A stretch of DNA of 64,000 nt from Prosthecobacter sp. (GTDB taxonomy: Bacteria; Verrucomicrobiota; Verrucomicrobiia; Verrucomicrobiales; Verrucomicrobiaceae), in contig JABARQ010000048.1 in assembly GCA_019186985.1 (NCBI GenBank), positions 1 through 64,000 on the forward strand. The letters run 5' to 3'. How positions within the stretch are numbered: the first letter of the stretch is position 1; each line of letters opens with the position of its first letter. Shown here in pieces: positions 1 to 64,000 of this stretch. The position numbers and the translations under genes were made by a program. The notes under the pieces are model-generated. The model saw nothing but the letters and a program-made list of their open reading frames with translations. It was not told where the DNA came from and did no database searches.

Positions 1-158
1 TGGTAGCAGTAGGCCTCGAGGGGCCCCTTGCCGAGGATGCGCCTGCGGCCGCCGGACCAGGAACGCGCGGCAGGGTAGGGGGCGGTTTTGGCATTGATGC
101 CGAGGAGCTGCGCTTCGAGGGGAAGGGACTCAGGATCAAGCGATTGGGAAGGATTCAT
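1..158 (-). CDS. IS200/RAYT-like transposase, 5' end (continues off the left edge)
   Basis: Reading leftwards from ATG at 158, the peptide begins MNPSQSLDPESLPLEAQLLG and runs to the window edge in the same frame as the 197-463 fragment. Only about 52 residues are inside the window, so the HUH catalytic motif cannot be checked. The identification rests on near identity to the other copy, which reads on into the YHVMSRTCGGD segment typical of transposases of the Y1/REP-associated family. This copy may be the functional gene, because it continues out of the window while the other copy is truncated. Confidence 0.55.
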   Translation of the reverse strand, partial: MNPSQSLDPESLPLEAQLLGINAKTAPYPAARSWSGGRRRILGKGPLEAYCY

Positions 159-196
159 GGGCGAAAAAGCAGGGATTTTTGGAGCTTAGCACTGTA

Positions 197-463
197 CTAA
201 ATGCCTGGCATCTTTTTTCCGCTCATTTTCCAGAGGAGACGACGGAGGGCCTCCTTTTCGACGTCATCGAAGAAGACATCACCGCCGCAGGTGCGGGACA
301 TGACATGGTAGCAGTAGGCCTCGAGGGGCCCCTTGCCGAGGATGCGCCTGCGGCCGCCGGACCAGGAACGCGCGGCAGGGTAGGGGGCGGTTTTGGCATT
401 GATGCCGAGGAGCTGCGCTTCGAGGGGAAGCGGCTCAAGATCAACGACTTGGGGCGGGTTCAT
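197..463 (-). pseudogene. Truncated IS200/RAYT-like transposase N-terminus
   Basis: This 88-codon frame starts at ATG 463. Residues 45-80 carry the PLEAYCYHVMSRTCGGD and DVEKEALRRLLWKM segments that open Y1-type (HUH) transposases of the REP-associated tyrosine transposase family. The family then normally continues to an NHFH-type metal-binding motif and a catalytic tyrosine. Here the homology stops after WKM, and the last eight residues (SGKKMPGI) come from the flank of the neighbouring copy. It therefore lacks all catalytic residues and should be inactive. Confidence 0.7.
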
Positions 464-524
464 GGGCGGGAAAGCGAGGGTTTTCGGAGCTTAGTGCTGT
501 ACTGAATGCCTGGCATCTTTTTTC

Positions 525-806
525 TTGTCGGAGAACTGTCTGTGGTAGCACGCTTCGGTGATGTCGACCCCAGGTGGCGGATTCGCGGCGAGGAAGGCCT
601 CGCGGGCTTGATCTCCGAAGCTTCAGCGAAGGACGAGCGAGAAGCCAGTCATCGAGGAGTTTAGGCGGCAGCGAATCCGTGACAGGCGAAGGTAACGAAG
701 AGGTGTTTTTTCCATTTTTTGCACCCTGCCTCCACCCTGCCTCCGTTTCCCCGAAGGATGGTGTAATCCCGTCAGTTCGGATTTGGCGCTACAGAAAGGA
801 TAGTGA
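525..806. other. Non-coding stretch with no supportable gene
   Basis: The stretch lies between the transposase fragments and the 3' end of the MBL-fold gene. Short frames exist on both strands, but none has a recognisable domain. It contains the 8-base palindrome GAAGCTTC inside CCGAAGCTTCAGCGAAGG (near 616-630) and a run of T at about 704-718. It probably consists of decayed mobile-element sequence bordering the cassette at 0.8-3.3 kb. Confidence 0.4.
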
Positions 807-1835
807 TCAATCGGCAGATGCGTCTTCGACCCATGGCGAAGGCTCACCGGTTCGCCATCCGACTGCTTTTAGACACTGAGGACGCTTGAGCTTAGTAATC
901 CGTTTTGCGTGTTCGTCTGTAAAACGATCAGGAGTCAATGCGCCGTCTTTGACAATCACTCTCCAAGCACCTCGGCACGGAGATCCTGACCTTGATGATC
1001 GCAAGCCAAGTGCAGCACTGCCATCAAATACTGGGACACTGTTCTTGAGGTGCCATCGGTCACAGGCATTTGTCACTTCTGAACACACAACACGACACCC
1101 CGAAGCAGCTAACAATGCGAGATAGCCAGGTTTTGGATGACAGTAGGTGTTCGTGGTCCCAACAGAGATAAAACTCATCCTAGGGGACAAGTCTTTGACA
1201 GCTTGGCGTGATCGACCTTTGTCCGTCTTAAAATCCTCTGGCCCTCCGTGGTGAGGTCCATGAAGTAACTCAGGACGACTTGCTCGAAGCTGATCTGCGA
1301 CAGTGGCCAACGGCAAATCACCAGGCCACGCGCAAAGTCTTTTGTCACCGTAATCCAGAACGATCAGACCGCTTGTCTGATTTGGATAGCCCATGTGTCT
1401 TACGTTCGAGGTAAAGGTCGGATATAAAACATGGAGACGTAGCTTTAACTGGTCATCACGCCAAATCTCCTGCCCATCTTCGAGACGACGCACACGAAAG
1501 CATCCTCTGGCCTCAGCTTCGTCAACGGAACGGAAGACCTTCGCGAACGTTGGATCTTTGATGGGGCGATCTTGGAGCATCCAGACAGCACCGATACTGG
1601 ATTGATGGTTAGCGACAATAGCTGGCATCGCCCCGGCGTGATCAGCATGATTGTGAGTGAGCACGATGGCGGCGATTTGGGCAGGAGTCCTTCGTTCGAC
1701 AAGCCAATCAACGACCGGGCTACCCCTCCTGCCGACATCAAGCAAGATGAGGCGTCCGTCAGGAAGGGTGATGACAGTGCAGTCGGCTTGGCCGACATCC
1801 CAAAAATCGATTGTCAGTTCGGATGTTGCGCTCAC
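807..1835 (-). CDS. Metallo-beta-lactamase-fold hydrolase (ComEC/Rec2-like), third gene of a cassette
   Basis: This is a predicted soluble metal-dependent hydrolase of 342 residues. The MBL fold is shown by DVGQADC near residue 13, the zinc motif HNHADH at 61-66 (HxHxDH), a later metal-ligand Asp in WPGDLP and a His pair in GPHHGG. This is the arrangement in ComEC/Rec2-type hydrolases, which act on nucleic acids or nucleotides; the substrate here is unknown. The C-terminal ~100 residues contain several Cys (for example VVCSEVTNACDRW) and may bind another metal. It starts at GTG 1835, which overlaps the stop of the upstream gene (GTGA), so translational coupling is likely. Base composition is more AT-rich than in carB next door, suggesting transfer. 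Confidence 0.8.
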   Translation of the reverse strand: MSATSELTIDFWDVGQADCTVITLPDGRLILLDVGRRGSPVVDWLVERRTPAQIAAIVLTHNHADHAGAMPAIVANHQSSIGAVWMLQDRPIKDPTFAKVFRSVDEAEARGCFRVRRLEDGQEIWRDDQLKLRLHVLYPTFTSNVRHMGYPNQTSGLIVLDYGDKRLCAWPGDLPLATVADQLRASRPELLHGPHHGGPEDFKTDKGRSRQAVKDLSPRMSFISVGTTNTYCHPKPGYLALLAASGCRVVCSEVTNACDRWHLKNSVPVFDGSAALGLRSSRSGSPCRGAWRVIVKDGALTPDRFTDEHAKRITKLKRPQCLKAVGWRTGEPSPWVEDASAD

Positions 1836-2461
1836 GCAGCAGTAAGGATCGTGATCCTCTCGATTGAAACTGCTTTGTTGCTGAGTCCAAGCTTCACATA
1901 GGCCCCAAACTCATCACCCCTTTTCAGCACGTTAAGCGCAGAGGCCACGGGGAAATCGATCTTCTCCACCGAATCGTCATACCAACGCACGCGAACGAAG
2001 TTCGGCTGCTTTGTCTCTACGACACCCTCAACATATTGCGGCGCAGCACGGTCGATGCAGAAACGACGATAATCGACCTGATCTATTATTCGCAGCCATT
2101 GGTCAGACTCCGCTTGATCCAAGGCGTCCCGATCTGCCTTGCTAAATAAGGTCAAAAACTGGCGTGCCAAACGATTCGGCAGATCCGCAACCTCTGTGAC
2201 AGGTAAACTCACGCCCCACTCTGCCACTTCACAACGCATTGTTGCCGGATCAACATCCACCATTAGTCGGTTTCTCAAATGAAGAAGAACCTGGCCGCCC
2301 TCCAGCGGCAGCAATTCTCGTTCAAATTCATATTTTAGGCGTCGTCCCAAGTCCGGCTTTGACGCTGCAACCACTTCCGAAGCTTTCTTCACATAAGCAC
2401 TGTCAGAAGCAACAGCTTCTGACGAGTTTAATGTTGGGCCGGTGGTTGGGATAAGGATCAT
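1832..2461 (-). CDS. Unknown 209-aa protein, middle gene of the MBL/TIGR04255 cassette
   Basis: I do not recognise a named family. The N-terminal half is acidic and probably helical. The C-terminal ~65 residues (from about 145, EGVVETKQPNFVRVRWYDD onward) read like a small beta-barrel of SH3/OB type with a GDEF turn. No signal peptide or membrane segment is seen. The start ATG 2461 overlaps the upstream stop as ATGA, and its own stop overlaps the MBL gene start as GTGA, so all three proteins are probably made together. An adaptor or regulatory role is only a guess from position. Confidence 0.65.
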   Translation of the reverse strand: MILIPTTGPTLNSSEAVASDSAYVKKASEVVAASKPDLGRRLKYEFERELLPLEGGQVLLHLRNRLMVDVDPATMRCEVAEWGVSLPVTEVADLPNRLARQFLTLFSKADRDALDQAESDQWLRIIDQVDYRRFCIDRAAPQYVEGVVETKQPNFVRVRWYDDSVEKIDFPVASALNVLKRGDEFGAYVKLGLSNKAVSIERITILTAA

Positions 2462-3297
2462 TGGGCTTCGGGCGTGAAAGATGCCTTGGCTTCGTCAGTG
2501 AAGACCTGCTCGAACCGCTCGATAATACGCTCGTGGCTCCAGTCAAGCAACTCTAGAACCTCTGAAATCCCCCCCTCTCCGCTGACTTGTGCCAAGGTTT
2601 CCAGAGTGACTTTGATTGCTACCCCATTCGCAGGTGTGGTGGCATCCTTCACTCGAATAGAGAGTTTTCTCGCCGGTGCATTGCCGAGATTTACGGTCAC
2701 TCGGCAGTCATAAGGAGGCTCCAAACTCTCGTGCTTGCCCGGAATCTCGGAGAAAACTCGCAAAACCTTGTCCAATTCCAGCCCCCCATCTTTGTTAAAA
2801 AACTGAGGTGTGACGTCACGACGCAAAACATTGATATACCCCAGATTGAGGAGTTCAGCCCTTTCCACGCCAAAGTGTTCCATCCATTGAGGAAGCCACT
2901 TGGCGAACTCCTTCCTAAGATGGTCGTAGCGCCGTCCCGAACCTGGGTGCGAATGCATGTTCATCGTGAACTTGCCGACAGGGCATCGGATGCTCCAATC
3001 GAACCCCTCGGCTTTAGTTTTCTTCGAGAAGCGATGAGTAATTCTCAGCTTAGGGGCCAAAGTGTCGAACAACGGCACTCCATCTTTCTCCTCCATCTCA
3101 ACCAGCCATTCGATAAGAGGCTCCTCGGCTGGATATTCAGGGGTCACTTTTTGCTTCCACCTCTCAATATTGGCCTCAAAAACCTCAGCGGTCATCGGAG
3201 CATGCAACGTCACCACGCGTTCAATTACCGGAGGATTCACATATGCCGGTGGTGATGCGGCATTTGGAATAACTTGAGTCACGGTAGAGTCGCTCAT
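2458..3297 (-). CDS. TIGR04255-like family protein, first gene of the cassette
   Basis: This 279-residue protein of unknown biochemical function resembles the sporadically distributed TIGR04255 family. It has the opening NPPVIERVV segment (about residues 20-28), a central region with LLNLGYINVLRRD, and the typical closing helix LLDWSHERIIERFEQVF. ATG 3297 was chosen because longer frames would run into carB and add a Cys-rich leader unlike the family. No good ribosome-binding site precedes it. It lies only 52 bp downstream of carB on the same strand and may be co-transcribed with it. Family members occur patchily in genomes, which fits an accessory cassette. The family assignment is by pattern memory, not a search. 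Confidence 0.65.
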   Translation of the reverse strand: MSDSTVTQVIPNAASPPAYVNPPVIERVVTLHAPMTAEVFEANIERWKQKVTPEYPAEEPLIEWLVEMEEKDGVPLFDTLAPKLRITHRFSKKTKAEGFDWSIRCPVGKFTMNMHSHPGSGRRYDHLRKEFAKWLPQWMEHFGVERAELLNLGYINVLRRDVTPQFFNKDGGLELDKVLRVFSEIPGKHESLEPPYDCRVTVNLGNAPARKLSIRVKDATTPANGVAIKVTLETLAQVSGEGGISEVLELLDWSHERIIERFEQVFTDEAKASFTPEAQ

Positions 3298-3349
3298 GGT
3301 TGGGAAGAGAAGTTGAAGGAAACTCTGTATTGAGCGGCTCCTTGCATAG

Positions 3350-6622
<3,273 letters not shown>

Positions 6623-6799
6623 GGGGGCGTGACGAGGGAGCGTGGGGGGTGAGAAAAAAGCGTTCGTGGTGTCGCTTTCTGGGGGCAGGTTGGACAGGGT
6701 TGGCACCCCATTTCACGGCAGCCGGGCCGGAAAGCGCGGCATCTTGCACGGTCCCCCCACGCTGTCAAAGGATGGGGCGTTAGAAGATGCAAGTCGCTG

Positions 6800-6859
6800 A
6801 AAAAAGCTGCCTGTTGAGACGGGCGAAGCGCTGGGGCGGCCAGGGATCGACCGGGCCGC
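6800..6859 (-). terminator. Possible terminator after the 1559-aa gene
   Basis: Read on the minus strand, GCGGCC and GGCCGC (6854-6859 and 6836-6841) can pair across a 12-base spacer just after the stop at 6866. A run of six T follows at 6805-6800, about 30 bases further on. The distance between stem and T-run is long for a standard intrinsic terminator, so this is tentative. Confidence 0.3.
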
Positions 6860-6865
6860 AGGAGG

Positions 6866-9800
6866 TCACTTCCGGGCCTTGGTGGCGATGGCCTTGTAGT
6901 AGCTTTCGATGGCGGCGCGGTATTCCGGGGCGGCTTCGGAGCGGGTCGCCTCGGTCAGATCCTCGGCCATTTTGCTGGGCAGATGGCCCCAGTCGCCCTT
7001 CACCAGGATGAGCTCGGTGCCGAGCACGCCGTCCTTCAGCATGGCCTGGATGTCGCCGCCCTCCTTGGACTGGGAAGTGGCCTGAGACTGCTGCTGGCTC
7101 TGCTGATTCTGGTTCTGGGCGGTCTGCTGGGAGGCGCTGGGCTGCTGGGAGCCGGGCGTCTGGCCCTGGTTGCGCTGATCCGCCATCTGCTGCTGCTGGC
7201 TCTGCTGGGCCTGGGCGAGGCTTTGCTGGGCGCCCTGCTGCTGTTGCTGGCCTTGCTGCCCCTGTTGTCCGGCCTGCTGCTGCTGACCATTCTGCTGGGG
7301 CTGGGCGTTCTGGGCCTGCATGGGGTGAAGCTGGGCGTCGAGCTGGTCCAGGGCCTGGGCGAGGAAGGCGGCCTGAACGGCTTCGAGCGGATGGGCGGTC
7401 ATGGCTGGAGGCGTGGCGGCGGCGGTGGCCTCGGCGGCTTTCGCGGCCTGGGCGGCGGGGGCAAGGGCCTCCTGACCGACCGGTTTGGGAGCCGCTGGGG
7501 CTGGCTGGCCGGGGGCGGGAGGGGTTGAGCGCGCCACGGAAGCCTGCTGCTGAAGTTGCTGGGCTGCCTGGGCGGTCTGCTGGGCGGCTTCCTTGGCTCC
7601 AAGACGTTGCTGGTGGCGGGCGACGCGGTTCAGGTCATTGGCGGCCTGCTCGGTGGCAAAGCCCATGTTCGCCGGCTGCTGGGCCTCGCTGGCAACCGCT
7701 TGTTCACTGGCCTGGGCAGTCTGCTTGCCGAGTTCAGCCAGGGCCTTCTGCATGGCGGAGTTTTTCGGCAGTTCCTTTTCCAGTTCAGCCAGCACCTTGC
7801 CGGGATCCTGGGTGGCGTCCTGGGCCATCTGGGCGAGTGCCTGGGCGCGGGCGTAGGCTTCGTCGAGAGGCTCCTTGACGCCGAGGTCCTGCTCCATCTT
7901 CGCCGCATCGGCGAGCTCCTGGTCGCTGAGTTCCTGGCCGGATTCCGCCTTGGCCATGTTTTGGGCGAGCTGGTCCAGCGCCTGGGCGGCTTTTTGCTGG
8001 GCCTGCGCGGCCTGGTTGAGCGCCTGGGCCTGGGGCTGGCTCTGCTGGGCCTGGGCGGCCTGCTTCAGGTTCTGCGCCACCTGGGGCTGCGTCTGCTGCA
8101 TCTGGGCGAGGGCGGCATCGGCGGTGCGGGAAAGCTGGCGCTGGCTCTGGTTCTGCAGGTCGGCGGCATTGGCCTCCTGGCGCAGGGCGGCCTGGAGGGA
8201 TTGCATTTTTTCCGTGTTTTCGGCAGCGGCCTGCTGGAGCGCGGCGGCCTTTTCAGCGACCTCGGCGACGGGTTTCTGAGCCTCCGCCTGGGCGGCGGCG
8301 TCCTGGGTCTGCTGCTGGGACTGCTTCATGTCCTGTGCCACCGCCTTCATCATGTCGCTCACTTTCGGCGTGAGCTGGGCGAGCGTGTCGCGGGCGGCCT
8401 GAGTCTGGGCGGCGAGCTGCTGGGCGATCTCGCCGGCCTGCTGACGGGCCTGTTCGGCGGACTGCATGGCGGGCTGCGAGTTGAGCGGCTGGTCCGGAGC
8501 CTGGGTGGCGGCCTGGCGCGAGAGTTCCTGGAGCTGGTCGGCGGCTGCGCGGCTCATGTCCGAGGCCTGCTGGGCCTTTTGAGCAAGCTGTTGGTTGGCC
8601 TGGGCGGCCTGGGGGTCGGCCGGCTTCATGCGGCGGAGCGTGTCGGGAAGCTGTTTGAGGGCCTCGGCTGCGGCGCGGGCCTGCTGGGCGGCGGCGGAGT
8701 CGGCGGGCTTGCTGGTGTCAAAGGCCGCCTCCTCCGAGGCTTTCAAGGCGGTCTGAGCGAGGGCCTCGGCCTCCAGGGCGCGCACGGCTTCGCGAAGCTG
8801 CTCGCCCTTGGCGACGAGCGGGTCGGGCGTCTTGTTCTTCGGATCCTTGGCGGCCTCGCTGGGAATGCGGGCGCCATTGGCGTCGGTGGCTGCCTTCACC
8901 TCACGGGCGAGCTGGTCGGCGGCGCGGGAGGCGCGGTTGGTGTCGAGGGCGGCCTCGGTGTTGGTCAGGGCGTTCTGCTCCCTGAGGGCGGCCTGCTCCT
9001 CGAGCTGCTTCGCGGCGCTGGCGAGCTCCTCGGCGGCGCGTTCCTGGGCGGTGCGGCCCTCGCGGTCTTCACGAGGCTTTTGGTTAGGCTTGCGTGACTC
9101 CTGCTCGGCCTGCTGCATGGCCTCCTTCGCCTCGTTGAGGGCGGCGACGGCCGGGTTTTCCTGGCGGGCGAGCTGCTCGCGGAGCTGCTGGCCGCGGGTG
9201 GCGGCGTTCTCCGCCATGGTGCGTGCGGCATCGGCGGCGCGGGCAAGTCGCTGGCGGAGGTTGTCGGAGGCGCCATAGAGATGTTCGGGGCTCTTCGACT
9301 GGTCGGGCTTGTCGAGGCTGGCGGCGAGGTCGGCGCTGGCCTCGGTGATCTGTTTCTGGAACTCCTTGAGCTGGTTCTGCGGACCGCCGTCGACGAGGGG
9401 CTTGAGGCTTTCCATCTGCTCGTTGAGGGGCTGGGTGGCGGCGAGGGCGCCGCGCTGCTGCTCCTGCCATTTCGGGCGCTGGGCGGAGTCGCGGTTGGCG
9501 GGCAGGGACTGCTCGGTCAGCAGGGCTTCCTGGCGGGCAAGCTGCCGTGCCTGCTGGGCCACGACACGGGCGTTGTCCTCGGCGGCGAAGACACGGGCTG
9601 CCTGGGCGATGCTGTCGATGTCCGCCTGGGCCAGGCTGGCGTCGCGGCGCAGGCCTTCGGGATTTTCGATGTCCTGCGTGAGCTGCTTCTGCATCTGCCT
9701 GAGGGCATCGCTGCGCATGTGGGCGAGCTTTTCACCGAGAAGCTGAACCTCCTGGGCATCGAGATGGGTGGGGGCCTGACGGGCGCTTTCCTGGAGTTCC

Positions 9801-11545
9801 TTCCAGAGGTCCTCGGCCTTGGCGGCGACTTTTTCCAGGTCCGTCTGAGCGCGAACCAGGGCATCCTGGGCGGCGCGGGCGGCCTCGGGATTTTTGTCGG
9901 CATGACGGCCGGTTTTTTTCAGCTGATCGACGGACTTGCGCAGCTCACGGGCATCATCGGAAAGCGTGTCCGCCTGCTGGGCAAAGCGGCGCGTCTGCTC
10001 GGCCCACTGGCGCTGCTGCGGGCTGACGGTCTGTTCGAGAATGATGATGCGGATGGCTTCGGACTCAGCGGTCTGACCCTTCAGGTCGGTGGCGACAAGC
10101 TTGAGCAGCACGGTGTCACCGGCCTTGACCTGAAGGGGGGCGAGCGGCAGCAGGCTTTGCACCTGGGCCTCCTTGCCGGTCTTGCCGGAGAGCTCCTTTT
10201 CCTCCCATTTCCCCGCGTTGATCTGATGGGCGAGCCTGACGCTGGCGAGGCCGACATCATCGCCGGCGAGGCCCTTGAAGCGGATGGATTCATCGGGGAG
10301 CATTTCGAGCTGCTCCTGGGGTTCGATCACCTGGGCGAGAGGCGGCAGGTCGGGGATGCTGGTGACGCTCCAGGGGCTGGATTCATCGTTGGTGAAACCG
10401 GTTTCCTGCGAGGTGAGCGAGACCTGCCAGGACTCCACCTCGGGTTTCACCGTCAGCTCCGTCTTCACGACATCGCCTTCGATGGATTGCGCAGCGACAG
10501 GGGCCGGGGCGTCGGCGTGGTCGGGGTTGATGAGCAGGCCCGCCCTGGACACGGGCTGGTTGGTCTTGAGCGCGAGCTTCACCGTCGTGCCTTCCAGCGC
10601 TTCGATGTCGCCCTGGTCCTCCTTGAGTTCTGTGGACGGCAGATTTGAGTAGGCAGGAGGCACCAGGGTTTTGACAAACTCAAGCACACGCGGGCGGGGC
10701 CTGGCACTGAGGGTGTGCCAGGGGCTGATGGCGTCGGCGGCGAGGATGCGGTAGCGCAGGTCGGACTGGCCGATGCTGACGACGGCCTGGTAGCGGGATC
10801 CGGCGCTGCGGCTCATGTCCTGGAGGCGCGGTTTGGCGTCGCCGGACTGCAGTTCCAGCTGGACGCGTTCCGGCTGTTCACCGGTGACATCGGCGAGCAC
10901 CTCCAGCTCGGAGGCGATGGGCACGAGGATGTCCGCAGGCTGCGGGGCGGCGATGCTGATCTGCACGCTGGAGGGGCGGGCGAAGTTGGCGAAGGGGATG
11001 GCGGCGCGGGCGAGGAAGCCGGGCAGGTGCAGGGTCTGGAGGAAGCAGAGGCCGCCAACCAAAAGCATGACAGCGCCAGCGCGCAGGGCCCAGGGTTTCA
11101 ACGATGCTGCGGGAAGCGCCGAGGCGAGCGAGACGGAGCGAAGCTGCTCGACGACCTCGTCCTGCAGGCGCGAGCGGAACTCCTCGGACTCGCCGCCATG
11201 GCCCCTGCCTTCGGCCAGTTCCACGGCCGCCACCAGGCGTTCATGGAGGTGCGGGGCGGCGGTTTCCAGGAGACGGGCGGCGCCGGGCAGGTCTCGGGCC
11301 TGGGCGATAAGGCTCCAGGCCGCCTTCCATGCATGAAAGGCCGCCGCGGCATAGGCTGAGAGCGTCAGCCAGGGGCGCAGGGATTCCGGCATGAGGCGGG
11401 CGCGGTCGAGAAGGGCGATGACAAGCACGGCCAGGAGGGCGGCCGCGAGCCAGGCCAGGGCGGCGCGCATTTGCAGCAGCCTGCACCGACGCAGGCGGAA
11501 GGCGGCGAGGGCGTCGAGCGTGGCGGGGCGGAGGGAGACGTTCAT
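6866..11545 (-). CDS. Giant Gln/Ala-rich coiled-coil membrane protein, DUF4175-like
   Basis: This 1559-residue protein has unknown biochemical role. Three hydrophobic segments near the N-terminus (about 27-47, 57-80 and 151-169) suggest membrane anchoring. A region of about 350 residues with Ig-like features and proline follows. From about residue 560 to 1500 it is almost entirely coiled coil rich in Gln, Ala and Glu, with near pure Gln tracts around 1430-1500. The last ~50 residues (VKGDWGHLPSKM...YRAAIESYYKAIA) match the end of large proteins found with MoxR/BatA-type gene groups in Planctomycetes and Verrucomicrobia, but no such genes are adjacent here. ATG 11545 is chosen because it directly precedes the anchor; the open frame runs up to 11683. 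Divergent from pyrD across 136 bp. Confidence 0.75.
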   Translation of the reverse strand: MNVSLRPATLDALAAFRLRRCRLLQMRAALAWLAAALLAVLVIALLDRARLMPESLRPWLTLSAYAAAAFHAWKAAWSLIAQARDLPGAARLLETAAPHLHERLVAAVELAEGRGHGGESEEFRSRLQDEVVEQLRSVSLASALPAASLKPWALRAGAVMLLVGGLCFLQTLHLPGFLARAAIPFANFARPSSVQISIAAPQPADILVPIASELEVLADVTGEQPERVQLELQSGDAKPRLQDMSRSAGSRYQAVVSIGQSDLRYRILAADAISPWHTLSARPRPRVLEFVKTLVPPAYSNLPSTELKEDQGDIEALEGTTVKLALKTNQPVSRAGLLINPDHADAPAPVAAQSIEGDVVKTELTVKPEVESWQVSLTSQETGFTNDESSPWSVTSIPDLPPLAQVIEPQEQLEMLPDESIRFKGLAGDDVGLASVRLAHQINAGKWEEKELSGKTGKEAQVQSLLPLAPLQVKAGDTVLLKLVATDLKGQTAESEAIRIIILEQTVSPQQRQWAEQTRRFAQQADTLSDDARELRKSVDQLKKTGRHADKNPEAARAAQDALVRAQTDLEKVAAKAEDLWKELQESARQAPTHLDAQEVQLLGEKLAHMRSDALRQMQKQLTQDIENPEGLRRDASLAQADIDSIAQAARVFAAEDNARVVAQQARQLARQEALLTEQSLPANRDSAQRPKWQEQQRGALAATQPLNEQMESLKPLVDGGPQNQLKEFQKQITEASADLAASLDKPDQSKSPEHLYGASDNLRQRLARAADAARTMAENAATRGQQLREQLARQENPAVAALNEAKEAMQQAEQESRKPNQKPREDREGRTAQERAAEELASAAKQLEEQAALREQNALTNTEAALDTNRASRAADQLAREVKAATDANGARIPSEAAKDPKNKTPDPLVAKGEQLREAVRALEAEALAQTALKASEEAAFDTSKPADSAAAQQARAAAEALKQLPDTLRRMKPADPQAAQANQQLAQKAQQASDMSRAAADQLQELSRQAATQAPDQPLNSQPAMQSAEQARQQAGEIAQQLAAQTQAARDTLAQLTPKVSDMMKAVAQDMKQSQQQTQDAAAQAEAQKPVAEVAEKAAALQQAAAENTEKMQSLQAALRQEANAADLQNQSQRQLSRTADAALAQMQQTQPQVAQNLKQAAQAQQSQPQAQALNQAAQAQQKAAQALDQLAQNMAKAESGQELSDQELADAAKMEQDLGVKEPLDEAYARAQALAQMAQDATQDPGKVLAELEKELPKNSAMQKALAELGKQTAQASEQAVASEAQQPANMGFATEQAANDLNRVARHQQRLGAKEAAQQTAQAAQQLQQQASVARSTPPAPGQPAPAAPKPVGQEALAPAAQAAKAAEATAAATPPAMTAHPLEAVQAAFLAQALDQLDAQLHPMQAQNAQPQQNGQQQQAGQQGQQGQQQQQGAQQSLAQAQQSQQQQMADQRNQGQTPGSQQPSASQQTAQNQNQQSQQQSQATSQSKEGGDIQAMLKDGVLGTELILVKGDWGHLPSKMAEDLTEATRSEAAPEYRAAIESYYKAIATKARK

Positions 11546-11681
11546 CAGGCGGGAGGGGCGGGCGGAGTCAACGTGGCGGGGCCGGCGATCTTGTCGCCCG
11601 CCGGACAAGTTTGTCCACCAGATGACGGGGGAGGCCGGGAGGTTCTTGACACTCCCGTTCCGCCGCGTTTCGGGGAGGAGC

Positions 11682-12719
11682 ATGTCCCTTGTCTCCGCCC
11701 TTTATCCAGCGCTCAAGCCCTGGCTGTTCAAACTCGACGCCGAGCGCGCCCATGAGTGGACGACGCGGCTGATGCGGTTCAGTCATTCGTTAGGCCTGCT
11801 GAAGCCGGACGAGCTGCCCGTCAGCACGCCGGTGGAGTGCCTTGGGCTGAAGTTTCCGAATGCGCTCGGCCTGGCCGCCGGCATGGACAAGTCCGCCTCG
11901 GCCGTGGATGCGTGGGCGGCGCTTGGGTTCGGGTTTGTCGAGGTGGGCACGCTGACGCCGAGGCCGCAGCCTGGCAATCCGAAGCCGCGGCTGTTCAGGC
12001 TGCCGGAGCACCAGGCGCTGATCAACCGGATGGGTTTCAACAACCCGGGCATCCATTCGGCGGTGGAGCGCCTGAAGCGCCGCCGCACAAGCGCGGTGGT
12101 GGGCGTGAACATCGGCAAGAACTTCGACACGCCTAACGAAAAAGCCGTCGATGACTATTTGTACTGCCTCAAGGCCGCGTATCCGGTGGCGGACTACATC
12201 GCGGTCAACATCTCGTCGCCCAACACCAAGGGCCTGAGGGATCTTCAGGCGGAGGAAAGCATTCGTCAGCTGCTGGACTCGTTGAAGACGGAGCAGTCGG
12301 CACAGGAAAAGGCGCATGGCCGCAAGGTGCCGGTGCTGGTGAAGATCGCCCCGGACCTGGAGGGGCAGCAGATCGAGGCCCTGGCGCGGGTTTTCAATGA
12401 ACTGGCGGTCGATGGCGTGATCGCCACGAACACCACGATCAGCCGCGAGGCCGTGGCCGGGCATCCGCTTGCCGCCGAGGCGGGAGGTCTCAGCGGCGCG
12501 CCGGTTCGTGAGCGATCAACGCAGGTCATCCAGGCCTTCCGCACGCTGCTGGCGCCAGCCATTCCCGTGGTGGGCGTGGGCGGCATTTTGAGCGGTGGGG
12601 ACGCCGTGGAGAAGCTGCGCGCCGGCGCCTCCCTGGTGCAGGTTTACTCGGGGCTGGTTTATCGAGGGCCGGGCCTGATCGCCGACGTACTGCACGCGGT
12701 CAGGAAAGCTTCCTCTTGA
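11682..12719 (+). CDS. pyrD: Dihydroorotate dehydrogenase (quinone), class 2
   Basis: This enzyme oxidises dihydroorotate to orotate using FMN and membrane quinone, the fourth step of pyrimidine synthesis. The 345-residue protein has the class 2 N-terminal amphipathic helix (ALYPALKPWLFKLDAE) and the signature AVNISSPNTKGLRDLQ, in which class 2 enzymes use Ser as the base. GVGGILSGGDA and VQVYSGLVYRGP near the C-terminus form the FMN phosphate site. The ATG at 11682 has a clear GGGGAGGAG ribosome-binding site; the in-frame extension upstream is Arg-rich and not credible. Its last 20 bases overlap the 3' end of the convergent nspC. Confidence 0.96.
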   Translation: MSLVSALYPALKPWLFKLDAERAHEWTTRLMRFSHSLGLLKPDELPVSTPVECLGLKFPNALGLAAGMDKSASAVDAWAALGFGFVEVGTLTPRPQPGNPKPRLFRLPEHQALINRMGFNNPGIHSAVERLKRRRTSAVVGVNIGKNFDTPNEKAVDDYLYCLKAAYPVADYIAVNISSPNTKGLRDLQAEESIRQLLDSLKTEQSAQEKAHGRKVPVLVKIAPDLEGQQIEALARVFNELAVDGVIATNTTISREAVAGHPLAAEAGGLSGAPVRERSTQVIQAFRTLLAPAIPVVGVGGILSGGDAVEKLRAGASLVQVYSGLVYRGPGLIADVLHAVRKASS

Positions 12720-13893
12720 AGTCCTCATAACCAAACCGGCGCACCACCTTCAGCTGGCCTGTTTCGGGATTGTAGAGGTCGATGTCAGGATGCATCACGC
12801 CGTTGAAGGTCGTGGTCTTGACCATGGTGTAATGCGCCATGTCGGTGAACACGAGCTTCTGTCCGATTTCAAGCGGGGCGGGGAAGCTGTATTCATTGAT
12901 GATGTCGCCGGCAAGGCAGGTCATGCCGCCGAGGCGGAAGGTGTGAGGGAATTCGCCGGGCAGGCCGGAGCCGATGATGTGCGGGCGATAGGGCATCTCC
13001 AGCGTGTCCGGCATGTGGGCGGTGGCGGAGGTGTCGAGGATGGCCGTCGGCATGTCGTCGGTCGGCACGATGTCCATGACGCTGGCGACGAGGTAGCCGG
13101 TGTTCAGCGCGACGGCCTCGCCGGGTTCCAGATAAACCTCCTTGCCCCAGCGCTCCTTGAAGCTGCGGATGACGCGGACCAGGCGTTCGACATCATAGTC
13201 GTTGCGGGTGATGTGATGGCCGCCGCCCATGTTGACCCAGGAGACCTGGGAGAGAAGCTTTGGAAAGCGCTTTTCGACGGCGGCAAGCGTGCGTTCCAGG
13301 ACATCGCTGTCCTGTTCGCAGAGGGCATGGAAATGCAGGCCCTCCAGGCCGTCGAGGTTTTCATGCTCCAGCGTGTCCGCACGCGTGCCGAGGCGGCAGC
13401 TGGGAGAGCAGGGATCGTAGAGGCTGACCTCGACCTCGCTGTGCTGCGGATTGACGCGAAGGCCGGGGCTGGGGGAGTGCCTGCCCGCCGCGCGTGCCGC
13501 ATCCAGAAGAGGCCGCCATTTTTTCCACTGGGCGGGCGAGTTGAAGCTGATGTGATGGGCGATGGGGATGAGCTGCTCCATCTCGTCCTGCTTGAAGGCG
13601 GGAGCGTAGACGTGCAGCTCCTTGCGGAATTCCTCGTGGGCCAGAAGTGCCTCGTGAAGGCCGCTGGAGCAGCAGCCATGAAGGTATTCACGCACCAGGT
13701 CAAAGGTGCTGAACATCGAGAAGCCCTTGAGGGCGAGCAGGATCTTCGCGCCGGACTCCTGCTGGACGCGGGCCAGCTTCTCCAGGTTCTTTTTCAGCAG
13801 GCCGCGATCGACGACGTACGCGGGTGTTTCGACGGCGTTGACATCAAACGCTGGAGCGGGCTGCTCGTAGACATGCGGAGGGGTGGGGGCCAT
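12700..13893 (-). CDS. nspC: Carboxynorspermidine decarboxylase
   Basis: NspC is a PLP enzyme of the alanine-racemase fold that decarboxylates carboxy(nor)spermidine, the last step of the alternative spermidine/norspermidine route. The 397-residue protein carries the PLP lysine in LLALKGFSMF (Lys56), the substrate-loop region with GLHEALLAHEEF, and MGGGHHITRNDYD in the middle. Its usual partner, carboxynorspermidine dehydrogenase, is not next to it in this window. It converges on pyrD with a 20-base overlap of coding 3' ends. Confidence 0.93.
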   Translation of the reverse strand: MAPTPPHVYEQPAPAFDVNAVETPAYVVDRGLLKKNLEKLARVQQESGAKILLALKGFSMFSTFDLVREYLHGCCSSGLHEALLAHEEFRKELHVYAPAFKQDEMEQLIPIAHHISFNSPAQWKKWRPLLDAARAAGRHSPSPGLRVNPQHSEVEVSLYDPCSPSCRLGTRADTLEHENLDGLEGLHFHALCEQDSDVLERTLAAVEKRFPKLLSQVSWVNMGGGHHITRNDYDVERLVRVIRSFKERWGKEVYLEPGEAVALNTGYLVASVMDIVPTDDMPTAILDTSATAHMPDTLEMPYRPHIIGSGLPGEFPHTFRLGGMTCLAGDIINEYSFPAPLEIGQKLVFTDMAHYTMVKTTTFNGVMHPDIDLYNPETGQLKVVRRFGYEDFKRKLS

Positions 13894-13968
13894 GCCCGCA
13901 GGGCGATAGCGAGATGCGTTCCTCCCGCCAGCGACAATCCAGAAAACTCCGTGTCGTGAGGCCCAGGC

Positions 13969-14436
13969 TCAGCGCAGGATTGGGTTGATCAGGAAGCCGG
14001 AGAACTGGCTTCCTTGTTCGGCCTGCCTGATGGTGGAAGCCGTAGCTTCCTTTTTAGCTGACTGGCGGGCGAGTTGAAGCTGCTGCTGCCACTGGCGCTG
14101 ACGGGCGCGGCTGAGGCGGCGGTCCATGCCGCGGAGCAGATGAACGAAGCCCACGAGCAAGGCTGAGTTGACGACGCTGGCCGAGAGAAGCATCAGGCCG
14201 GTGGAGAGTTTTTGGAAGACAACGGGATGCCACTCACTGATCACATTCGAGGCATGGCTGGTGAAGGATTGACTGCCGGAACTATGGGCCGAGGCCATGT
14301 CGAGGGCGAGAAGGCAGCCGCCACAAACAAAGATCATGGCAAGACTAAGAACCGCATAGTCAATCCACTGAATGCGGGAACGGCGAGGCGAAATTCGAGA
14401 GACTTCCTCCAGGAAATAGAACTGTGAACAATTCAT
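13969..14436 (-). CDS. Unknown small protein with two membrane segments
   Basis: This 155-residue protein has two predicted transmembrane helices (about 24-48, WIDYAVLSLAMIFVCGGC, and about 88-110, LMLLSASVVNSALLVGF) separated by a Ser/His-rich loop. A basic, Gln-rich cytoplasmic tail follows (RQRQWQQQLQLARQSAKK). No family was recognised. ATG 14436 is preferred over the longer open frame to 14625, because the extra 63 residues are encoded by AT-rich DNA with operator-like palindromes and look non-coding. The gene is alone, downstream of an AT-rich control region. Confidence 0.6.
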   Translation of the reverse strand: MNCSQFYFLEEVSRISPRRSRIQWIDYAVLSLAMIFVCGGCLLALDMASAHSSGSQSFTSHASNVISEWHPVVFQKLSTGLMLLSASVVNSALLVGFVHLLRGMDRRLSRARQRQWQQQLQLARQSAKKEATASTIRQAEQGSQFSGFLINPILR

Positions 14437-14463
14437 GGCGGTTATGGGAGTGGTTGTAGTCTT

Positions 14464-14499
14464 TCTAACGTTAGAGTCAAAGTTGATATTTAGAATATC
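14464..14499. promoter_or_regulatory. Two palindromes upstream of the 155-aa gene (possible operators)
   Basis: TCTAACGTTAGA at 14464-14475 is a perfect 12-base palindrome. GATATT-TAG-AATATC at 14485-14499 is a perfect inverted repeat with a three-base centre. Both lie 28-63 bases upstream of the chosen ATG (14436), in an AT-rich stretch that stands out from the GC-rich surroundings. This is the typical place for a repressor site or promoter. No consensus -35/-10 pair could be fixed with confidence. Confidence 0.4.
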
Positions 14500-14789
14500 T
14501 GAAACTTTTTGTGTGTTATTATGAACAGTATTCAACAGGTTGTGTTTGCCCAGGAGATGGCCAAAAAGCAGGGGTTTGAAGATGGGTTTTGGCCGCTGCC
14601 TTGATCCTCGTTTTTGAGAAAACACGAAAATGAACCGCAGGCGGCAGCTTTTAGGTAAAAGACCGGGTGTTCAGATTTTGTGCGCCAGGCCTGTCAAAAA
14701 TTGAGACCGTGGCAGGAACTGTTTCGGAGGATTTCGAGATGTGGGGTTGCGTCGCGAATGGATGTCGCCAATCTCAAAAGCCCATTCCG

Positions 14790-15497
14790 ATGCCTCACGC
14801 CCTGCTCATCAAATTTCCTGGAACCAACTGTGATGTTGAAACCTCCCGTGCGCTTGAAGAGGCCGGGTTCACGACGGAGGTGCTGCCGGTGTCCCAGCTG
14901 GATGCGACGACATTGCAGGGTGTGAACCTGGTGGTGTTCTCCGGCGGCTTCAGCTATGGCGACTATGTGATGAGCGGGCGCATGGCGAAGCTTGTGACGA
15001 ATCATAAGTTAGGCGATGAATTGAAGAAGTTTGTGGACGCGGGCGGCTATGTGCTGGGCATCTGCAACGGCTTCCAGATCCTGACGCAGCTGGAGCTGCT
15101 GCCGAAGGGAAGCCTGATCCACAACACGAGCGGACGCTTCATCTGCCGCTGGGTGCCGCTGAAGAAGAACAGCCCGACCAGCCCCTACCTGAAGCTGCTG
15201 CCGGAGAACTTTGAACTTCCGGTGGCACATGCGGAAGGAAGGTTTGTCGGCGAGCAGGGTGATGCGGAAAAGTATGTCAAGGACGGCCACGGTGCGCTGT
15301 TGTATGGAACGAACTTCAACGGATCGAGCGCCGCGATCGCGGGCCTGCAGGATGACACGGGGCGGGTCTTCGGCCTGATGCCGCATCCGGAGAGGTTTGT
15401 CGGTCGCGACACGCATTATGATCCGGACTGGAACGGCGCGGAGAAGGGCTGGGGCTACTATCTGTTCAAGGGTGTGGCCGATGCGCTGGCAGCTTGA
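14790..15497 (+). CDS. purQ: Phosphoribosylformylglycinamidine synthase, glutaminase subunit
   Basis: PurQ hydrolyses glutamine and hands ammonia to PurL in the fourth step of purine synthesis. The 235-residue class I glutamine amidotransferase has the nucleophile Cys92 in LGICNGFQIL and the His199/Glu201 pair in LMPHPERF. The N-terminal FPGTNCD and SGGFSYGDY segments are diagnostic of PurQ. ATG 14790 gives the family N-terminus; the upstream in-frame extension has no homology. PurL and PurS are not in the window. Confidence 0.95.
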   Translation: MPHALLIKFPGTNCDVETSRALEEAGFTTEVLPVSQLDATTLQGVNLVVFSGGFSYGDYVMSGRMAKLVTNHKLGDELKKFVDAGGYVLGICNGFQILTQLELLPKGSLIHNTSGRFICRWVPLKKNSPTSPYLKLLPENFELPVAHAEGRFVGEQGDAEKYVKDGHGALLYGTNFNGSSAAIAGLQDDTGRVFGLMPHPERFVGRDTHYDPDWNGAEKGWGYYLFKGVADALAA

Positions 15498-15584
15498 TCA
15501 GGTGGTGTTGCTGATGCCGGATTGCGATCAATGGTATCGCGAGACTCTATTTTCGTTTTTAACGAAGTGGAGGATTACAAGCGC

Positions 15585-16916
15585 GTGCCGCGCCTCCACC
15601 TGCTTTTGTTTCCCTGTTTTCTGCTGATTTCACCCAAGCTCCTGAGGGCAGGTGAAGCCGTTGTGGCACCCGTCATCACACCGGGGCCGGATCTTCTGCA
15701 GTTCACGTTCCAGGCCCGGGTGCGGGGCGAGTGGCGGGAGAATGTCTACGATTTTAACGACTCGAACGATGCCGTTACGGATGATGCATGGCTGCTGCAT
15801 CGCATCCGGCTGGGGCTGGAGTGGCAGCCAGCTTCATGGATGCATTTCACGGTGCAGGGGCAGGATGTGCGGGAGTCGTTCTCCGACCGGGCTGACGTGC
15901 CGCTGCAGCAGGGTGCGGAAGGTGATGATGCCTTTGACCTGAGGCTGGCATCCCTGGAGCTTGGTGATTCGAAGCATCTGTCGGTGAAGCTCGGGCGTCA
16001 GGTGCTTTCGTATGGTGATGAGCGCCTGGTGGGCCCGCTGGAGTGGCTGAACTTCAGCCGGACCTTTGATGCCGTGAAGCTGCACTATCAGGAGAAGGAC
16101 TGGTGGGTGGATGGTTTTGCCTCCAGCGTGGTGAGGCTGCACGAATCGAAGTTCAACAACTCGGACTGGACGGACACGCAGAACGGCCGCCGGCAGCTCT
16201 TCAGCGGGCTGTATTTCAGCAGCACGATGCTGCCGGTGCAGGCAACAGACCTTTATGCACTGCATCTGCATGAGGAGTCGCAGACGGGATCGACGGACTT
16301 CATCACGCTGGGAACAAGGATGAAGGGGGATCCTCTGAAGCTGGACGGGTGGGATTACACGCTGGAGCTTGCCGGCCAAGCCGGGCAGGTGCGTGGCGAG
16401 GACCTGAGGGCTTATGCCTGGCATCTTGAAGGCGGCTACAACTGGCTGGACTCGGGCTGGAAGCCGCGTCTGGCGCTGGAGTACAGCCATGGCAGCGGCG
16501 ACGGCAATGCCGCAGACGGACAGGTGGGAACGTTTCAAAACCTGTTTCCGACCAATCATCCGCCCTATGGATTCATGGACACCATGTCCTGGCAGAACAT
16601 GCACAACCTGGTCCTGAGGCTTGCGGCACAGCCTCATGCCCGGGTGAAGGCCACGCTGGACCTGCACGGCTTCTGGCTGTCTGACACTGCCGACGCCTGG
16701 TATCGTGCCAACGGCACCACCCGGGTTCGGAACGTGACGCCCGGGGCCGGAAGTCACGCCGGGACGGAGCTGGATTTCATGCTGAACGCCAGGCTGAACC
16801 AACATCTCGACCTGCTTGCGGGCTACAGCCACTTCTTCGCAGGTTCCTACCTGGATGACACCGGCGCCGGTGACGACGCCGACTTTGCCTACCTGATGCT
16901 GACCCTGAACTACTGA
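15585..16916 (+). CDS. Outer-membrane porin, alginate-export (AlgE-like) family
   Basis: This is a predicted outer-membrane beta-barrel of about 443 residues. A signal peptide (LHLLLFPCFLLISPKLLRAG) is followed by alternating amphipathic strands with many Trp, Tyr and Gly. The segment LGRQVLSYGDERLVGPLEW and the following FDAVKLHY are typical of the alginate-export/porin domain, and the protein ends in an aromatic residue (LTLNY). The substrate is unknown; alginate is only the family name. GTG 15585 is chosen because it puts the signal peptide at the N-terminus and has GGAGG 11 bases upstream; ATG codons at 15522 and 15531 would add a polar leader. Confidence 0.75.
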   Translation: MPRLHLLLFPCFLLISPKLLRAGEAVVAPVITPGPDLLQFTFQARVRGEWRENVYDFNDSNDAVTDDAWLLHRIRLGLEWQPASWMHFTVQGQDVRESFSDRADVPLQQGAEGDDAFDLRLASLELGDSKHLSVKLGRQVLSYGDERLVGPLEWLNFSRTFDAVKLHYQEKDWWVDGFASSVVRLHESKFNNSDWTDTQNGRRQLFSGLYFSSTMLPVQATDLYALHLHEESQTGSTDFITLGTRMKGDPLKLDGWDYTLELAGQAGQVRGEDLRAYAWHLEGGYNWLDSGWKPRLALEYSHGSGDGNAADGQVGTFQNLFPTNHPPYGFMDTMSWQNMHNLVLRLAAQPHARVKATLDLHGFWLSDTADAWYRANGTTRVRNVTPGAGSHAGTELDFMLNARLNQHLDLLAGYSHFFAGSYLDDTGAGDDADFAYLMLTLNY

Positions 16917-16971
16917 CTATCGAGGCGCTCCATCCTCCTCCCTTTCCATCAAACCCTGACATATCCTCGCC

Positions 16972-18234
16972 ATGACCAACCTCCAGCTTGCCATCCAGTT
17001 CTTCCTTCAGCTTGGGATCATCCTTGTCTTCTGCCGCATCGTGGGAGCCATCGCGGCCCGTTTTGGCCAGCCGCAGGTGGTGGCGGAGATGATCGCCGGC
17101 GTGTGTCTTGGGCCTTCGTTGCTCGGTTTGTTCTGGCCGGAGGCGGGGGAGGCCCTGTTTCCAAAGGAGTCGATGAAAGTGCTGTTCCCGGTGTCCCAGC
17201 TGGGGCTGGCGCTTTACATGTTCATCGTGGGGCTGGAGTTCCGGGTGGACATTGTGCGCAAGCGTTTTGGCTCCTCGGTGGCGGTGAGCCTGGCCGGGAT
17301 GGCGGCTCCGTTTTTGCTGGGGGCCGGGCTGGGCTGGATTTTCCATGAGCATACCAGCCTGTTTCCAGAGAAGACCTCGCTGCAAAACGCCATGATCTTC
17401 ATGGGGGCGTCCATGTGCATCACGGCCTTCCCGATGCTGGCGCGCATCATTCATTTCAAGGGGCTTGCGGGCACGACGATGGGCACGGTCGCGATTGGCG
17501 CGGGTGCGATTGATGATGCGGCGGCCTGGGGAATGCTGGCGGTGGTGCTGGCCAGCTTCAACGGCGACTTCTCCCATGCGGTGCTGAGCATTGGCGGCGG
17601 CATGGGTTATGTGGCGCTCGCCCACCTGGTGATCCGTCCGGTCCTGGCGCGTTATGCGGCGGGCATCGAGAGGCGCGGCAAGCTGAGCGACGGCGAATAT
17701 GCGATGTTCCTGGCCCTGATGTGCCTGGGATCGTGGTGGACGGATTACATCGAGCTCCACGCAGTCTTTGGCGCCTTTGTGATGGGCAGCGCCATGCCAC
17801 GAGGCGTGGTGAACAAGACCTTGATCGAGCGCACCCAGCCGCTCGCCGTGGCCCTGATCCTGCCGCTGTTCTTCACTTATTCGGGCCTGAACACGCGGCT
17901 TGGCCTGCTGAACAGCGGGCATCTCTGGCTGCTTTGCGGCGCCGTCCTTGCCGCGGCCATCCTGGGCAAGGGAGTGGCCTGCTGGGCGGCGGCGCGTGCC
18001 TCAGGCATCTCCAACAAGGAGGCGATGGGCATCGGCGTGCTGATGAACGCCCGCGGACTGATGGAGCTGATCATCATCAACATCGGCCTTCAGCGCGGCA
18101 TCATCTCCGCGGAGATCTTCGCCATGCTGGCGATCATGGCGGTGATCACGACGCTGATGGCCAGCCCGATCTTTGAGCGGCTGGTGGGCACCGGCACCTT
18201 CAAGGGTGAGCCGGAGCCTGGTACGGAGATTTGA
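16972..18234 (+). CDS. Cation:proton antiporter, CPA2 family
   Basis: This 420-residue inner-membrane protein has about 12 hydrophobic segments and no soluble regulatory domain. Family landmarks include QPQVVAEMIAGVCLGPSLLG after the first helix, LFMFIVGLEF-like LALYMFIVGLEFR near residue 82, and GAIDDAAAWGML around 180, where the acidic pair lies in the ion-binding site of CPA2 exchangers. The C-terminal helices carry MNARGLMELIIINIG. It probably exchanges Na+ or K+ for protons for pH or salt balance. It stands alone between the porin and the truncated ligase gene. Confidence 0.88.
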   Translation: MTNLQLAIQFFLQLGIILVFCRIVGAIAARFGQPQVVAEMIAGVCLGPSLLGLFWPEAGEALFPKESMKVLFPVSQLGLALYMFIVGLEFRVDIVRKRFGSSVAVSLAGMAAPFLLGAGLGWIFHEHTSLFPEKTSLQNAMIFMGASMCITAFPMLARIIHFKGLAGTTMGTVAIGAGAIDDAAAWGMLAVVLASFNGDFSHAVLSIGGGMGYVALAHLVIRPVLARYAAGIERRGKLSDGEYAMFLALMCLGSWWTDYIELHAVFGAFVMGSAMPRGVVNKTLIERTQPLAVALILPLFFTYSGLNTRLGLLNSGHLWLLCGAVLAAAILGKGVACWAAARASGISNKEAMGIGVLMNARGLMELIIINIGLQRGIISAEIFAMLAIMAVITTLMASPIFERLVGTGTFKGEPEPGTEI

Positions 18235-18250
18235 CGAGCCGCCGCCGGGG

Positions 18251-18949
18251 TCAGAACTGGAGGAGGTCCGTGTGAAGGTCCTCCTCCGTGCTGCCTGGCA
18301 GGGATTGGACGCTTCTGGCGCCGGAATTCCTGGAGGCCAGCATGTTGATCAGGCTGCGGTGGCTCCAAACCTCGCCTTCATCGCGGTCGGAATTGTCGTA
18401 GACGAGGAAGGCCCCGTCATCAGGCTTGCCGGGGAAGGGCATGCCCCAGGCGGGACGTTCGGCGAAGATTTCGTCCAGTTCGGCCTCGTTCCAGTCTCCC
18501 TGGGAGTGGCCAGGAGTCATCCACACCGTGATGATGGAACCAATGCAGTCACGGAGGTCGGCATTGCCACCATCAAGGAAGACGCAGGCCGGAGAGGAGC
18601 GTTCGATGATGCGTTGAAAGCGTTCGAGGGTGATGGTCGGGGGCAGGAAGGAAACCGTGGCCCCGGCATGGGTGACGGCCAGCGCAATCGTTTGAGCATC
18701 AGGATGATCCACCGAAAGGGCGATGAGGACAATGCTGCCGGCTTCAACACCGTTGCGTTGCAGCCAGGTGCTGGCGCGGAGGACACGTTCCCAGACCTTT
18801 TCAACGGTGGTGACCCGGCCCTGATAGAGGCAGGGGCGTTCGGGCCTTTTTTCAGCAATGCGCTTTAAACCTTCGGTCAGGTAGGAAGGGCGGGCGTTGG
18901 CTTCGCCAGGAAGGACAAAATAGGAGCTGGAGTAGGTGGGCGAGATCAC
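18251..18949 (-). CDS. Shortened, degenerate AMP-binding (ANL) domain protein
   Basis: The protein of about 232 residues matches only the N-terminal part of acyl/aryl-CoA ligases: RIAEKRPERPCLYQGR, VWERVLRASTWLQRNGV, then the adenylation-loop region. The loop normally reads like YTSGTTGxPKG; here it is LVYDNSDRDEGEVWSH, which lacks the Ser/Thr/Gly run and the Lys. The frame ends about 30 residues later, so the rest of the N-domain and the whole C-domain are absent. It cannot be a normal adenylating enzyme; it may be a decaying paralogue of the 55.8-57.2 kb ligase or a repurposed fragment. The start is uncertain: GTG 18949 or TTG 18979, no ATG, no clear ribosome-binding site. Confidence 0.55.
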   Translation of the reverse strand: MISPTYSSSYFVLPGEANARPSYLTEGLKRIAEKRPERPCLYQGRVTTVEKVWERVLRASTWLQRNGVEAGSIVLIALSVDHPDAQTIALAVTHAGATVSFLPPTITLERFQRIIERSSPACVFLDGGNADLRDCIGSIITVWMTPGHSQGDWNEAELDEIFAERPAWGMPFPGKPDDGAFLVYDNSDRDEGEVWSHRSLINMLASRNSGARSVQSLPGSTEEDLHTDLLQF

Positions 18950-19043
18950 TGATATACTATAATTACAATAAAATGACAAAACAAACGAATCTTTGACAAA
19001 AGATAATTACCGTAAATTCAGACATCCGTTACGCAGATCGTTG

Positions 19044-19068
19044 AAAAAAATCAGCCGTGAGAGGCTAA
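19044..19068 (-). terminator. Intrinsic terminator of the U32 gene
   Basis: On the minus strand TTAGCC-TCTCAC-GGCTGA forms a 4-5 bp stem with a six-base loop, followed at once by seven T (19050-19044). It lies 60-85 bases after the U32 stop codon at 19129, separating that gene from the downstream ligase fragment. Confidence 0.5.
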
Positions 19069-19128
19069 TGCAGCAGCAGGCCTCCTGAACGGGCTGCGTT
19101 TTGTCATTTCTGGCTGGGAATGAGCGGC

Positions 19129-21594
<2,466 letters not shown>

Positions 21595-21630
21595 GAGACG
21601 AAGGCCGGCGCGGCGGACAAGCCGGGCGGG

Positions 21631-23061
21631 TCAGGCCTTTTCGATGGAGCGGCGCTTGTAGAGGAACTCGAACATGTTGCCCTCGTGCGGCTGGTCCCAG
21701 CTGATCTTCATGGTGCTGATGGGGCCGAGGTTGAGGCGGTCGATGGTCGGGCACTCCAGGAGCTGTTCGGTGAAGGCCGGGTCCTCGGTGATGGCGGTGA
21801 CGATGAGGGAATAACCGATTTTGCCGAGAACTTCTGCCTGGGGCACCTCGACGACGCTGGCGTAGGGGCAGAGGAACTCGCGGTTGGCGAGCGGGTGCTC
21901 CCAGGAGTCGCAGCGGATGATGGTGGGGCGGAGGAAGACGCCGCCCTGGAACTCGACCTTGCGGGGGCCGTTGCGATACTTTGCGGTGACGTCCTCGGCG
22001 CCCGGCGTCTTGAGGTCGGCGTCGATGGCGCCGTCGATGTACTCGGCCATCTTCGGGTTGGCGAAGCCGGAGAGGCGGGCGTTTTCGTCATCGGAGGGCA
22101 GGGGCTCGACGGGGCCGAGGCGCTGGGCGATGGCGTCGGCGATCTCCCTGCCATGTTTGGGCACGAGGACGGCGCTGGCGTTGATGCAGGAGCGGCCGCC
22201 GTTGTCGCTGATGGAGCTGACGATGACGTCGATGTAGTCCTTCCAGTTTTCGATCTTGTCCTCGCCGATGATGATCTTGCTCCAGCCCGGGCCGTGGACC
22301 TGCACGCGGGGGTTGTTTTCGTACATCTTGGCGATGTTGACGTCACCAAAGACGAGGCTGCGGCCGCAGAGCTTGACGACTTCGCCGCTGCCTTCGTGGT
22401 CGGTGGGGTAGAAGCCGAAGGCCTCGGCGGGTGCGCCGGCGGCGATGAATGCCTGGATGAGGCGGAAGGGGGTCCAGGGTTCGTCGCGGCCGGGCTTGAT
22501 GACGACGGGGGTTTTGAGGGCGATGGAGGGGAGCCAGAGGGAGTTCACCGCCGGGCTGTTGCTGGGCATGACGAGACCGAGGGCGTTGGCGGTGGGGAAG
22601 TAGGCGACGGGGCAGCCGGCCTGGGTGCCGAAGCCGTTGTCGATGACGCTCATGTCAAGGCCGCGGGAGAGGCCGTTGAGGACGGTCTTCATGTTCGTCA
22701 TGGCGAAGTGGATCTTGGCCATGTTGCGTTTCACCATGATGTGGGGGAGCCCGGAGGTGCGGGAGAGGGTGGCGATGTATTCCTGAGGGCTCTGGGTGTG
22801 GCCCTTGTCGCCGAGGGGCAGGGTGCCGTTCAGGAAGAGCTCGCCCGCCTTGGCGGTGATTTCGATGAGCTGTTCGACGGTGAACTTCTTGAGGCTGGCG
22901 CGGGCTTCGCCGATGCGGGCGAGGTCCTTGCGGACGATGCCGGCGTTGACCTGGCTGACCTCGGCGCAGACTTCGCCGGTCTTGTGGTCCTTGACCTGGA
23001 CCTTGTCGAGGGACTCGTAGGGGCGGCCTTTGCGGAGGGCGGGAAGATGGGGGACGGACAT
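21631..23061 (-). CDS. Aldehyde dehydrogenase family protein, possibly for 2,5-dioxopentanoate
   Basis: This 476-residue NAD(P)-dependent dehydrogenase is divergent but complete. It shows the cofactor region NALGLVMPSNSPAVNSLW and IALKTPVVIKPGRDEPW, and the catalytic Cys in DNGGRSCINASAVLVPK. The C-terminal LNLGPISTMKISWDQPHEGN precedes the substrate-binding end. ATG 23061 (MSVPHLP) is preferred to the longer frame to 23109. It lies 51 bp downstream of a FAH-family gene on the same strand. In oxidative pentose pathways a FAH-type dehydratase makes 2,5-dioxopentanoate, which an aldehyde dehydrogenase turns into 2-oxoglutarate; this pairing suggests, but does not prove, that role. Confidence 0.75.
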   Translation of the reverse strand: MSVPHLPALRKGRPYESLDKVQVKDHKTGEVCAEVSQVNAGIVRKDLARIGEARASLKKFTVEQLIEITAKAGELFLNGTLPLGDKGHTQSPQEYIATLSRTSGLPHIMVKRNMAKIHFAMTNMKTVLNGLSRGLDMSVIDNGFGTQAGCPVAYFPTANALGLVMPSNSPAVNSLWLPSIALKTPVVIKPGRDEPWTPFRLIQAFIAAGAPAEAFGFYPTDHEGSGEVVKLCGRSLVFGDVNIAKMYENNPRVQVHGPGWSKIIIGEDKIENWKDYIDVIVSSISDNGGRSCINASAVLVPKHGREIADAIAQRLGPVEPLPSDDENARLSGFANPKMAEYIDGAIDADLKTPGAEDVTAKYRNGPRKVEFQGGVFLRPTIIRCDSWEHPLANREFLCPYASVVEVPQAEVLGKIGYSLIVTAITEDPAFTEQLLECPTIDRLNLGPISTMKISWDQPHEGNMFEFLYKRRSIEKA

Positions 23062-23112
23062 GAGGATGGGGGCTGGGGGAATGGAGATAACAGACGGAAG
23101 GTTACGCAACTA

Positions 23113-23940
23113 TCAGCCCATTGGGTTCATGAGGATGCCGATGGAGTCGATGGAGATGGAGACTTCGTCGCCGGACCGGAGGGTGAACTCGTCCGCAGGC
23201 ACGATGCCGGTGCCGGTCATGAGCAGGGCGCCGGCGGGGAAGGTGTTGTCGCGGAAGAGGAAGCCGGCGAGCTCTGCGGGGCTGCGCTTGAGCTGGGACA
23301 GGGTGGTTTCACCGCTGAAGGCGATGACTCCCGCCCGGCGGATGCCGAGGGCGATTTTTGTCTCCGGGGGCAGAGGTTCACGGGTGATGTAAAGGCAGGG
23401 GCCGACGGCGGCGCAGAGCTTGAAGCACTTGGCCTGCGGCAGGTAGAGGGGGTTTTCGCCCTCGATGTCGCGGCAGGAAAGGTCGTTGCCGACGGTATAA
23501 CCGATGATTTCACCGGCCTGGTTGATGACGAGGGTGAGTTCGGGCTCGGGCACCATCCATTTGGAATCGGCGCGCAGGTGCATGGCCTGGCCCGGGTGGG
23601 CGACCCTCTGGGGGGTGGCCTTGAAGAAGATTTCGGGGCGCTCGGCAGAGTAGACCCGGTCGTAGAAGCTGCCGCCGCCGGCGTCCTTGGACTCCTCCAT
23701 GCGGGCGGTGCGGCTGCGGAAATAGGTCACCCCGGCGGCCCAGACCTCCTGGGAGCCGATGGGTGCGAGGATGGTTTCAGGAGCCGGGGCCGGGCAGGGC
23801 TGGCCCTGGGCGGCCGTCTGGGCCAGGTGACCATGCAGGTCGGCATGCATGATGAGGCCGTCCCAGTCCTGGCCGGTGAGGGCAAACCAGGAGCCGTTGG
23901 CATGGAGAAAGTTGCCTGAGGAAGTGCGGTAAAGGTGCAT
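23113..23940 (-). CDS. Fumarylacetoacetate hydrolase family protein (2-keto-3-deoxy-sugar-acid dehydratase-like)
   Basis: This 275-residue protein has the FAH fold: [14 protein letters not shown] in the N-terminal half, then metal ligands in PEIFFKATP and [12 protein letters not shown], and [25 protein letters not shown]. The last resembles the dehydratase subgroup (AraD1/KdaD) acting on 2-keto-3-deoxy-arabinonate or -xylonate. The C-terminal [19 protein letters not shown] is the usual catalytic closing segment. ATG 23940 (MHLYRTSSG) fits the family; the frame to 24069 is rejected. It is the first gene of a two-gene unit with the aldehyde dehydrogenase. Substrate is inferred from family and pairing only. 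Confidence 0.75.
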
Positions 23941-24088
23941 GGAGGGCGCGAGGGTAGCGGTGGAGGGCGGGGTGTCAAACCACGCCATGGCGCGGTTTTT
24001 TTCGTTCAGGGAACTCCGCAGGCCTGTCGAATCTATGGAAAGCCCCGCTTGAATCGTTCCGTTGATCAACTAACCATCCCCCAACCCC

Positions 24089-24352
24089 ATGAACATTCCC
24101 CACATCATCGCCGGAATCGGACCGCTTGGCACGCCTGAGCTGGTCATCATCGCCATCCTGGTGCTCATTTTGTTCGGCGCCAAGAAGCTTCCCACCTTTG
24201 CCCGCAGCCTGGGCAAGAGCATGGGTGAGTTCAAGAAGGCTCGTGACGAGTTTGAGCGTGAGCTTCACTCCGCCCAGGACGAGGTGGAGCGCCCGACGAT
24301 TCCCCAGACCGTTGAAAAACGTCAGCCGGTCAATTCATCCCAGGACGTCTGA
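24089..24352 (+). CDS. tatA: Twin-arginine translocase subunit TatA/TatE
   Basis: TatA oligomers form the passage for folded Tat substrates across the inner membrane. The 87-residue protein is typical: a short periplasmic N-terminus, the hinge GTPELV, the hydrophobic helix IIAILVLILFG, then AKKLPTFARSLGKSMGEFKKA as the amphipathic helix and an acidic tail. tatB and tatC are not adjacent. A plausible client in this window is the Gfo/Idh protein at 51.9 kb, which carries a Tat signal. Confidence 0.93.
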   Translation: MNIPHIIAGIGPLGTPELVIIAILVLILFGAKKLPTFARSLGKSMGEFKKARDEFERELHSAQDEVERPTIPQTVEKRQPVNSSQDV

Positions 24353-24364
24353 ACGGGTCATCGG

Positions 24365-25291
24365 ATGGAACAACGGACCACAGCGAGGCGGGCCTGGGTG
24401 CCCGCCTTTTTTTTCATCCTGATCCTGGGGCAGGTTCATGGGCGGGACAGTGAGGCCGGCAGCTTCACGTTCTGCGCCTACAACGTGCGGAACTGGCTGA
24501 AGATGGAGCGGTTTGAAAGGGGGCGGCGGAAGGAGGCTGCGGGCAAGCCGGAGGAGGAGAAGCGGCGGGTGATCGGGACCTTGGTGGAGATCCGGCCGGA
24601 TGTCCTTGGCCTGTGCGAAGTGGGCGATGACCAGGATGTGGCTGAAATCCGGGCGCGTCTGAAGGAGGCGGGGCTGGATCTTGCCCATCTGGAAGCCTGT
24701 CGTGGAGGTGATGCGACACGCCGTCTGGTGCTGCTGTCCCGGTTCCCCATCGTGGCAAGGTCCTCCCGGACCGACCTGAGGTATCGCATTGGAGGAATGA
24801 CCCTTCCGATGCAGCGCGGGATTCTGGATGCAACGGTGGAGGTGGAGGCCGGCTTCAAGGTCCGTTTCCTGGGCGTTCATCTGAAGTCCATGCGCGAGGT
24901 TCCCGAGGCGGACCAGGCGCTCATGCGGAAAAATGAGGCCCGCCTGCTGAGGGAGCACATGGATTCCATCCTGGCGGCTGACTTGAAGGTGAAGCTGCTC
25001 TGCTACGGCGACTTCAACGAACATCGCAACGGGACCGCCATCGCCACGGTCATGGGGGGCAGGTCATCGCCTGCCTTCATGGCGGAGGTGCCGCTGGCGG
25101 ACAAACATGGGCAGTGCTGGACGCATTTCTGGGATGCGGCCGACACCTATTCGAGGCTGGACTATGTCTTTTGCAGCCGCAGCCTGCGTCCGCTGGTCGA
25201 CACGCGGCGCTCTCGCATCCATCAGGACGCCGAATTTGACAAGGCGAGCGATCACAGGCCGGTCGTGGTCACGCTCCGGATCCAGCGATAA
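24365..25291 (+). CDS. Secreted endonuclease/exonuclease/phosphatase-family protein
   Basis: This 308-residue protein has an N-terminal signal segment (AWVPAFFFILILGQVHG) followed by the EEP fold. Motifs are CAYNVRNW, the metal-binding Glu in LGLCEVGDD, FLGVHLKSM, the GDFNEH motif and the terminal SDHRPVVV with the catalytic Asp-His. The fold covers nucleases and phospho-/sphingolipid phosphodiesterases; no feature picks one. It starts 12 bp after tatA on the same strand, so the two are probably co-transcribed, but being secreted by Sec is more likely than Tat (no twin Arg-Phe-Leu motif). Confidence 0.85.
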   Translation: MEQRTTARRAWVPAFFFILILGQVHGRDSEAGSFTFCAYNVRNWLKMERFERGRRKEAAGKPEEEKRRVIGTLVEIRPDVLGLCEVGDDQDVAEIRARLKEAGLDLAHLEACRGGDATRRLVLLSRFPIVARSSRTDLRYRIGGMTLPMQRGILDATVEVEAGFKVRFLGVHLKSMREVPEADQALMRKNEARLLREHMDSILAADLKVKLLCYGDFNEHRNGTAIATVMGGRSSPAFMAEVPLADKHGQCWTHFWDAADTYSRLDYVFCSRSLRPLVDTRRSRIHQDAEFDKASDHRPVVVTLRIQR

Positions 25292-25300
25292 ACCAGGCAT

Positions 25301-26410
25301 TCAGACAACGGTGCCCCTGGCGCCAGATTTTTTCTTTCGCGGGCGGCTGTCTGAGCCAGGGATGCCCTCGTCCTGAAGGATGGTGTCCTGGGGCAGGGGG
25401 GCGGCTTCCCTTTCCACTTTGGGTTCAGCCTCGCTGTAAGGGCTCTCCTGCTGGTAAAGCTTCAGGCGTGTTTCGAACTCTTTCTGGAGCGTCGCACGCT
25501 CCTCGGCGGAGACCTCCTTGTCGTCGGCGAGGAGTGCCAGCGAGCGTTTCTGCCAGAGGACCGCTTCAAGAAACTCCCCGTTGCGGGCCAGGCAGGCGGC
25601 CTTGGTGTCGAGCATTTCATAGCGCTGCTCCTCTCCTGCTTCATCCATGATGCGGAGGGCGCGGGTCGCGTGCAGCACGGCCTGCTCGCCATTTTGAAGG
25701 GATTCGTCGGGGCAGGTGGCAAGAAACCAGGCCAGGTTGTTGGCGGCCCAGGGATCCTCGCTTTTGGCGGCCCGCTGATACCAGGCGCCGGCGCGTCGGT
25801 AATCCAGGGGGACGCCGTTGCCGGTGTAATAGAGGTTGGCCAGGCGGCTCATGGCCTGGACGAAGTCCTGCTGGGCGGCACGAAGGTAGAGCAGGGCGGC
25901 CTTGGAGGGGTTGAGGGGGGCGCCGACGCCTCGTTCATACTTGGAGGCGAGGGCTGTCTGCGCCTGCGGGTGGTTTTGTTCGGCGGCCTTTTCGAGCCAT
26001 TCGGTGGCCTTGACGGGGTCCGTCTTCACCCCCCTGCCAAGATCGTAGGCCATGGCCACGGAGAACTGGGCGGGGGCGAAGCCGTTTTCAGCGGCCTTGC
26101 GATACCATTCAACCGCGCTGGCCTCGTTCTTCTTCACGCCGACGCCGTCCTCATAAAGGGAGCCCATGACGAACTGGGCGCGAAGATGCTTTTGGTTGGC
26201 GGCCTTCTCCATCCACTCCCGCCCCCTGGCCTCGTCCTTCTTGACGCCCTCCCCGGTCAGCAGGCGCAGGCCGAGCTCAAACTGGGCGTCGGCATCGCCC
26301 TTGGCGGCCCAGGCTTCCAGATCGTCCCCGGCAGCCCGTCTTCCGGGGGCTTGTGCCGGGCAGACCTGTATCATTGTAAGGATGAGCAGGAGGAGGGTCA
26401 GTGCACGCAT
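25301..26410 (-). CDS. Secreted Sel1-like/TPR repeat protein
   Basis: This 369-residue protein starts with a signal peptide (ALTLLLLILTMIQVCPAQA) and contains about five Sel1-type repeats between residues 28 and 215. They show the alternating pattern A(Q)F-GxLYxxGxGVxKxxxxAxxWxxKAA, as in GSLYEDGVGVKKNEASAVEW. Two TPR-like helices and a charged tail ending in KKKSG follow. Such proteins are scaffolds in the periplasm or envelope; no partner is evident. It converges on the EEP gene with 9 bp between them. Confidence 0.85.
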   Translation of the reverse strand: MRALTLLLLILTMIQVCPAQAPGRRAAGDDLEAWAAKGDADAQFELGLRLLTGEGVKKDEARGREWMEKAANQKHLRAQFVMGSLYEDGVGVKKNEASAVEWYRKAAENGFAPAQFSVAMAYDLGRGVKTDPVKATEWLEKAAEQNHPQAQTALASKYERGVGAPLNPSKAALLYLRAAQQDFVQAMSRLANLYYTGNGVPLDYRRAGAWYQRAAKSEDPWAANNLAWFLATCPDESLQNGEQAVLHATRALRIMDEAGEEQRYEMLDTKAACLARNGEFLEAVLWQKRSLALLADDKEVSAEERATLQKEFETRLKLYQQESPYSEAEPKVEREAAPLPQDTILQDEGIPGSDSRPRKKKSGARGTVV

Positions 26411-26485
26411 GGGATGAAGTGGATTACGTTTGGAAACGCCGGACTCAGACGGCGAAGTCGGAACCTGGGCTCAAAAAATGCGCGG

Positions 26486-27211
26486 CTAGCGGGTCCAGCG
26501 CGCGCCATCGGCCAGGGCCACCGCCCAGTTCCGCAGATGCATGAACGAATAATCGGTTTTTCCAATGGCTCCGATCATCGGCACCCCGGTGCTTTTCCGC
26601 CAGGCCCTGCTCATGCTTTCGCCGGTGTGGCAGCCCCAGCTCTGGCAGTAGGCCCTGCGGGTGAAGGCGCCGCGGTTCAGGCGGTGGAGGTCGGCTTCAT
26701 GCAGCCATGCCGTCGAGGCGGCGTAGACGTCGCTGCTGTAGTCGAAGAGGAAGCAGTGCTTGTTGGAGTGGCCGAAGTATTCGAAGCCGCTGATCTTGAT
26801 GCTTCTGCGGGAGACCGCGCCGCCCCCCTGGTTGATGTAGTTGATCACGTCGTCACCGGTCCGGAACCACACGAGGTTCACCCTGTAGGTGTCGCGGACG
26901 GATTCGCAGTGGGCGGTGAGAGGATCATGATCCTCGGCCGCACGGCGCAGGTAAGCGTCACGATAGACCAGCCAGGTGATGACCGTCCCCCGGGGCTGGG
27001 TCTTCTGAAGCTCCTGCATGCGGACGCGTGCCGTGCGCACGAAGTTCCCCCACCAGCGGTCATGCTGCATGTTGGAGACGCGCAGGTCCTCCCACTTCCG
27101 CAGGGCGGGCCCTCCCGAACAAATGATGTATTCGGTGGTCTGGGCATGGATGCCGGAGGTGATGCCGGCCAGGCAGAGTGTCAGCAGGCTGATAAGGAGG
27201 CGATGGCTCAT
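26486..27211 (-). CDS. Secreted protein with a caspase-like His/Cys pair, function unknown
   Basis: This 241-residue protein has a signal peptide (residues 1-23, ending IHAQ). It has no named domain that I can recall, but the spacing of FGHSNKHCFLF (His148) and SWGCHTGESM (Cys194) resembles the catalytic His and Cys of clan CD cysteine peptidases (caspase, CHAT, gingipain), where GHG/GHS is followed ~45 residues later by a hydrophobic strand and Cys. The N-terminal YIICSGGPALRKWEDLR could be the first strand. The peptidase idea is an inference from two motifs; a structural prediction would settle it. The gene stands alone between the Sel1 protein and a DUF1080 lipoprotein. Confidence 0.5.
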   Translation of the reverse strand: MSHRLLISLLTLCLAGITSGIHAQTTEYIICSGGPALRKWEDLRVSNMQHDRWWGNFVRTARVRMQELQKTQPRGTVITWLVYRDAYLRRAAEDHDPLTAHCESVRDTYRVNLVWFRTGDDVINYINQGGGAVSRRSIKISGFEYFGHSNKHCFLFDYSSDVYAASTAWLHEADLHRLNRGAFTRRAYCQSWGCHTGESMSRAWRKSTGVPMIGAIGKTDYSFMHLRNWAVALADGARWTR

Positions 27212-27253
27212 GACGGGGCTGGTGGGGAGCAGCGGGCGTGCCGGTGGCGGAGG

Positions 27254-27997
27254 TCAGTCCAGCGGGGTCAGCCTGAGGTTTTTAAACTGCACCTTCATCG
27301 GCGGCCCCTGGTGGATCTGGAGGGCGAGCACGCCTTCCTTCGGCGCGTTGGCGCCGTCCTCGTCGGTGACGTCAATGGTCTGCAGGCCGTTGATGAAATG
27401 CTGAACATGATTGCCCCTGGCGATGATCTTGTAGTCGTTCCAGTCCTCCTTCTTGATGGAGGCCTGGATGGCGTTGCTGTCACCAACGGTGCCGGCCTTT
27501 TCGACCGTGGGCTTCTTTGGATCTGCGCCGGGCCTGATCACGTTTTTTTCGCCGCGCAGGGCAAGGATTCCACGGCCGCGCTCCTCGTAGAGGATGCCGC
27601 TGTACTTGTCGCCGGCCTCGAAGTCGGCCTGGTAGCCGCTGATGATCGGGCCGAACTCTCCGGGCGGAAGGGCCTTGCTGCGGTACTGGACGCCGGAGTT
27701 TCCTTTTTCAATGCGGTACTGGAAGGTGAGTTCGAAGTCGCCGACCATTCCGCCCTTCCAGACCAGGAAGGTGTTGTGCTTGAGAATGCCCTTGGCGGGG
27801 TCGGCGGGGTCAGGAGGGGTGATGCCGGTGATGGCACCATCCTGGACGCTCCAGAGGTCGGGGTTGCCCTCCCATGCGGTGAGGTCGGTGCCGCTGAAGA
27901 GGTCGATCGTGGTGCCGCCCGAAGATGAGTCCTGGGTTTTGGAGCAGGAGGACAAAAGGGCGAGGGCCGAGGCGGCCAGGAGGTGCAGGGGTTTCAT
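27254..27997 (-). CDS. DUF1080 (3-keto-disaccharide hydrolase-like) lipoprotein
   Basis: This 247-residue protein has a lipoprotein signal with lipobox LLSSC (Cys at 18). The rest is one concanavalin-like DUF1080/PF06439 domain: LFSGTDLTAWEGNPDLWSV, then DFELTFQYRIEKGNSGVQYR, DYKIIARGNHVQHFINGLQT and a final VQFKNLRLTPL strand. The family is abundant in Verrucomicrobia and Planctomycetes; characterised relatives bind or hydrolyse 3-keto-glycosides. The active-site residues are not known well enough to me to check. Transcribed alone. Confidence 0.88.
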   Translation of the reverse strand: MKPLHLLAASALALLSSCSKTQDSSSGGTTIDLFSGTDLTAWEGNPDLWSVQDGAITGITPPDPADPAKGILKHNTFLVWKGGMVGDFELTFQYRIEKGNSGVQYRSKALPPGEFGPIISGYQADFEAGDKYSGILYEERGRGILALRGEKNVIRPGADPKKPTVEKAGTVGDSNAIQASIKKEDWNDYKIIARGNHVQHFINGLQTIDVTDEDGANAPKEGVLALQIHQGPPMKVQFKNLRLTPLD

Positions 27998-28184
27998 GGC
28001 TGGAATAAGCAGGCCGGTTCTAACGCCTGCTGCCGGATTTGTCTATCGGTCAGCAATCTCGGCAGCAAAAGGGCGGCTTGAACGTTTCCAGCCAGCGGAC
28101 GGGCCAACGTCAGGTGATGAGTCACCGCCACATTGCCGACAGTGCTGAGATTGAACGGGTCATGCGGGCATGGCGCCCGCTTGT

Positions 28185-29480
28185 TCAGCTCTTGTCGGAA
28201 GGCGGGGTTGTTTCGGATCCGCTGCTGCCGCCAACGCCGCTGGAGCCGGCTCCGTTGACGCTGTTCTGCGGGTTGTTGATGTTGATGACCGGAGATTCAC
28301 CGCCGTCGCCTGATTCACCGGATTCTCCACCGCCGCCACTGCCACCGCCATTGCCGTCACCACCGCTGACATCGCCTTCCGTGGTGACTTCGCCGGTTTC
28401 TCCATCCACGGTGATTTCCATGGATTCCTCACCCTGGTCGACATCCGAGACGACATCGCCTTCGTCATTGGTGTCGGTGTCAACATTGGTGTCTCCGCTG
28501 GAGAAGCTGGTGGTGCCGCTGCCGCTGATGCTGGTGTCGGTGACGACGAAGGCGGGCGGGTTGAAGTCGGGCTCCCAGCGCATCGCCACATAACGTGCCT
28601 TGACGGTGGACTTGGCCTTGATCTTGAGGTTTCCGGTGCCCTGGCTGTCTTCTGCCGAGGCCACGGGTTCAGCATTGTCAAAGACGGTGGGGTCAAACGC
28701 GAGCCTGCCACGCCAGTCCTCCTTTTCAGGCAGGGTGTCGAAGGCATAGACCAGAAGGCGAACCGGGCGTGGTGAGTGAACGGAGCCGAATTCGGTCAAG
28801 GAACGCACCTGGCCGAAGTCATAGACGGCCGTGCGGTATTTTTCGTCGGATTCAGGGAAGGAAAGCGGGCCGGTGCCGGAGGCGGCGCTGCGTGCCGCGT
28901 AGGATTCGGGGTTGATGTAGATCAGGCGGCCTCCGCCGATGCCTGAGGCAAAATTGACCATGGGGCCGGAGCCTTTTTCATTCTGGGTGACCTTGTAGTT
29001 CCGCTCCGTGTGCGCACCGAGAATCTGAAAGCTGCGGATGGTTCCGCCGCGTGCGAGTTCGAACTCAAGGCGAAGATAGCGCCCCTGGGCGGCGCCGAGG
29101 TCCAGGCTGACGAGGCGGTCCGTGGGGGTGAAGACGGTGGTGACGGGATTTTTCCAGGCCTTGCCGTCCGTGCTCATGGCGGCGCTGACCCTGCCGTCGA
29201 GGCCGTCGCTGACGAAGGAGGCCTTTTCGACGAAGGACTGCTTCACGAGCTTGATGACGGCTTCGCTTTTGCCGGCTTCAAGGCTGATTGGACGAAGCGG
29301 ATCGCCCAGGATGAAGCCGCTGGACTGGGCGATTCCCTTGGAGCCTGAAACCGTGGTGCCGGCGGTGACCAGGGACATGTTCACCGGGCGTTTTTCGACT
29401 CCGGGAACCCTGCTCCATTTGGCGGCGGCAAACGCGATGGCACCTAGGGTGAGAAGAAGGAATGAAAAGTGGAATTTCAT
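28185..29480 (-). CDS. Secreted protein with discoidin-like region and low-complexity acidic tail
   Basis: This 431-residue protein starts with a signal segment (FHFSFLLLTLGAIAFAAA). Residues ~60-155 have strands like those of discoidin (F5/8-type) carbohydrate-binding domains, with RLVSLDLGAAQGRYLRLEFE. A second all-beta region with KARYVAMRWEPDFNP follows. The last ~110 residues are low complexity: Asp/Thr/Glu runs, then Gly/Ser/Glu repeats, probably surface-exposed or a flexible tether. No family was identified. A divergent, 377-bp intergenic region separates it from the next gene. Confidence 0.6.
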   Translation of the reverse strand: MKFHFSFLLLTLGAIAFAAAKWSRVPGVEKRPVNMSLVTAGTTVSGSKGIAQSSGFILGDPLRPISLEAGKSEAVIKLVKQSFVEKASFVSDGLDGRVSAAMSTDGKAWKNPVTTVFTPTDRLVSLDLGAAQGRYLRLEFELARGGTIRSFQILGAHTERNYKVTQNEKGSGPMVNFASGIGGGRLIYINPESYAARSAASGTGPLSFPESDEKYRTAVYDFGQVRSLTEFGSVHSPRPVRLLVYAFDTLPEKEDWRGRLAFDPTVFDNAEPVASAEDSQGTGNLKIKAKSTVKARYVAMRWEPDFNPPAFVVTDTSISGSGTTSFSSGDTNVDTDTNDEGDVVSDVDQGEESMEITVDGETGEVTTEGDVSGGDGNGGGSGGGGESGESGDGGESPVININNPQNSVNGAGSSGVGGSSGSETTPPSDKS

Positions 29481-29857
29481 GGCTCTGGGGGGGAGGCCAG
29501 ATTGTTAGGTGTGGAAATTCAGGAGCGAGCTTCCATCGAAGTTCGAAAATGATCATAGCGACTTGACAATGTAAAGACTTTTTTGGGCGGGTGGCGGAAG
29601 GTGGTGGGAACCGCCACACGAGGGGCCGGGAAGGCCGGGATTTCGGTGCGGGCGGCAGGCGGCTGGATGTTTGAAGATCATGCAGATGCGCAAGAAAAAG
29701 TGTTCCTGATCGCAGCTCATGGCGGGGCCGGGGCATCGGCGGGGAATGGTGGCCGGGTGGCTGGCCATGGGCGCAGGCCGCCGTTGCCTGCCGTATTTTT
29801 TTTTATTATCCAGCAGGCAAGCGGACTTGCTCGACCTGACCCCAGGTCTTTGCTCTC
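29481..29857. other. Divergent intergenic region upstream of two envelope genes
   Basis: The region separates a minus-strand secreted protein from the plus-strand 1373-residue protein and must hold both promoters. A TTGACA occurs at 29563-29568 on the plus strand but lacks a -10 box at the right distance. On the minus strand TATGAT (around 29551) is a possible -10 without a good -35. A plus-strand terminator-like hairpin sits at 29773-29803. No convincing protein gene is present. Confidence 0.45.
29773..29803 (+). terminator. Orphan terminator-like hairpin in a 5' leader
   Basis: GCAGGC (29773-29778), a seven-base loop and GCCTGC (29786-29791) form a perfect 6-bp stem followed by CGTA and nine T (29795-29803). 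It faces the plus strand, but no plus-strand gene lies upstream for several kilobases. It would therefore end a short leader or small RNA about 55 bases before the 29858 gene. Confidence 0.45.
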
Positions 29858-32800
29858 ATGGCCATCCTGGCGATGAATGGTGAACTACCTGGCTTTTTCC
29901 GGCACCCTGCGGCCCTGCGTGCGGGGATGCTGTTATGCCTGCTGCTGCCCCCCCCCGGCTTGCGGGCGCAGTCATCTGCGGAGTTTGAGAAGTCTTCCCT
30001 GGCCTGGAGGACGGCGCTTCATTTCGATCCGGGGTCCGAGAGTTCGCTGCGTTCGCTGGTGGAACTCCATCAAAAGGCGGGGCGGGTGGCGGATCTGACC
30101 GGCCTCTATGAACAGCACATCGCCCAGTATCCGGCGGATGAAAACGCGGCGGTGGTTTTTGCCAGGCTGCTGCCGATGGTGGACCGCGGAAGGGCGGGAA
30201 GGTTTTTGGAGCAGGCCCTGAAAAGGTTTCCGCGATGTGCGCTGCTGAAATACACCCAGTTTGAGGCCCTGTCCGAGGCGCATGACCCCGGTGCTGCGGC
30301 GGTGTTGGACGAGGCGGTGGCCCTGGAGACCCAGGTGCCTTCCAGGCGCTCCCAATGGCTCGAAAAGCTGATCAAGGCCGGCTCAGGTGCTGCCCATGAC
30401 GATCTTGTCGCCACCCGGATGGCGAGGCTGGCGGGTGAGCGGGCGGTGTCCGGGCAGGAGGCCGTGCTGTGGATTCGGCGCTGTCTGGACGCGGGTTTGA
30501 AGCGGTCGGCGGAAGCCCTTGTGAAGGTTGTTCAACTTGAAGGAATGGGGGCTGAGGAGGTGGTGGAGGCGCGTTTTGTGCTGGCGCGCTGCGCCCTGGC
30601 CGGTGACAGGAGGGAGGAGGCTGCGGGCCATGCGGCGGCGTTGCGGGATCTGCTGGCACCCGAACACTGGCGATGGCGGGAGGCGCAGGTTCTTTTCTGG
30701 CAGTCGGCGGATGAGAAGCAGCGGACGAAGGCTCTGACGGAGCATGAAATGAAGTGGAAGGCGAAGCCCTCGGATGAGGCGTCCGCCCTGACCTATGGTG
30801 ACATCCTTGTGCTGGCGCAAAGGCGTGAGGAGGCTTTGAAGGTCTGGCAGGAATCACTGGCCTTGCTGCCCGCCTCCAGCGTGCTGGAGGAAAGGGTGAC
30901 CGACCTGCTGAGGTCCGGGAGGCAGGAGGAGGAACTGCTCGCCTTCATGACCCGGCGGCTGGAGGCGGCCCCCGGCCGTTCCGACCTGCGCCTTCAGAAG
31001 GCCCGCCAGCTCCTGCTTCTTGGACGGATGGAGGAGGGCCGACGTGAGCTGGATGTCGCCCTGGCCGGCCAGGATGCCGGCCAGCAGGTTGAGACCCGGC
31101 TGCTGACGGTGCGGTGGCTGCGCCAGCAGAACCTTTTTCATGAGGCGGCCGGGCTCCTGGAGAGGGTGATGACGATGGCGCCCCGGAGATGGGATGTCCG
31201 CAGGGAGCTGGCGGAACTGTATCTTCTGCTCAGGCGTGAAAAGGAGGTGGGGAAGCTGTTTGAGGTCGAGCTGGCGGAGGAGGTGCCCGTGGAAGTGGTC
31301 CTGGATGTGGCGCAGTTCCTGGTTTCGCGGAAGCTCTGGCTTCCTGCGCGGCGGATGCTGGAGACCTGGATCAAGCGGAAGCCTGACGCCTTCGATGCAC
31401 GGCTGCTGCTGGCGAAGGTCGAGTCGCTTGCGGGCAACGCCTCGTCGGCGGGTCCGGCCCTGCAGGCCTGCCGGCAGCTTTGCGACACCGACGCCCGTTA
31501 TGCAGCCTGGCTGGCGGCTGCCTGGGAGCATGCGGTGGCGCTTGAGCGGGAGGCGGAGCTTCTTGATGAGGAACGGCTCCGGCTGTGGCCGGCTGAAGGC
31601 GCGGCCTGGTCGATGGAAAACCTGCGCAGGCTGGGCATCCTGGCCGAACAAACTTTGCAGAAAGAGCTTCAAGGGGAGGCGGAGGAGCTGCTGCGGGGCG
31701 CGCTCGCCGGGAAGGGGCTGCCGGATGCGGTGAAAGGAGAGCTGCGGCAGCTTTTGATCCGGGTGCTCGATCATCCCGGCGCCGCCCCCCAGGTTCTTGA
31801 AGAGGAGATCGAGAGGGCTTTGGCGGAGGCGGAACCCGGGCGTGGTGGCGACCTCCAACTGCGGCTTGCCTTGATGTACCGGGATGCACGGCGACTGGAC
31901 CTTGCAAGGATGGCCTTCGACAGGCTGGTGCCGGGGCAATGCCAGGATGCGGCCTTGATTCAAAAGGCGGTGACCGCAGCACGGGAACTGGGACGGCTGG
32001 GGGACGCCGTTCAACTTGCGGAGCGCCTCGTGAGGCTTCAGCCAGTTGAAAAGGCGCACTGGCGGACCTGGACCGGCCTGCTGCTGGAGTTCGGCGACGA
32101 AGCCTCGCTGCGGCTTGCCCTGAGGGAAATGGACGCCAGGGCGGCCGAGTGGAGGCTGGACGAGGAAGTCCGGAGCATGCTGCGAAGGCATCTGGCGGCC
32201 AGCGCCTGGCGGACCGTGGCGGCGGTCCTGGCGGATGCAACAAAGGATGTCAACGAGGCCCTGCTTTGCCTGACGGATCTTGAGAAGACGGAGGAGCCGC
32301 CGGAGACCAGGGGCTGGCTGACATGGGCGCGCGGTCTGCTGGCCCGACGGGCGGGAGATTCGGCCGTCGTGTCGGAGGCTCGCGCTGCCCTGGCAGCAGA
32401 GAAACCTTGGATCAGGCTGCCCGATGGTCTTTCGCTTTCGACGGCTGAGGCGGTCCGGATTCTGGAAGCATCCGCCACAGAGTCCACGGGTGAGGCCGGA
32501 AAGGCGGAGGGCGGAGGGGATTACACCCGCCCAGGGGCCATTGCCTGGCGGTTTTCAGCGCCGCGTCAGGCCGGTCTTCTGGGCTGGTGCCTGAGTCCCG
32601 ATGGCAGCCGCGTGCTGGTGCAGGATGCCCACCGCAGGATCCATGCCCTTGACCGTGTCACGGGCAAGCTGCTCTGGCAGACGCGGCTTCAGGCCGGCGC
32701 TGCATCGCCTGCATCCATGAAAAACCGGGGTGGGGAGGAACTGCTGCAACCCTTGGAGTGGTGCCTGGATGATGAGCGCATCTGCGTGCTGCATGAGGAC

Positions 32801-33903
32801 GGCCTGTTCTGCCTGGACCTGCATGGTGGCAGCCTGGCCTGGAAGGTGCCTGTTGCCGCCAATCCGGCCCGATCATCGGGAGTGCTGGCACGAAGCGGAG
32901 GGCGGATGCTTTGGTGGACCGCCTCCCTCGGCTCTCTGGATGCCCTGGACATGACCTCCGGCAGGCTGCTCTGGAGCCGGAAGATTCCACAACTCGGGCA
33001 GAGGCAGCCGATGAATCCAGGCAACCCGGTCTGGCTGATGAGCGGCATCCGGGTGGATGGAAGACGTGTGATGGTCTGGGGTAACGGCACCGCCGTGGTG
33101 GATGCGGAGAAGGGGTCGACTTTATGGAAGGCCAGCAGCGCAGATCAGCCGCTGGCCTTCCCGCTCAACCTGGATGCTCCCGCCCTGTCTTCGGTTTCGG
33201 CGGGATACCATTCGGCAGGATCTTTGCGCGGTTCCTTTCAGGGGCCGGCCTCACCCGTCATCATGACCAGCGCGCTGGCCGTCCCGAGTTTTGGTTATCC
33301 AGGGATGTTCGGCGGGGCGATGTCGGATCCATGGCTGCTCTGGGGCGGCGATGGAGACCGCTGGCTGCAGGGGGATGGCGTCTGGCTGCTCGGGCAGAAC
33401 CTGGTGACTGCGCGCTACTCCGTCCTCGGATTCCCCCAGGGAGGCGGCAGGAGAAAGGCGCCGTATTACATGAACTCCGCCGCCGTTGTCGGCACGGCCG
33501 GCAGGTCGTTGATCGTGCGGGGGGATCGCGGTCTGGCCCGTGTTCTGCCGGACGGTTCGGTGTCCACGCTGGCGTCGCTTCAGGTGCGTGACAACAGTCC
33601 TGCCCGGCATCCGCTGCCAGCCGCCGGCATGGATGGAAATGTGGTGGCGGTGGCTTCCGGTGAAAGCCTGCAGTTTTACGACGGCCTCAGCGGCGGGGTG
33701 GTCATGAACCATGACTGGTCGAAGGAGGACTCCGACCTGCTGGCCGGGGCACGGGAAAGCCTGCGTGCCTGGAACAGCCTGCGTCAGAGTTCCCGGGGGC
33801 TGGCCTTTTATGACGGCCGCGGCGTGACGCAGATGGTGGACTGGCGCGCGCTGGTCCATGGCGGGGACGTCATCTTCCCCGGCAGCACCAGCGCCCTGTT
33901 TTG

Positions 33904-37418
<3,515 letters not shown>

Positions 37419-37439
37419 AAAGGGGGCGCAAGCTCGGGG

Positions 37440-37455
37440 TGCGGCCAAAGCCGCA
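37440..37455. terminator. Weak hairpin between ligA and hsdM
   Basis: TGCGGC-CAAA-GCCGCA at 37440-37455 is a perfect 6-bp stem with a four-base loop, placed between the convergent stops of ligA and hsdM. There is no strong T-run on either side, so termination may be weak or factor-assisted. Confidence 0.35.
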
Positions 37456-37480
37456 ATCGATCTTGTTGAATTGCCTGGTT

Positions 37481-39186
37481 TCAGTCAGCTCCCGGGAGAA
37501 GCGGCAAGCCGAGTTCCTTCAGGTATTGGTTATGCTCCTTGAGTGCTCTGCGCACCTCCTTCTCGATGGCCAGCAAGGTCTTGTTCGTCGCCGCCAGGTC
37601 GATCTCCTCCTCGCCCACCGCGGTGCTGATGTAGCGGGAGATGTTCAGGTTGAATTCGTTCTTTTCGATCTCGGCCATCTCCACGCGGCGGGAGTAGCGG
37701 GGCGCTTCCGTGCGGTTCTTGTAGGTGGAGATGATCCGGGCTTTGTTCTCCTCGCTGAGCGTGTTCTGGCGTTTGCCTTTCACGAGCCGAACTCAGCAAG
37801 CGGGCTGAGTGAGGCAGACAACGCACAGCGTTGGGCGCAGCCCGACTGAGCCGGGGGCGAAGGAGTCAACTCCTCGGCGGCGTTGATGAAGAGCACGTCG
37901 TCCGGCTTCTTGCACTTCTTGAGGACGAGGATGCAGACGGGGATGCCGGTGGAGTAGAAGAGATTGGCGGGCAGGCCGATGACGGTGTCGATGTGGCCGT
38001 CCTTGAGCAGCTTGGTGCGGATGCGTTCCTCAGCACCGCCACGAAAGAGCACGCCATGGGGCAGGATGATGGCCATCACGCCTTCGTCCTTCAGGTAGTG
38101 GAAGCCGTGCAGCAGGAAGGCGAAGTCGGCGGCGGACTTGGGGGCGAAGCCGTGGCTCTTGAAGCGCACGTCGTCAGCCAGGGCGTCGGTGGGTTCCCAG
38201 CGGTAGCTGAAGGGCGGGTTGGCCACGATGGCGTCGAAGCTCGGCTTCTTCGCTGGGTTCTGCTCCCGCATCATGTCCCAGTCGTTGTCGAGGGTGTCGC
38301 CGTGGAAGATTTCGAACTCCGTGTCTTTCACCTCGTGCAGCAGCATGTTCATGCGGGCGAGGTTGTAGGTGGTGATGTTCTTCTCCTGGCCGTAAATCTT
38401 GCCAATGGTCCCGCCTGCCTGGGCCACCTTCTTGCGAACGTTGAGAAGCAGGGAGCCGGAGCCGCAGGCGAAGTCGAGCACGCTCTCCAGCCGCTTCTTG
38501 GTGCCGGTCTTCGGCACCTGGCTGTCCAGCGTGACGATGGCGGAGAGGATGTCAGAAACCTGCTGCGGGGTGTAGAACTCGCCCGCCTTCTTGCCGGACC
38601 CGGCGGCGAACTGGCCGATCAGGTATTCATAGGCATCGCCCAGCGCGTCGATGTCGGTGGAGAATTCCGCCAGCCCTTCGGCGATCTTCTGGATGATGGC
38701 GCAGAGCTTGGCGTTCCGGTCGGCGTAGGTCTTGCCCAGCTTGGCGGAACTCAGGTCGATCTCGGATAACAGGCCGTCAAAGGTGCTCTCGAAGGACTCT
38801 TCTTGGATGTATTTGAAGCCCGTTTGCAGCGTGTTCAGCAGCTCCGCGTTCTGGGTGCGGGCCAGGTTGGCGATGCTGTTCCAGAGGTGCCCCGGCTGGA
38901 TGACGTAATGCACCTTGCGGCGCATTTGCTTCTCGAAGGCCGGGATGTCGTCCACGTTGTTTGCATACCACAGCGCAAGCGGCACCTTGCGGGCATCACC
39001 GCCCACATCGGGGTAATCCCGGCCCAGTTCTTTCTTCGCCGCCGTCTCGTAGTTGTCAGAGAGGTAGCGCAGGAAGAGGAAGGACAGCATGTAGTCGCGG
39101 AAGTCGTCCGCATCCATGGCCCCGCGCAGTTGGTCGGCGATGCTCCAGAGCGTATTGCCCAGTTGTTTTTGATTGGTGTCGGTTAT
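37481..39186 (-). pseudogene. hsdM: Type I restriction-modification methyltransferase HsdM, disrupted
   Basis: HsdM is the N6-adenine methylase subunit of type I systems. The AdoMet motif LDFACGSGSLLLNV and catalytic NPPF (IVANPPFSY) are intact, and the N-terminal DFRDYMLSFLFLRYLSDNYE is typical. Two lesions are visible. Family homology reaches back to TDTNQKQLGNTLWSIADQ, but the codon where ATG is expected (39186-39184) is ATA, preceded by an in-frame stop; the next ATG is at 39117. An 83-bp insertion (37785-37867) after LFINAAEE shifts the frame and gives a stop at 37780. Without those 83 bp the span is exactly 541 codons, ending with NLNISRYISTA and a normal C-terminus. Confidence 0.85.
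37785..37867. mobile_element. 83-bp palindromic insertion in hsdM
   Basis: The boundaries were set by joining the flanks: bases up to 37784 and from 37868 onward give a continuous HsdM reading frame. The insert contains a perfect AACGC-ACA-GCGTT hairpin and outer arms GGCTGAGT and GACTGAGCC that pair imperfectly, so it can fold as a small cruciform. It has no coding capacity. Size, palindromy and insertion into a gene suggest a MITE or REP-like dispersed repeat. No second copy was noticed in the window, and no clean target duplication could be assigned. Confidence 0.55.
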
Positions 39187-39196
39187 TTGGATCTAC

Positions 39197-42100
39197 TTAC
39201 CCCTCTTTGCCTTCCATGATTTGCCAAACTCTCCGATAGACGCCGCCGGATGCACCCACAGCAGAGTTCCAATCTTGTTCTGACATGGCGGCTAGCCGTT
39301 GCCGAATGGCAGGCAGCGCATCTTCCCTGCGTAGATTCATGCTTCGGGCCAAAGCGGGGGCTGCTTTGCGTGGCACTCCCAGCAATCGCAGAGCGATGGC
39401 TTCATCGGTCGCGACACCATAGAACACGCGGGATGGAAGATTTGCGAGTTGGCTACGCTCCTCCTCAGGCATGCTTGATGCGGTAATTGCGAGCAGTGCA
39501 CCGAGTCCCCATGAAGAAGTCTGGGTAAGCTTGCCAAAAAGGTTCTGACCGCACTTGGTCATAGCGGTGGTATCATCCATTCCATCCTTTTTGAAATACT
39601 TCTCTGCAATGGTGGAAATCTCCTCACCATTCACCCAATCCTTGATAATGCGGGCAAGCTTGTCGCCATCAGCAGATTGGCCCCCAGTGACAGCATTCAA
39701 GTTTTCACGTAACTCTGGAACTCGAAGCAAGACCCCCATCATGTCTTGAAGCGTGCGGTCACCGGCGCGGAACAGGAGGTCACCATCCCAAGAGTCCGGC
39801 CCAAGATTCCCACGGTGCTGCATGACTGTCTTGATGCTCTGTAATGAAAACCCAGTGCTATCCACCAACTTGAGAGGCTGCCCAGGTTCGGAGAGGTAGG
39901 TGGTATAGCTCCTGATTCCCGAAAGCAATCGCTGGGCGATCCGGCTCTGCGATGAACGAAGTTTCTCAAATCCAAGCGTGCCACGCAGGACCTGTTCGAT
40001 CTGATCAGCGTAATTGGAAGGCTCTCCCATCTGGCGATAGGTGTGAGCCAGATACTGAAGAAAGCTGGACCATTCCGGTGAGTGATAAACGATCCTTCCG
40101 AGATCATCGAGGGCATCACCTGCCTTCTGAGCTAGCTGGATTAGCGCAGAGTTCAGGTCGCCTGTGTTCCTGTTGATAAAAGTCCTGCGTTCTTCCACCT
40201 GCTGTTCATTCTCGGCCACCAAGCCGACAACGCCCAATTGACCTTGGGATACCCGCCCGGCGCGTCCCGCGATATTCCAAAAATCTTCCGGGGGCATTGG
40301 AACTCCATATGGATAATGCGTCGCTGCCATCACTACCCCGCTCACTGGGAAGTTGACACCCTGAGCAATGGTCGTGGTCGCGGCCATAACGTCGAGACAG
40401 CCATTCTCGAACAACCATTCCATCAGCATGCGAACCTCCTCCGGCAATCCACCATGATGCACGCCAATCTTGTGCCCCAAGAGATCGACCAATGGGAATC
40501 CAGCGCCCAACTCCTGTTTCACATAGTCGCGGACCAGTTCAACTTCAGATGCAATCGCTGTAGAGACATCAGAGGCAGTCCTCAGTTTCTCAGCCAGAGC
40601 CCAGACGTAGTCAGGACGGCTGTGCATAGCGATAACTGGCCCTCGCCCCTTAAGTTTGTGAGCTGTAATGGCGGCCAAAGTGCCCGCGTCATTCGCTTGC
40701 GAAAGAGTGGATGCTAATGAGGACTCCTTACCAAAAGGGAATGCCTCGTTGAGGTCTATCGTATGCCGGGTGGTATGAACCGTTTTGAAGTCCAATCCAT
40801 AGTCTCGACTGCGCCCCCGCAACGGCCCGGCATCCACGGCGCTCACGATGCCAATCGCCCGGTCATTTGGCTGCCAGTCCACGCCAAGGCTGATGTCATC
40901 TGAGTTCGCACCGCCGAGCCAACGGGCCACTTCACGCGCGTTTTGGATGAACGGCGTTAGTAGAAGGAACTGCGCTTCACGGCATTCCCGGTTGATGGTC
41001 GCAAGAAGAAGTTCAAGGCGCATGCCGCGCTGTGTATCCTGAATCGTATGCGCTTCATCCACGACCACCAGCGTGAGAGGCCGTCCGATCTTCTCTTCCC
41101 AGTCCTGCTTCAGCAACAAGTCGAACTTTTCAGGCGTTGCGACAAGAATACGGAACTTTGCATCATCTCGTGATTCGCGGAGCACGCCTGCTTCGATTCC
41201 ATCGATCTCCATCGCCGGGCTGACACGCTCCACGACCAAGCCAAGCGGTTCGAAATCACGCCGAAGCTGTCTGGTGACTTGGTTCACTAGCGCACGGCTC
41301 GGAGCGAGATAGGCCACCCAGCCTTTCCGATCTTCATACTGGTTCAATGCCTGAAGCATCCGGAACTGCGCTATGAGCGTCTTGCCGCTCGACGTTGGCA
41401 GACTCACGACCACGGCCCGGCGGCTGGAGCCGAGCAATCCACGCTCCGCCAGTGTCCGACGTTGTGGCGGCAAAACATCAAACAACGCCTTGTCACCCCG
41501 ACCGCGCTTCACCAGCTCACGCACGAAATCGGTCACACGGGAGTTCACCGCACGGGTGACGGTCCAGATGGAGTTCTCGACCAATTGCGCGGCGGCACGG
41601 GCGAGCAGGCGAGTCATAGGCTCCAACTCCACCAGCCGCGCCGTTTCACATGCGGCGATGGCTCGATCAAAATGAGAATCCAAGATCTGATGAACCTGAT
41701 GATTCCCATCCACCACTCCATCCGTGATGAAGTGCGCGAGCACATCCGCTGCCTTTGAGATGTGGTAGATAGCGATCAACTCCAGTGCGGAACGCTTGGC
41801 CGACAGCGGATCAAGCGCTTGGAGGTAATCGCGCTCGAACTCCTGCTGGGAATCCCGCAGTGCCGCCACGCGCTCCAGGACAGCATCGCGATCCGTCCAG
41901 CCCTTCTTTCGCACAAGGCGCAGCCAAACATCTGTGATGGTGGCGCGGCAACGCTGGCCCCAATCGCGGGATTCAATCGCGAAGGCGGGCCACCTGCCTT
42001 CGGCATCCAATGCGCGGAGCCACCTTGCCCCATCCGCACCTCGATCCCCCAGCACGGCAAGAGTGGAAGCCCGAAGCAAGTGCACACCAGCTTCCATAGG

Positions 42101-42367
42101 CTCTACCGGAAGGGGCAGAACTCGCAACACATGGAACGCGTCCGCAGCAGCACCGCGCATGGTGGCCTCGCGATCTCGATCCTCGGAGAGACGGTCCACT
42201 TCCAAGTCCAGAACTGCGACTTCCAAAGCGGCGGCGGTTTCCTGAAGCGCATCCCCATCGAAATCTGGCACTTCGCGCGCCATTTCGCGGTAGAACTGGA
42301 TGCGGTCAGCCTCTCGCAGCGCGCTGCTGCGTTTCTCGTTGATCGAATCAAGGAGCCAGTGGTTCAT
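39197..42367 (-). CDS. Ski2-like DEAH helicase, HamB-like (Hachiman-type defence)
   Basis: This 1056-residue superfamily 2 helicase has Walker A PTSSGKT (about 322-328), motif Ia APSRALVNQV, DEAH (about 437-440, VVVDEAHTI), ATTTIAQGVNFPV and motif VI NIAGRAGRVSQG (about 700). The long N-terminal region (~300 residues) has no recognised fold. ATG 42367 overlaps the stop of the upstream nuclease gene as ATGA, marking a coupled two-gene unit. A PD-(D/E)xK protein followed by a ~1000-aa helicase is the Hachiman (HamAB) layout; AbpAB is a related alternative. It ends 10 bp before the remains of hsdM. Confidence 0.75.
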   Translation of the reverse strand: MNHWLLDSINEKRSSALREADRIQFYREMAREVPDFDGDALQETAAALEVAVLDLEVDRLSEDRDREATMRGAAADAFHVLRVLPLPVEPMEAGVHLLRASTLAVLGDRGADGARWLRALDAEGRWPAFAIESRDWGQRCRATITDVWLRLVRKKGWTDRDAVLERVAALRDSQQEFERDYLQALDPLSAKRSALELIAIYHISKAADVLAHFITDGVVDGNHQVHQILDSHFDRAIAACETARLVELEPMTRLLARAAAQLVENSIWTVTRAVNSRVTDFVRELVKRGRGDKALFDVLPPQRRTLAERGLLGSSRRAVVVSLPTSSGKTLIAQFRMLQALNQYEDRKGWVAYLAPSRALVNQVTRQLRRDFEPLGLVVERVSPAMEIDGIEAGVLRESRDDAKFRILVATPEKFDLLLKQDWEEKIGRPLTLVVVDEAHTIQDTQRGMRLELLLATINRECREAQFLLLTPFIQNAREVARWLGGANSDDISLGVDWQPNDRAIGIVSAVDAGPLRGRSRDYGLDFKTVHTTRHTIDLNEAFPFGKESSLASTLSQANDAGTLAAITAHKLKGRGPVIAMHSRPDYVWALAEKLRTASDVSTAIASEVELVRDYVKQELGAGFPLVDLLGHKIGVHHGGLPEEVRMLMEWLFENGCLDVMAATTTIAQGVNFPVSGVVMAATHYPYGVPMPPEDFWNIAGRAGRVSQGQLGVVGLVAENEQQVEERRTFINRNTGDLNSALIQLAQKAGDALDDLGRIVYHSPEWSSFLQYLAHTYRQMGEPSNYADQIEQVLRGTLGFEKLRSSQSRIAQRLLSGIRSYTTYLSEPGQPLKLVDSTGFSLQSIKTVMQHRGNLGPDSWDGDLLFRAGDRTLQDMMGVLLRVPELRENLNAVTGGQSADGDKLARIIKDWVNGEEISTIAEKYFKKDGMDDTTAMTKCGQNLFGKLTQTSSWGLGALLAITASSMPEEERSQLANLPSRVFYGVATDEAIALRLLGVPRKAAPALARSMNLRREDALPAIRQRLAAMSEQDWNSAVGASGGVYRRVWQIMEGKEG

Positions 42368-43158
42368 GACGCACCTCCTTGTCGAATGGCTGTCGGAAGA
42401 TCGCTGATCGGCCACGGAAGATAAAGCGCGAGAAGCTGGCAGTGGGTTGGAGCCTGCAAAGACCGCCCCAAGCTACGTCCGCGCGCTTGTAGGTCCTGTT
42501 CCCTAGCGTCCTTGTCGCGGATGAGAATCCCGAACAGTGTCACATCCCGGCGACTTGAATTGAAATACCTTGAGCAAGCATTGTTGAAGGAACCTTCGTG
42601 TGTTGTTCCCTTCACCCGTGGCAGCAGCCATTTGAGCAATTGGCAGATCGTGCCGAGGTTGCTTGCCAGAGCATCCAACTGGTGGCCGATTCTACCACTC
42701 CTTCCGCTCATAACCTGCGGTGGCCATTGTTCTTCGGAAGAGCACTTCACCTCGCCCAAGGCCAAACGATGCGAATCCCCGTCGCGTTGGAAGCCGACGA
42801 TGTCCGCGCCGGGCAGTGAAGCGAACGGGTTACGTTTGTCCCGTTCTGTATTCCAGGGCAGCACCACATCGTGATGCTCTTCCAAAATGGCCTCGGCCAA
42901 CGCTTCACCCACTGCCCAATCGCGTTCCTCGGGCTCATCGGCGGCGAGAACCTCTTCGAGCGCCTGATGTCCCATGCCCGTGAGGCTGAGGCCACGAAGA
43001 TGGCTGCGCAGCTCTTCACCGCCCTCAGTATCATTGAGGCGTGCGGCGACTGGTCCGCTCAGAAAGGCATTCAGCTCATCACCCGCCACGGCACGTTCGC
43101 CCTGCCACGATGTGCAACCGTGGCTGGACTGATAGGCGACCTGGGAAGGGAATGGCAT
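42364..43158 (-). CDS. PD-(D/E)xK nuclease, HamA/DUF1837-like
   Basis: This 264-residue protein has a likely restriction-type nuclease core: Glu85 in WAVGEALAE, Asp119 in LPGADIVGF and the ExK pair in LALGEVKCSSE (Glu136, Lys138). This order (E...D...ExK) and the protein size match HamA/DUF1837 proteins, whose DNase activity is released when the partner helicase senses foreign DNA. Family assignment is by motif and partner, not by search. The gene is followed by the helicase with a 4-base overlap. It starts 71 bp after the hsdR-hsdS chimera, so transcription may come from the old restriction promoter. Confidence 0.65.
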   Translation of the reverse strand: MPFPSQVAYQSSHGCTSWQGERAVAGDELNAFLSGPVAARLNDTEGGEELRSHLRGLSLTGMGHQALEEVLAADEPEERDWAVGEALAEAILEEHHDVVLPWNTERDKRNPFASLPGADIVGFQRDGDSHRLALGEVKCSSEEQWPPQVMSGRSGRIGHQLDALASNLGTICQLLKWLLPRVKGTTHEGSFNNACSRYFNSSRRDVTLFGILIRDKDAREQDLQARGRSLGRSLQAPTHCQLLALYLPWPISDLPTAIRQGGAS

Positions 43159-43229
43159 GGATTAACTGACGAAATAGTAAACGGATGCGTAGCAAACGGG
43201 AAGCGCGGATACGGCTTTGAACGAAGGAA

Positions 43230-44525
43230 TCATGCCGCCACCTCCTCCGGGGATGGGAAAAGCTGCTGCATCAGGCCGCGCTTGTGGAGCTGGAGGGCGG
43301 CGTGCTTTTGCGTCTCGGCGGCGATCAGCGCTTCGAGCTGCTCCTTGTAGGTGGCCTGGCCGTTCTTGCTGCGCTGTTTGTTGCGCTTGCTGTTTTCGTC
43401 GTGGGCCAGACCGAGCTTCTGGATGGTGGTCACGATGACCTTGTCCGCATAGTCCTCGGACAGCAGACGACGAACGAGGGCGGCGGTGTTGGTGTTTTCC
43501 TCGACGCAGCCTTCCTGGAAGCGGTTGAACTCTTCGCGCGTCTGGCGGTCGAGGTCCTTGCGGTCCACGACGAACACGCATTTGTGGAGGTGATCGTTCT
43601 CCTTGAGCAGGGTGGAGGCCTTGAAGGAGGTCAGCGTCTTGCCGCTGCCGGTGGTGTGCCAGATGAAGCCGTTGCCATTGTCGTCATCAATGCACTTCAC
43701 CAGGTGCTGCACGGCATAGACCTGATAGGGCCGCATGATCAGGAGCTTCTGCTCGCTGACGATGAGCACCATGTAGCGGCTGATGGTCTTGCCGAGGGCG
43801 CATTTCTGGAGGAATCGCTCTGCGAAGGGATCGAGGTGGGTGATCTTCCTGTTATCTTCGCCTGCGAACTCATAGACGGGCAGGAAACGCTCGTCGGCAT
43901 TGAAGGCGAAGTGGCGGGCGTTGTTGTTGGCGAAGTAGTAGGTGCGGTCGCGGTTGCTGACGATGAAGAGCTGCATGAAGCAGAGCAGCGTCTTGGTGTA
44001 GCCGTTGCCGGGGTCGTTCTTGTATTCGACGATCTGCTCCATGGCCCGGCGCGGATTCACGCCGAGGGTCTTCAGCTCGATCTGCACGCAGGGCACCCCA
44101 TTGATGAGAATGAGCACATCGTAGCGGTGGTGGCCGTAATCCGTGTTGATGCGGAGCTGGTTGACGACCTCGAAGTGGTTTTTGCACCAGTCCTTAAGAT
44201 TCACCAGGGAGTAGTTCAACGGCGTGCCGTCGTCGCGCTCGAACGAATTGATGCTGCGCAGGGTCTTGGAGGCCGTGAAGACATCCGGCGTGACGATTTC
44301 ATCGAGCAGGCGGGCAAACTCCGCATCGGTGAGGCGGACGCGGTTCAAGGCCTCGAACTTCTCGCGAAAATTCTTCTCCAGCGTGGCGCGGTTGGTGATG
44401 TCCGGGCGGTATTCGTATTTCAGCCCCTGCAGCCTGGCGATGAAGGCGGACTCGATGTGGTCCTCCCGGACGCCCGATGACGGCTCATCGGAAGGCAAGG
44501 CATAGCTGGACTTGGAGGGCGGCAT
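43230..44525 (-). pseudogene. hsdR: HsdR-HsdS chimera: truncated type I restriction subunit fused to an HsdS tail
   Basis: Residues 1-398 are the N-terminal part of HsdR, the motor-nuclease of type I systems. The nuclease motif (YDVLIL Asp136, QIELKT Glu150/Lys152) and Walker A (TTGSGKT) are present, and the frame runs to NGQATYKEQLE. HsdR should then continue to the DECH helicase box, but instead residues 399-431 read ALIAAETQKHAALQLHKRGL and MQQLFPSPEE. That is the usual end of HsdS, the specificity subunit. The join at about 43331 is in frame. All helicase motifs after motif I and both target-recognition domains are lost, so restriction is not possible. Confidence 0.8.
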
Positions 44526-44899
44526 GAACGGGGGAGAATGGCTGGGGCAGTGGCGGAGCAGCCACGGCAGCCCTGATGTTGAAGCACATCAGCAGGACTG
44601 TCTCTAGTTTTTACTTAAGCGTTCCATGTCGTCGGCTAAAATCCGGTTCACGGCATTTCGTTTATTTGCACCCATGCAGGAGAGAGAGCGGAGTCGCAGA
44701 GCTTCCACCAGCCGGTGATGGACGAGGCGGTGGAGAGTGTCAGAGACTGCTTCTGCGCGGGGAGGCTTTCAGATCACAAGCTGGATAAGTCCTGGCGGGT
44801 CCGGGGGTTTCGGGGAAATGGACGGCCCTTTGAAGGTTTGCGCGCGGGATTAGGACCTGATGGAGGGGATTGAAGATTTAAGAATCTCAAACATTCAGA
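44526..44899. other. Intergenic region with possible small gene remnant
   Basis: The sequence lies between the hsdR chimera (minus) and the secretin gene (plus). A 51-codon plus frame at 44718-44873 (MDEAVESVRDCFCAGRLSDH at its start) looks mildly protein-like, with a tail KLDKSWRVRGFRGNGRPFEG, and is open upstream to about 44703. It may be the end of a decayed gene at the edge of the foreign island. No family or ribosome-binding site supports it. Confidence 0.3.
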
Positions 44900-44927
44900 T
44901 TGCCTTATTTTATATGGTATTTATAAT
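44900..44927 (+). promoter_or_regulatory. Sigma-70-type promoter of the secretin gene
   Basis: TTGCCT (44900-44905), a 16-base AT-rich spacer and a perfect TATAAT (44922-44927) precede the secretin ATG at 44949. The start site would be about 44934, giving a short leader of roughly 15 bases that contains GGAAAA. The AT-rich block 44870-44948 stands out against the GC-rich coding sequence. Confidence 0.6.
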
Positions 44928-44948
44928 TGATGTGGAAAAATTTAACTC

Positions 44949-47273
44949 ATGCTTGCACAGCCTGCCTTCCTTGCGCGTCTTGGCCCCACGGCCTTGCTGG
45001 GCCTGATTGTGTCTTTGAATGCGGTTCTGCTGCCTGATTGTCGGGCCCAGGCGGTGGCTGCGGGCGGGGCGGCTTCGCCTCAGATTCATGGAGATTCGGC
45101 GATCAAGCTCAACTTCCAGAACGTGCCTGCCCAGGCCATCATCCCGCTCTATACCCAGCTGACGGGCAAAAAGATCATCCAGGATTCATCGCTCCAGGGA
45201 GAGCCGCTGCGCATTGTCGCTCCCGAGCCCCTGCCGGCCCGGGAGGCGATCAGCTTCATTGAAGCGACGATGCTGCTCAACGGCTATGTCTTCATCCCGG
45301 TCGATTCGAAGACGGTGAAGCTGATTCATCACAGCGGCGGCAAAAGCCCGACTCCGGAGGGGCTGCCCGTCTATCGCTCGATCAAGGAGCTGCCGCCGGG
45401 CGAGGAGATCTGCCATTTCATCCTGCCTCTGGAACACATTTCACCGGACGAAGCCTCGAAGGCCTTCCAGCAGGTGATCAAGCTGCATGCCTACGGGGCG
45501 ATCATGCCGATGACGAATTCGTCGGCGCTGATCATCACGGAAAACAGCGCCACCATCCGCAGCATCGCCGGCATGGCGGAGGTGATCGACGTGCCGCCAG
45601 CGGAGATCGCCAACGAGATGATCCAGCTTCAGCGCAGCGACGCCGAAAGCGTCGCCGAGATCATCAGCGAGATATTTGAGGAGCGGGAGAAGGCGGCGGA
45701 GGCGGCTGCAAGCTCCATGGTTTCCACCCCTTCCGCCCCCGTGGCTGCCGCCCCCAGCGGCATCCGTGCGGCGGCGGCTCCGGCCTCGGCGGCCCAGGCG
45801 GTGAACTCGGCCAACACGAATCCGGCGATCGCCCGGGTGAAGGTGATCCCCCATCGCCGAACCAACAGTCTGCTCGTCATCGCCCGCCCGGTGGACATCA
45901 CCTACATCCGCGGCCTGGTGGACAAGCTCGACCAGCCGAGCGAGAGCGTCACGTTCCTGAAGCGCAAGCTCAGCTACATTGACGTCGGTGACTTCCTGCC
46001 GGTGGCCTACAACGCCCTGGCGAAGGACACCGACATCCAGTCGGAAAACGGCGGTTCAAGCCTGGGCGGAGGCGGCTCCGGAAGCAGCCGCCGGAGGCCG
46101 AGCGGCTCGTCCAACACCCCGTCCACCGATGCCGCCAGCCGTGAGAATGACAACGGTTTCAACGGTGGTCTGAACGGCGGCCTGGGCGGAGGCGCGTTTG
46201 GCTTCAACACCGGCAGCCAGGGCCAGAACAACCGGGCGAACCGCAGCCTGCTCGACGATCCGGAGGCCGCCTCCGCGCCGGAGTCGATCATTGTCGGCAA
46301 GACGCTGCTGATCGCTGATCCGCAGTCGAACAGCCTCGTGGTGAACGGTTCGCCGGAGCACATCCAGATCATCGACAAGCTGATCGAGGAGATGGATGTC
46401 TGCCCGCAGCAGGTTTACATCAGCACCATCATCGGCCAGCTGAGCCTGGGAGGTGAATACAACTACGGCTTCGACTTCCTGAATGCGCTGGACGACTTTA
46501 CACTGAGGCAGGAAGGGGTCACCGCTCCCACCGGAAGCACGGGTGTGGCGGGGGCTGTGGACCTGCCGATGAACGGAGAGGGCCTGAGCACGGCGATCCT
46601 GGGCTTTTACGGCCAGCTGGGGTCGCTCAGCCGCTATGCCCGGGTGCTGGAGGGCAACAAGAACTTCAAGGTGCTGTCCAGTCCGAGCCTGCACATCATG
46701 AACAACGGCAAGGCGACGATCTCCAGCGGTCAGAGGATCGCCGTGCCGACCAACATCCTGTCCAACGCCGGTCTCAGCAATGTCGCCGCGACCAGCGCGA
46801 GCATCGACTACCGGGACGTGGTGCTGAAGCTGGAGGTGGTGCCGCTCATCAACTCCGACAAGGAGGTCACCCTGAGGATCGCCCAGATCAACGACAACAT
46901 CGTGGGGGAGCAGAACATCTCCGGCAACACGGTGCCGACCATCGGCACGCAGGAGCTGCTGACGACGGTGACGGTGAAGAACGGGGCCACGGTCGTGCTC
47001 GGGGGGCTGGTCACGGAGCGCACGGGCAACAACGAGCGCGGCGCCATCTTCCTGCGCCGCGTGCCGGTGCTGAAGCATTTGTTCGGCACAACCCAGAAGA
47101 CCTCGCAGCGGGACGAGCTGCTGATCTTCATCCAGCCGAGCATCATCAACTCGCGCGATCCGTCCAATCATCCCAACCAGATCGAGGCCCGCCGCACGCA
47201 GATCATGGACGAGACGCTGCGCTTTGGCATGCCGCTGGAGCAGGTTCCGCGCGCCCTGCCTGCGGAGAAGTAG
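44949..47273 (+). CDS. gspD: Type II secretion system secretin (GspD-like)
   Basis: GspD forms the outer-membrane ring through which folded proteins leave in type II secretion (related secretins serve type IV pili). The 774-residue protein has a signal peptide, an N0 domain (about 52-125, KLNFQNVPAQAIIPLYTQLTG) and N1-N3 domains to about 350. The N3 domain is split by a Ser/Gly-rich linker (about 360-425). The secretin domain (about 480-745) ends with the typical VPVLKHLFGTTQKTSQRDEL and LLIFIQP. No other gsp or pil genes are nearby, as is common when secretins are scattered. Driven by its own promoter. Confidence 0.92.
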   Translation: MLAQPAFLARLGPTALLGLIVSLNAVLLPDCRAQAVAAGGAASPQIHGDSAIKLNFQNVPAQAIIPLYTQLTGKKIIQDSSLQGEPLRIVAPEPLPAREAISFIEATMLLNGYVFIPVDSKTVKLIHHSGGKSPTPEGLPVYRSIKELPPGEEICHFILPLEHISPDEASKAFQQVIKLHAYGAIMPMTNSSALIITENSATIRSIAGMAEVIDVPPAEIANEMIQLQRSDAESVAEIISEIFEEREKAAEAAASSMVSTPSAPVAAAPSGIRAAAAPASAAQAVNSANTNPAIARVKVIPHRRTNSLLVIARPVDITYIRGLVDKLDQPSESVTFLKRKLSYIDVGDFLPVAYNALAKDTDIQSENGGSSLGGGGSGSSRRRPSGSSNTPSTDAASRENDNGFNGGLNGGLGGGAFGFNTGSQGQNNRANRSLLDDPEAASAPESIIVGKTLLIADPQSNSLVVNGSPEHIQIIDKLIEEMDVCPQQVYISTIIGQLSLGGEYNYGFDFLNALDDFTLRQEGVTAPTGSTGVAGAVDLPMNGEGLSTAILGFYGQLGSLSRYARVLEGNKNFKVLSSPSLHIMNNGKATISSGQRIAVPTNILSNAGLSNVAATSASIDYRDVVLKLEVVPLINSDKEVTLRIAQINDNIVGEQNISGNTVPTIGTQELLTTVTVKNGATVVLGGLVTERTGNNERGAIFLRRVPVLKHLFGTTQKTSQRDELLIFIQPSIINSRDPSNHPNQIEARRTQIMDETLRFGMPLEQVPRALPAEK

Positions 47274-47407
47274 CGGGCGCTGCAGCTTTTCCGGAGAAGG
47301 CAGGGCAGGGGTGCGGCATGAAAACACCTCCCGTCGTCTTGACTCCCAGCCAGGAAAACGGCACATGAAGGGCTGGTGCAGCATCGCCGGAACCTCCACC
47401 TCATCCC

Positions 47408-48640
47408 ATGCCCACGATCCCGATTCTCATGCCTCAGCTTGGCGAGTCCATCGCCGAGGCCACGCTTGTCAAAATCCTCGTGCAGCCCGGAGCCCTGATC
47501 GAGGCGGGGGCGGACATCTTTGAGGTGGAGACGAACAAGGCCACGATGACCGTCGGCAGTCCCTGCGCGGGCAAGGTGGAGCAGATCCAGGCCCAGGTTC
47601 AGACCAGCTACGCCGTCGGCAGCCAGCTGGCGATGTTTGAAGTTTCGGACGAGGACGCCCAGGCGCTTGGTTTTTCCGAAACGTCCGCAGCGGGCTCCTC
47701 CTCCTCGGTGCCGTCGTCCATGCCGAATGCGGAGTCCCTGCACTTCCAGTTTAACGAGGAGGACAACATCGTCGGCTACCAGCCCAAGGTCGAGCCCGTG
47801 GTCGGCGGCCTGCCGGTCCCGGCCGGGGCCACGGGGGCGAGCTACATCTCGCCGCGGATGCGCGCGCGCATGAACGAGCTCGGCCTCAACGCCTCCGACC
47901 TCGCCGGCATCGCCGGGACCGGGGCGGGCGGCCGTGTGACGGTGGAGGACTTCGAGACCTTTCTGCGCAGCCTTGAGCAGCACAAGCTGACCCCCGCTTC
48001 GCCCATGCGCATCGCCGTGGCCGACTCCATGCGCCGGAGCTGGACGCGGCCCCTGGCCACGGTGGGCAGTCCGGTGATGCTCGACGCCATGCTGGCGCAC
48101 CGGCGCAAGGCGGACCCGAAGCCCGGTCCCGCGCTCTATGCCATCCGTGCGCTGGCCATCGCCCTGGCGGAGAACACTGCTGTCGCCGGCCGGCTGGTCG
48201 GCAACCGCATCATGCATCCCCGGGCCATCGACATCGGCTTTGCCGTGGAGGTGGAGGACGGCGTGTTTGTGCCGGTGCTGCGCGAGGTGGACAAGACGCC
48301 GCTCGCCAGCCTGGTGACGACTTATCACAAGCTGGTCGAACAGGCGCGCGCACGCCGTCTGCCGCATGACATGAACCGGCCCGGCATCGCCACGGTGACC
48401 AATTTCGGCACCTTTGGCATCGTCTGGGCCACGCCGATTCCGCTGCCGGAGCAGAACCTCATCCTCGGCCTGGGCGCGGGCAGCAAGGTGCCGCGCTGGA
48501 GCGAGGAGGTGAACCAGTTCATCCCGGTCACCGAGGCGGAGATCACACTCAGCTTCGACCACCGCGTCTGCGACGGCGGCGCCGCCGGACGCCTGCTTGC
48601 CCGCGTGGCCAGCCTGCTGCAGGAGCCGGAGAAGCTTTGA
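47408..48640 (+). CDS. Dihydrolipoamide acyltransferase (E2 of a 2-oxoacid dehydrogenase)
   Basis: E2 transfers acyl groups from lipoyl-lysine to CoA. The 410-residue protein has one lipoyl domain (Lys44 in VETNKATM), a low-complexity linker, a peripheral-subunit-binding domain (about 148-190, SPRMRARMNELGLNASDLAG) and the catalytic domain ending with FDHRVCDGGAAG (His385, Asp389). It may belong to the pyruvate, 2-oxoglutarate or branched-chain complex; no E1 or E3 gene is beside it to decide. ATG 47408 gives the standard MPTIPILMPQLGESI start. Confidence 0.92.
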   Translation: MPTIPILMPQLGESIAEATLVKILVQPGALIEAGADIFEVETNKATMTVGSPCAGKVEQIQAQVQTSYAVGSQLAMFEVSDEDAQALGFSETSAAGSSSSVPSSMPNAESLHFQFNEEDNIVGYQPKVEPVVGGLPVPAGATGASYISPRMRARMNELGLNASDLAGIAGTGAGGRVTVEDFETFLRSLEQHKLTPASPMRIAVADSMRRSWTRPLATVGSPVMLDAMLAHRRKADPKPGPALYAIRALAIALAENTAVAGRLVGNRIMHPRAIDIGFAVEVEDGVFVPVLREVDKTPLASLVTTYHKLVEQARARRLPHDMNRPGIATVTNFGTFGIVWATPIPLPEQNLILGLGAGSKVPRWSEEVNQFIPVTEAEITLSFDHRVCDGGAAGRLLARVASLLQEPEKL

Positions 48641-48643
48641 GGC

Positions 48644-49528
48644 ATGAGCTTCCGACTTGAAATGCTCCAGGTCGCCCGGGTGGCGCCGAAGCTCCTGGGG
48701 GAGTCCGCCGAGCTTGTGTCCGACTTTTTTTCATCCCGGCTGGCTGCGGACGGGCGTGGGTTTCTGGACCGTGCCGACAGGCCGGACCTGTATTACACGG
48801 TGTTTGGCATCGAGGGGCTGATGGCCTTGCAAAAGGAGCCGCCCAGGGTTTCGCTCAAGGAATGGCTGGCGGACTTTGGCGACGGCGAGGGGCTGGACTT
48901 CGTGCACCTGTCCTGCCTGGCGCGGTGCTGGGCCAGCCTGGGAGGCGGCCTTTCCGAGGCGCAGAAGCAAAGTTTGGCAGGCCGTCTGGAGGCCTGGAGG
49001 ACGCCGGACGGCGGCTATCATCAGGCGGCGGGCCGCAGGAACGGCAGCGCCTACGGCTGCCTGATCGCCTTCGGGGCCTATCAGGACCTGGGTTTGCTGC
49101 CTCCCGATCCGATGAGCATCGCACGCTGCATGGACAGCCTGGAGACGCCGGACGGCGCCTGGTCGAACGAGCCCGGGCTGACCCTGGGTTCCACCACGGC
49201 CACCTCGGCCATGCTTTCGCTCTATCGCAACATGCAGCTTCCGCCTCCTCCGGCGGCGGTGGACTGGCTGCTTCGGCAATGCCTGCCCGAGGGCGGGTTT
49301 CTCGCCGTGCCAGGCGCGCCGATTCCTGACCTTCTGTCCACCGCCGTGGCGCTGCATGCCCTGTCCAACAATGCCGAGGCGATTGAGAAGGTGCGGGAGC
49401 GCTGCCTTGATTTCATCGACAGCCTGTGGAGTGCCGCCGGTGGATTTCACGGCAACTGGACCGATGACACGCTGGACCCGGAATACACCTATTATGGCCT
49501 GCTGGCCCTCGGGCATCTGGCCCTGTAA
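48644..49528 (+). CDS. Prenyltransferase/terpenoid-cyclase-like alpha/alpha-toroid protein
   Basis: This 294-residue protein has at least four repeats of the prenyltransferase beta-subunit/squalene-cyclase type: TPDGGYHQAAG, TPDGAWSNEPG, LPEGGFLAVPG and SAAGGFHGNW, each followed by a helix such as STAVALHALSN. It resembles the RabGGTase beta toroid more than triterpene cyclases (no DxDD acid motif). The positions that hold zinc-binding Cys and His in protein prenyltransferases look replaced (LLSTAVALHAL, EYTYYGLLALG), so it may be non-catalytic or have another role. It starts 3 bp after the E2 gene and is probably co-transcribed with it. Confidence 0.7.
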   Translation: MSFRLEMLQVARVAPKLLGESAELVSDFFSSRLAADGRGFLDRADRPDLYYTVFGIEGLMALQKEPPRVSLKEWLADFGDGEGLDFVHLSCLARCWASLGGGLSEAQKQSLAGRLEAWRTPDGGYHQAAGRRNGSAYGCLIAFGAYQDLGLLPPDPMSIARCMDSLETPDGAWSNEPGLTLGSTTATSAMLSLYRNMQLPPPPAAVDWLLRQCLPEGGFLAVPGAPIPDLLSTAVALHALSNNAEAIEKVRERCLDFIDSLWSAAGGFHGNWTDDTLDPEYTYYGLLALGHLAL

Positions 49529-49536
49529 GCCGCGAA

Positions 49537-50334
49537 TCAGACGGCGATGTCCGCCTTGATGGCCGGATGCGGGTCGTAGCCTTCAAGGCTGAAGTCCTCG
49601 AACTTGAAGGCGAAGAGGTCCTTCACCTCGGGGTTCAGCTTCATGACCGGCAGGGGCCTCGGTTCGCGGGTGAGCTGAAGCCGGGTCTGGTCCAGGTGGT
49701 TCTTGTAAAGGTGCAGGTCACCGAAGGTGTGGACGAACTCGCCCGGCTTCAGGTCGCAGACCTGGGCGACCATGAGCACGAGCAGACTGTAGCTGGCGAT
49801 GTTGAAGGGCACGCCGAGGAAGAGGTCGGCGCTGCGCTGGTAGAGCTGGCAGCTCAGCCTGCCGTCGGCCACAAAGAACTGAAACAGGCAGTGGCAGGGC
49901 GGCAGGGCCATCTGGTCGATGAAGGGCACGTTCCAGGCGCTGACAATGTGGCGTCGGCTGTAGGGATTGGTTTTGAGGCCGTGGATGAGCTTGGCGATCT
50001 GGTCCACGGGCTCGGCGCCCGGGGCACCCTGCCAGCGGCGCCACTGGGCGCCATAGACAGGGCCAAGCTCGCCGTTTTCGTCAGCCCATTCGTCCCAGAT
50101 GCTGACCTTGTTCTCCTGAAGATAACGCACATTGGTGTCGCCCTTCAGGAACCAGAGCAGCTCATGGATGATGCTGCGCAGGTGCAGCTTCTTCGTGGTG
50201 ACCAGGGGGAAGGTCTCGCCGAGGTCGTAACGGCTCTGCTCACCGAACACCGAATAGGCGCCGGTCCCGGTGCGGTCCTCGCGGTAGGAACCATGATCGA
50301 GGACCTTGCGAAGCAGGCGGTGGTATTCTTGCAT
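49537..50334 (-). CDS. thyA: Thymidylate synthase
   Basis: ThyA converts dUMP to dTMP using methylene-tetrahydrofolate. The 265-residue protein is standard length and shows the folate/dUMP motifs [16 protein letters not shown] and [14 protein letters not shown], the nucleophile Cys147 in [10 protein letters not shown] and [17 protein letters not shown]. It converges on the toroid gene with 8 bp between. ilvE lies 30 bp upstream on the same strand, so the two may share a transcript. Confidence 0.98.
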
Positions 50335-50364
50335 CCGGGGAGCGGGCGGTTGGAGGCGGGCGGA

Positions 50365-51258
50365 TCAGGCGGCATAGGGCACCGGGGTTCCGGTGGAGTT
50401 GGCCAGGACCTTGAAACGCTTGATGATCTCGGAGGTGAGCTTGCCGGGCTTGCCGTCGCCAATCGGGCGGCGGTCATATTGCACGGCGGGAATGACCTCG
50501 GCGGCGGTGCCGGTGAGGAAGCATTCGTCAGCGGTGTAGATGTCGTGGCGGGTCATGGTGACCTCGTGGACGGTGAGGCCCATTTCGCGCATCACCTCGA
50601 TGACGGCCATGCGGGTGATGCCGTTGAGGGCGCCGCTGGCGATGGTGGGGGTGTAGACCTGGCCGTTCTTGAGCACGAAGACGTTGTCGCCGGTGCATTC
50701 GGCCACATAGCCCTGTTCGTTGAGCATGATGCCCTCCTCGCAGCCGGCCTGGATGCACTCGATCTTGGCCATGATGTTGTTGAGGTAGTTCAGGCTCTTC
50801 ACCTGCGGGCTCAGGGCGGCGGCCGTGGGACGGCGGGTGGCGCAGGTGATGAGGTTGAGGCCGGTCTCGTACTTCTCCCTGGGATAAAGCGTGATGCCGC
50901 TGGCGATGATGATGACGCCGGCCTTCGGGCACTGGTAGGGGTTGAGCCCCAGGGAGCCGACGCCGCGGGTGATGACGAGGCGGATGTAGCCGTCCCGCAG
51001 GTTGTTGGCCGCCACGGTCTCCAAGGTGGCCTTTTCCATCTCCTCAAAACTGATCGGGATGGTGAGGCAGATGGAGCGGGCGCTTTCATAAAGGCGCACC
51101 AGGTGCTCGGTGAGGCGGAAGACGCGGCCGTTGTAGATGCGGATGCCTTCAAAGCAGCCGTCGCCGTAGAGCAGGCCGTGGTCGAAGACGGACACCTTGG
51201 CTTCGGATTCAGGAACAAGTTTGCCGTCGAGGTGGATGAGCAGGGGGGCGGTGGCCAT
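50365..51258 (-). CDS. ilvE: Branched-chain amino-acid aminotransferase
   Basis: This fold-type IV PLP aminotransferase performs the last step of valine, leucine and isoleucine synthesis. The 297-residue protein has DHGLLYGDGCFEGIR near the start, the PLP Lys154 in PQVKSLNYLNNIMAK and the phosphate-binding segment GALNGITRMAV. The GTAAEVIPAVQYDRR region favours IlvE over D-amino-acid transaminase or ADC lyase. It precedes thyA by 30 bp and follows rpmE by 114 bp on the same strand. Confidence 0.94.
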   Translation of the reverse strand: MATAPLLIHLDGKLVPESEAKVSVFDHGLLYGDGCFEGIRIYNGRVFRLTEHLVRLYESARSICLTIPISFEEMEKATLETVAANNLRDGYIRLVITRGVGSLGLNPYQCPKAGVIIIASGITLYPREKYETGLNLITCATRRPTAAALSPQVKSLNYLNNIMAKIECIQAGCEEGIMLNEQGYVAECTGDNVFVLKNGQVYTPTIASGALNGITRMAVIEVMREMGLTVHEVTMTRHDIYTADECFLTGTAAEVIPAVQYDRRPIGDGKPGKLTSEIIKRFKVLANSTGTPVPYAA

Positions 51259-51372
51259 GATGGGAGAGCGCGGAGATTGGCGGAGGAGAGGACTTTTGCA
51301 AAAGCAAACATCGCGGAGGCCACAGGGGCGTCCGCGATGTCAGGGAAAAGGCTGGGGGAGGTCGAAGGGCGA

Positions 51373-51615
51373 TTACGCGGAGGCGTCGCTGAGCTTCGGA
51401 GCGGCGCGGCGGGCACGGGTGCTGCCGTAGCGCTGGGCGAACTTGTCCACTCGGCCGGCGGTGTCGACAAAGCGCTGTTCACCGGTGAAGAAGGGGTGGC
51501 AGCCGGCGCAGATGCCGATGCGGAGGTTCTGGACCGTGGACTGGGTGTTGTAGACCGTGCCGCAGGTGCAGGTGATGGTGGTTTCGTAAACCGTCGGGTG
51601 ACCTTCTTTTTTCAT
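51373..51615 (-). CDS. rpmE: Ribosomal protein bL31, zinc-binding type
   Basis: This 80-residue large-subunit protein keeps all four zinc cysteines: CTC (Cys16, Cys18) and CAGC (Cys36, Cys39), so it is the Zn-containing form. PFFTGEQRFVDTAGRVDKF is the family signature. It ends in a basic-acidic tail. It lies upstream of ilvE on the same strand. Confidence 0.96.
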   Translation of the reverse strand: MKKEGHPTVYETTITCTCGTVYNTQSTVQNLRIGICAGCHPFFTGEQRFVDTAGRVDKFAQRYGSTRARRAAPKLSDASA

Positions 51616-51897
51616 GGGATGGATGGGGGTGAATCACGTGGACCCGCCGAGGCAGGGAAGGGGAAGGCTTTCGCCGGGGCGTGAAGGGCCGCGATAGTGC
51701 CACGACTCGCCTCGGGGTCAACTGGGTTTTTACCCCCCTGTCTCGCACCTGGATGATGCAGGGGGGTGGTCAGGCGGTCATGAAACGGGGGAAGCTGGGG
51801 CGGGAAACGCAGAAAAGGCTGGCTAATCGAGCGTGGTTTTCGTTCCAGGCTTGCCAGAGAGGGCGTGCATGCGCCGTAATGCTCGCCCTTCCAATCC

Positions 51898-53229
51898 ATG
51901 CAACCACCCGCCAGCCTTTCCCGCCGCCGTTTCCTGCAAACCGCCAGCGCCAGCCTTTTTGCCGCCCCATACGTGACCACAGGCCTGCGTGCCGCCTCGC
52001 CGAACGGCAAGCTGCGTCACGCAGCCTTCGGCGCCTCGGGCATGTCCTGGGCGGACATCACCTCCATGGCCAACCATGACATGTGGGAGCTGACGGCGGT
52101 CTGCGACGTGGACACCCGCAACTTCGCCCGCGTGAAGGAGAAGTGGCCTAACGTCAAATGCTACCAGGACTGGCGCGAGCTGCTGGAGAAGGAGGCGGGC
52201 AACATCGACAGCGTCAACGTCTCCACGCCCGACCACATGCACGGCCCCATCGGGTTGAAGGCCATGGAGCTGGGCAAGCATGTGTACGGCCAGAAGCCGC
52301 TGGCGCAGAACCTTTACGAGTGCCGTCAGCTCATGCTCAAGGCGCGTGAGAAGGGCGTGATGACGCAGATGGGCATCCAGATCTCCTCCGACTTCACCGA
52401 GCGCTTCGCGGTCGAGCTCATCCACATGGGAGTCATCGGCAAGGTGAAGGAGGTGCACACCTTCTCCAACAAGAAGTGGGGAGACATGGACCCCGTGCCG
52501 AAGGCGGCCGACCCCGTGCCCGAGGGTTTTGACTGGAAGCTGTGGCTCGGCCCCGCCGCCGACCGTCCTTACATCAAGGGTTATTACCATCCGGGCAACT
52601 GGCGCAAGCGCCGTGACTTCGGCACGGGCACGCTGGGTGACATGGGCTGCCACATGTTCAGCGGCTGGTTCCGCAGCCTCGACCTGGCCGCGCCGATCGC
52701 GGTGAAGTCCTCCGGCCCGACGCCGCCGAACTCGGAAAACTGGGCGATCAACGCCGTGGTGGAGTACACCTTCAAGGGAACCCGGCACACCGTCGGCGAC
52801 ACCGTCAAGGTCACCTGGTATGACGGCGACGCGCGTCCGCCGGCCGAGGTCATGGCGCTGGCGGATCCTGCGAAGTTCCCCGGCCAGGGCAGCATCTATC
52901 TCGGCACCGACGGCGTGCTCCTGCATCCCCATGGCAGCACCCCGCAGCTCTTCCCCAGGGACAAGTTCAAGGGCTTCCGCTTTCCCAAGCTGGAACCGCG
53001 CAATCATTGGTTCGACTTCATCGACTGCTGCCTCAAGGGCGGCTCGACGCGGCCGACGGCCAACTTCGACTACGCCGGTCCGTTGACCGAGGCCGTGCTG
53101 CTCGGCTGCCTGGCCAGCCCGTTCCAGGGCGAGACGCTTCAGTGGGACGCGCCTGCGCTGAAGATCACCAACAATGAGACGGCCAACGCGCTGGTGAAGC
53201 GCCAGTACCGTCCCGGCTGGGAAATCTGA
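51898..53229 (+). CDS. Tat-exported Gfo/Idh/MocA family oxidoreductase
   Basis: This 443-residue NAD(P)-dependent sugar oxidoreductase starts with a Tat signal (SRRRFLQTASASLFAAPYV). The dinucleotide-binding domain follows (AAFGASGMSWADI, AVCDVDTRNF), then NVSTPDHMHGPIGLKAMELG and VYGQKPLAQN, where the usual EKP is QKP with the lysine kept. The C-terminal domain has GTGTLGDMGCHMFSGWFRSLD. Export of many such enzymes is typical of Verrucomicrobia and Planctomycetes. TatA is encoded at 24 kb. Substrate unknown. Confidence 0.9.
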   Translation: MQPPASLSRRRFLQTASASLFAAPYVTTGLRAASPNGKLRHAAFGASGMSWADITSMANHDMWELTAVCDVDTRNFARVKEKWPNVKCYQDWRELLEKEAGNIDSVNVSTPDHMHGPIGLKAMELGKHVYGQKPLAQNLYECRQLMLKAREKGVMTQMGIQISSDFTERFAVELIHMGVIGKVKEVHTFSNKKWGDMDPVPKAADPVPEGFDWKLWLGPAADRPYIKGYYHPGNWRKRRDFGTGTLGDMGCHMFSGWFRSLDLAAPIAVKSSGPTPPNSENWAINAVVEYTFKGTRHTVGDTVKVTWYDGDARPPAEVMALADPAKFPGQGSIYLGTDGVLLHPHGSTPQLFPRDKFKGFRFPKLEPRNHWFDFIDCCLKGGSTRPTANFDYAGPLTEAVLLGCLASPFQGETLQWDAPALKITNNETANALVKRQYRPGWEI

Positions 53230-53233
53230 AGCC

Positions 53234-53824
53234 ATGGCACGTTCGCTCAGCAGGGATGTCATCCACGGCGCGCTTGGCTTCGCCGCAGTCAGCATCGCCG
53301 CCTTCTCCGTCTGGGCCTTCGCCGCGCCGCTGTTCCGGGGACTGGGCGGCGAACCGGGCATGTATGCCGCCATCGCCGCCGTCTTTCTGGCGGGATCGGG
53401 CCTTGTGCTCGGGCCGCTTGCCGGCGGCATGGGGCGGTTTTACAAGGCCTTTCTGCCCGCCTTCCTGGCCTACTCAATGGTGTGGTGCGCGGCCTGGTTC
53501 GGCCTTGGGGGGCGAACGGGGGAATGGACGGGTGCGGCGGCCGGGTGTCTGGTCTTTGCGTGGGTCGTTACACGCCTTCGAGGCGGAGGTGGTCGCTGGC
53601 CGGCGGCTGCCTTGGCCTTGTTCGTGCTGCATTCGGCGGGTTATTTCGCCGGCGACTGGTCGATGTATGACGTCTTTGTGCCCAAGGCGCGCGCCGTCGG
53701 CAGGGAGAGCGTGGATTATCAGCATTACATGATGCTGGCGAAGCTGTCCTGGGGGCTGTTTTACGGTCTTGGTTTCGGGGCGGGGATCGGCTGGGTGTTT
53801 CATGCTTCAAGGCGTGAGTCCTGA
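53234..53824 (+). CDS. Unknown membrane protein
   Basis: This 196-residue protein has about five hydrophobic segments (for example GFAAVSIAAFSVWAFAAPLF, AYSMVWCAAWFGLGG and LSWGLFYGLGFGAGIGWVFH) and no domain I recognise. It starts 5 bp after the Gfo/Idh gene and precedes the M48 protease by 15 bp, so it is probably in the same transcript. Confidence 0.7.
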   Translation: MARSLSRDVIHGALGFAAVSIAAFSVWAFAAPLFRGLGGEPGMYAAIAAVFLAGSGLVLGPLAGGMGRFYKAFLPAFLAYSMVWCAAWFGLGGRTGEWTGAAAGCLVFAWVVTRLRGGGGRWPAAALALFVLHSAGYFAGDWSMYDVFVPKARAVGRESVDYQHYMMLAKLSWGLFYGLGFGAGIGWVFHASRRES

Positions 53825-53839
53825 GGACATGCCTTGCTC

Positions 53840-54733
53840 ATGGCGGCGGGCCGGGCAATTTGGCGGCCCATGAGACACCTGTTTTCCAGGCTGCTTTGCC
53901 ATGCTCCGGGCTACTATGATGAACCGCGTTCACGGCGCGGCATCGGCTGCCATCCGCGCCTTCTGCTGGCGCTGCTGGTCATTGGCGGTTCCGTGCTGTT
54001 TCACTATCTGGGCACGACGGAGTACCAGAACGAGTTCACCGGCCGGGTGCAGAGACTGAAGCTGCCATCACCGGAGCAGGAGATCGCGCTTGGGCTGCAG
54101 TCGGCCCCTGGGATGATCCGTGAGATGGGCGGCCTGTCACGAGACGCCGGCGCGAGGGCGCTGGTGGACCGGGTGGGCCGCAGGCTGGTGCAGAGCACGC
54201 TGGCGGGCCGCACGCCCTACCGGTTTGAGTTTCACCTGCTGGCCGACCCGCGAACCATCAATGCGTTTGCGCTGCCGGGTGGACAGATCTTCATCACGGA
54301 GGCGCTGTTCCGGCTGCTCACGAGCGAGGACCAGCTGGCCGGTGTTCTCGGGCATGAGATCGGCCATGTCGTGGGCCGCCATTCGAATGAGCAGATGGCC
54401 ACCAGCGGCCTGTGGAGCGGCATTGCCCAGGGAGTGGGCATCCTGCTTTCCGACGGACACAGCAACGCGGGCATGCAGATCGCCGGCACGGTGGCGAGGC
54501 TCCGGGTGATGAAGTTCGGGCGCGAGGACGAACTGGAGTCCGATGCGCTGGGCGTGCGTTTCATGATCGAGGCCGGATACAATCCGGAAGGCATGGTCGG
54601 CGTCATGGAGATCCTCGCCAGGGCCGCACGAGGCGGCCGTCAGCCCGAGATGCTGAGCACGCATCCGAATCCTGAAAACCGAGCGGAAAAAATCCGCGCC
54701 ATGATCGACCAGTATCGACGGCAGCCTCGCTGA
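53840..54733 (+). CDS. M48 family metalloprotease (Ste24/BepA-like)
   Basis: This is a membrane-anchored zinc peptidase of about 297 residues. One hydrophobic segment (LLLALLVIGGSVLFHYL) is followed by the M48 domain, with HEIGH (residues 172-176 from this start) as the zinc motif and Glu in REDELESDALGVRF as the third ligand. A C-terminal STHPNPENRAEKI motif closes the family domain. Relatives (BepA, LoiP, YcaL) degrade misfolded outer-membrane proteins. ATG 53840 has GAGGA 12 bases upstream; ATG 53870 is an alternative. Confidence 0.88.
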   Translation: MAAGRAIWRPMRHLFSRLLCHAPGYYDEPRSRRGIGCHPRLLLALLVIGGSVLFHYLGTTEYQNEFTGRVQRLKLPSPEQEIALGLQSAPGMIREMGGLSRDAGARALVDRVGRRLVQSTLAGRTPYRFEFHLLADPRTINAFALPGGQIFITEALFRLLTSEDQLAGVLGHEIGHVVGRHSNEQMATSGLWSGIAQGVGILLSDGHSNAGMQIAGTVARLRVMKFGREDELESDALGVRFMIEAGYNPEGMVGVMEILARAARGGRQPEMLSTHPNPENRAEKIRAMIDQYRRQPR

Positions 54734-54747
54734 ACCTTTCCTTCCGA

Positions 54748-55755
54748 ATGCCCTCCTCCGACGAATCCCATCACGAGCGCGAGCTTGGCGGCCAGCTGCT
54801 GGCCAGCGTGTCGCGTTCCTTCTACCTCACGCTCAAGGCTCTGCCGAAGGAGCTGCGCGAGCCGATCTCGCTGGCCTACCTGCTGGCGCGGACCGCCGAC
54901 ACGATTGCTGACACGGCGGTGGTGCCCGCCGGGGTTCGCATCGAATGTCTGGATGATTTCGAGGCGCTGGTCCAGGGCGGCGGCGAGCAGGTTCGGCATC
55001 GCCTTGCCGCTCGCATAGCGAAGGATTTCACGGGCTCTCAGACCGATGAGGCGGAGCGGCGGCTGATGGAGCGGTTCACCGACGGGCTGGACTGGCTCGG
55101 CACCATGAGCGGGGCGGCCTTGAAGGCGATCCGCCAGGTGCTGTCACGGATCATTCACGGCCAGCGTCTGGACATCCGGAGGTTCCCCGCCGACGGCACG
55201 CTGCGCGCCCTTTCCGGCGAGGCTGAGCTGGATGAATACACCTGGCTGGTGGCCGGCTGCGTGGGGGAGTTCTGGACGGAGATGTGCGCGGTGGAGAAGC
55301 CGGAGTCATTTGAGCCTGGCACGGATGTCGAGGCGATGAAGGCGCTCGGTGCGCGTTTCGGCAAAGGGCTTCAGCTCATCAACATCCTGCGTGACATCGG
55401 CGAGGATTTGCGCGACGGCCGCTGCTACCTGCCGGGGACGCCGGTGGAGGAGGTGCTGCGCGAAAGCCGCGTGCTTGAGCCTTCTTGGCAACATTGGTTA
55501 GGTGTCTGCCGGGGGCATCTGGCGGCGGGGCTTGAGTACGTCTGCAGGATTGCCGACGGCAAGCTTCGTTATGCGACCGCCCTGCCGCTGCTCATCGGGG
55601 TGAAGACCCTGGTGCGCATGGAGGCCGCCCCCTGGCCGAGGAAGCTGGAGGGCGTGAAGGTCAGCCGCATCGACATCGGGCTGATCCTGGCGGAGGCCGT
55701 GATCGCCTGCCGCAGTGCGGAGGGCGTCACAAGGCTGTATCAACGGCTGGCCTGA
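54748..55755 (+). CDS. Squalene/phytoene synthase-like enzyme
   Basis: This 335-residue enzyme of the head-to-head prenyl synthase family has both Asp-rich motifs: DTIAD (51-55) and DIGED (216-220, in GKGLQLINILRDIGEDLRDG). SVSRSFYLTLKALP at the start is typical. It condenses two prenyl diphosphates, giving squalene, presqualene or phytoene; the product cannot be fixed. It starts 14 bp after the M48 gene, and its stop abuts the stop of the convergent AMP-ligase gene. No hopanoid cyclase or desaturase is near. Confidence 0.88.
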   Translation: MPSSDESHHERELGGQLLASVSRSFYLTLKALPKELREPISLAYLLARTADTIADTAVVPAGVRIECLDDFEALVQGGGEQVRHRLAARIAKDFTGSQTDEAERRLMERFTDGLDWLGTMSGAALKAIRQVLSRIIHGQRLDIRRFPADGTLRALSGEAELDEYTWLVAGCVGEFWTEMCAVEKPESFEPGTDVEAMKALGARFGKGLQLINILRDIGEDLRDGRCYLPGTPVEEVLRESRVLEPSWQHWLGVCRGHLAAGLEYVCRIADGKLRYATALPLLIGVKTLVRMEAAPWPRKLEGVKVSRIDIGLILAEAVIACRSAEGVTRLYQRLA

Positions 55756-57228
55756 TCAGGCGCGCCGCAGCTTGCCGCTGGCGGTGAGCGGCAGCTCGGG
55801 CACGGCGTTGAACATGAGCGGGATCTTGTAGCCGGCGAGATGGGCGCGCAGATGGTTGCGCAGCTCCATGGCGGTCGGCGCTCCTTCCGGCGCGGCGATG
55901 TAGCGCGCGACGGGAACCTCGCCGTAGAGCGGGTGAAGGCGTGCCTCGACGAGCGAACGTTGAACCTTGGGATGGGCGTCGAGCACGGCCTCGACCTCCT
56001 CGGGAAAGACCTTCATGCCGCCGACGTTGATCAGCGTCTTTTTGCGTCCGCAGATGTAGATGCGCCCTTCGGCGTCGCGACGGCCGAGGTCGCCCGTGGC
56101 GAACCAGCCCTGCTCATCGACGACCTGGGTGCGTGGCAGCCAGGGATCCAGGTAGGCATCAAACATGCCGGGGCCGCGCAGGCAGATTTCTCCGGGTTCT
56201 CCGACGGGCGGCTCGCTGCCTGAATCATCCTTCAGCAGGCATTCGTAGGCGGGCAGGGGGAGGCCGATGGCCTCCGGGGCTTCAACGGCGCCGGCAAGGT
56301 TCAGGACCGGCAGGCCGAGTTCGATGATGCCGAGTCCCTGAACGAGGTCACGGCCGAAGCGGGCGCGGAATTTTTCCGCCGTGGCGGCGTCCAGCGCGGC
56401 GGCGGTGGCCACGGCCAGGCGCAGGGTGGTCCAGGAGCCGACGTCCGGGGCCTCGACCAGCTGGCGGTAATGGACGGGGCTGCCATACATCACCGTTGCT
56501 TTTTGTTCGGCACCGGCGCGCAGGAGGTCTTCACCCAGATGAGTCTCCTCGATGATCGTCGTCGCACCGTGATAAAGGTAGAGGACGATGGAGACGGCGA
56601 AGTGATGCGCCATCGGCAGCACCCAGAGGACGCGGTCGCCGGGGCCGATGCGCAGGCCTTCGTTGGCGGAGGTGATGCGTTGAAGCAGGGATTCGTGGGA
56701 GAGCAGGACGCCCTTGGACCTGCCGGTGGTGCCGGAGCTGAAGCGGATGAAGGCCGGGTTCAGGGCTTCGAAGGCATCACGCGGGAAGCCGGTGTCGGGT
56801 GTCGGCGGCACCTTGGCAATGATGACGGCCAGGCCGTTGACCTCAAGCTGGCCGCAGTGCTGCGCCTGGGCTGGAAGCCAGGAGGCGGCGGATTCGACGA
56901 CCAGCACGAGGTCCAGGGCGGTGCGGCTGAGAAGCTCGCGTTTTTCCTCCTCGGCAAGCTCCTCCGGAATGGGGACGAAGCAGGCGCCTGCGGCGAGGGT
57001 GGACAGGGCGAGCGGCACGTAGTCCAGGCAGCTCGGGTAATGCACGCCGACACGGAGACGGTCGACGCGTCCCGGTTCGACGGCGAGGTGCGGCCGGATC
57101 TGGTCCGCCAGGGCATCGGTTCGCTGAAACAGTTCCTGGTAGGTGAGTGAACGGTCCTTTTGCACCAGCGCAACGGCCCCGGGCTGCGCGCGTTCACGAA
57201 TGGCCTCGACAATGCTGAATCTGCTCAT
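55756..57228 (-). CDS. AMP-dependent acyl/aryl ligase (ANL superfamily)
   Basis: This 490-residue, full-length adenylating enzyme activates a carboxylic acid as acyl-AMP. Motifs in order: FIRFSSGTTGRSKGVLLSH (A3), GEICLRGPGMFDAYL, GWFATGDLGRRDAEGRIYICG (A7/A8 with the Asp) and the catalytic lysine near the C-terminus in LTASGKLRRA. Substrate is unknown. It is convergent with the squalene/phytoene synthase gene with no spacer, and 13 bp upstream of the PagL-like gene, so a lipid role is plausible. Confidence 0.88.
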   Translation of the reverse strand: MSRFSIVEAIRERAQPGAVALVQKDRSLTYQELFQRTDALADQIRPHLAVEPGRVDRLRVGVHYPSCLDYVPLALSTLAAGACFVPIPEELAEEEKRELLSRTALDLVLVVESAASWLPAQAQHCGQLEVNGLAVIIAKVPPTPDTGFPRDAFEALNPAFIRFSSGTTGRSKGVLLSHESLLQRITSANEGLRIGPGDRVLWVLPMAHHFAVSIVLYLYHGATTIIEETHLGEDLLRAGAEQKATVMYGSPVHYRQLVEAPDVGSWTTLRLAVATAAALDAATAEKFRARFGRDLVQGLGIIELGLPVLNLAGAVEAPEAIGLPLPAYECLLKDDSGSEPPVGEPGEICLRGPGMFDAYLDPWLPRTQVVDEQGWFATGDLGRRDAEGRIYICGRKKTLINVGGMKVFPEEVEAVLDAHPKVQRSLVEARLHPLYGEVPVARYIAAPEGAPTAMELRNHLRAHLAGYKIPLMFNAVPELPLTASGKLRRA

Positions 57229-57240
57229 GCCGCGTTCGGA

Positions 57241-57855
57241 TCAGAAGCCCCAGGACAGACCGACGGTGACGCCGAGCGAGTTGACGCCGGGATTGGGATC
57301 GGTGGCGCCGCCGTTGGAGAGGTGCTGGAACATGGCGCCGACGCGCACCTGGGTGGTGGCGTTGATGGCATGGGCGATGCCTGCATTGGCAAACCAATTG
57401 AGCGTAAAGTCCTGCCCCTGGCCGCCGGCGACACCCTGGGAGTCGATCCAGCCCGCGCCGCCGCCGATGCCGGCATAGACGGACCAGGTGCCTGAGGCGT
57501 TCCACCATTCGATGGAAGGCGCACCCATGAGGCCGAAGTAATGGTTTTCCGGGCCGGTTTCAATCCACTGGCCGAGCAGGGAGATGCGGTTGCGGATGAA
57601 GAGCTTGGAGCCGTTGGCGAAATCCAGGCCGAGCACTTCGGGAGAGCGCCAGGTCAGCATCACGGGCACCATGCCGTAGTTGAGCTGGGTGCTGCCGCCG
57701 ACTTTCCAGAGGTAGCCCGCCTCCAGGTCGATGTAATGCTCGTCCCAGGGCTTCACGGTGGCGGGCAGCACGTCCGAGGCAGGGGCGTCCTTGGCGGGAG
57801 TGGTGACTGGCAGGCAGGTCAGGCAGGCGAGGAGGAGCAGGCGGATTTTCTTCAT
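57241..57855 (-). CDS. Acyloxyacyl hydrolase / PagL-like lipid A deacylase
   Basis: PagL-type outer-membrane barrels remove a 3-O-acyl chain from lipid A. The 204-residue protein has a signal peptide (LLLLACLTCLPVTTPAKD) and amphipathic strands. The PagL signature is FQHLSNGGATDPNPGVNSLG, with His178 and Ser180 as the expected catalytic pair, and it ends in an outer-membrane-type terminal Phe (GLSWGF). ATG 57855 gives the clean signal peptide; the frame to 57969 is rejected. It is encoded directly downstream of the ligase gene start on the same strand. Confidence 0.78.
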   Translation of the reverse strand: MKKIRLLLLACLTCLPVTTPAKDAPASDVLPATVKPWDEHYIDLEAGYLWKVGGSTQLNYGMVPVMLTWRSPEVLGLDFANGSKLFIRNRISLLGQWIETGPENHYFGLMGAPSIEWWNASGTWSVYAGIGGGAGWIDSQGVAGGQGQDFTLNWFANAGIAHAINATTQVRVGAMFQHLSNGGATDPNPGVNSLGVTVGLSWGF

Positions 57856-57913
57856 GCGGGCGCATGAAGCCATGGCAGTCCCGGGGATGCAAGCCTTCAT
57901 GAGCCGGGCCCGC

Positions 57914-58816
57914 TCAGTCGAAGAAGGGGAAGAGCTTCCGCAGCGTCGCCTTGTCGGGGCGCGTGCCATATTCGCAAATCTCGAAGGTCTCGGCGTACTT
58001 CACCGCCTTGCCGCGCTCGGGGCCGTAGAACTCGATGAGGAGGTCGCGATATTTGTCGGCCTCGCTGCCCTGGCGTGCGCCCCAGCGGCGTTTCAGCCAG
58101 GCGCGGCGTGCGGCTTCATCCGAGGCGGGCGGGACGTCCTTTTCCACGTATTGTGCCGAGCCGCTGGCGCCGCCTTCATAGGCCTGGGAGGTGAGCTCAT
58201 GGAGGCCGTCGAGCTTCTGGTCAAAGGCGTCGTCGAGCGCCACGGCGATGTCGGGCTTGAAGGGGTAGGGTTTCTGGAAGCCGTCGCTGGAGTAGAGGAA
58301 GACGGGGTTTTTGGTCAAGGGGGGCACGTCGGGGCAGAAGAAGGGGACGGTGACCATGAAGGCGGCGTCCTGGACGAGGATGCCGACATAACGATGGTCG
58401 GGATGATAGTCCCAGGGGCGGTGGGCGATGACGATGTCGGCCTTCCATTCACGGATGACGCGGGTGAGGAGGCGGCGGTTTTCCAGGGTGGGCAGGAGTT
58501 CGCCGTCATGGATGTCGAGCACCTGGGAGGTGACGCCCAGTTTTTTGGCGCAGGCGGCGGCTTCGGTGGTGCGGCGCAGTGCGAGAGGACCTCCGGCCTC
58601 CCTCCAGTGGCCGATGTCACCGTTGGTCACGGACACCAGTTTGACGTGATGTCCCTGCCGGGCCCATTTCACGGCCGTGCCACCGGCCTTGTATTCGGCA
58701 TCATCGGGATGGGCGCCAAAGACGATGATGCGGAGCCTGCCGTCGTTGTCGGCGGCCTTGAGCGGCAGCAGCAGGGAGGAAAGAAGGCAGGTCAGGAGGG
58801 CGAGGCTGGCTTTCAT
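57914..58816 (-). CDS. Secreted PIG-L family deacetylase
   Basis: This 300-residue protein has a signal peptide (ASLALLTCLLSSLLLPLKA) and the PIG-L/LmbE fold. The zinc motif is GAHPDDAE (36-41), and HRPWDYHPDH carries the later His. Relatives remove acetyl from GlcNAc-containing lipids or thiols. The substrate is unknown; periplasmic location suggests cell-wall or exopolysaccharide sugars. The next gene downstream is the PagL-like gene on the same strand. Confidence 0.9.
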   Translation of the reverse strand: MKASLALLTCLLSSLLLPLKAADNDGRLRIIVFGAHPDDAEYKAGGTAVKWARQGHHVKLVSVTNGDIGHWREAGGPLALRRTTEAAACAKKLGVTSQVLDIHDGELLPTLENRRLLTRVIREWKADIVIAHRPWDYHPDHRYVGILVQDAAFMVTVPFFCPDVPPLTKNPVFLYSSDGFQKPYPFKPDIAVALDDAFDQKLDGLHELTSQAYEGGASGSAQYVEKDVPPASDEAARRAWLKRRWGARQGSEADKYRDLLIEFYGPERGKAVKYAETFEICEYGTRPDKATLRKLFPFFD

Positions 58817-58855
58817 GCGTGGAGTTTTACGGGCTCCAGCCTGCAATCTTCCGGC

Positions 58856-60619
58856 TCAAAGGGGCCAGAAGACGGGAACCAGGGCCAGGATCATCAGCAC
58901 CATGAGCAGGGTGAGGCCGCCGCCGACCTTGATGAAGTCTCCAAATCGGTACTTTCCAGGTCCGTAGATCAGGATGCAGCTCGGTTCGAAGGGGGTGAGG
59001 ACGGAGATGCTGGCGCTGAGCATGACGGCCATGGCGAAGGCTCGTGGATTGGCGTTCATGGCTTCAGCGGCCTTCAGGGCCACGGGCAGCACGACGAGGG
59101 CGGCGGCGGCGTTGGACATGGGCTGGGTGAGCAGGACGGTGAGCAGGCTGAAGCCTGCGAGGACGGCCATCGGGCCGAAGGAGGAGAGGTTCCCAACCAC
59201 AAGTTCGGCAAGCATCCGGTCGGCGCCGGACTTGGCCATGGCGGTGCCGAAGGCGGTCATGCCGCCGATCAGGATGAGCATGCGCCAGTCCACGTTTTCG
59301 TAGGCGGCCTCGAGGGTCATGCAGCGTGTGGCCAGGGCGATGAGGCCGACGATGAGGAAGGCGATGGCGGCGGGGATGAGGTTGAAGCTGCTGAGCAGGA
59401 CGGCGAGGGCGAAGACGATGAGCACGGCGATGCCGCGCTTTTGTGCGCCGTGGCTCATGGCATGCTCGGTGATGACGACCATCTCGGAGTTTTCCTCGAA
59501 GACGCGGATGCGGTCATAGGAGCCCTGGAGGAGCATCATGTCACCGGCCTGCAGCGTCACATCGCCCATGTGGTCGCTGAGGGTGCGGTCGCCGCGCAGC
59601 AGGGCGAGGACCGAGAGGCCGGAGCGGCGCCTGAAGTTGCTGCTGCGCAGGCTTTGTCCGACGAGGCTGCAGCGCGGGGTGAGCACGACCTCGGCGATGC
59701 TGGCGTCGCGCATGTCCACGCCGGAGTCACGCAGGTCGAGGTCCTCGAGGATTTCGATGCCCTCGATCTTTTTCACACGGATGAGGTTCTGGACCTTGCC
59801 GGCCACGAGCACGATGTCGCCCTGCTCAAGCCGCACATGGGGGCCGACCTCGACCTCGGAGCCGGAGCGGCGGATTTTGACGACCTGAAACTCCATGACG
59901 GAGAAGTCGGAGGCATAGACCTCCTGGCCGATGATGGGGGAGCCGGGAAGGATGACGACTTCGCAGAGGTACTCGCGGATGGGTTCACCGGCCTTGCCGC
60001 CCTCGGCGCGGTCACGTTCCGGGAGGAAGCGGGTGCCGATGAACATCATGTAGACGAGGCCGACGCCGAAGAGCGCGATGCCGACGGCGCTGAATTCAAA
60101 CATGCCGACGGGATCCATGCCGGCCTTCACCATGGCGCCGCTGACGGCCACGTTGGTGCTGGTGCCGATGAGGGTGCAGGTGCCGCCGAGGATGGAGGAG
60201 AAGGCCAGGGGCATCAGCAGGCGGGATGGTGGGATGCCGAGCCGGCGTGCCAGGGCGATCACCGGCCCGAGGAACATGGCGGTGACGGTGGTGTTGTTCA
60301 TGAAGGCGGAGATGGCCCCGACCGAGGCCATCATGCCTGCGACGATGCGTTTTGGATGGCCGCCCGTGGTGCGGGCGAGCACATGGCCGACGCTGTCGAG
60401 CACGCCGGTTTCACGCAGGGCGGCGCCGATGACAAAGATGGCGCCGAGCATCACGATGACGTCCTGGCCGAAGCCGGCGAAGGCCTCATTGACGGTGATG
60501 ATGCCGCTCATCACCAGCGCACAGAGGAGGGCGAGCGTGACCAGGTCCACCGAGACCTTCTCCGTGGCAAAGAGGATCACGGCGACAAGGAGAAGACCGA
60601 TGACGATGGCGGCATCCAT
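58856..60619 (-). CDS. SLC13/DASS-family permease with two TrkA-C domains
   Basis: This 587-residue inner-membrane transporter has about ten hydrophobic segments split by a soluble region (about 210-370). The soluble part holds two TrkA-C (RCK_C) domains, as in GSPIIGQEVYASDF and CSLVGQSLRSSNFRRRSGL. The membrane part has the family pattern AGFGQDVIVMLGAIFVIGAAL and FMNNTTVTAMFLGPV; the NNT motif is the Na+/substrate site in SLC13 proteins. Substrates are likely di-/tricarboxylates or sulfate. ATG 60619 begins at the first helix; the upstream extension to 60784 is rejected. Confidence 0.88.
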   Translation of the reverse strand: MDAAIVIGLLLVAVILFATEKVSVDLVTLALLCALVMSGIITVNEAFAGFGQDVIVMLGAIFVIGAALRETGVLDSVGHVLARTTGGHPKRIVAGMMASVGAISAFMNNTTVTAMFLGPVIALARRLGIPPSRLLMPLAFSSILGGTCTLIGTSTNVAVSGAMVKAGMDPVGMFEFSAVGIALFGVGLVYMMFIGTRFLPERDRAEGGKAGEPIREYLCEVVILPGSPIIGQEVYASDFSVMEFQVVKIRRSGSEVEVGPHVRLEQGDIVLVAGKVQNLIRVKKIEGIEILEDLDLRDSGVDMRDASIAEVVLTPRCSLVGQSLRSSNFRRRSGLSVLALLRGDRTLSDHMGDVTLQAGDMMLLQGSYDRIRVFEENSEMVVITEHAMSHGAQKRGIAVLIVFALAVLLSSFNLIPAAIAFLIVGLIALATRCMTLEAAYENVDWRMLILIGGMTAFGTAMAKSGADRMLAELVVGNLSSFGPMAVLAGFSLLTVLLTQPMSNAAAALVVLPVALKAAEAMNANPRAFAMAVMLSASISVLTPFEPSCILIYGPGKYRFGDFIKVGGGLTLLMVLMILALVPVFWPL

Positions 60620-60699
60620 GAAGCGGGCGCGGATGATGGCGTGGATGTCCTGCGCGGCAAGGAACAAGAAGAACCGGCGCCTGATTGTGGCGGCGGGTG

Positions 60700-62484
60700 C
60701 TACCTGGAGGCTTCCAGGCCTTCCTGGATGCGCCTGAGGACCTTGGGATCCGGCGGCTTCATGCCGAGGGCCCTGGAGAACCACTCCCGCGCCTTGGCCT
60801 TGTTGCCCATCTTCAGATGGGTCTGAGCGATGTGCTCGATGATCTCGGCGTCATCCGGTTCGGGGTTGGTGAGAAGGGAGAGGGCGCGTTCGAGCTCGAC
60901 CAGCGCATGGCCGTAGTCGCCCTTCTTGAAATGCCACCAACCGAGGCTGTCGATGTAGGCGGCCTTGCCGGGCTGAAGCTCGTTGGCCTTGCGGATGAGT
61001 TCACCGGCCTTGTCCAGGTGGCGGCCTTGTTCAAGCCACATGTAGCCGAGGTAGTTCATGGTGTTCGCCGCGTCCTCGACCTCATCCTTGGGGGTCAGGG
61101 TGATGGCCTTTTCAAACATGCGTCCGGCATCGTCGAACCTGCCGCCCCGTTCGAGGGTGAGCCCGAACTGGAAGTAGAAGCGGTGGTTCACCAGCTCAGC
61201 CTGGCCTGACTCCGCCATGGATGCGGCGCGTTCCATGGACTGGATGGCCTTCTCCCAGCGCTGCAGGCTTCTCTGGGCAAAGGCGGCGTGCAGATGGAAG
61301 ACGGGGTTGTCCGGATAAAGGCGAGTGGTGCGTTCGCAGAGCTGGATGAGCTTTTCGTAGAGCTGTGACTGGAGCAGGAGCTGGCCGAGGGCCTGGTATT
61401 CAGAGGCGTCGCCGCCGCCGATGCGGATGGCCGCCTCCATGTGCGGCACGGCCTGGGCCCACTGCTCCCGGGATTCATGGGCGCGGACGAGCAGCCGGCG
61501 CTGCTCGACGTCGTCCGGGGCGAGCCTGACGATCTCCTCCAGCAGGGCCAGGGCCTTGTCGGGCTGCTCGCTGGATTCGTAGAGCCTGAAGAGGAGCTTG
61601 CGGGCCTGGAGGCTGCCGCCCGAGGCGACGATCTTTTCACAAAGGCTGCGTGCGGCATCGAGCTGGTTGGTCAGCACATAATATTCGGCAACGCTGAGCC
61701 GGGCGGCATCCCCCTTTTCGCCCTGGGCCGCATGGCCGAGGGCCTTTTCAAAAAAGACATTCACCCGCCGGGCGTGCTCCTCCCGCATCTCCGTCTGGGC
61801 CAGGGGCCAGACTTCCTGGGCGGCTCGTCCCAGCGCCAGCCACCAGGAGGGCTTGCTGATGTCCAGCCTCGACGCCTGATCGAGGATTTTGACCGCCTCC
61901 TCCCGCTGCGCGATGGTCAGGTGGAACTGGACTGCAAAGGTGATGACGTCGGCGCGCCTGGGGAAGCGTGCCAGGGTCTGGTCCACGATCCGGTGACCGC
62001 GGTCCTTTTCGAACGGATCCTCCGACACATAAGTGGTTAGGAAGCGGACAAGGTTGAGATAAACCGCTGGTTCGTCAGGCCTGGCGGCGATGCATTTTTC
62101 CAGGAAGGCGACCGCCTCGGCGCGGCTCTGGTAATGATAGATCAGCTCGGCGGTGTGGCCGGTGAGCGTGTTGTTGGCCGGATCGGCCTTCGCCACCTCC
62201 CTGTAATGGGTGAGCGCCTCCCGCATCTTGCCGGCGCTTTCAAGCTGGAGGGCCGTGGCGTAGTGGGCCATGGCCTCGGCAATGGCGGAGTCCTCGGCCC
62301 TGAGCTGCAGGTCGGCCGGCGGTGGCTTGATCCGGGGCAGGGAGAGGTCGGCACGCTCCGCAGCATGAAGGCCCGTGAAGGCGACTGGCAGAAGGAGGCC
62401 AAGGAGCGTGCCCGGGCCTGGAAAGGACAAAAAGCCTCCGCCGGCGAATCGAATGGCTCTTTTCGCGGGGCGGAGGCAGATCAT
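60700..62484 (-). CDS. Secreted TPR repeat protein
   Basis: This 594-residue protein starts with a signal peptide (TLLGLLLPVAFTGLHAAE). About 14 TPR-like helix pairs fill residues 75-585, such as YYATALQLESAGKMREALTH-type repeats and AYIDSLGWWHFKKGDYGHAL near the end. It is probably a periplasmic or envelope scaffold. The gene ends 80 bp before the SLC13 start on the same strand and begins 17 bp downstream of the small ribosomal-protein gene. Confidence 0.82.
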   Translation of the reverse strand: MICLRPAKRAIRFAGGGFLSFPGPGTLLGLLLPVAFTGLHAAERADLSLPRIKPPPADLQLRAEDSAIAEAMAHYATALQLESAGKMREALTHYREVAKADPANNTLTGHTAELIYHYQSRAEAVAFLEKCIAARPDEPAVYLNLVRFLTTYVSEDPFEKDRGHRIVDQTLARFPRRADVITFAVQFHLTIAQREEAVKILDQASRLDISKPSWWLALGRAAQEVWPLAQTEMREEHARRVNVFFEKALGHAAQGEKGDAARLSVAEYYVLTNQLDAARSLCEKIVASGGSLQARKLLFRLYESSEQPDKALALLEEIVRLAPDDVEQRRLLVRAHESREQWAQAVPHMEAAIRIGGGDASEYQALGQLLLQSQLYEKLIQLCERTTRLYPDNPVFHLHAAFAQRSLQRWEKAIQSMERAASMAESGQAELVNHRFYFQFGLTLERGGRFDDAGRMFEKAITLTPKDEVEDAANTMNYLGYMWLEQGRHLDKAGELIRKANELQPGKAAYIDSLGWWHFKKGDYGHALVELERALSLLTNPEPDDAEIIEHIAQTHLKMGNKAKAREWFSRALGMKPPDPKVLRRIQEGLEASR

Positions 62485-62501
62485 GCTGTCGAGGCTAACG
62501 G

Positions 62502-62606
62502 TTACGACTTGTAGCGCAAACGCTTCTTATGGCGGTTGGCGCGCATGCGCTTCTTGCGCTTGTGCTTGTTGATCTTCGTCTTTCTGCGCTTTTTGAGCGA
62601 TCCCAT
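62502..62606 (-). CDS. bS22/AURKAIP1-COX24-type small ribosomal protein
   Basis: This is a 34-residue, almost wholly basic peptide beginning MGSLKKRRKTKINKHKRKKR and ending HKKRLRYKS. The KKRRKxKxxKHKxKKRxR spacing is that of the bacterial AURKAIP1/COX24-domain proteins, related to bS22 of mycobacteria and mS38 of mitochondria, which bind the small ribosomal subunit. It is too short for most gene finders. hisG lies upstream and the TPR gene downstream on the same strand. Confidence 0.8.
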   Translation of the reverse strand: MGSLKKRRKTKINKHKRKKRMRANRHKKRLRYKS

Positions 62607-62643
62607 GTTGGTGGTGTTCTCGGGTTGTTGTGGGTTGGGTCCG

Positions 62644-63528
62644 TTAGTGGACGATTTTGTTCAGCGGGTACTCGACGATGCCTTCGGCACCCAGTGATTT
62701 GAGCCGCGGAATGATCACGCGGACGACGGATTCGGGGATGACGGTCTCCACGGCCACCCATTCAGGCGTGGCAAGCTGGGAGACGGTCGGGGAGCGTTCG
62801 CTCGGCAGGGTCTTGACGACTTCGCCGAGGGAGGCGGCGGGGACGTTCATCTTGAGGCCGACCTTGTCGCGGGCCTCCAGGGCGCCCTTGAGGAGCAGGA
62901 CGAGCGTCTCCATTTTTTCGCGCTTCCAGGCGTCGGCGTAGGCGCTTTTGCTGGCGACGAACTGAGGGTAGCTCTCCATCAGGGTGTCGACGATGCGCAG
63001 CTTGTTGGCGCGCAGGGAGCTGCCGGTCTCCGTGATGTCGACGATGGCGTCGACGAGTTCCGGGACCTTCACCTCGGTGGCACCCCAGCTGAACTCGACC
63101 TCGGCCTTGACGCCGTGCTTGGCCAGGTAGGCCTTGGTCATGTCCACGGCTTCGGTGGCGATGCGCCTGCCTTCGAGATCCTTGACGGACTTGATGGGGG
63201 AGTCGTCCGGCACCACGAGAACCCAGCGGGTGGGCTTGGAGGTGGCCTTGGAGTAGCGGAGGTCGGTCAGGACCTCGACGTCGGCGTTGTTTTCGGCGAT
63301 CCAGTCCCTGCCGGTGATGCCGCAGTCCAGGAATCCGTGGTCCACATAGCGGCCGATCTCCTGGGCGCGGAGCAGGCGCAGCTCCAGTTCCTCGTCATCG
63401 ACGGTCGGGCGGTAGGAACGGGAGGACACCACGATGTTGAATCCCGCGCGCTTGAGAAGCTCAAGCGTCGGCTCCTGGAGGCTGCCTTTCGGCAGGCCAA
63501 GGCGGAGGGTGTTTTTCGGTTCGGCCAT
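62644..63528 (-). CDS. hisG: ATP phosphoribosyltransferase, long form
   Basis: HisG starts histidine synthesis by joining ATP and PRPP. The 294-residue length, with an extra ~80-residue C-terminal domain, marks the HisG-L form, which is feedback-inhibited by histidine and needs no HisZ. The opening [31 protein letters not shown] and the PRPP-binding [20 protein letters not shown] are all present. ATG 63528 (MAEPKNTLR) fits the family. Other his genes are absent here. Confidence 0.96.
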
Positions 63529-63660
63529 GTGGGGGGAGGGAAAAAGGGCGCGCAGAGTAGCGGGGTTTGGCGGTCTGCAAAGGGGAATTTGCCCGTTCAG
63601 AGGGTTCCTGTCCGCCGCTTGCCTTGACACGGGGCGGGCATTCTTGACCTTTCCTGTCTC

Positions 63661-64000
63661 GTGTCCCTGTTTGTTCCCGGGTTATTCTACCTGTTCCTCC
63701 TACTTCTTCTGGCGGTCATTTCCGCCACGGAGACGGCCATTCACTCCGCCAGGGACCTGGAGGAAAGGCTGGAGCGCGCCGGTGAAGGCGGGGTGGCACG
63801 GAAGCTGCGAAGCATCACGGCAAATCCCTTCGTCCAATTGCATCGCACGCTGCTGCTTTCCGCCACCCTGAACCTCGCCCTGGCCGCCCTGGGGCTGCAT
63901 CTGGTTTCAGGTCCCTTCCGGACCCTGGGCTGGCAGCCCTGGCTGACCGCCCCCATCCTGTTCGCCGGCACGGTGCTGGTCGGGGATGTGATGCCGAAGT
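63661..64000 (+). CDS. DUF21/CNNM transmembrane protein (HlyC/CorC family), N-terminal part
   Basis: The frame from GTG 63661 runs through the right edge. The 113 visible residues have the CNNM pattern: a first helix ([19 protein letters not shown]) with the SATETA motif, a basic helix, [20 protein letters not shown] as the second membrane segment, then [15 protein letters not shown], where the GDVMPK motif is typical. Family members with CBS and CorC domains handle Mg2+/Co2+ export. The end and any CBS domains are outside the window. The gene is divergent from hisG. Confidence 0.7.

What the first reader, a model, noticed from the sequence alone, without database searches (positions are those of the whole stretch)
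39197..43158. Intact Hachiman-like nuclease-helicase pair inside a dead type I restriction locus
A PD-(D/E)xK protein and a ~1056-aa DEAH helicase, joined by an ATGA overlap, sit between the hsdR-hsdS remnant and the disrupted hsdM. The flanking restriction genes have decayed while the pair looks complete, suggesting that it is the part under selection. The helicase N-terminal ~300 residues have no recognised fold, so this may be a divergent Hachiman/AbpAB subtype or a new two-gene system.
Basis: partly seen in the sequence, partly recalled or inferred. Interest (0 to 1): 0.8.

Follow-up and report, generated by a model that had tools for sequence, protein, structure and literature searches.

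The report
Hachiman-like defence pair in dead restriction locus
Two neighbouring genes encode a likely DNA-cutting enzyme and a DNA motor that look like a distant version of the bacterial anti-virus system Hachiman; the pair is intact here although the restriction genes around it are broken, and relatives of it turn up in many other bacteria and some archaea, often in the same kind of place.

Summary
In detail: a 264-aa PD-(D/E)xK protein and a 1056-aa DEAH helicase overlap by ATGA on the minus strand, between an hsdR-hsdS fusion remnant and a disrupted hsdM. It is not an uncatalogued system: both genes match PADLOC's unvalidated candidate PDC-M23 (325 and 1383 bits). No held paper names PDC-M23. 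What I add is its identity. The nuclease misses the HamA (DUF1837) profile, yet E85, D119, E136 and K138 are invariant in 66 sequences with HamA-like spacing, and its model is closest to HamA (Z 16.4; AbpA 12.8; next 6.0). The helicase model aligns to HamB over residues 1-1054; its 'fold-less' N-terminus corresponds to HamB's HamA-binding helical domain; HamB's C-terminal OB-like domain has no counterpart. Relatives (131 found, 80 kept) span many phyla; 39 of 85 loci have co-directional hsd genes, 46 none seen. Best reading: a Hachiman-type DNA-damage sensor coupled to a suicidal nuclease, in a sister branch that HamA profiles miss. Membership by profile fails; working like Hachiman is well supported by homology; antiphage activity is untested.

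The parts
42364..43158 (-). nuclease (PDC-M23A; HamA-fold PD-(D/E)xK; E85, D119, E136, K138), 264 aa
   Evidence: PADLOC PDLC04527 E 5.6e-98; these four residues invariant in 66 of 66; model pLDDT 91.6; HamA 8vx9_A Z 16.4
39197..42367 (-). Ski2-like SF2 helicase (PDC-M23B; HamB-like), 1056 aa
   Evidence: PADLOC PDLC04531 1383 bits, HamB1 198 bits; model pLDDT 87.3; HamB ranks 1-3 in Foldseek; 933 residues aligned, Z 29.1
42364..42367 (-). ATGA overlap of the two genes (probable translational coupling)
   Evidence: sequence; a 4-base overlap also in 51 of the 78 loci where both ORFs were called
41588..42367 (-). helicase N-terminal mostly helical part (residues 1-260), counterpart of HamB's HamA-binding NAH domain
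   Evidence: secondary structure; in the VIA table only the 3 HamB entries and one Brr2 row (6qw6, from residue 64) start before residue 258
43230..44525 (-). hsdR (to about residue 400) / hsdS (C-terminal end) fusion remnant, 431 aa
37780..39117 (-). hsdM remnant, first part, ending at a stop inside an extra stretch
37784..37869 (-). extra stretch in hsdM, absent from the 7 related HsdM proteins compared; single copy in this genome assembly
37481..37783 (-). hsdM remnant, last part, in another frame

Best explanation
The pair is an intact PDC-M23 system, a sister branch of Hachiman. The helicase (HamB-like) most likely binds the nuclease through its N-terminal helical domain, surveys DNA and holds the nuclease in check. 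When it meets aberrant DNA (free 3' ends or recombination and degradation intermediates made during phage replication), ATP hydrolysis activates the HamA-type nuclease, which degrades phage and host DNA and ends the infection together with the cell. It sits in the accessory slot of a type I restriction operon but probably does not need that operon: here the restriction genes are broken, and many relatives show no restriction genes nearby. Shown here: homology, predicted fold, active-site conservation, gene order and its recurrence. Inferred from HamAB of E. coli ECOR31 (PMC12278908): complex formation, trigger, abortive outcome.
For: PDC-M23A/B profiles. E85, D119, E136, K138 invariant in 66 of 66; spacing 34/17/2, against 34/18/2 in the reference row of 8 HamA sequences, where the same four residues are invariant. 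Profile-profile M23A vs HamA: probability 94, single-pair E 1.4e-7, active-site columns aligned. The only PDB chains the M23A profile finds up to E 10 are the two HamA chains, E 0.17 and 0.19, collinear (not significant alone). Model vs HamA 8vx9_A Z 16.4, 232 residues, rmsd 4.0; 8vxy_A 14.2; 8zue_A (residues 260-534) 12.8; next row 6.0. Helicase model: HamB ranks 1-3 in Foldseek, best E 2e-29; HamB-DNA 8vxa_A Z 29.1, 933 residues, model 1-1054 on HamB 6-1088. DEAH in 64 of 64 helicases. A helicase ORF is called next to the nuclease place in all 85 loci L024-L108.
Against: No PF08878/DUF1837 match; PADLOC HamA1 only E 0.0057. Foldseek alone gave no match at E<=0.001 for the nuclease model. HamB's C-terminal OB-like domain has no counterpart. 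By Z alone HamB (29.1, 26.4, 25.9) does not stand out from Brr2 (up to 27.4) or Hel308 (up to 26.9); only the length of the match does. The tree puts M23B on its own branch and joins long HamB to Hel308 (93/88) rather than to M23B, with long-branch warnings, so descent from HamB is not shown. I saw no antiphage or biochemical data on this family.
Confidence: 0.75

Rival explanations
1. The pair is an accessory part of the type I restriction enzyme: it acts on DNA ends made by HsdR or controls the enzyme, and is now a stranded leftover here.
For: 39 of 85 loci have co-directional hsd genes; 19 of the 45 with at least 5 kb on each side have them on both sides; hsdS is the called gene directly upstream of the nuclease in 25 of 78; HsdM lies within 20 of those 45 loci against about 1.5% expected.
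Against: 24 of the 45 show no hsd gene by my profiles; unrelated genes (AAA_13, AlbA_2, YhcG, RhuM types) occur in the same operons; the active site is fully conserved here although the restriction genes are broken, which recent decay would also allow.
Confidence: 0.12
2. A DNA-repair or recombination nuclease-helicase related to Hel308, not a defence system.
For: The helicase core is Ski2/Hel308-like.
Against: Patchy distribution: 8 of 387 genomes of the phylum, own genome included, and 0 of the 3 other same-genus genomes listed; frequent siting in restriction operons; the N-terminal domain is matched by HamB, not by Hel308 rows.
Confidence: 0.08
3. A non-functional passenger in a decaying island.
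For: Both neighbours are broken and their decay looks recent, so the pair may be next; expression was not tested.
Against: No lesion seen in 1320 codons; dN/dS 0.06-0.13 against the two closest relatives, L036 and L024.
Confidence: 0.05

Closest known systems
PADLOC PDC-M23 (PDLC04527-04532)
   Same: both genes, near full-length matches
   Different: no difference found; this is a member. The library gives no description or function for it
Hachiman HamAB (PDB 8vx9, 8vxa, 8vxy)
   Same: nuclease and helicase as adjacent genes; HamA fold with D-E(x)K site; Ski2-like helicase with matching N-terminal helical domain
   Different: no DUF1837 profile match; 11-12% identity on structural alignment of the nuclease; no counterpart of HamB residues past 1088; DEAH here, DEGH in ECOR31 HamB (PMC12278908, results part 1)
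AbpAB (PDB 8zue; chain B is named Anti-bacteriophage protein B, so chain A is taken as AbpA)
   Same: chain A residues 260-534 have the same fold (Z 12.8); chain B is a distant helicase relative (E 2e-8)
   Different: no N-terminal extra domain; active site intact, whereas Tuck et al. report it inactive in AbpA (PMC12278908, discussion read)
Hel308 / Brr2 / Pol theta helicases
   Same: helicase core and C-terminal helical part
   Different: their matches begin at about residue 260, one Brr2 row excepted; no partner nuclease of this kind (recalled)

Membership tests
PDC-M23 (PADLOC) | PDC-M23A and PDC-M23B profile matches in adjacent genes | tested here: met
   E 5.6e-98 over residues 6-260; 1383 bits over residues 2-1053
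Hachiman | HamA with DUF1837 (PF08878) | tested here: not met
   no Pfam family at E<=1; PF08878 silent in 44 of 49 genomes carrying a relative; PADLOC HamA1 E 0.0057
Hachiman | HamA nuclease fold and D-E(x)K active site | tested here: met
   Z 16.4 to 8vx9_A; residues invariant, like spacing; hhalign probability 94
Hachiman | HamB: Ski2-like SF2 helicase with DExH box | tested here: met
Hachiman | HamB N-terminal helical domain that binds HamA | tested here: met
   predicted fold only: model 1-1054 aligned to HamB 6-1088; that this part binds the nuclease is not tested
Hachiman | HamB C-terminal OB-like domain (present in ECOR31 HamB; may not define the family) | tested here: not met
   alignment ends at HamB 1088 (chain of 1139-1174 residues) and at model residue 1054 of 1056
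Hachiman | 1:1 complex, DNA-end-triggered DNA degradation, phage protection | not testable with these tools
   needs experiment
Hachiman type II | adjacent HamC (DUF3223) | not tested
   definition from PMC8565338 (passages); no DUF3223 search was made
AbpAB | N-terminal Cap4-like nuclease domain fused to an inactive HamA domain | tested here: not met
   264 aa, of which 1-261 align to HamA; active site intact

The most novel reading that the evidence does not exclude
Hachiman-type damage sensors are a recurrent built-in second stage of type I restriction: HsdR cutting of incoming DNA makes the ends that the embedded helicase senses, turning restriction into cell suicide when it is overwhelmed. 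PDC-M23 and canonical HamAB have entered this slot independently, and this very genome carries one of each.
Probability: 0.2. Interest if true: 0.75.

Novelty: new variant of a known kind. Interest (0 to 1): 0.45.

Why it matters
It gives a likely identity to an unvalidated PADLOC candidate, widens the Hachiman kind beyond what HamA profiles detect (relatives in many bacterial phyla and some archaea), and names residues to mutate. It also makes testable whether Hachiman-type sensors are tied to type I restriction functionally or only travel with it.

Tried and rejected
Rejected: AbpAB subtype (no N-terminal domain, intact active site). Rejected: a novel N-terminal fold of the helicase. Not decisive: Foldseek alone on the nuclease model gave nothing at E<=0.001; the HamA match came from the VIA second look and from profiles. 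Led nowhere: finding an empty insertion site; ligA and the secretin, which flank the locus here, are arranged differently in the same-genus stretches I compared (six stretches fetched). The extra stretch in hsdM has no second copy in this genome assembly, and a 15-base core of it is found once in the window with up to 2 mismatches. P0001 has no match in plasmid or phage records; P0002 has 10 plasmid matches at E<=1e-30, all under 60% identity. dN/dS could not single out the pair as the only selected part. No Rfam family reached its threshold in the window. The preprint that describes the PDC search is not held, so whether its authors already linked M23 to Hachiman is unknown to me.

Limits of the counts: of 131 relatives only the best 80 were kept; the embedding counts use L024-L108 (80 loci of genome contigs, 5 of viral contigs), leaving out the window and L017-L023; L042 and L056 are from one species genome. 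Hsd genes were found with profiles built from these loci, so divergent hsd genes may be missed, and many contigs end near the pair (only 45 of 85 have 5 kb on both sides). The nuclease ORF was called in 78 of 85; in the other 7 my gene caller kept an overlapping ORF, which also hides an hsdS in at least one of them (L029). The P value assumes independent loci. In one search one further comparison (HsdR with the cut L036 gene) aligned only 14 residues and was dropped. The tree used 21 of the 63 other helicases of A5 plus P0002. PF08878 by locus was run on 50 of 80 loci (49 genomes), HsdM_N on 50 of 80 (50 genomes); its per-genome counts were typed from the table into.

Papers: PMC12278908 results part 1 of 3 and discussion read, further passages; PMC12988326, PMC10855318, PMC12799240, PMC8565338 and PMC12839542 passages only; PMC11914072 nothing (one search failed). 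The others were search listings.
Full report
What is there. On the minus strand of the window, a 264-aa ORF (42364-43158) overlaps a 1056-aa ORF (39197-42367) by ATGA. Upstream lies an ORF of 431 aa that matches HsdR up to about residue 400 and an HsdS C-terminus over its last 35-40 residues; the eight closest HsdR homologues are 990-1043 aa long, so most of hsdR and nearly all of hsdS are gone. Downstream lies hsdM, split by an extra stretch of about 85 bp that carries a stop, with its tail in another frame and no ATG/GTG/TTG where relatives begin. The restriction system should not work as it stands; I saw no lesion in the pair. The genome belongs to Verrucomicrobiota by inference: contigs of unnamed 'same class' and 'same phylum' genomes have the lengths of named Coraliomargarita, Puniceicoccaceae and Kiritimatiellae contigs.

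Which family. The nuclease matches PADLOC PDC-M23A (325 bits) and the helicase PDC-M23B (1383 bits); HamB1 is the next family for the helicase (198 bits), and HamA1 is marginal for the nuclease (E 0.0057). Pfam and NCBIfam have nothing for the nuclease at E<=1. PDCs are candidates found by 'guilt-by-embedding' and described as mostly or wholly unvalidated (PMC12988326 and PMC10855318, passages). No held paper names PDC-M23.

Distribution. 8 of 387 genomes of the phylum, own genome included, match the nuclease profile. A scan of the genome-contig collection found 131 relatives and kept 80; by record title they include Pseudomonadota, Verrucomicrobiota, Chlorobiaceae, Rhodothermales, Desulfobacterales, Bryobacterales and Terriglobia, Gemmatimonadetes, Planctomycetota, Nitrospirae, Bacillota and archaea. 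Five viral contigs carry it too. A helicase ORF is called beside the nuclease place in all 85 of these loci, with a 4-base overlap in 51 of the 78 where both ORFs were called.

Context. 39 of 85 loci have co-directional hsd genes: on both sides in 23, upstream only in 15, downstream only in 1; 46 show none. Among the 45 with at least 5 kb on each side, 21 have hsd genes, 19 of them on both sides, and 24 none. Common orders are HsdM-HsdS-[pair]-HsdR (12) and HsdR-HsdS-[pair]-HsdM (6 by the script, 7 in the table, because one hsdS was missed); the window has the second. HsdM lies within the locus in 20 of 45, against about 1.5% expected from 146 HsdM_N matches in 195.3 Mb of 50 of the same genomes. 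Embedding is real and recurrent, but not obligatory.

Active site. In 66 nucleases E85, D119, E136 and K138 are invariant, as are W81, G84, P101, W102, D107, Q160, R214 and D222 among others. Eight HamA-profile proteins share E, D, E, K with nearly equal spacing; profile-profile comparison aligns the two families with probability 94 and a single-pair E of 1.4e-7. R106 is kept in 65 of 66, and position 109 is R or K in 65 of 66; Tuck et al. report an (R/K)xx(R/K) motif at the HamA-HamB interface and place a HamB-binding loop at HamA 102-117 and a helix-loop-helix at 30-63 (PMC12278908, results part 1); that residues 106-109, the loop 96-118 and helices 27-57 here are their counterparts is my inference.

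Folds. The nuclease model (pLDDT 91.6) is closest to HamA (Z 16.4, 232 of 264 residues, rmsd 4.0), then to the second HamA entry (14.2) and to 8zue chain A, residues 260-534 (12.8); the next row is FokI at 6.0. Foldseek alone had no match at E<=0.001. The helicase model (pLDDT 87.3) has HamB as its three best Foldseek matches (E 2e-29 to 1.7e-26; TM by query 0.72-0.78, against at most 0.52 in the other rows shown). With VIA, HamB-DNA is first (Z 29.1, 933 residues), and the three HamB entries are matched from residue 1, whereas the Brr2, Hel308 and Pol theta rows start near residue 260 (one Brr2 row, 6qw6, at 64). Z alone does not separate HamB (29.1, 26.4, 25.9) from Brr2 (up to 27.4) or Hel308 (up to 26.9); length of match does. 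HamB past residue 1088 has no counterpart.

Phylogeny. In a tree of 37 helicases M23B (22 rows) is one side of a branch (100/100), apart from long HamB, shorter HamB-type helicases and Hel308; long HamB joins Hel308 at 93/88, with long-branch warnings. This does not show descent from HamB; it shows a separate branch of the same broad group.

Selection. dN/dS of the nuclease is 0.08-0.13 (5 of 7 comparisons had finite dS) and of the helicase 0.06-0.07 (4 of 7, L036 included); for HsdM's first part 0.06-0.24 (5 of 5), its tail 0.18-0.47 (2 of 4), HsdR 0.07-0.27 (5 of 5). The pair is under purifying selection across relatives; the hsd fragments have mostly kept such a signature too, so their decay looks recent and the contrast is weak evidence.

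Mechanism. By analogy with HamAB, whose helicase constrains the nuclease and triggers it on damaged DNA, leading to degradation of all DNA in the cell (PMC12278908), I expect the same here. Homology, predicted fold and site conservation are shown; complex, trigger and outcome are inferred.

A second pair. The same genome has, on another contig, a profile-positive HamA (PF08878 E 4.7e-12; PADLOC HamA1 4.5e-80) and HamB1, set between HsdS and HsdR. Of 14 stretches around HamA-profile genes, 3 showed an HsdR or HsdS gene in the same direction by my profiles. The slot is thus used by both branches, which is the basis of the bolder reading in the section on the most novel reading.

Verdict. A real, apparently intact member of a catalogued but unexplained candidate family, here identified as a Hachiman-like branch. 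New variant of a known kind; interest moderate.

Noticed in passing
L120:2262-12579 (own genome, contig C16, about 134261-144578): A canonical HamA-HamB pair lies between an HsdS and an HsdR gene; upstream are a 337-aa and a 265-aa protein without Pfam match, the latter with a weak LmuA-profile match (E 8.7e-5), perhaps protease-like.
   Followed up: partly
window 37784-37869: Extra stretch in hsdM with an imperfect inverted repeat (by eye; the repeat search failed and was not repeated); single copy in the genome assembly; origin unexplained.
   Followed up: partly
L022:10032-11108: A relative whose nuclease diverges after about residue 200 and has no helicase called in the 20-kb stretch: a broken or rearranged copy.
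   Followed up: no
L020:11320-14148, L022:6863-9688, L105:4794-7364: A recurrent four-gene set upstream of the nuclease in three loci; two of its L020 proteins are Amidoligase_2 and GATase_6; no PADLOC match for the four L022 proteins.
   Followed up: partly
L028, L029, L031, L032, L035, L052 (just after the helicase): A protein of the AAA_13 cluster follows the helicase in six R-S-[pair]-M operons; other accessory genes in the loci are of AlbA_2, YhcG (DUF1016) and RhuM types.
   Followed up: partly
L104-L108 (viral contigs): Five IMG/VR contigs carry the pair; whether they are true proviruses was not checked.
   Followed up: no
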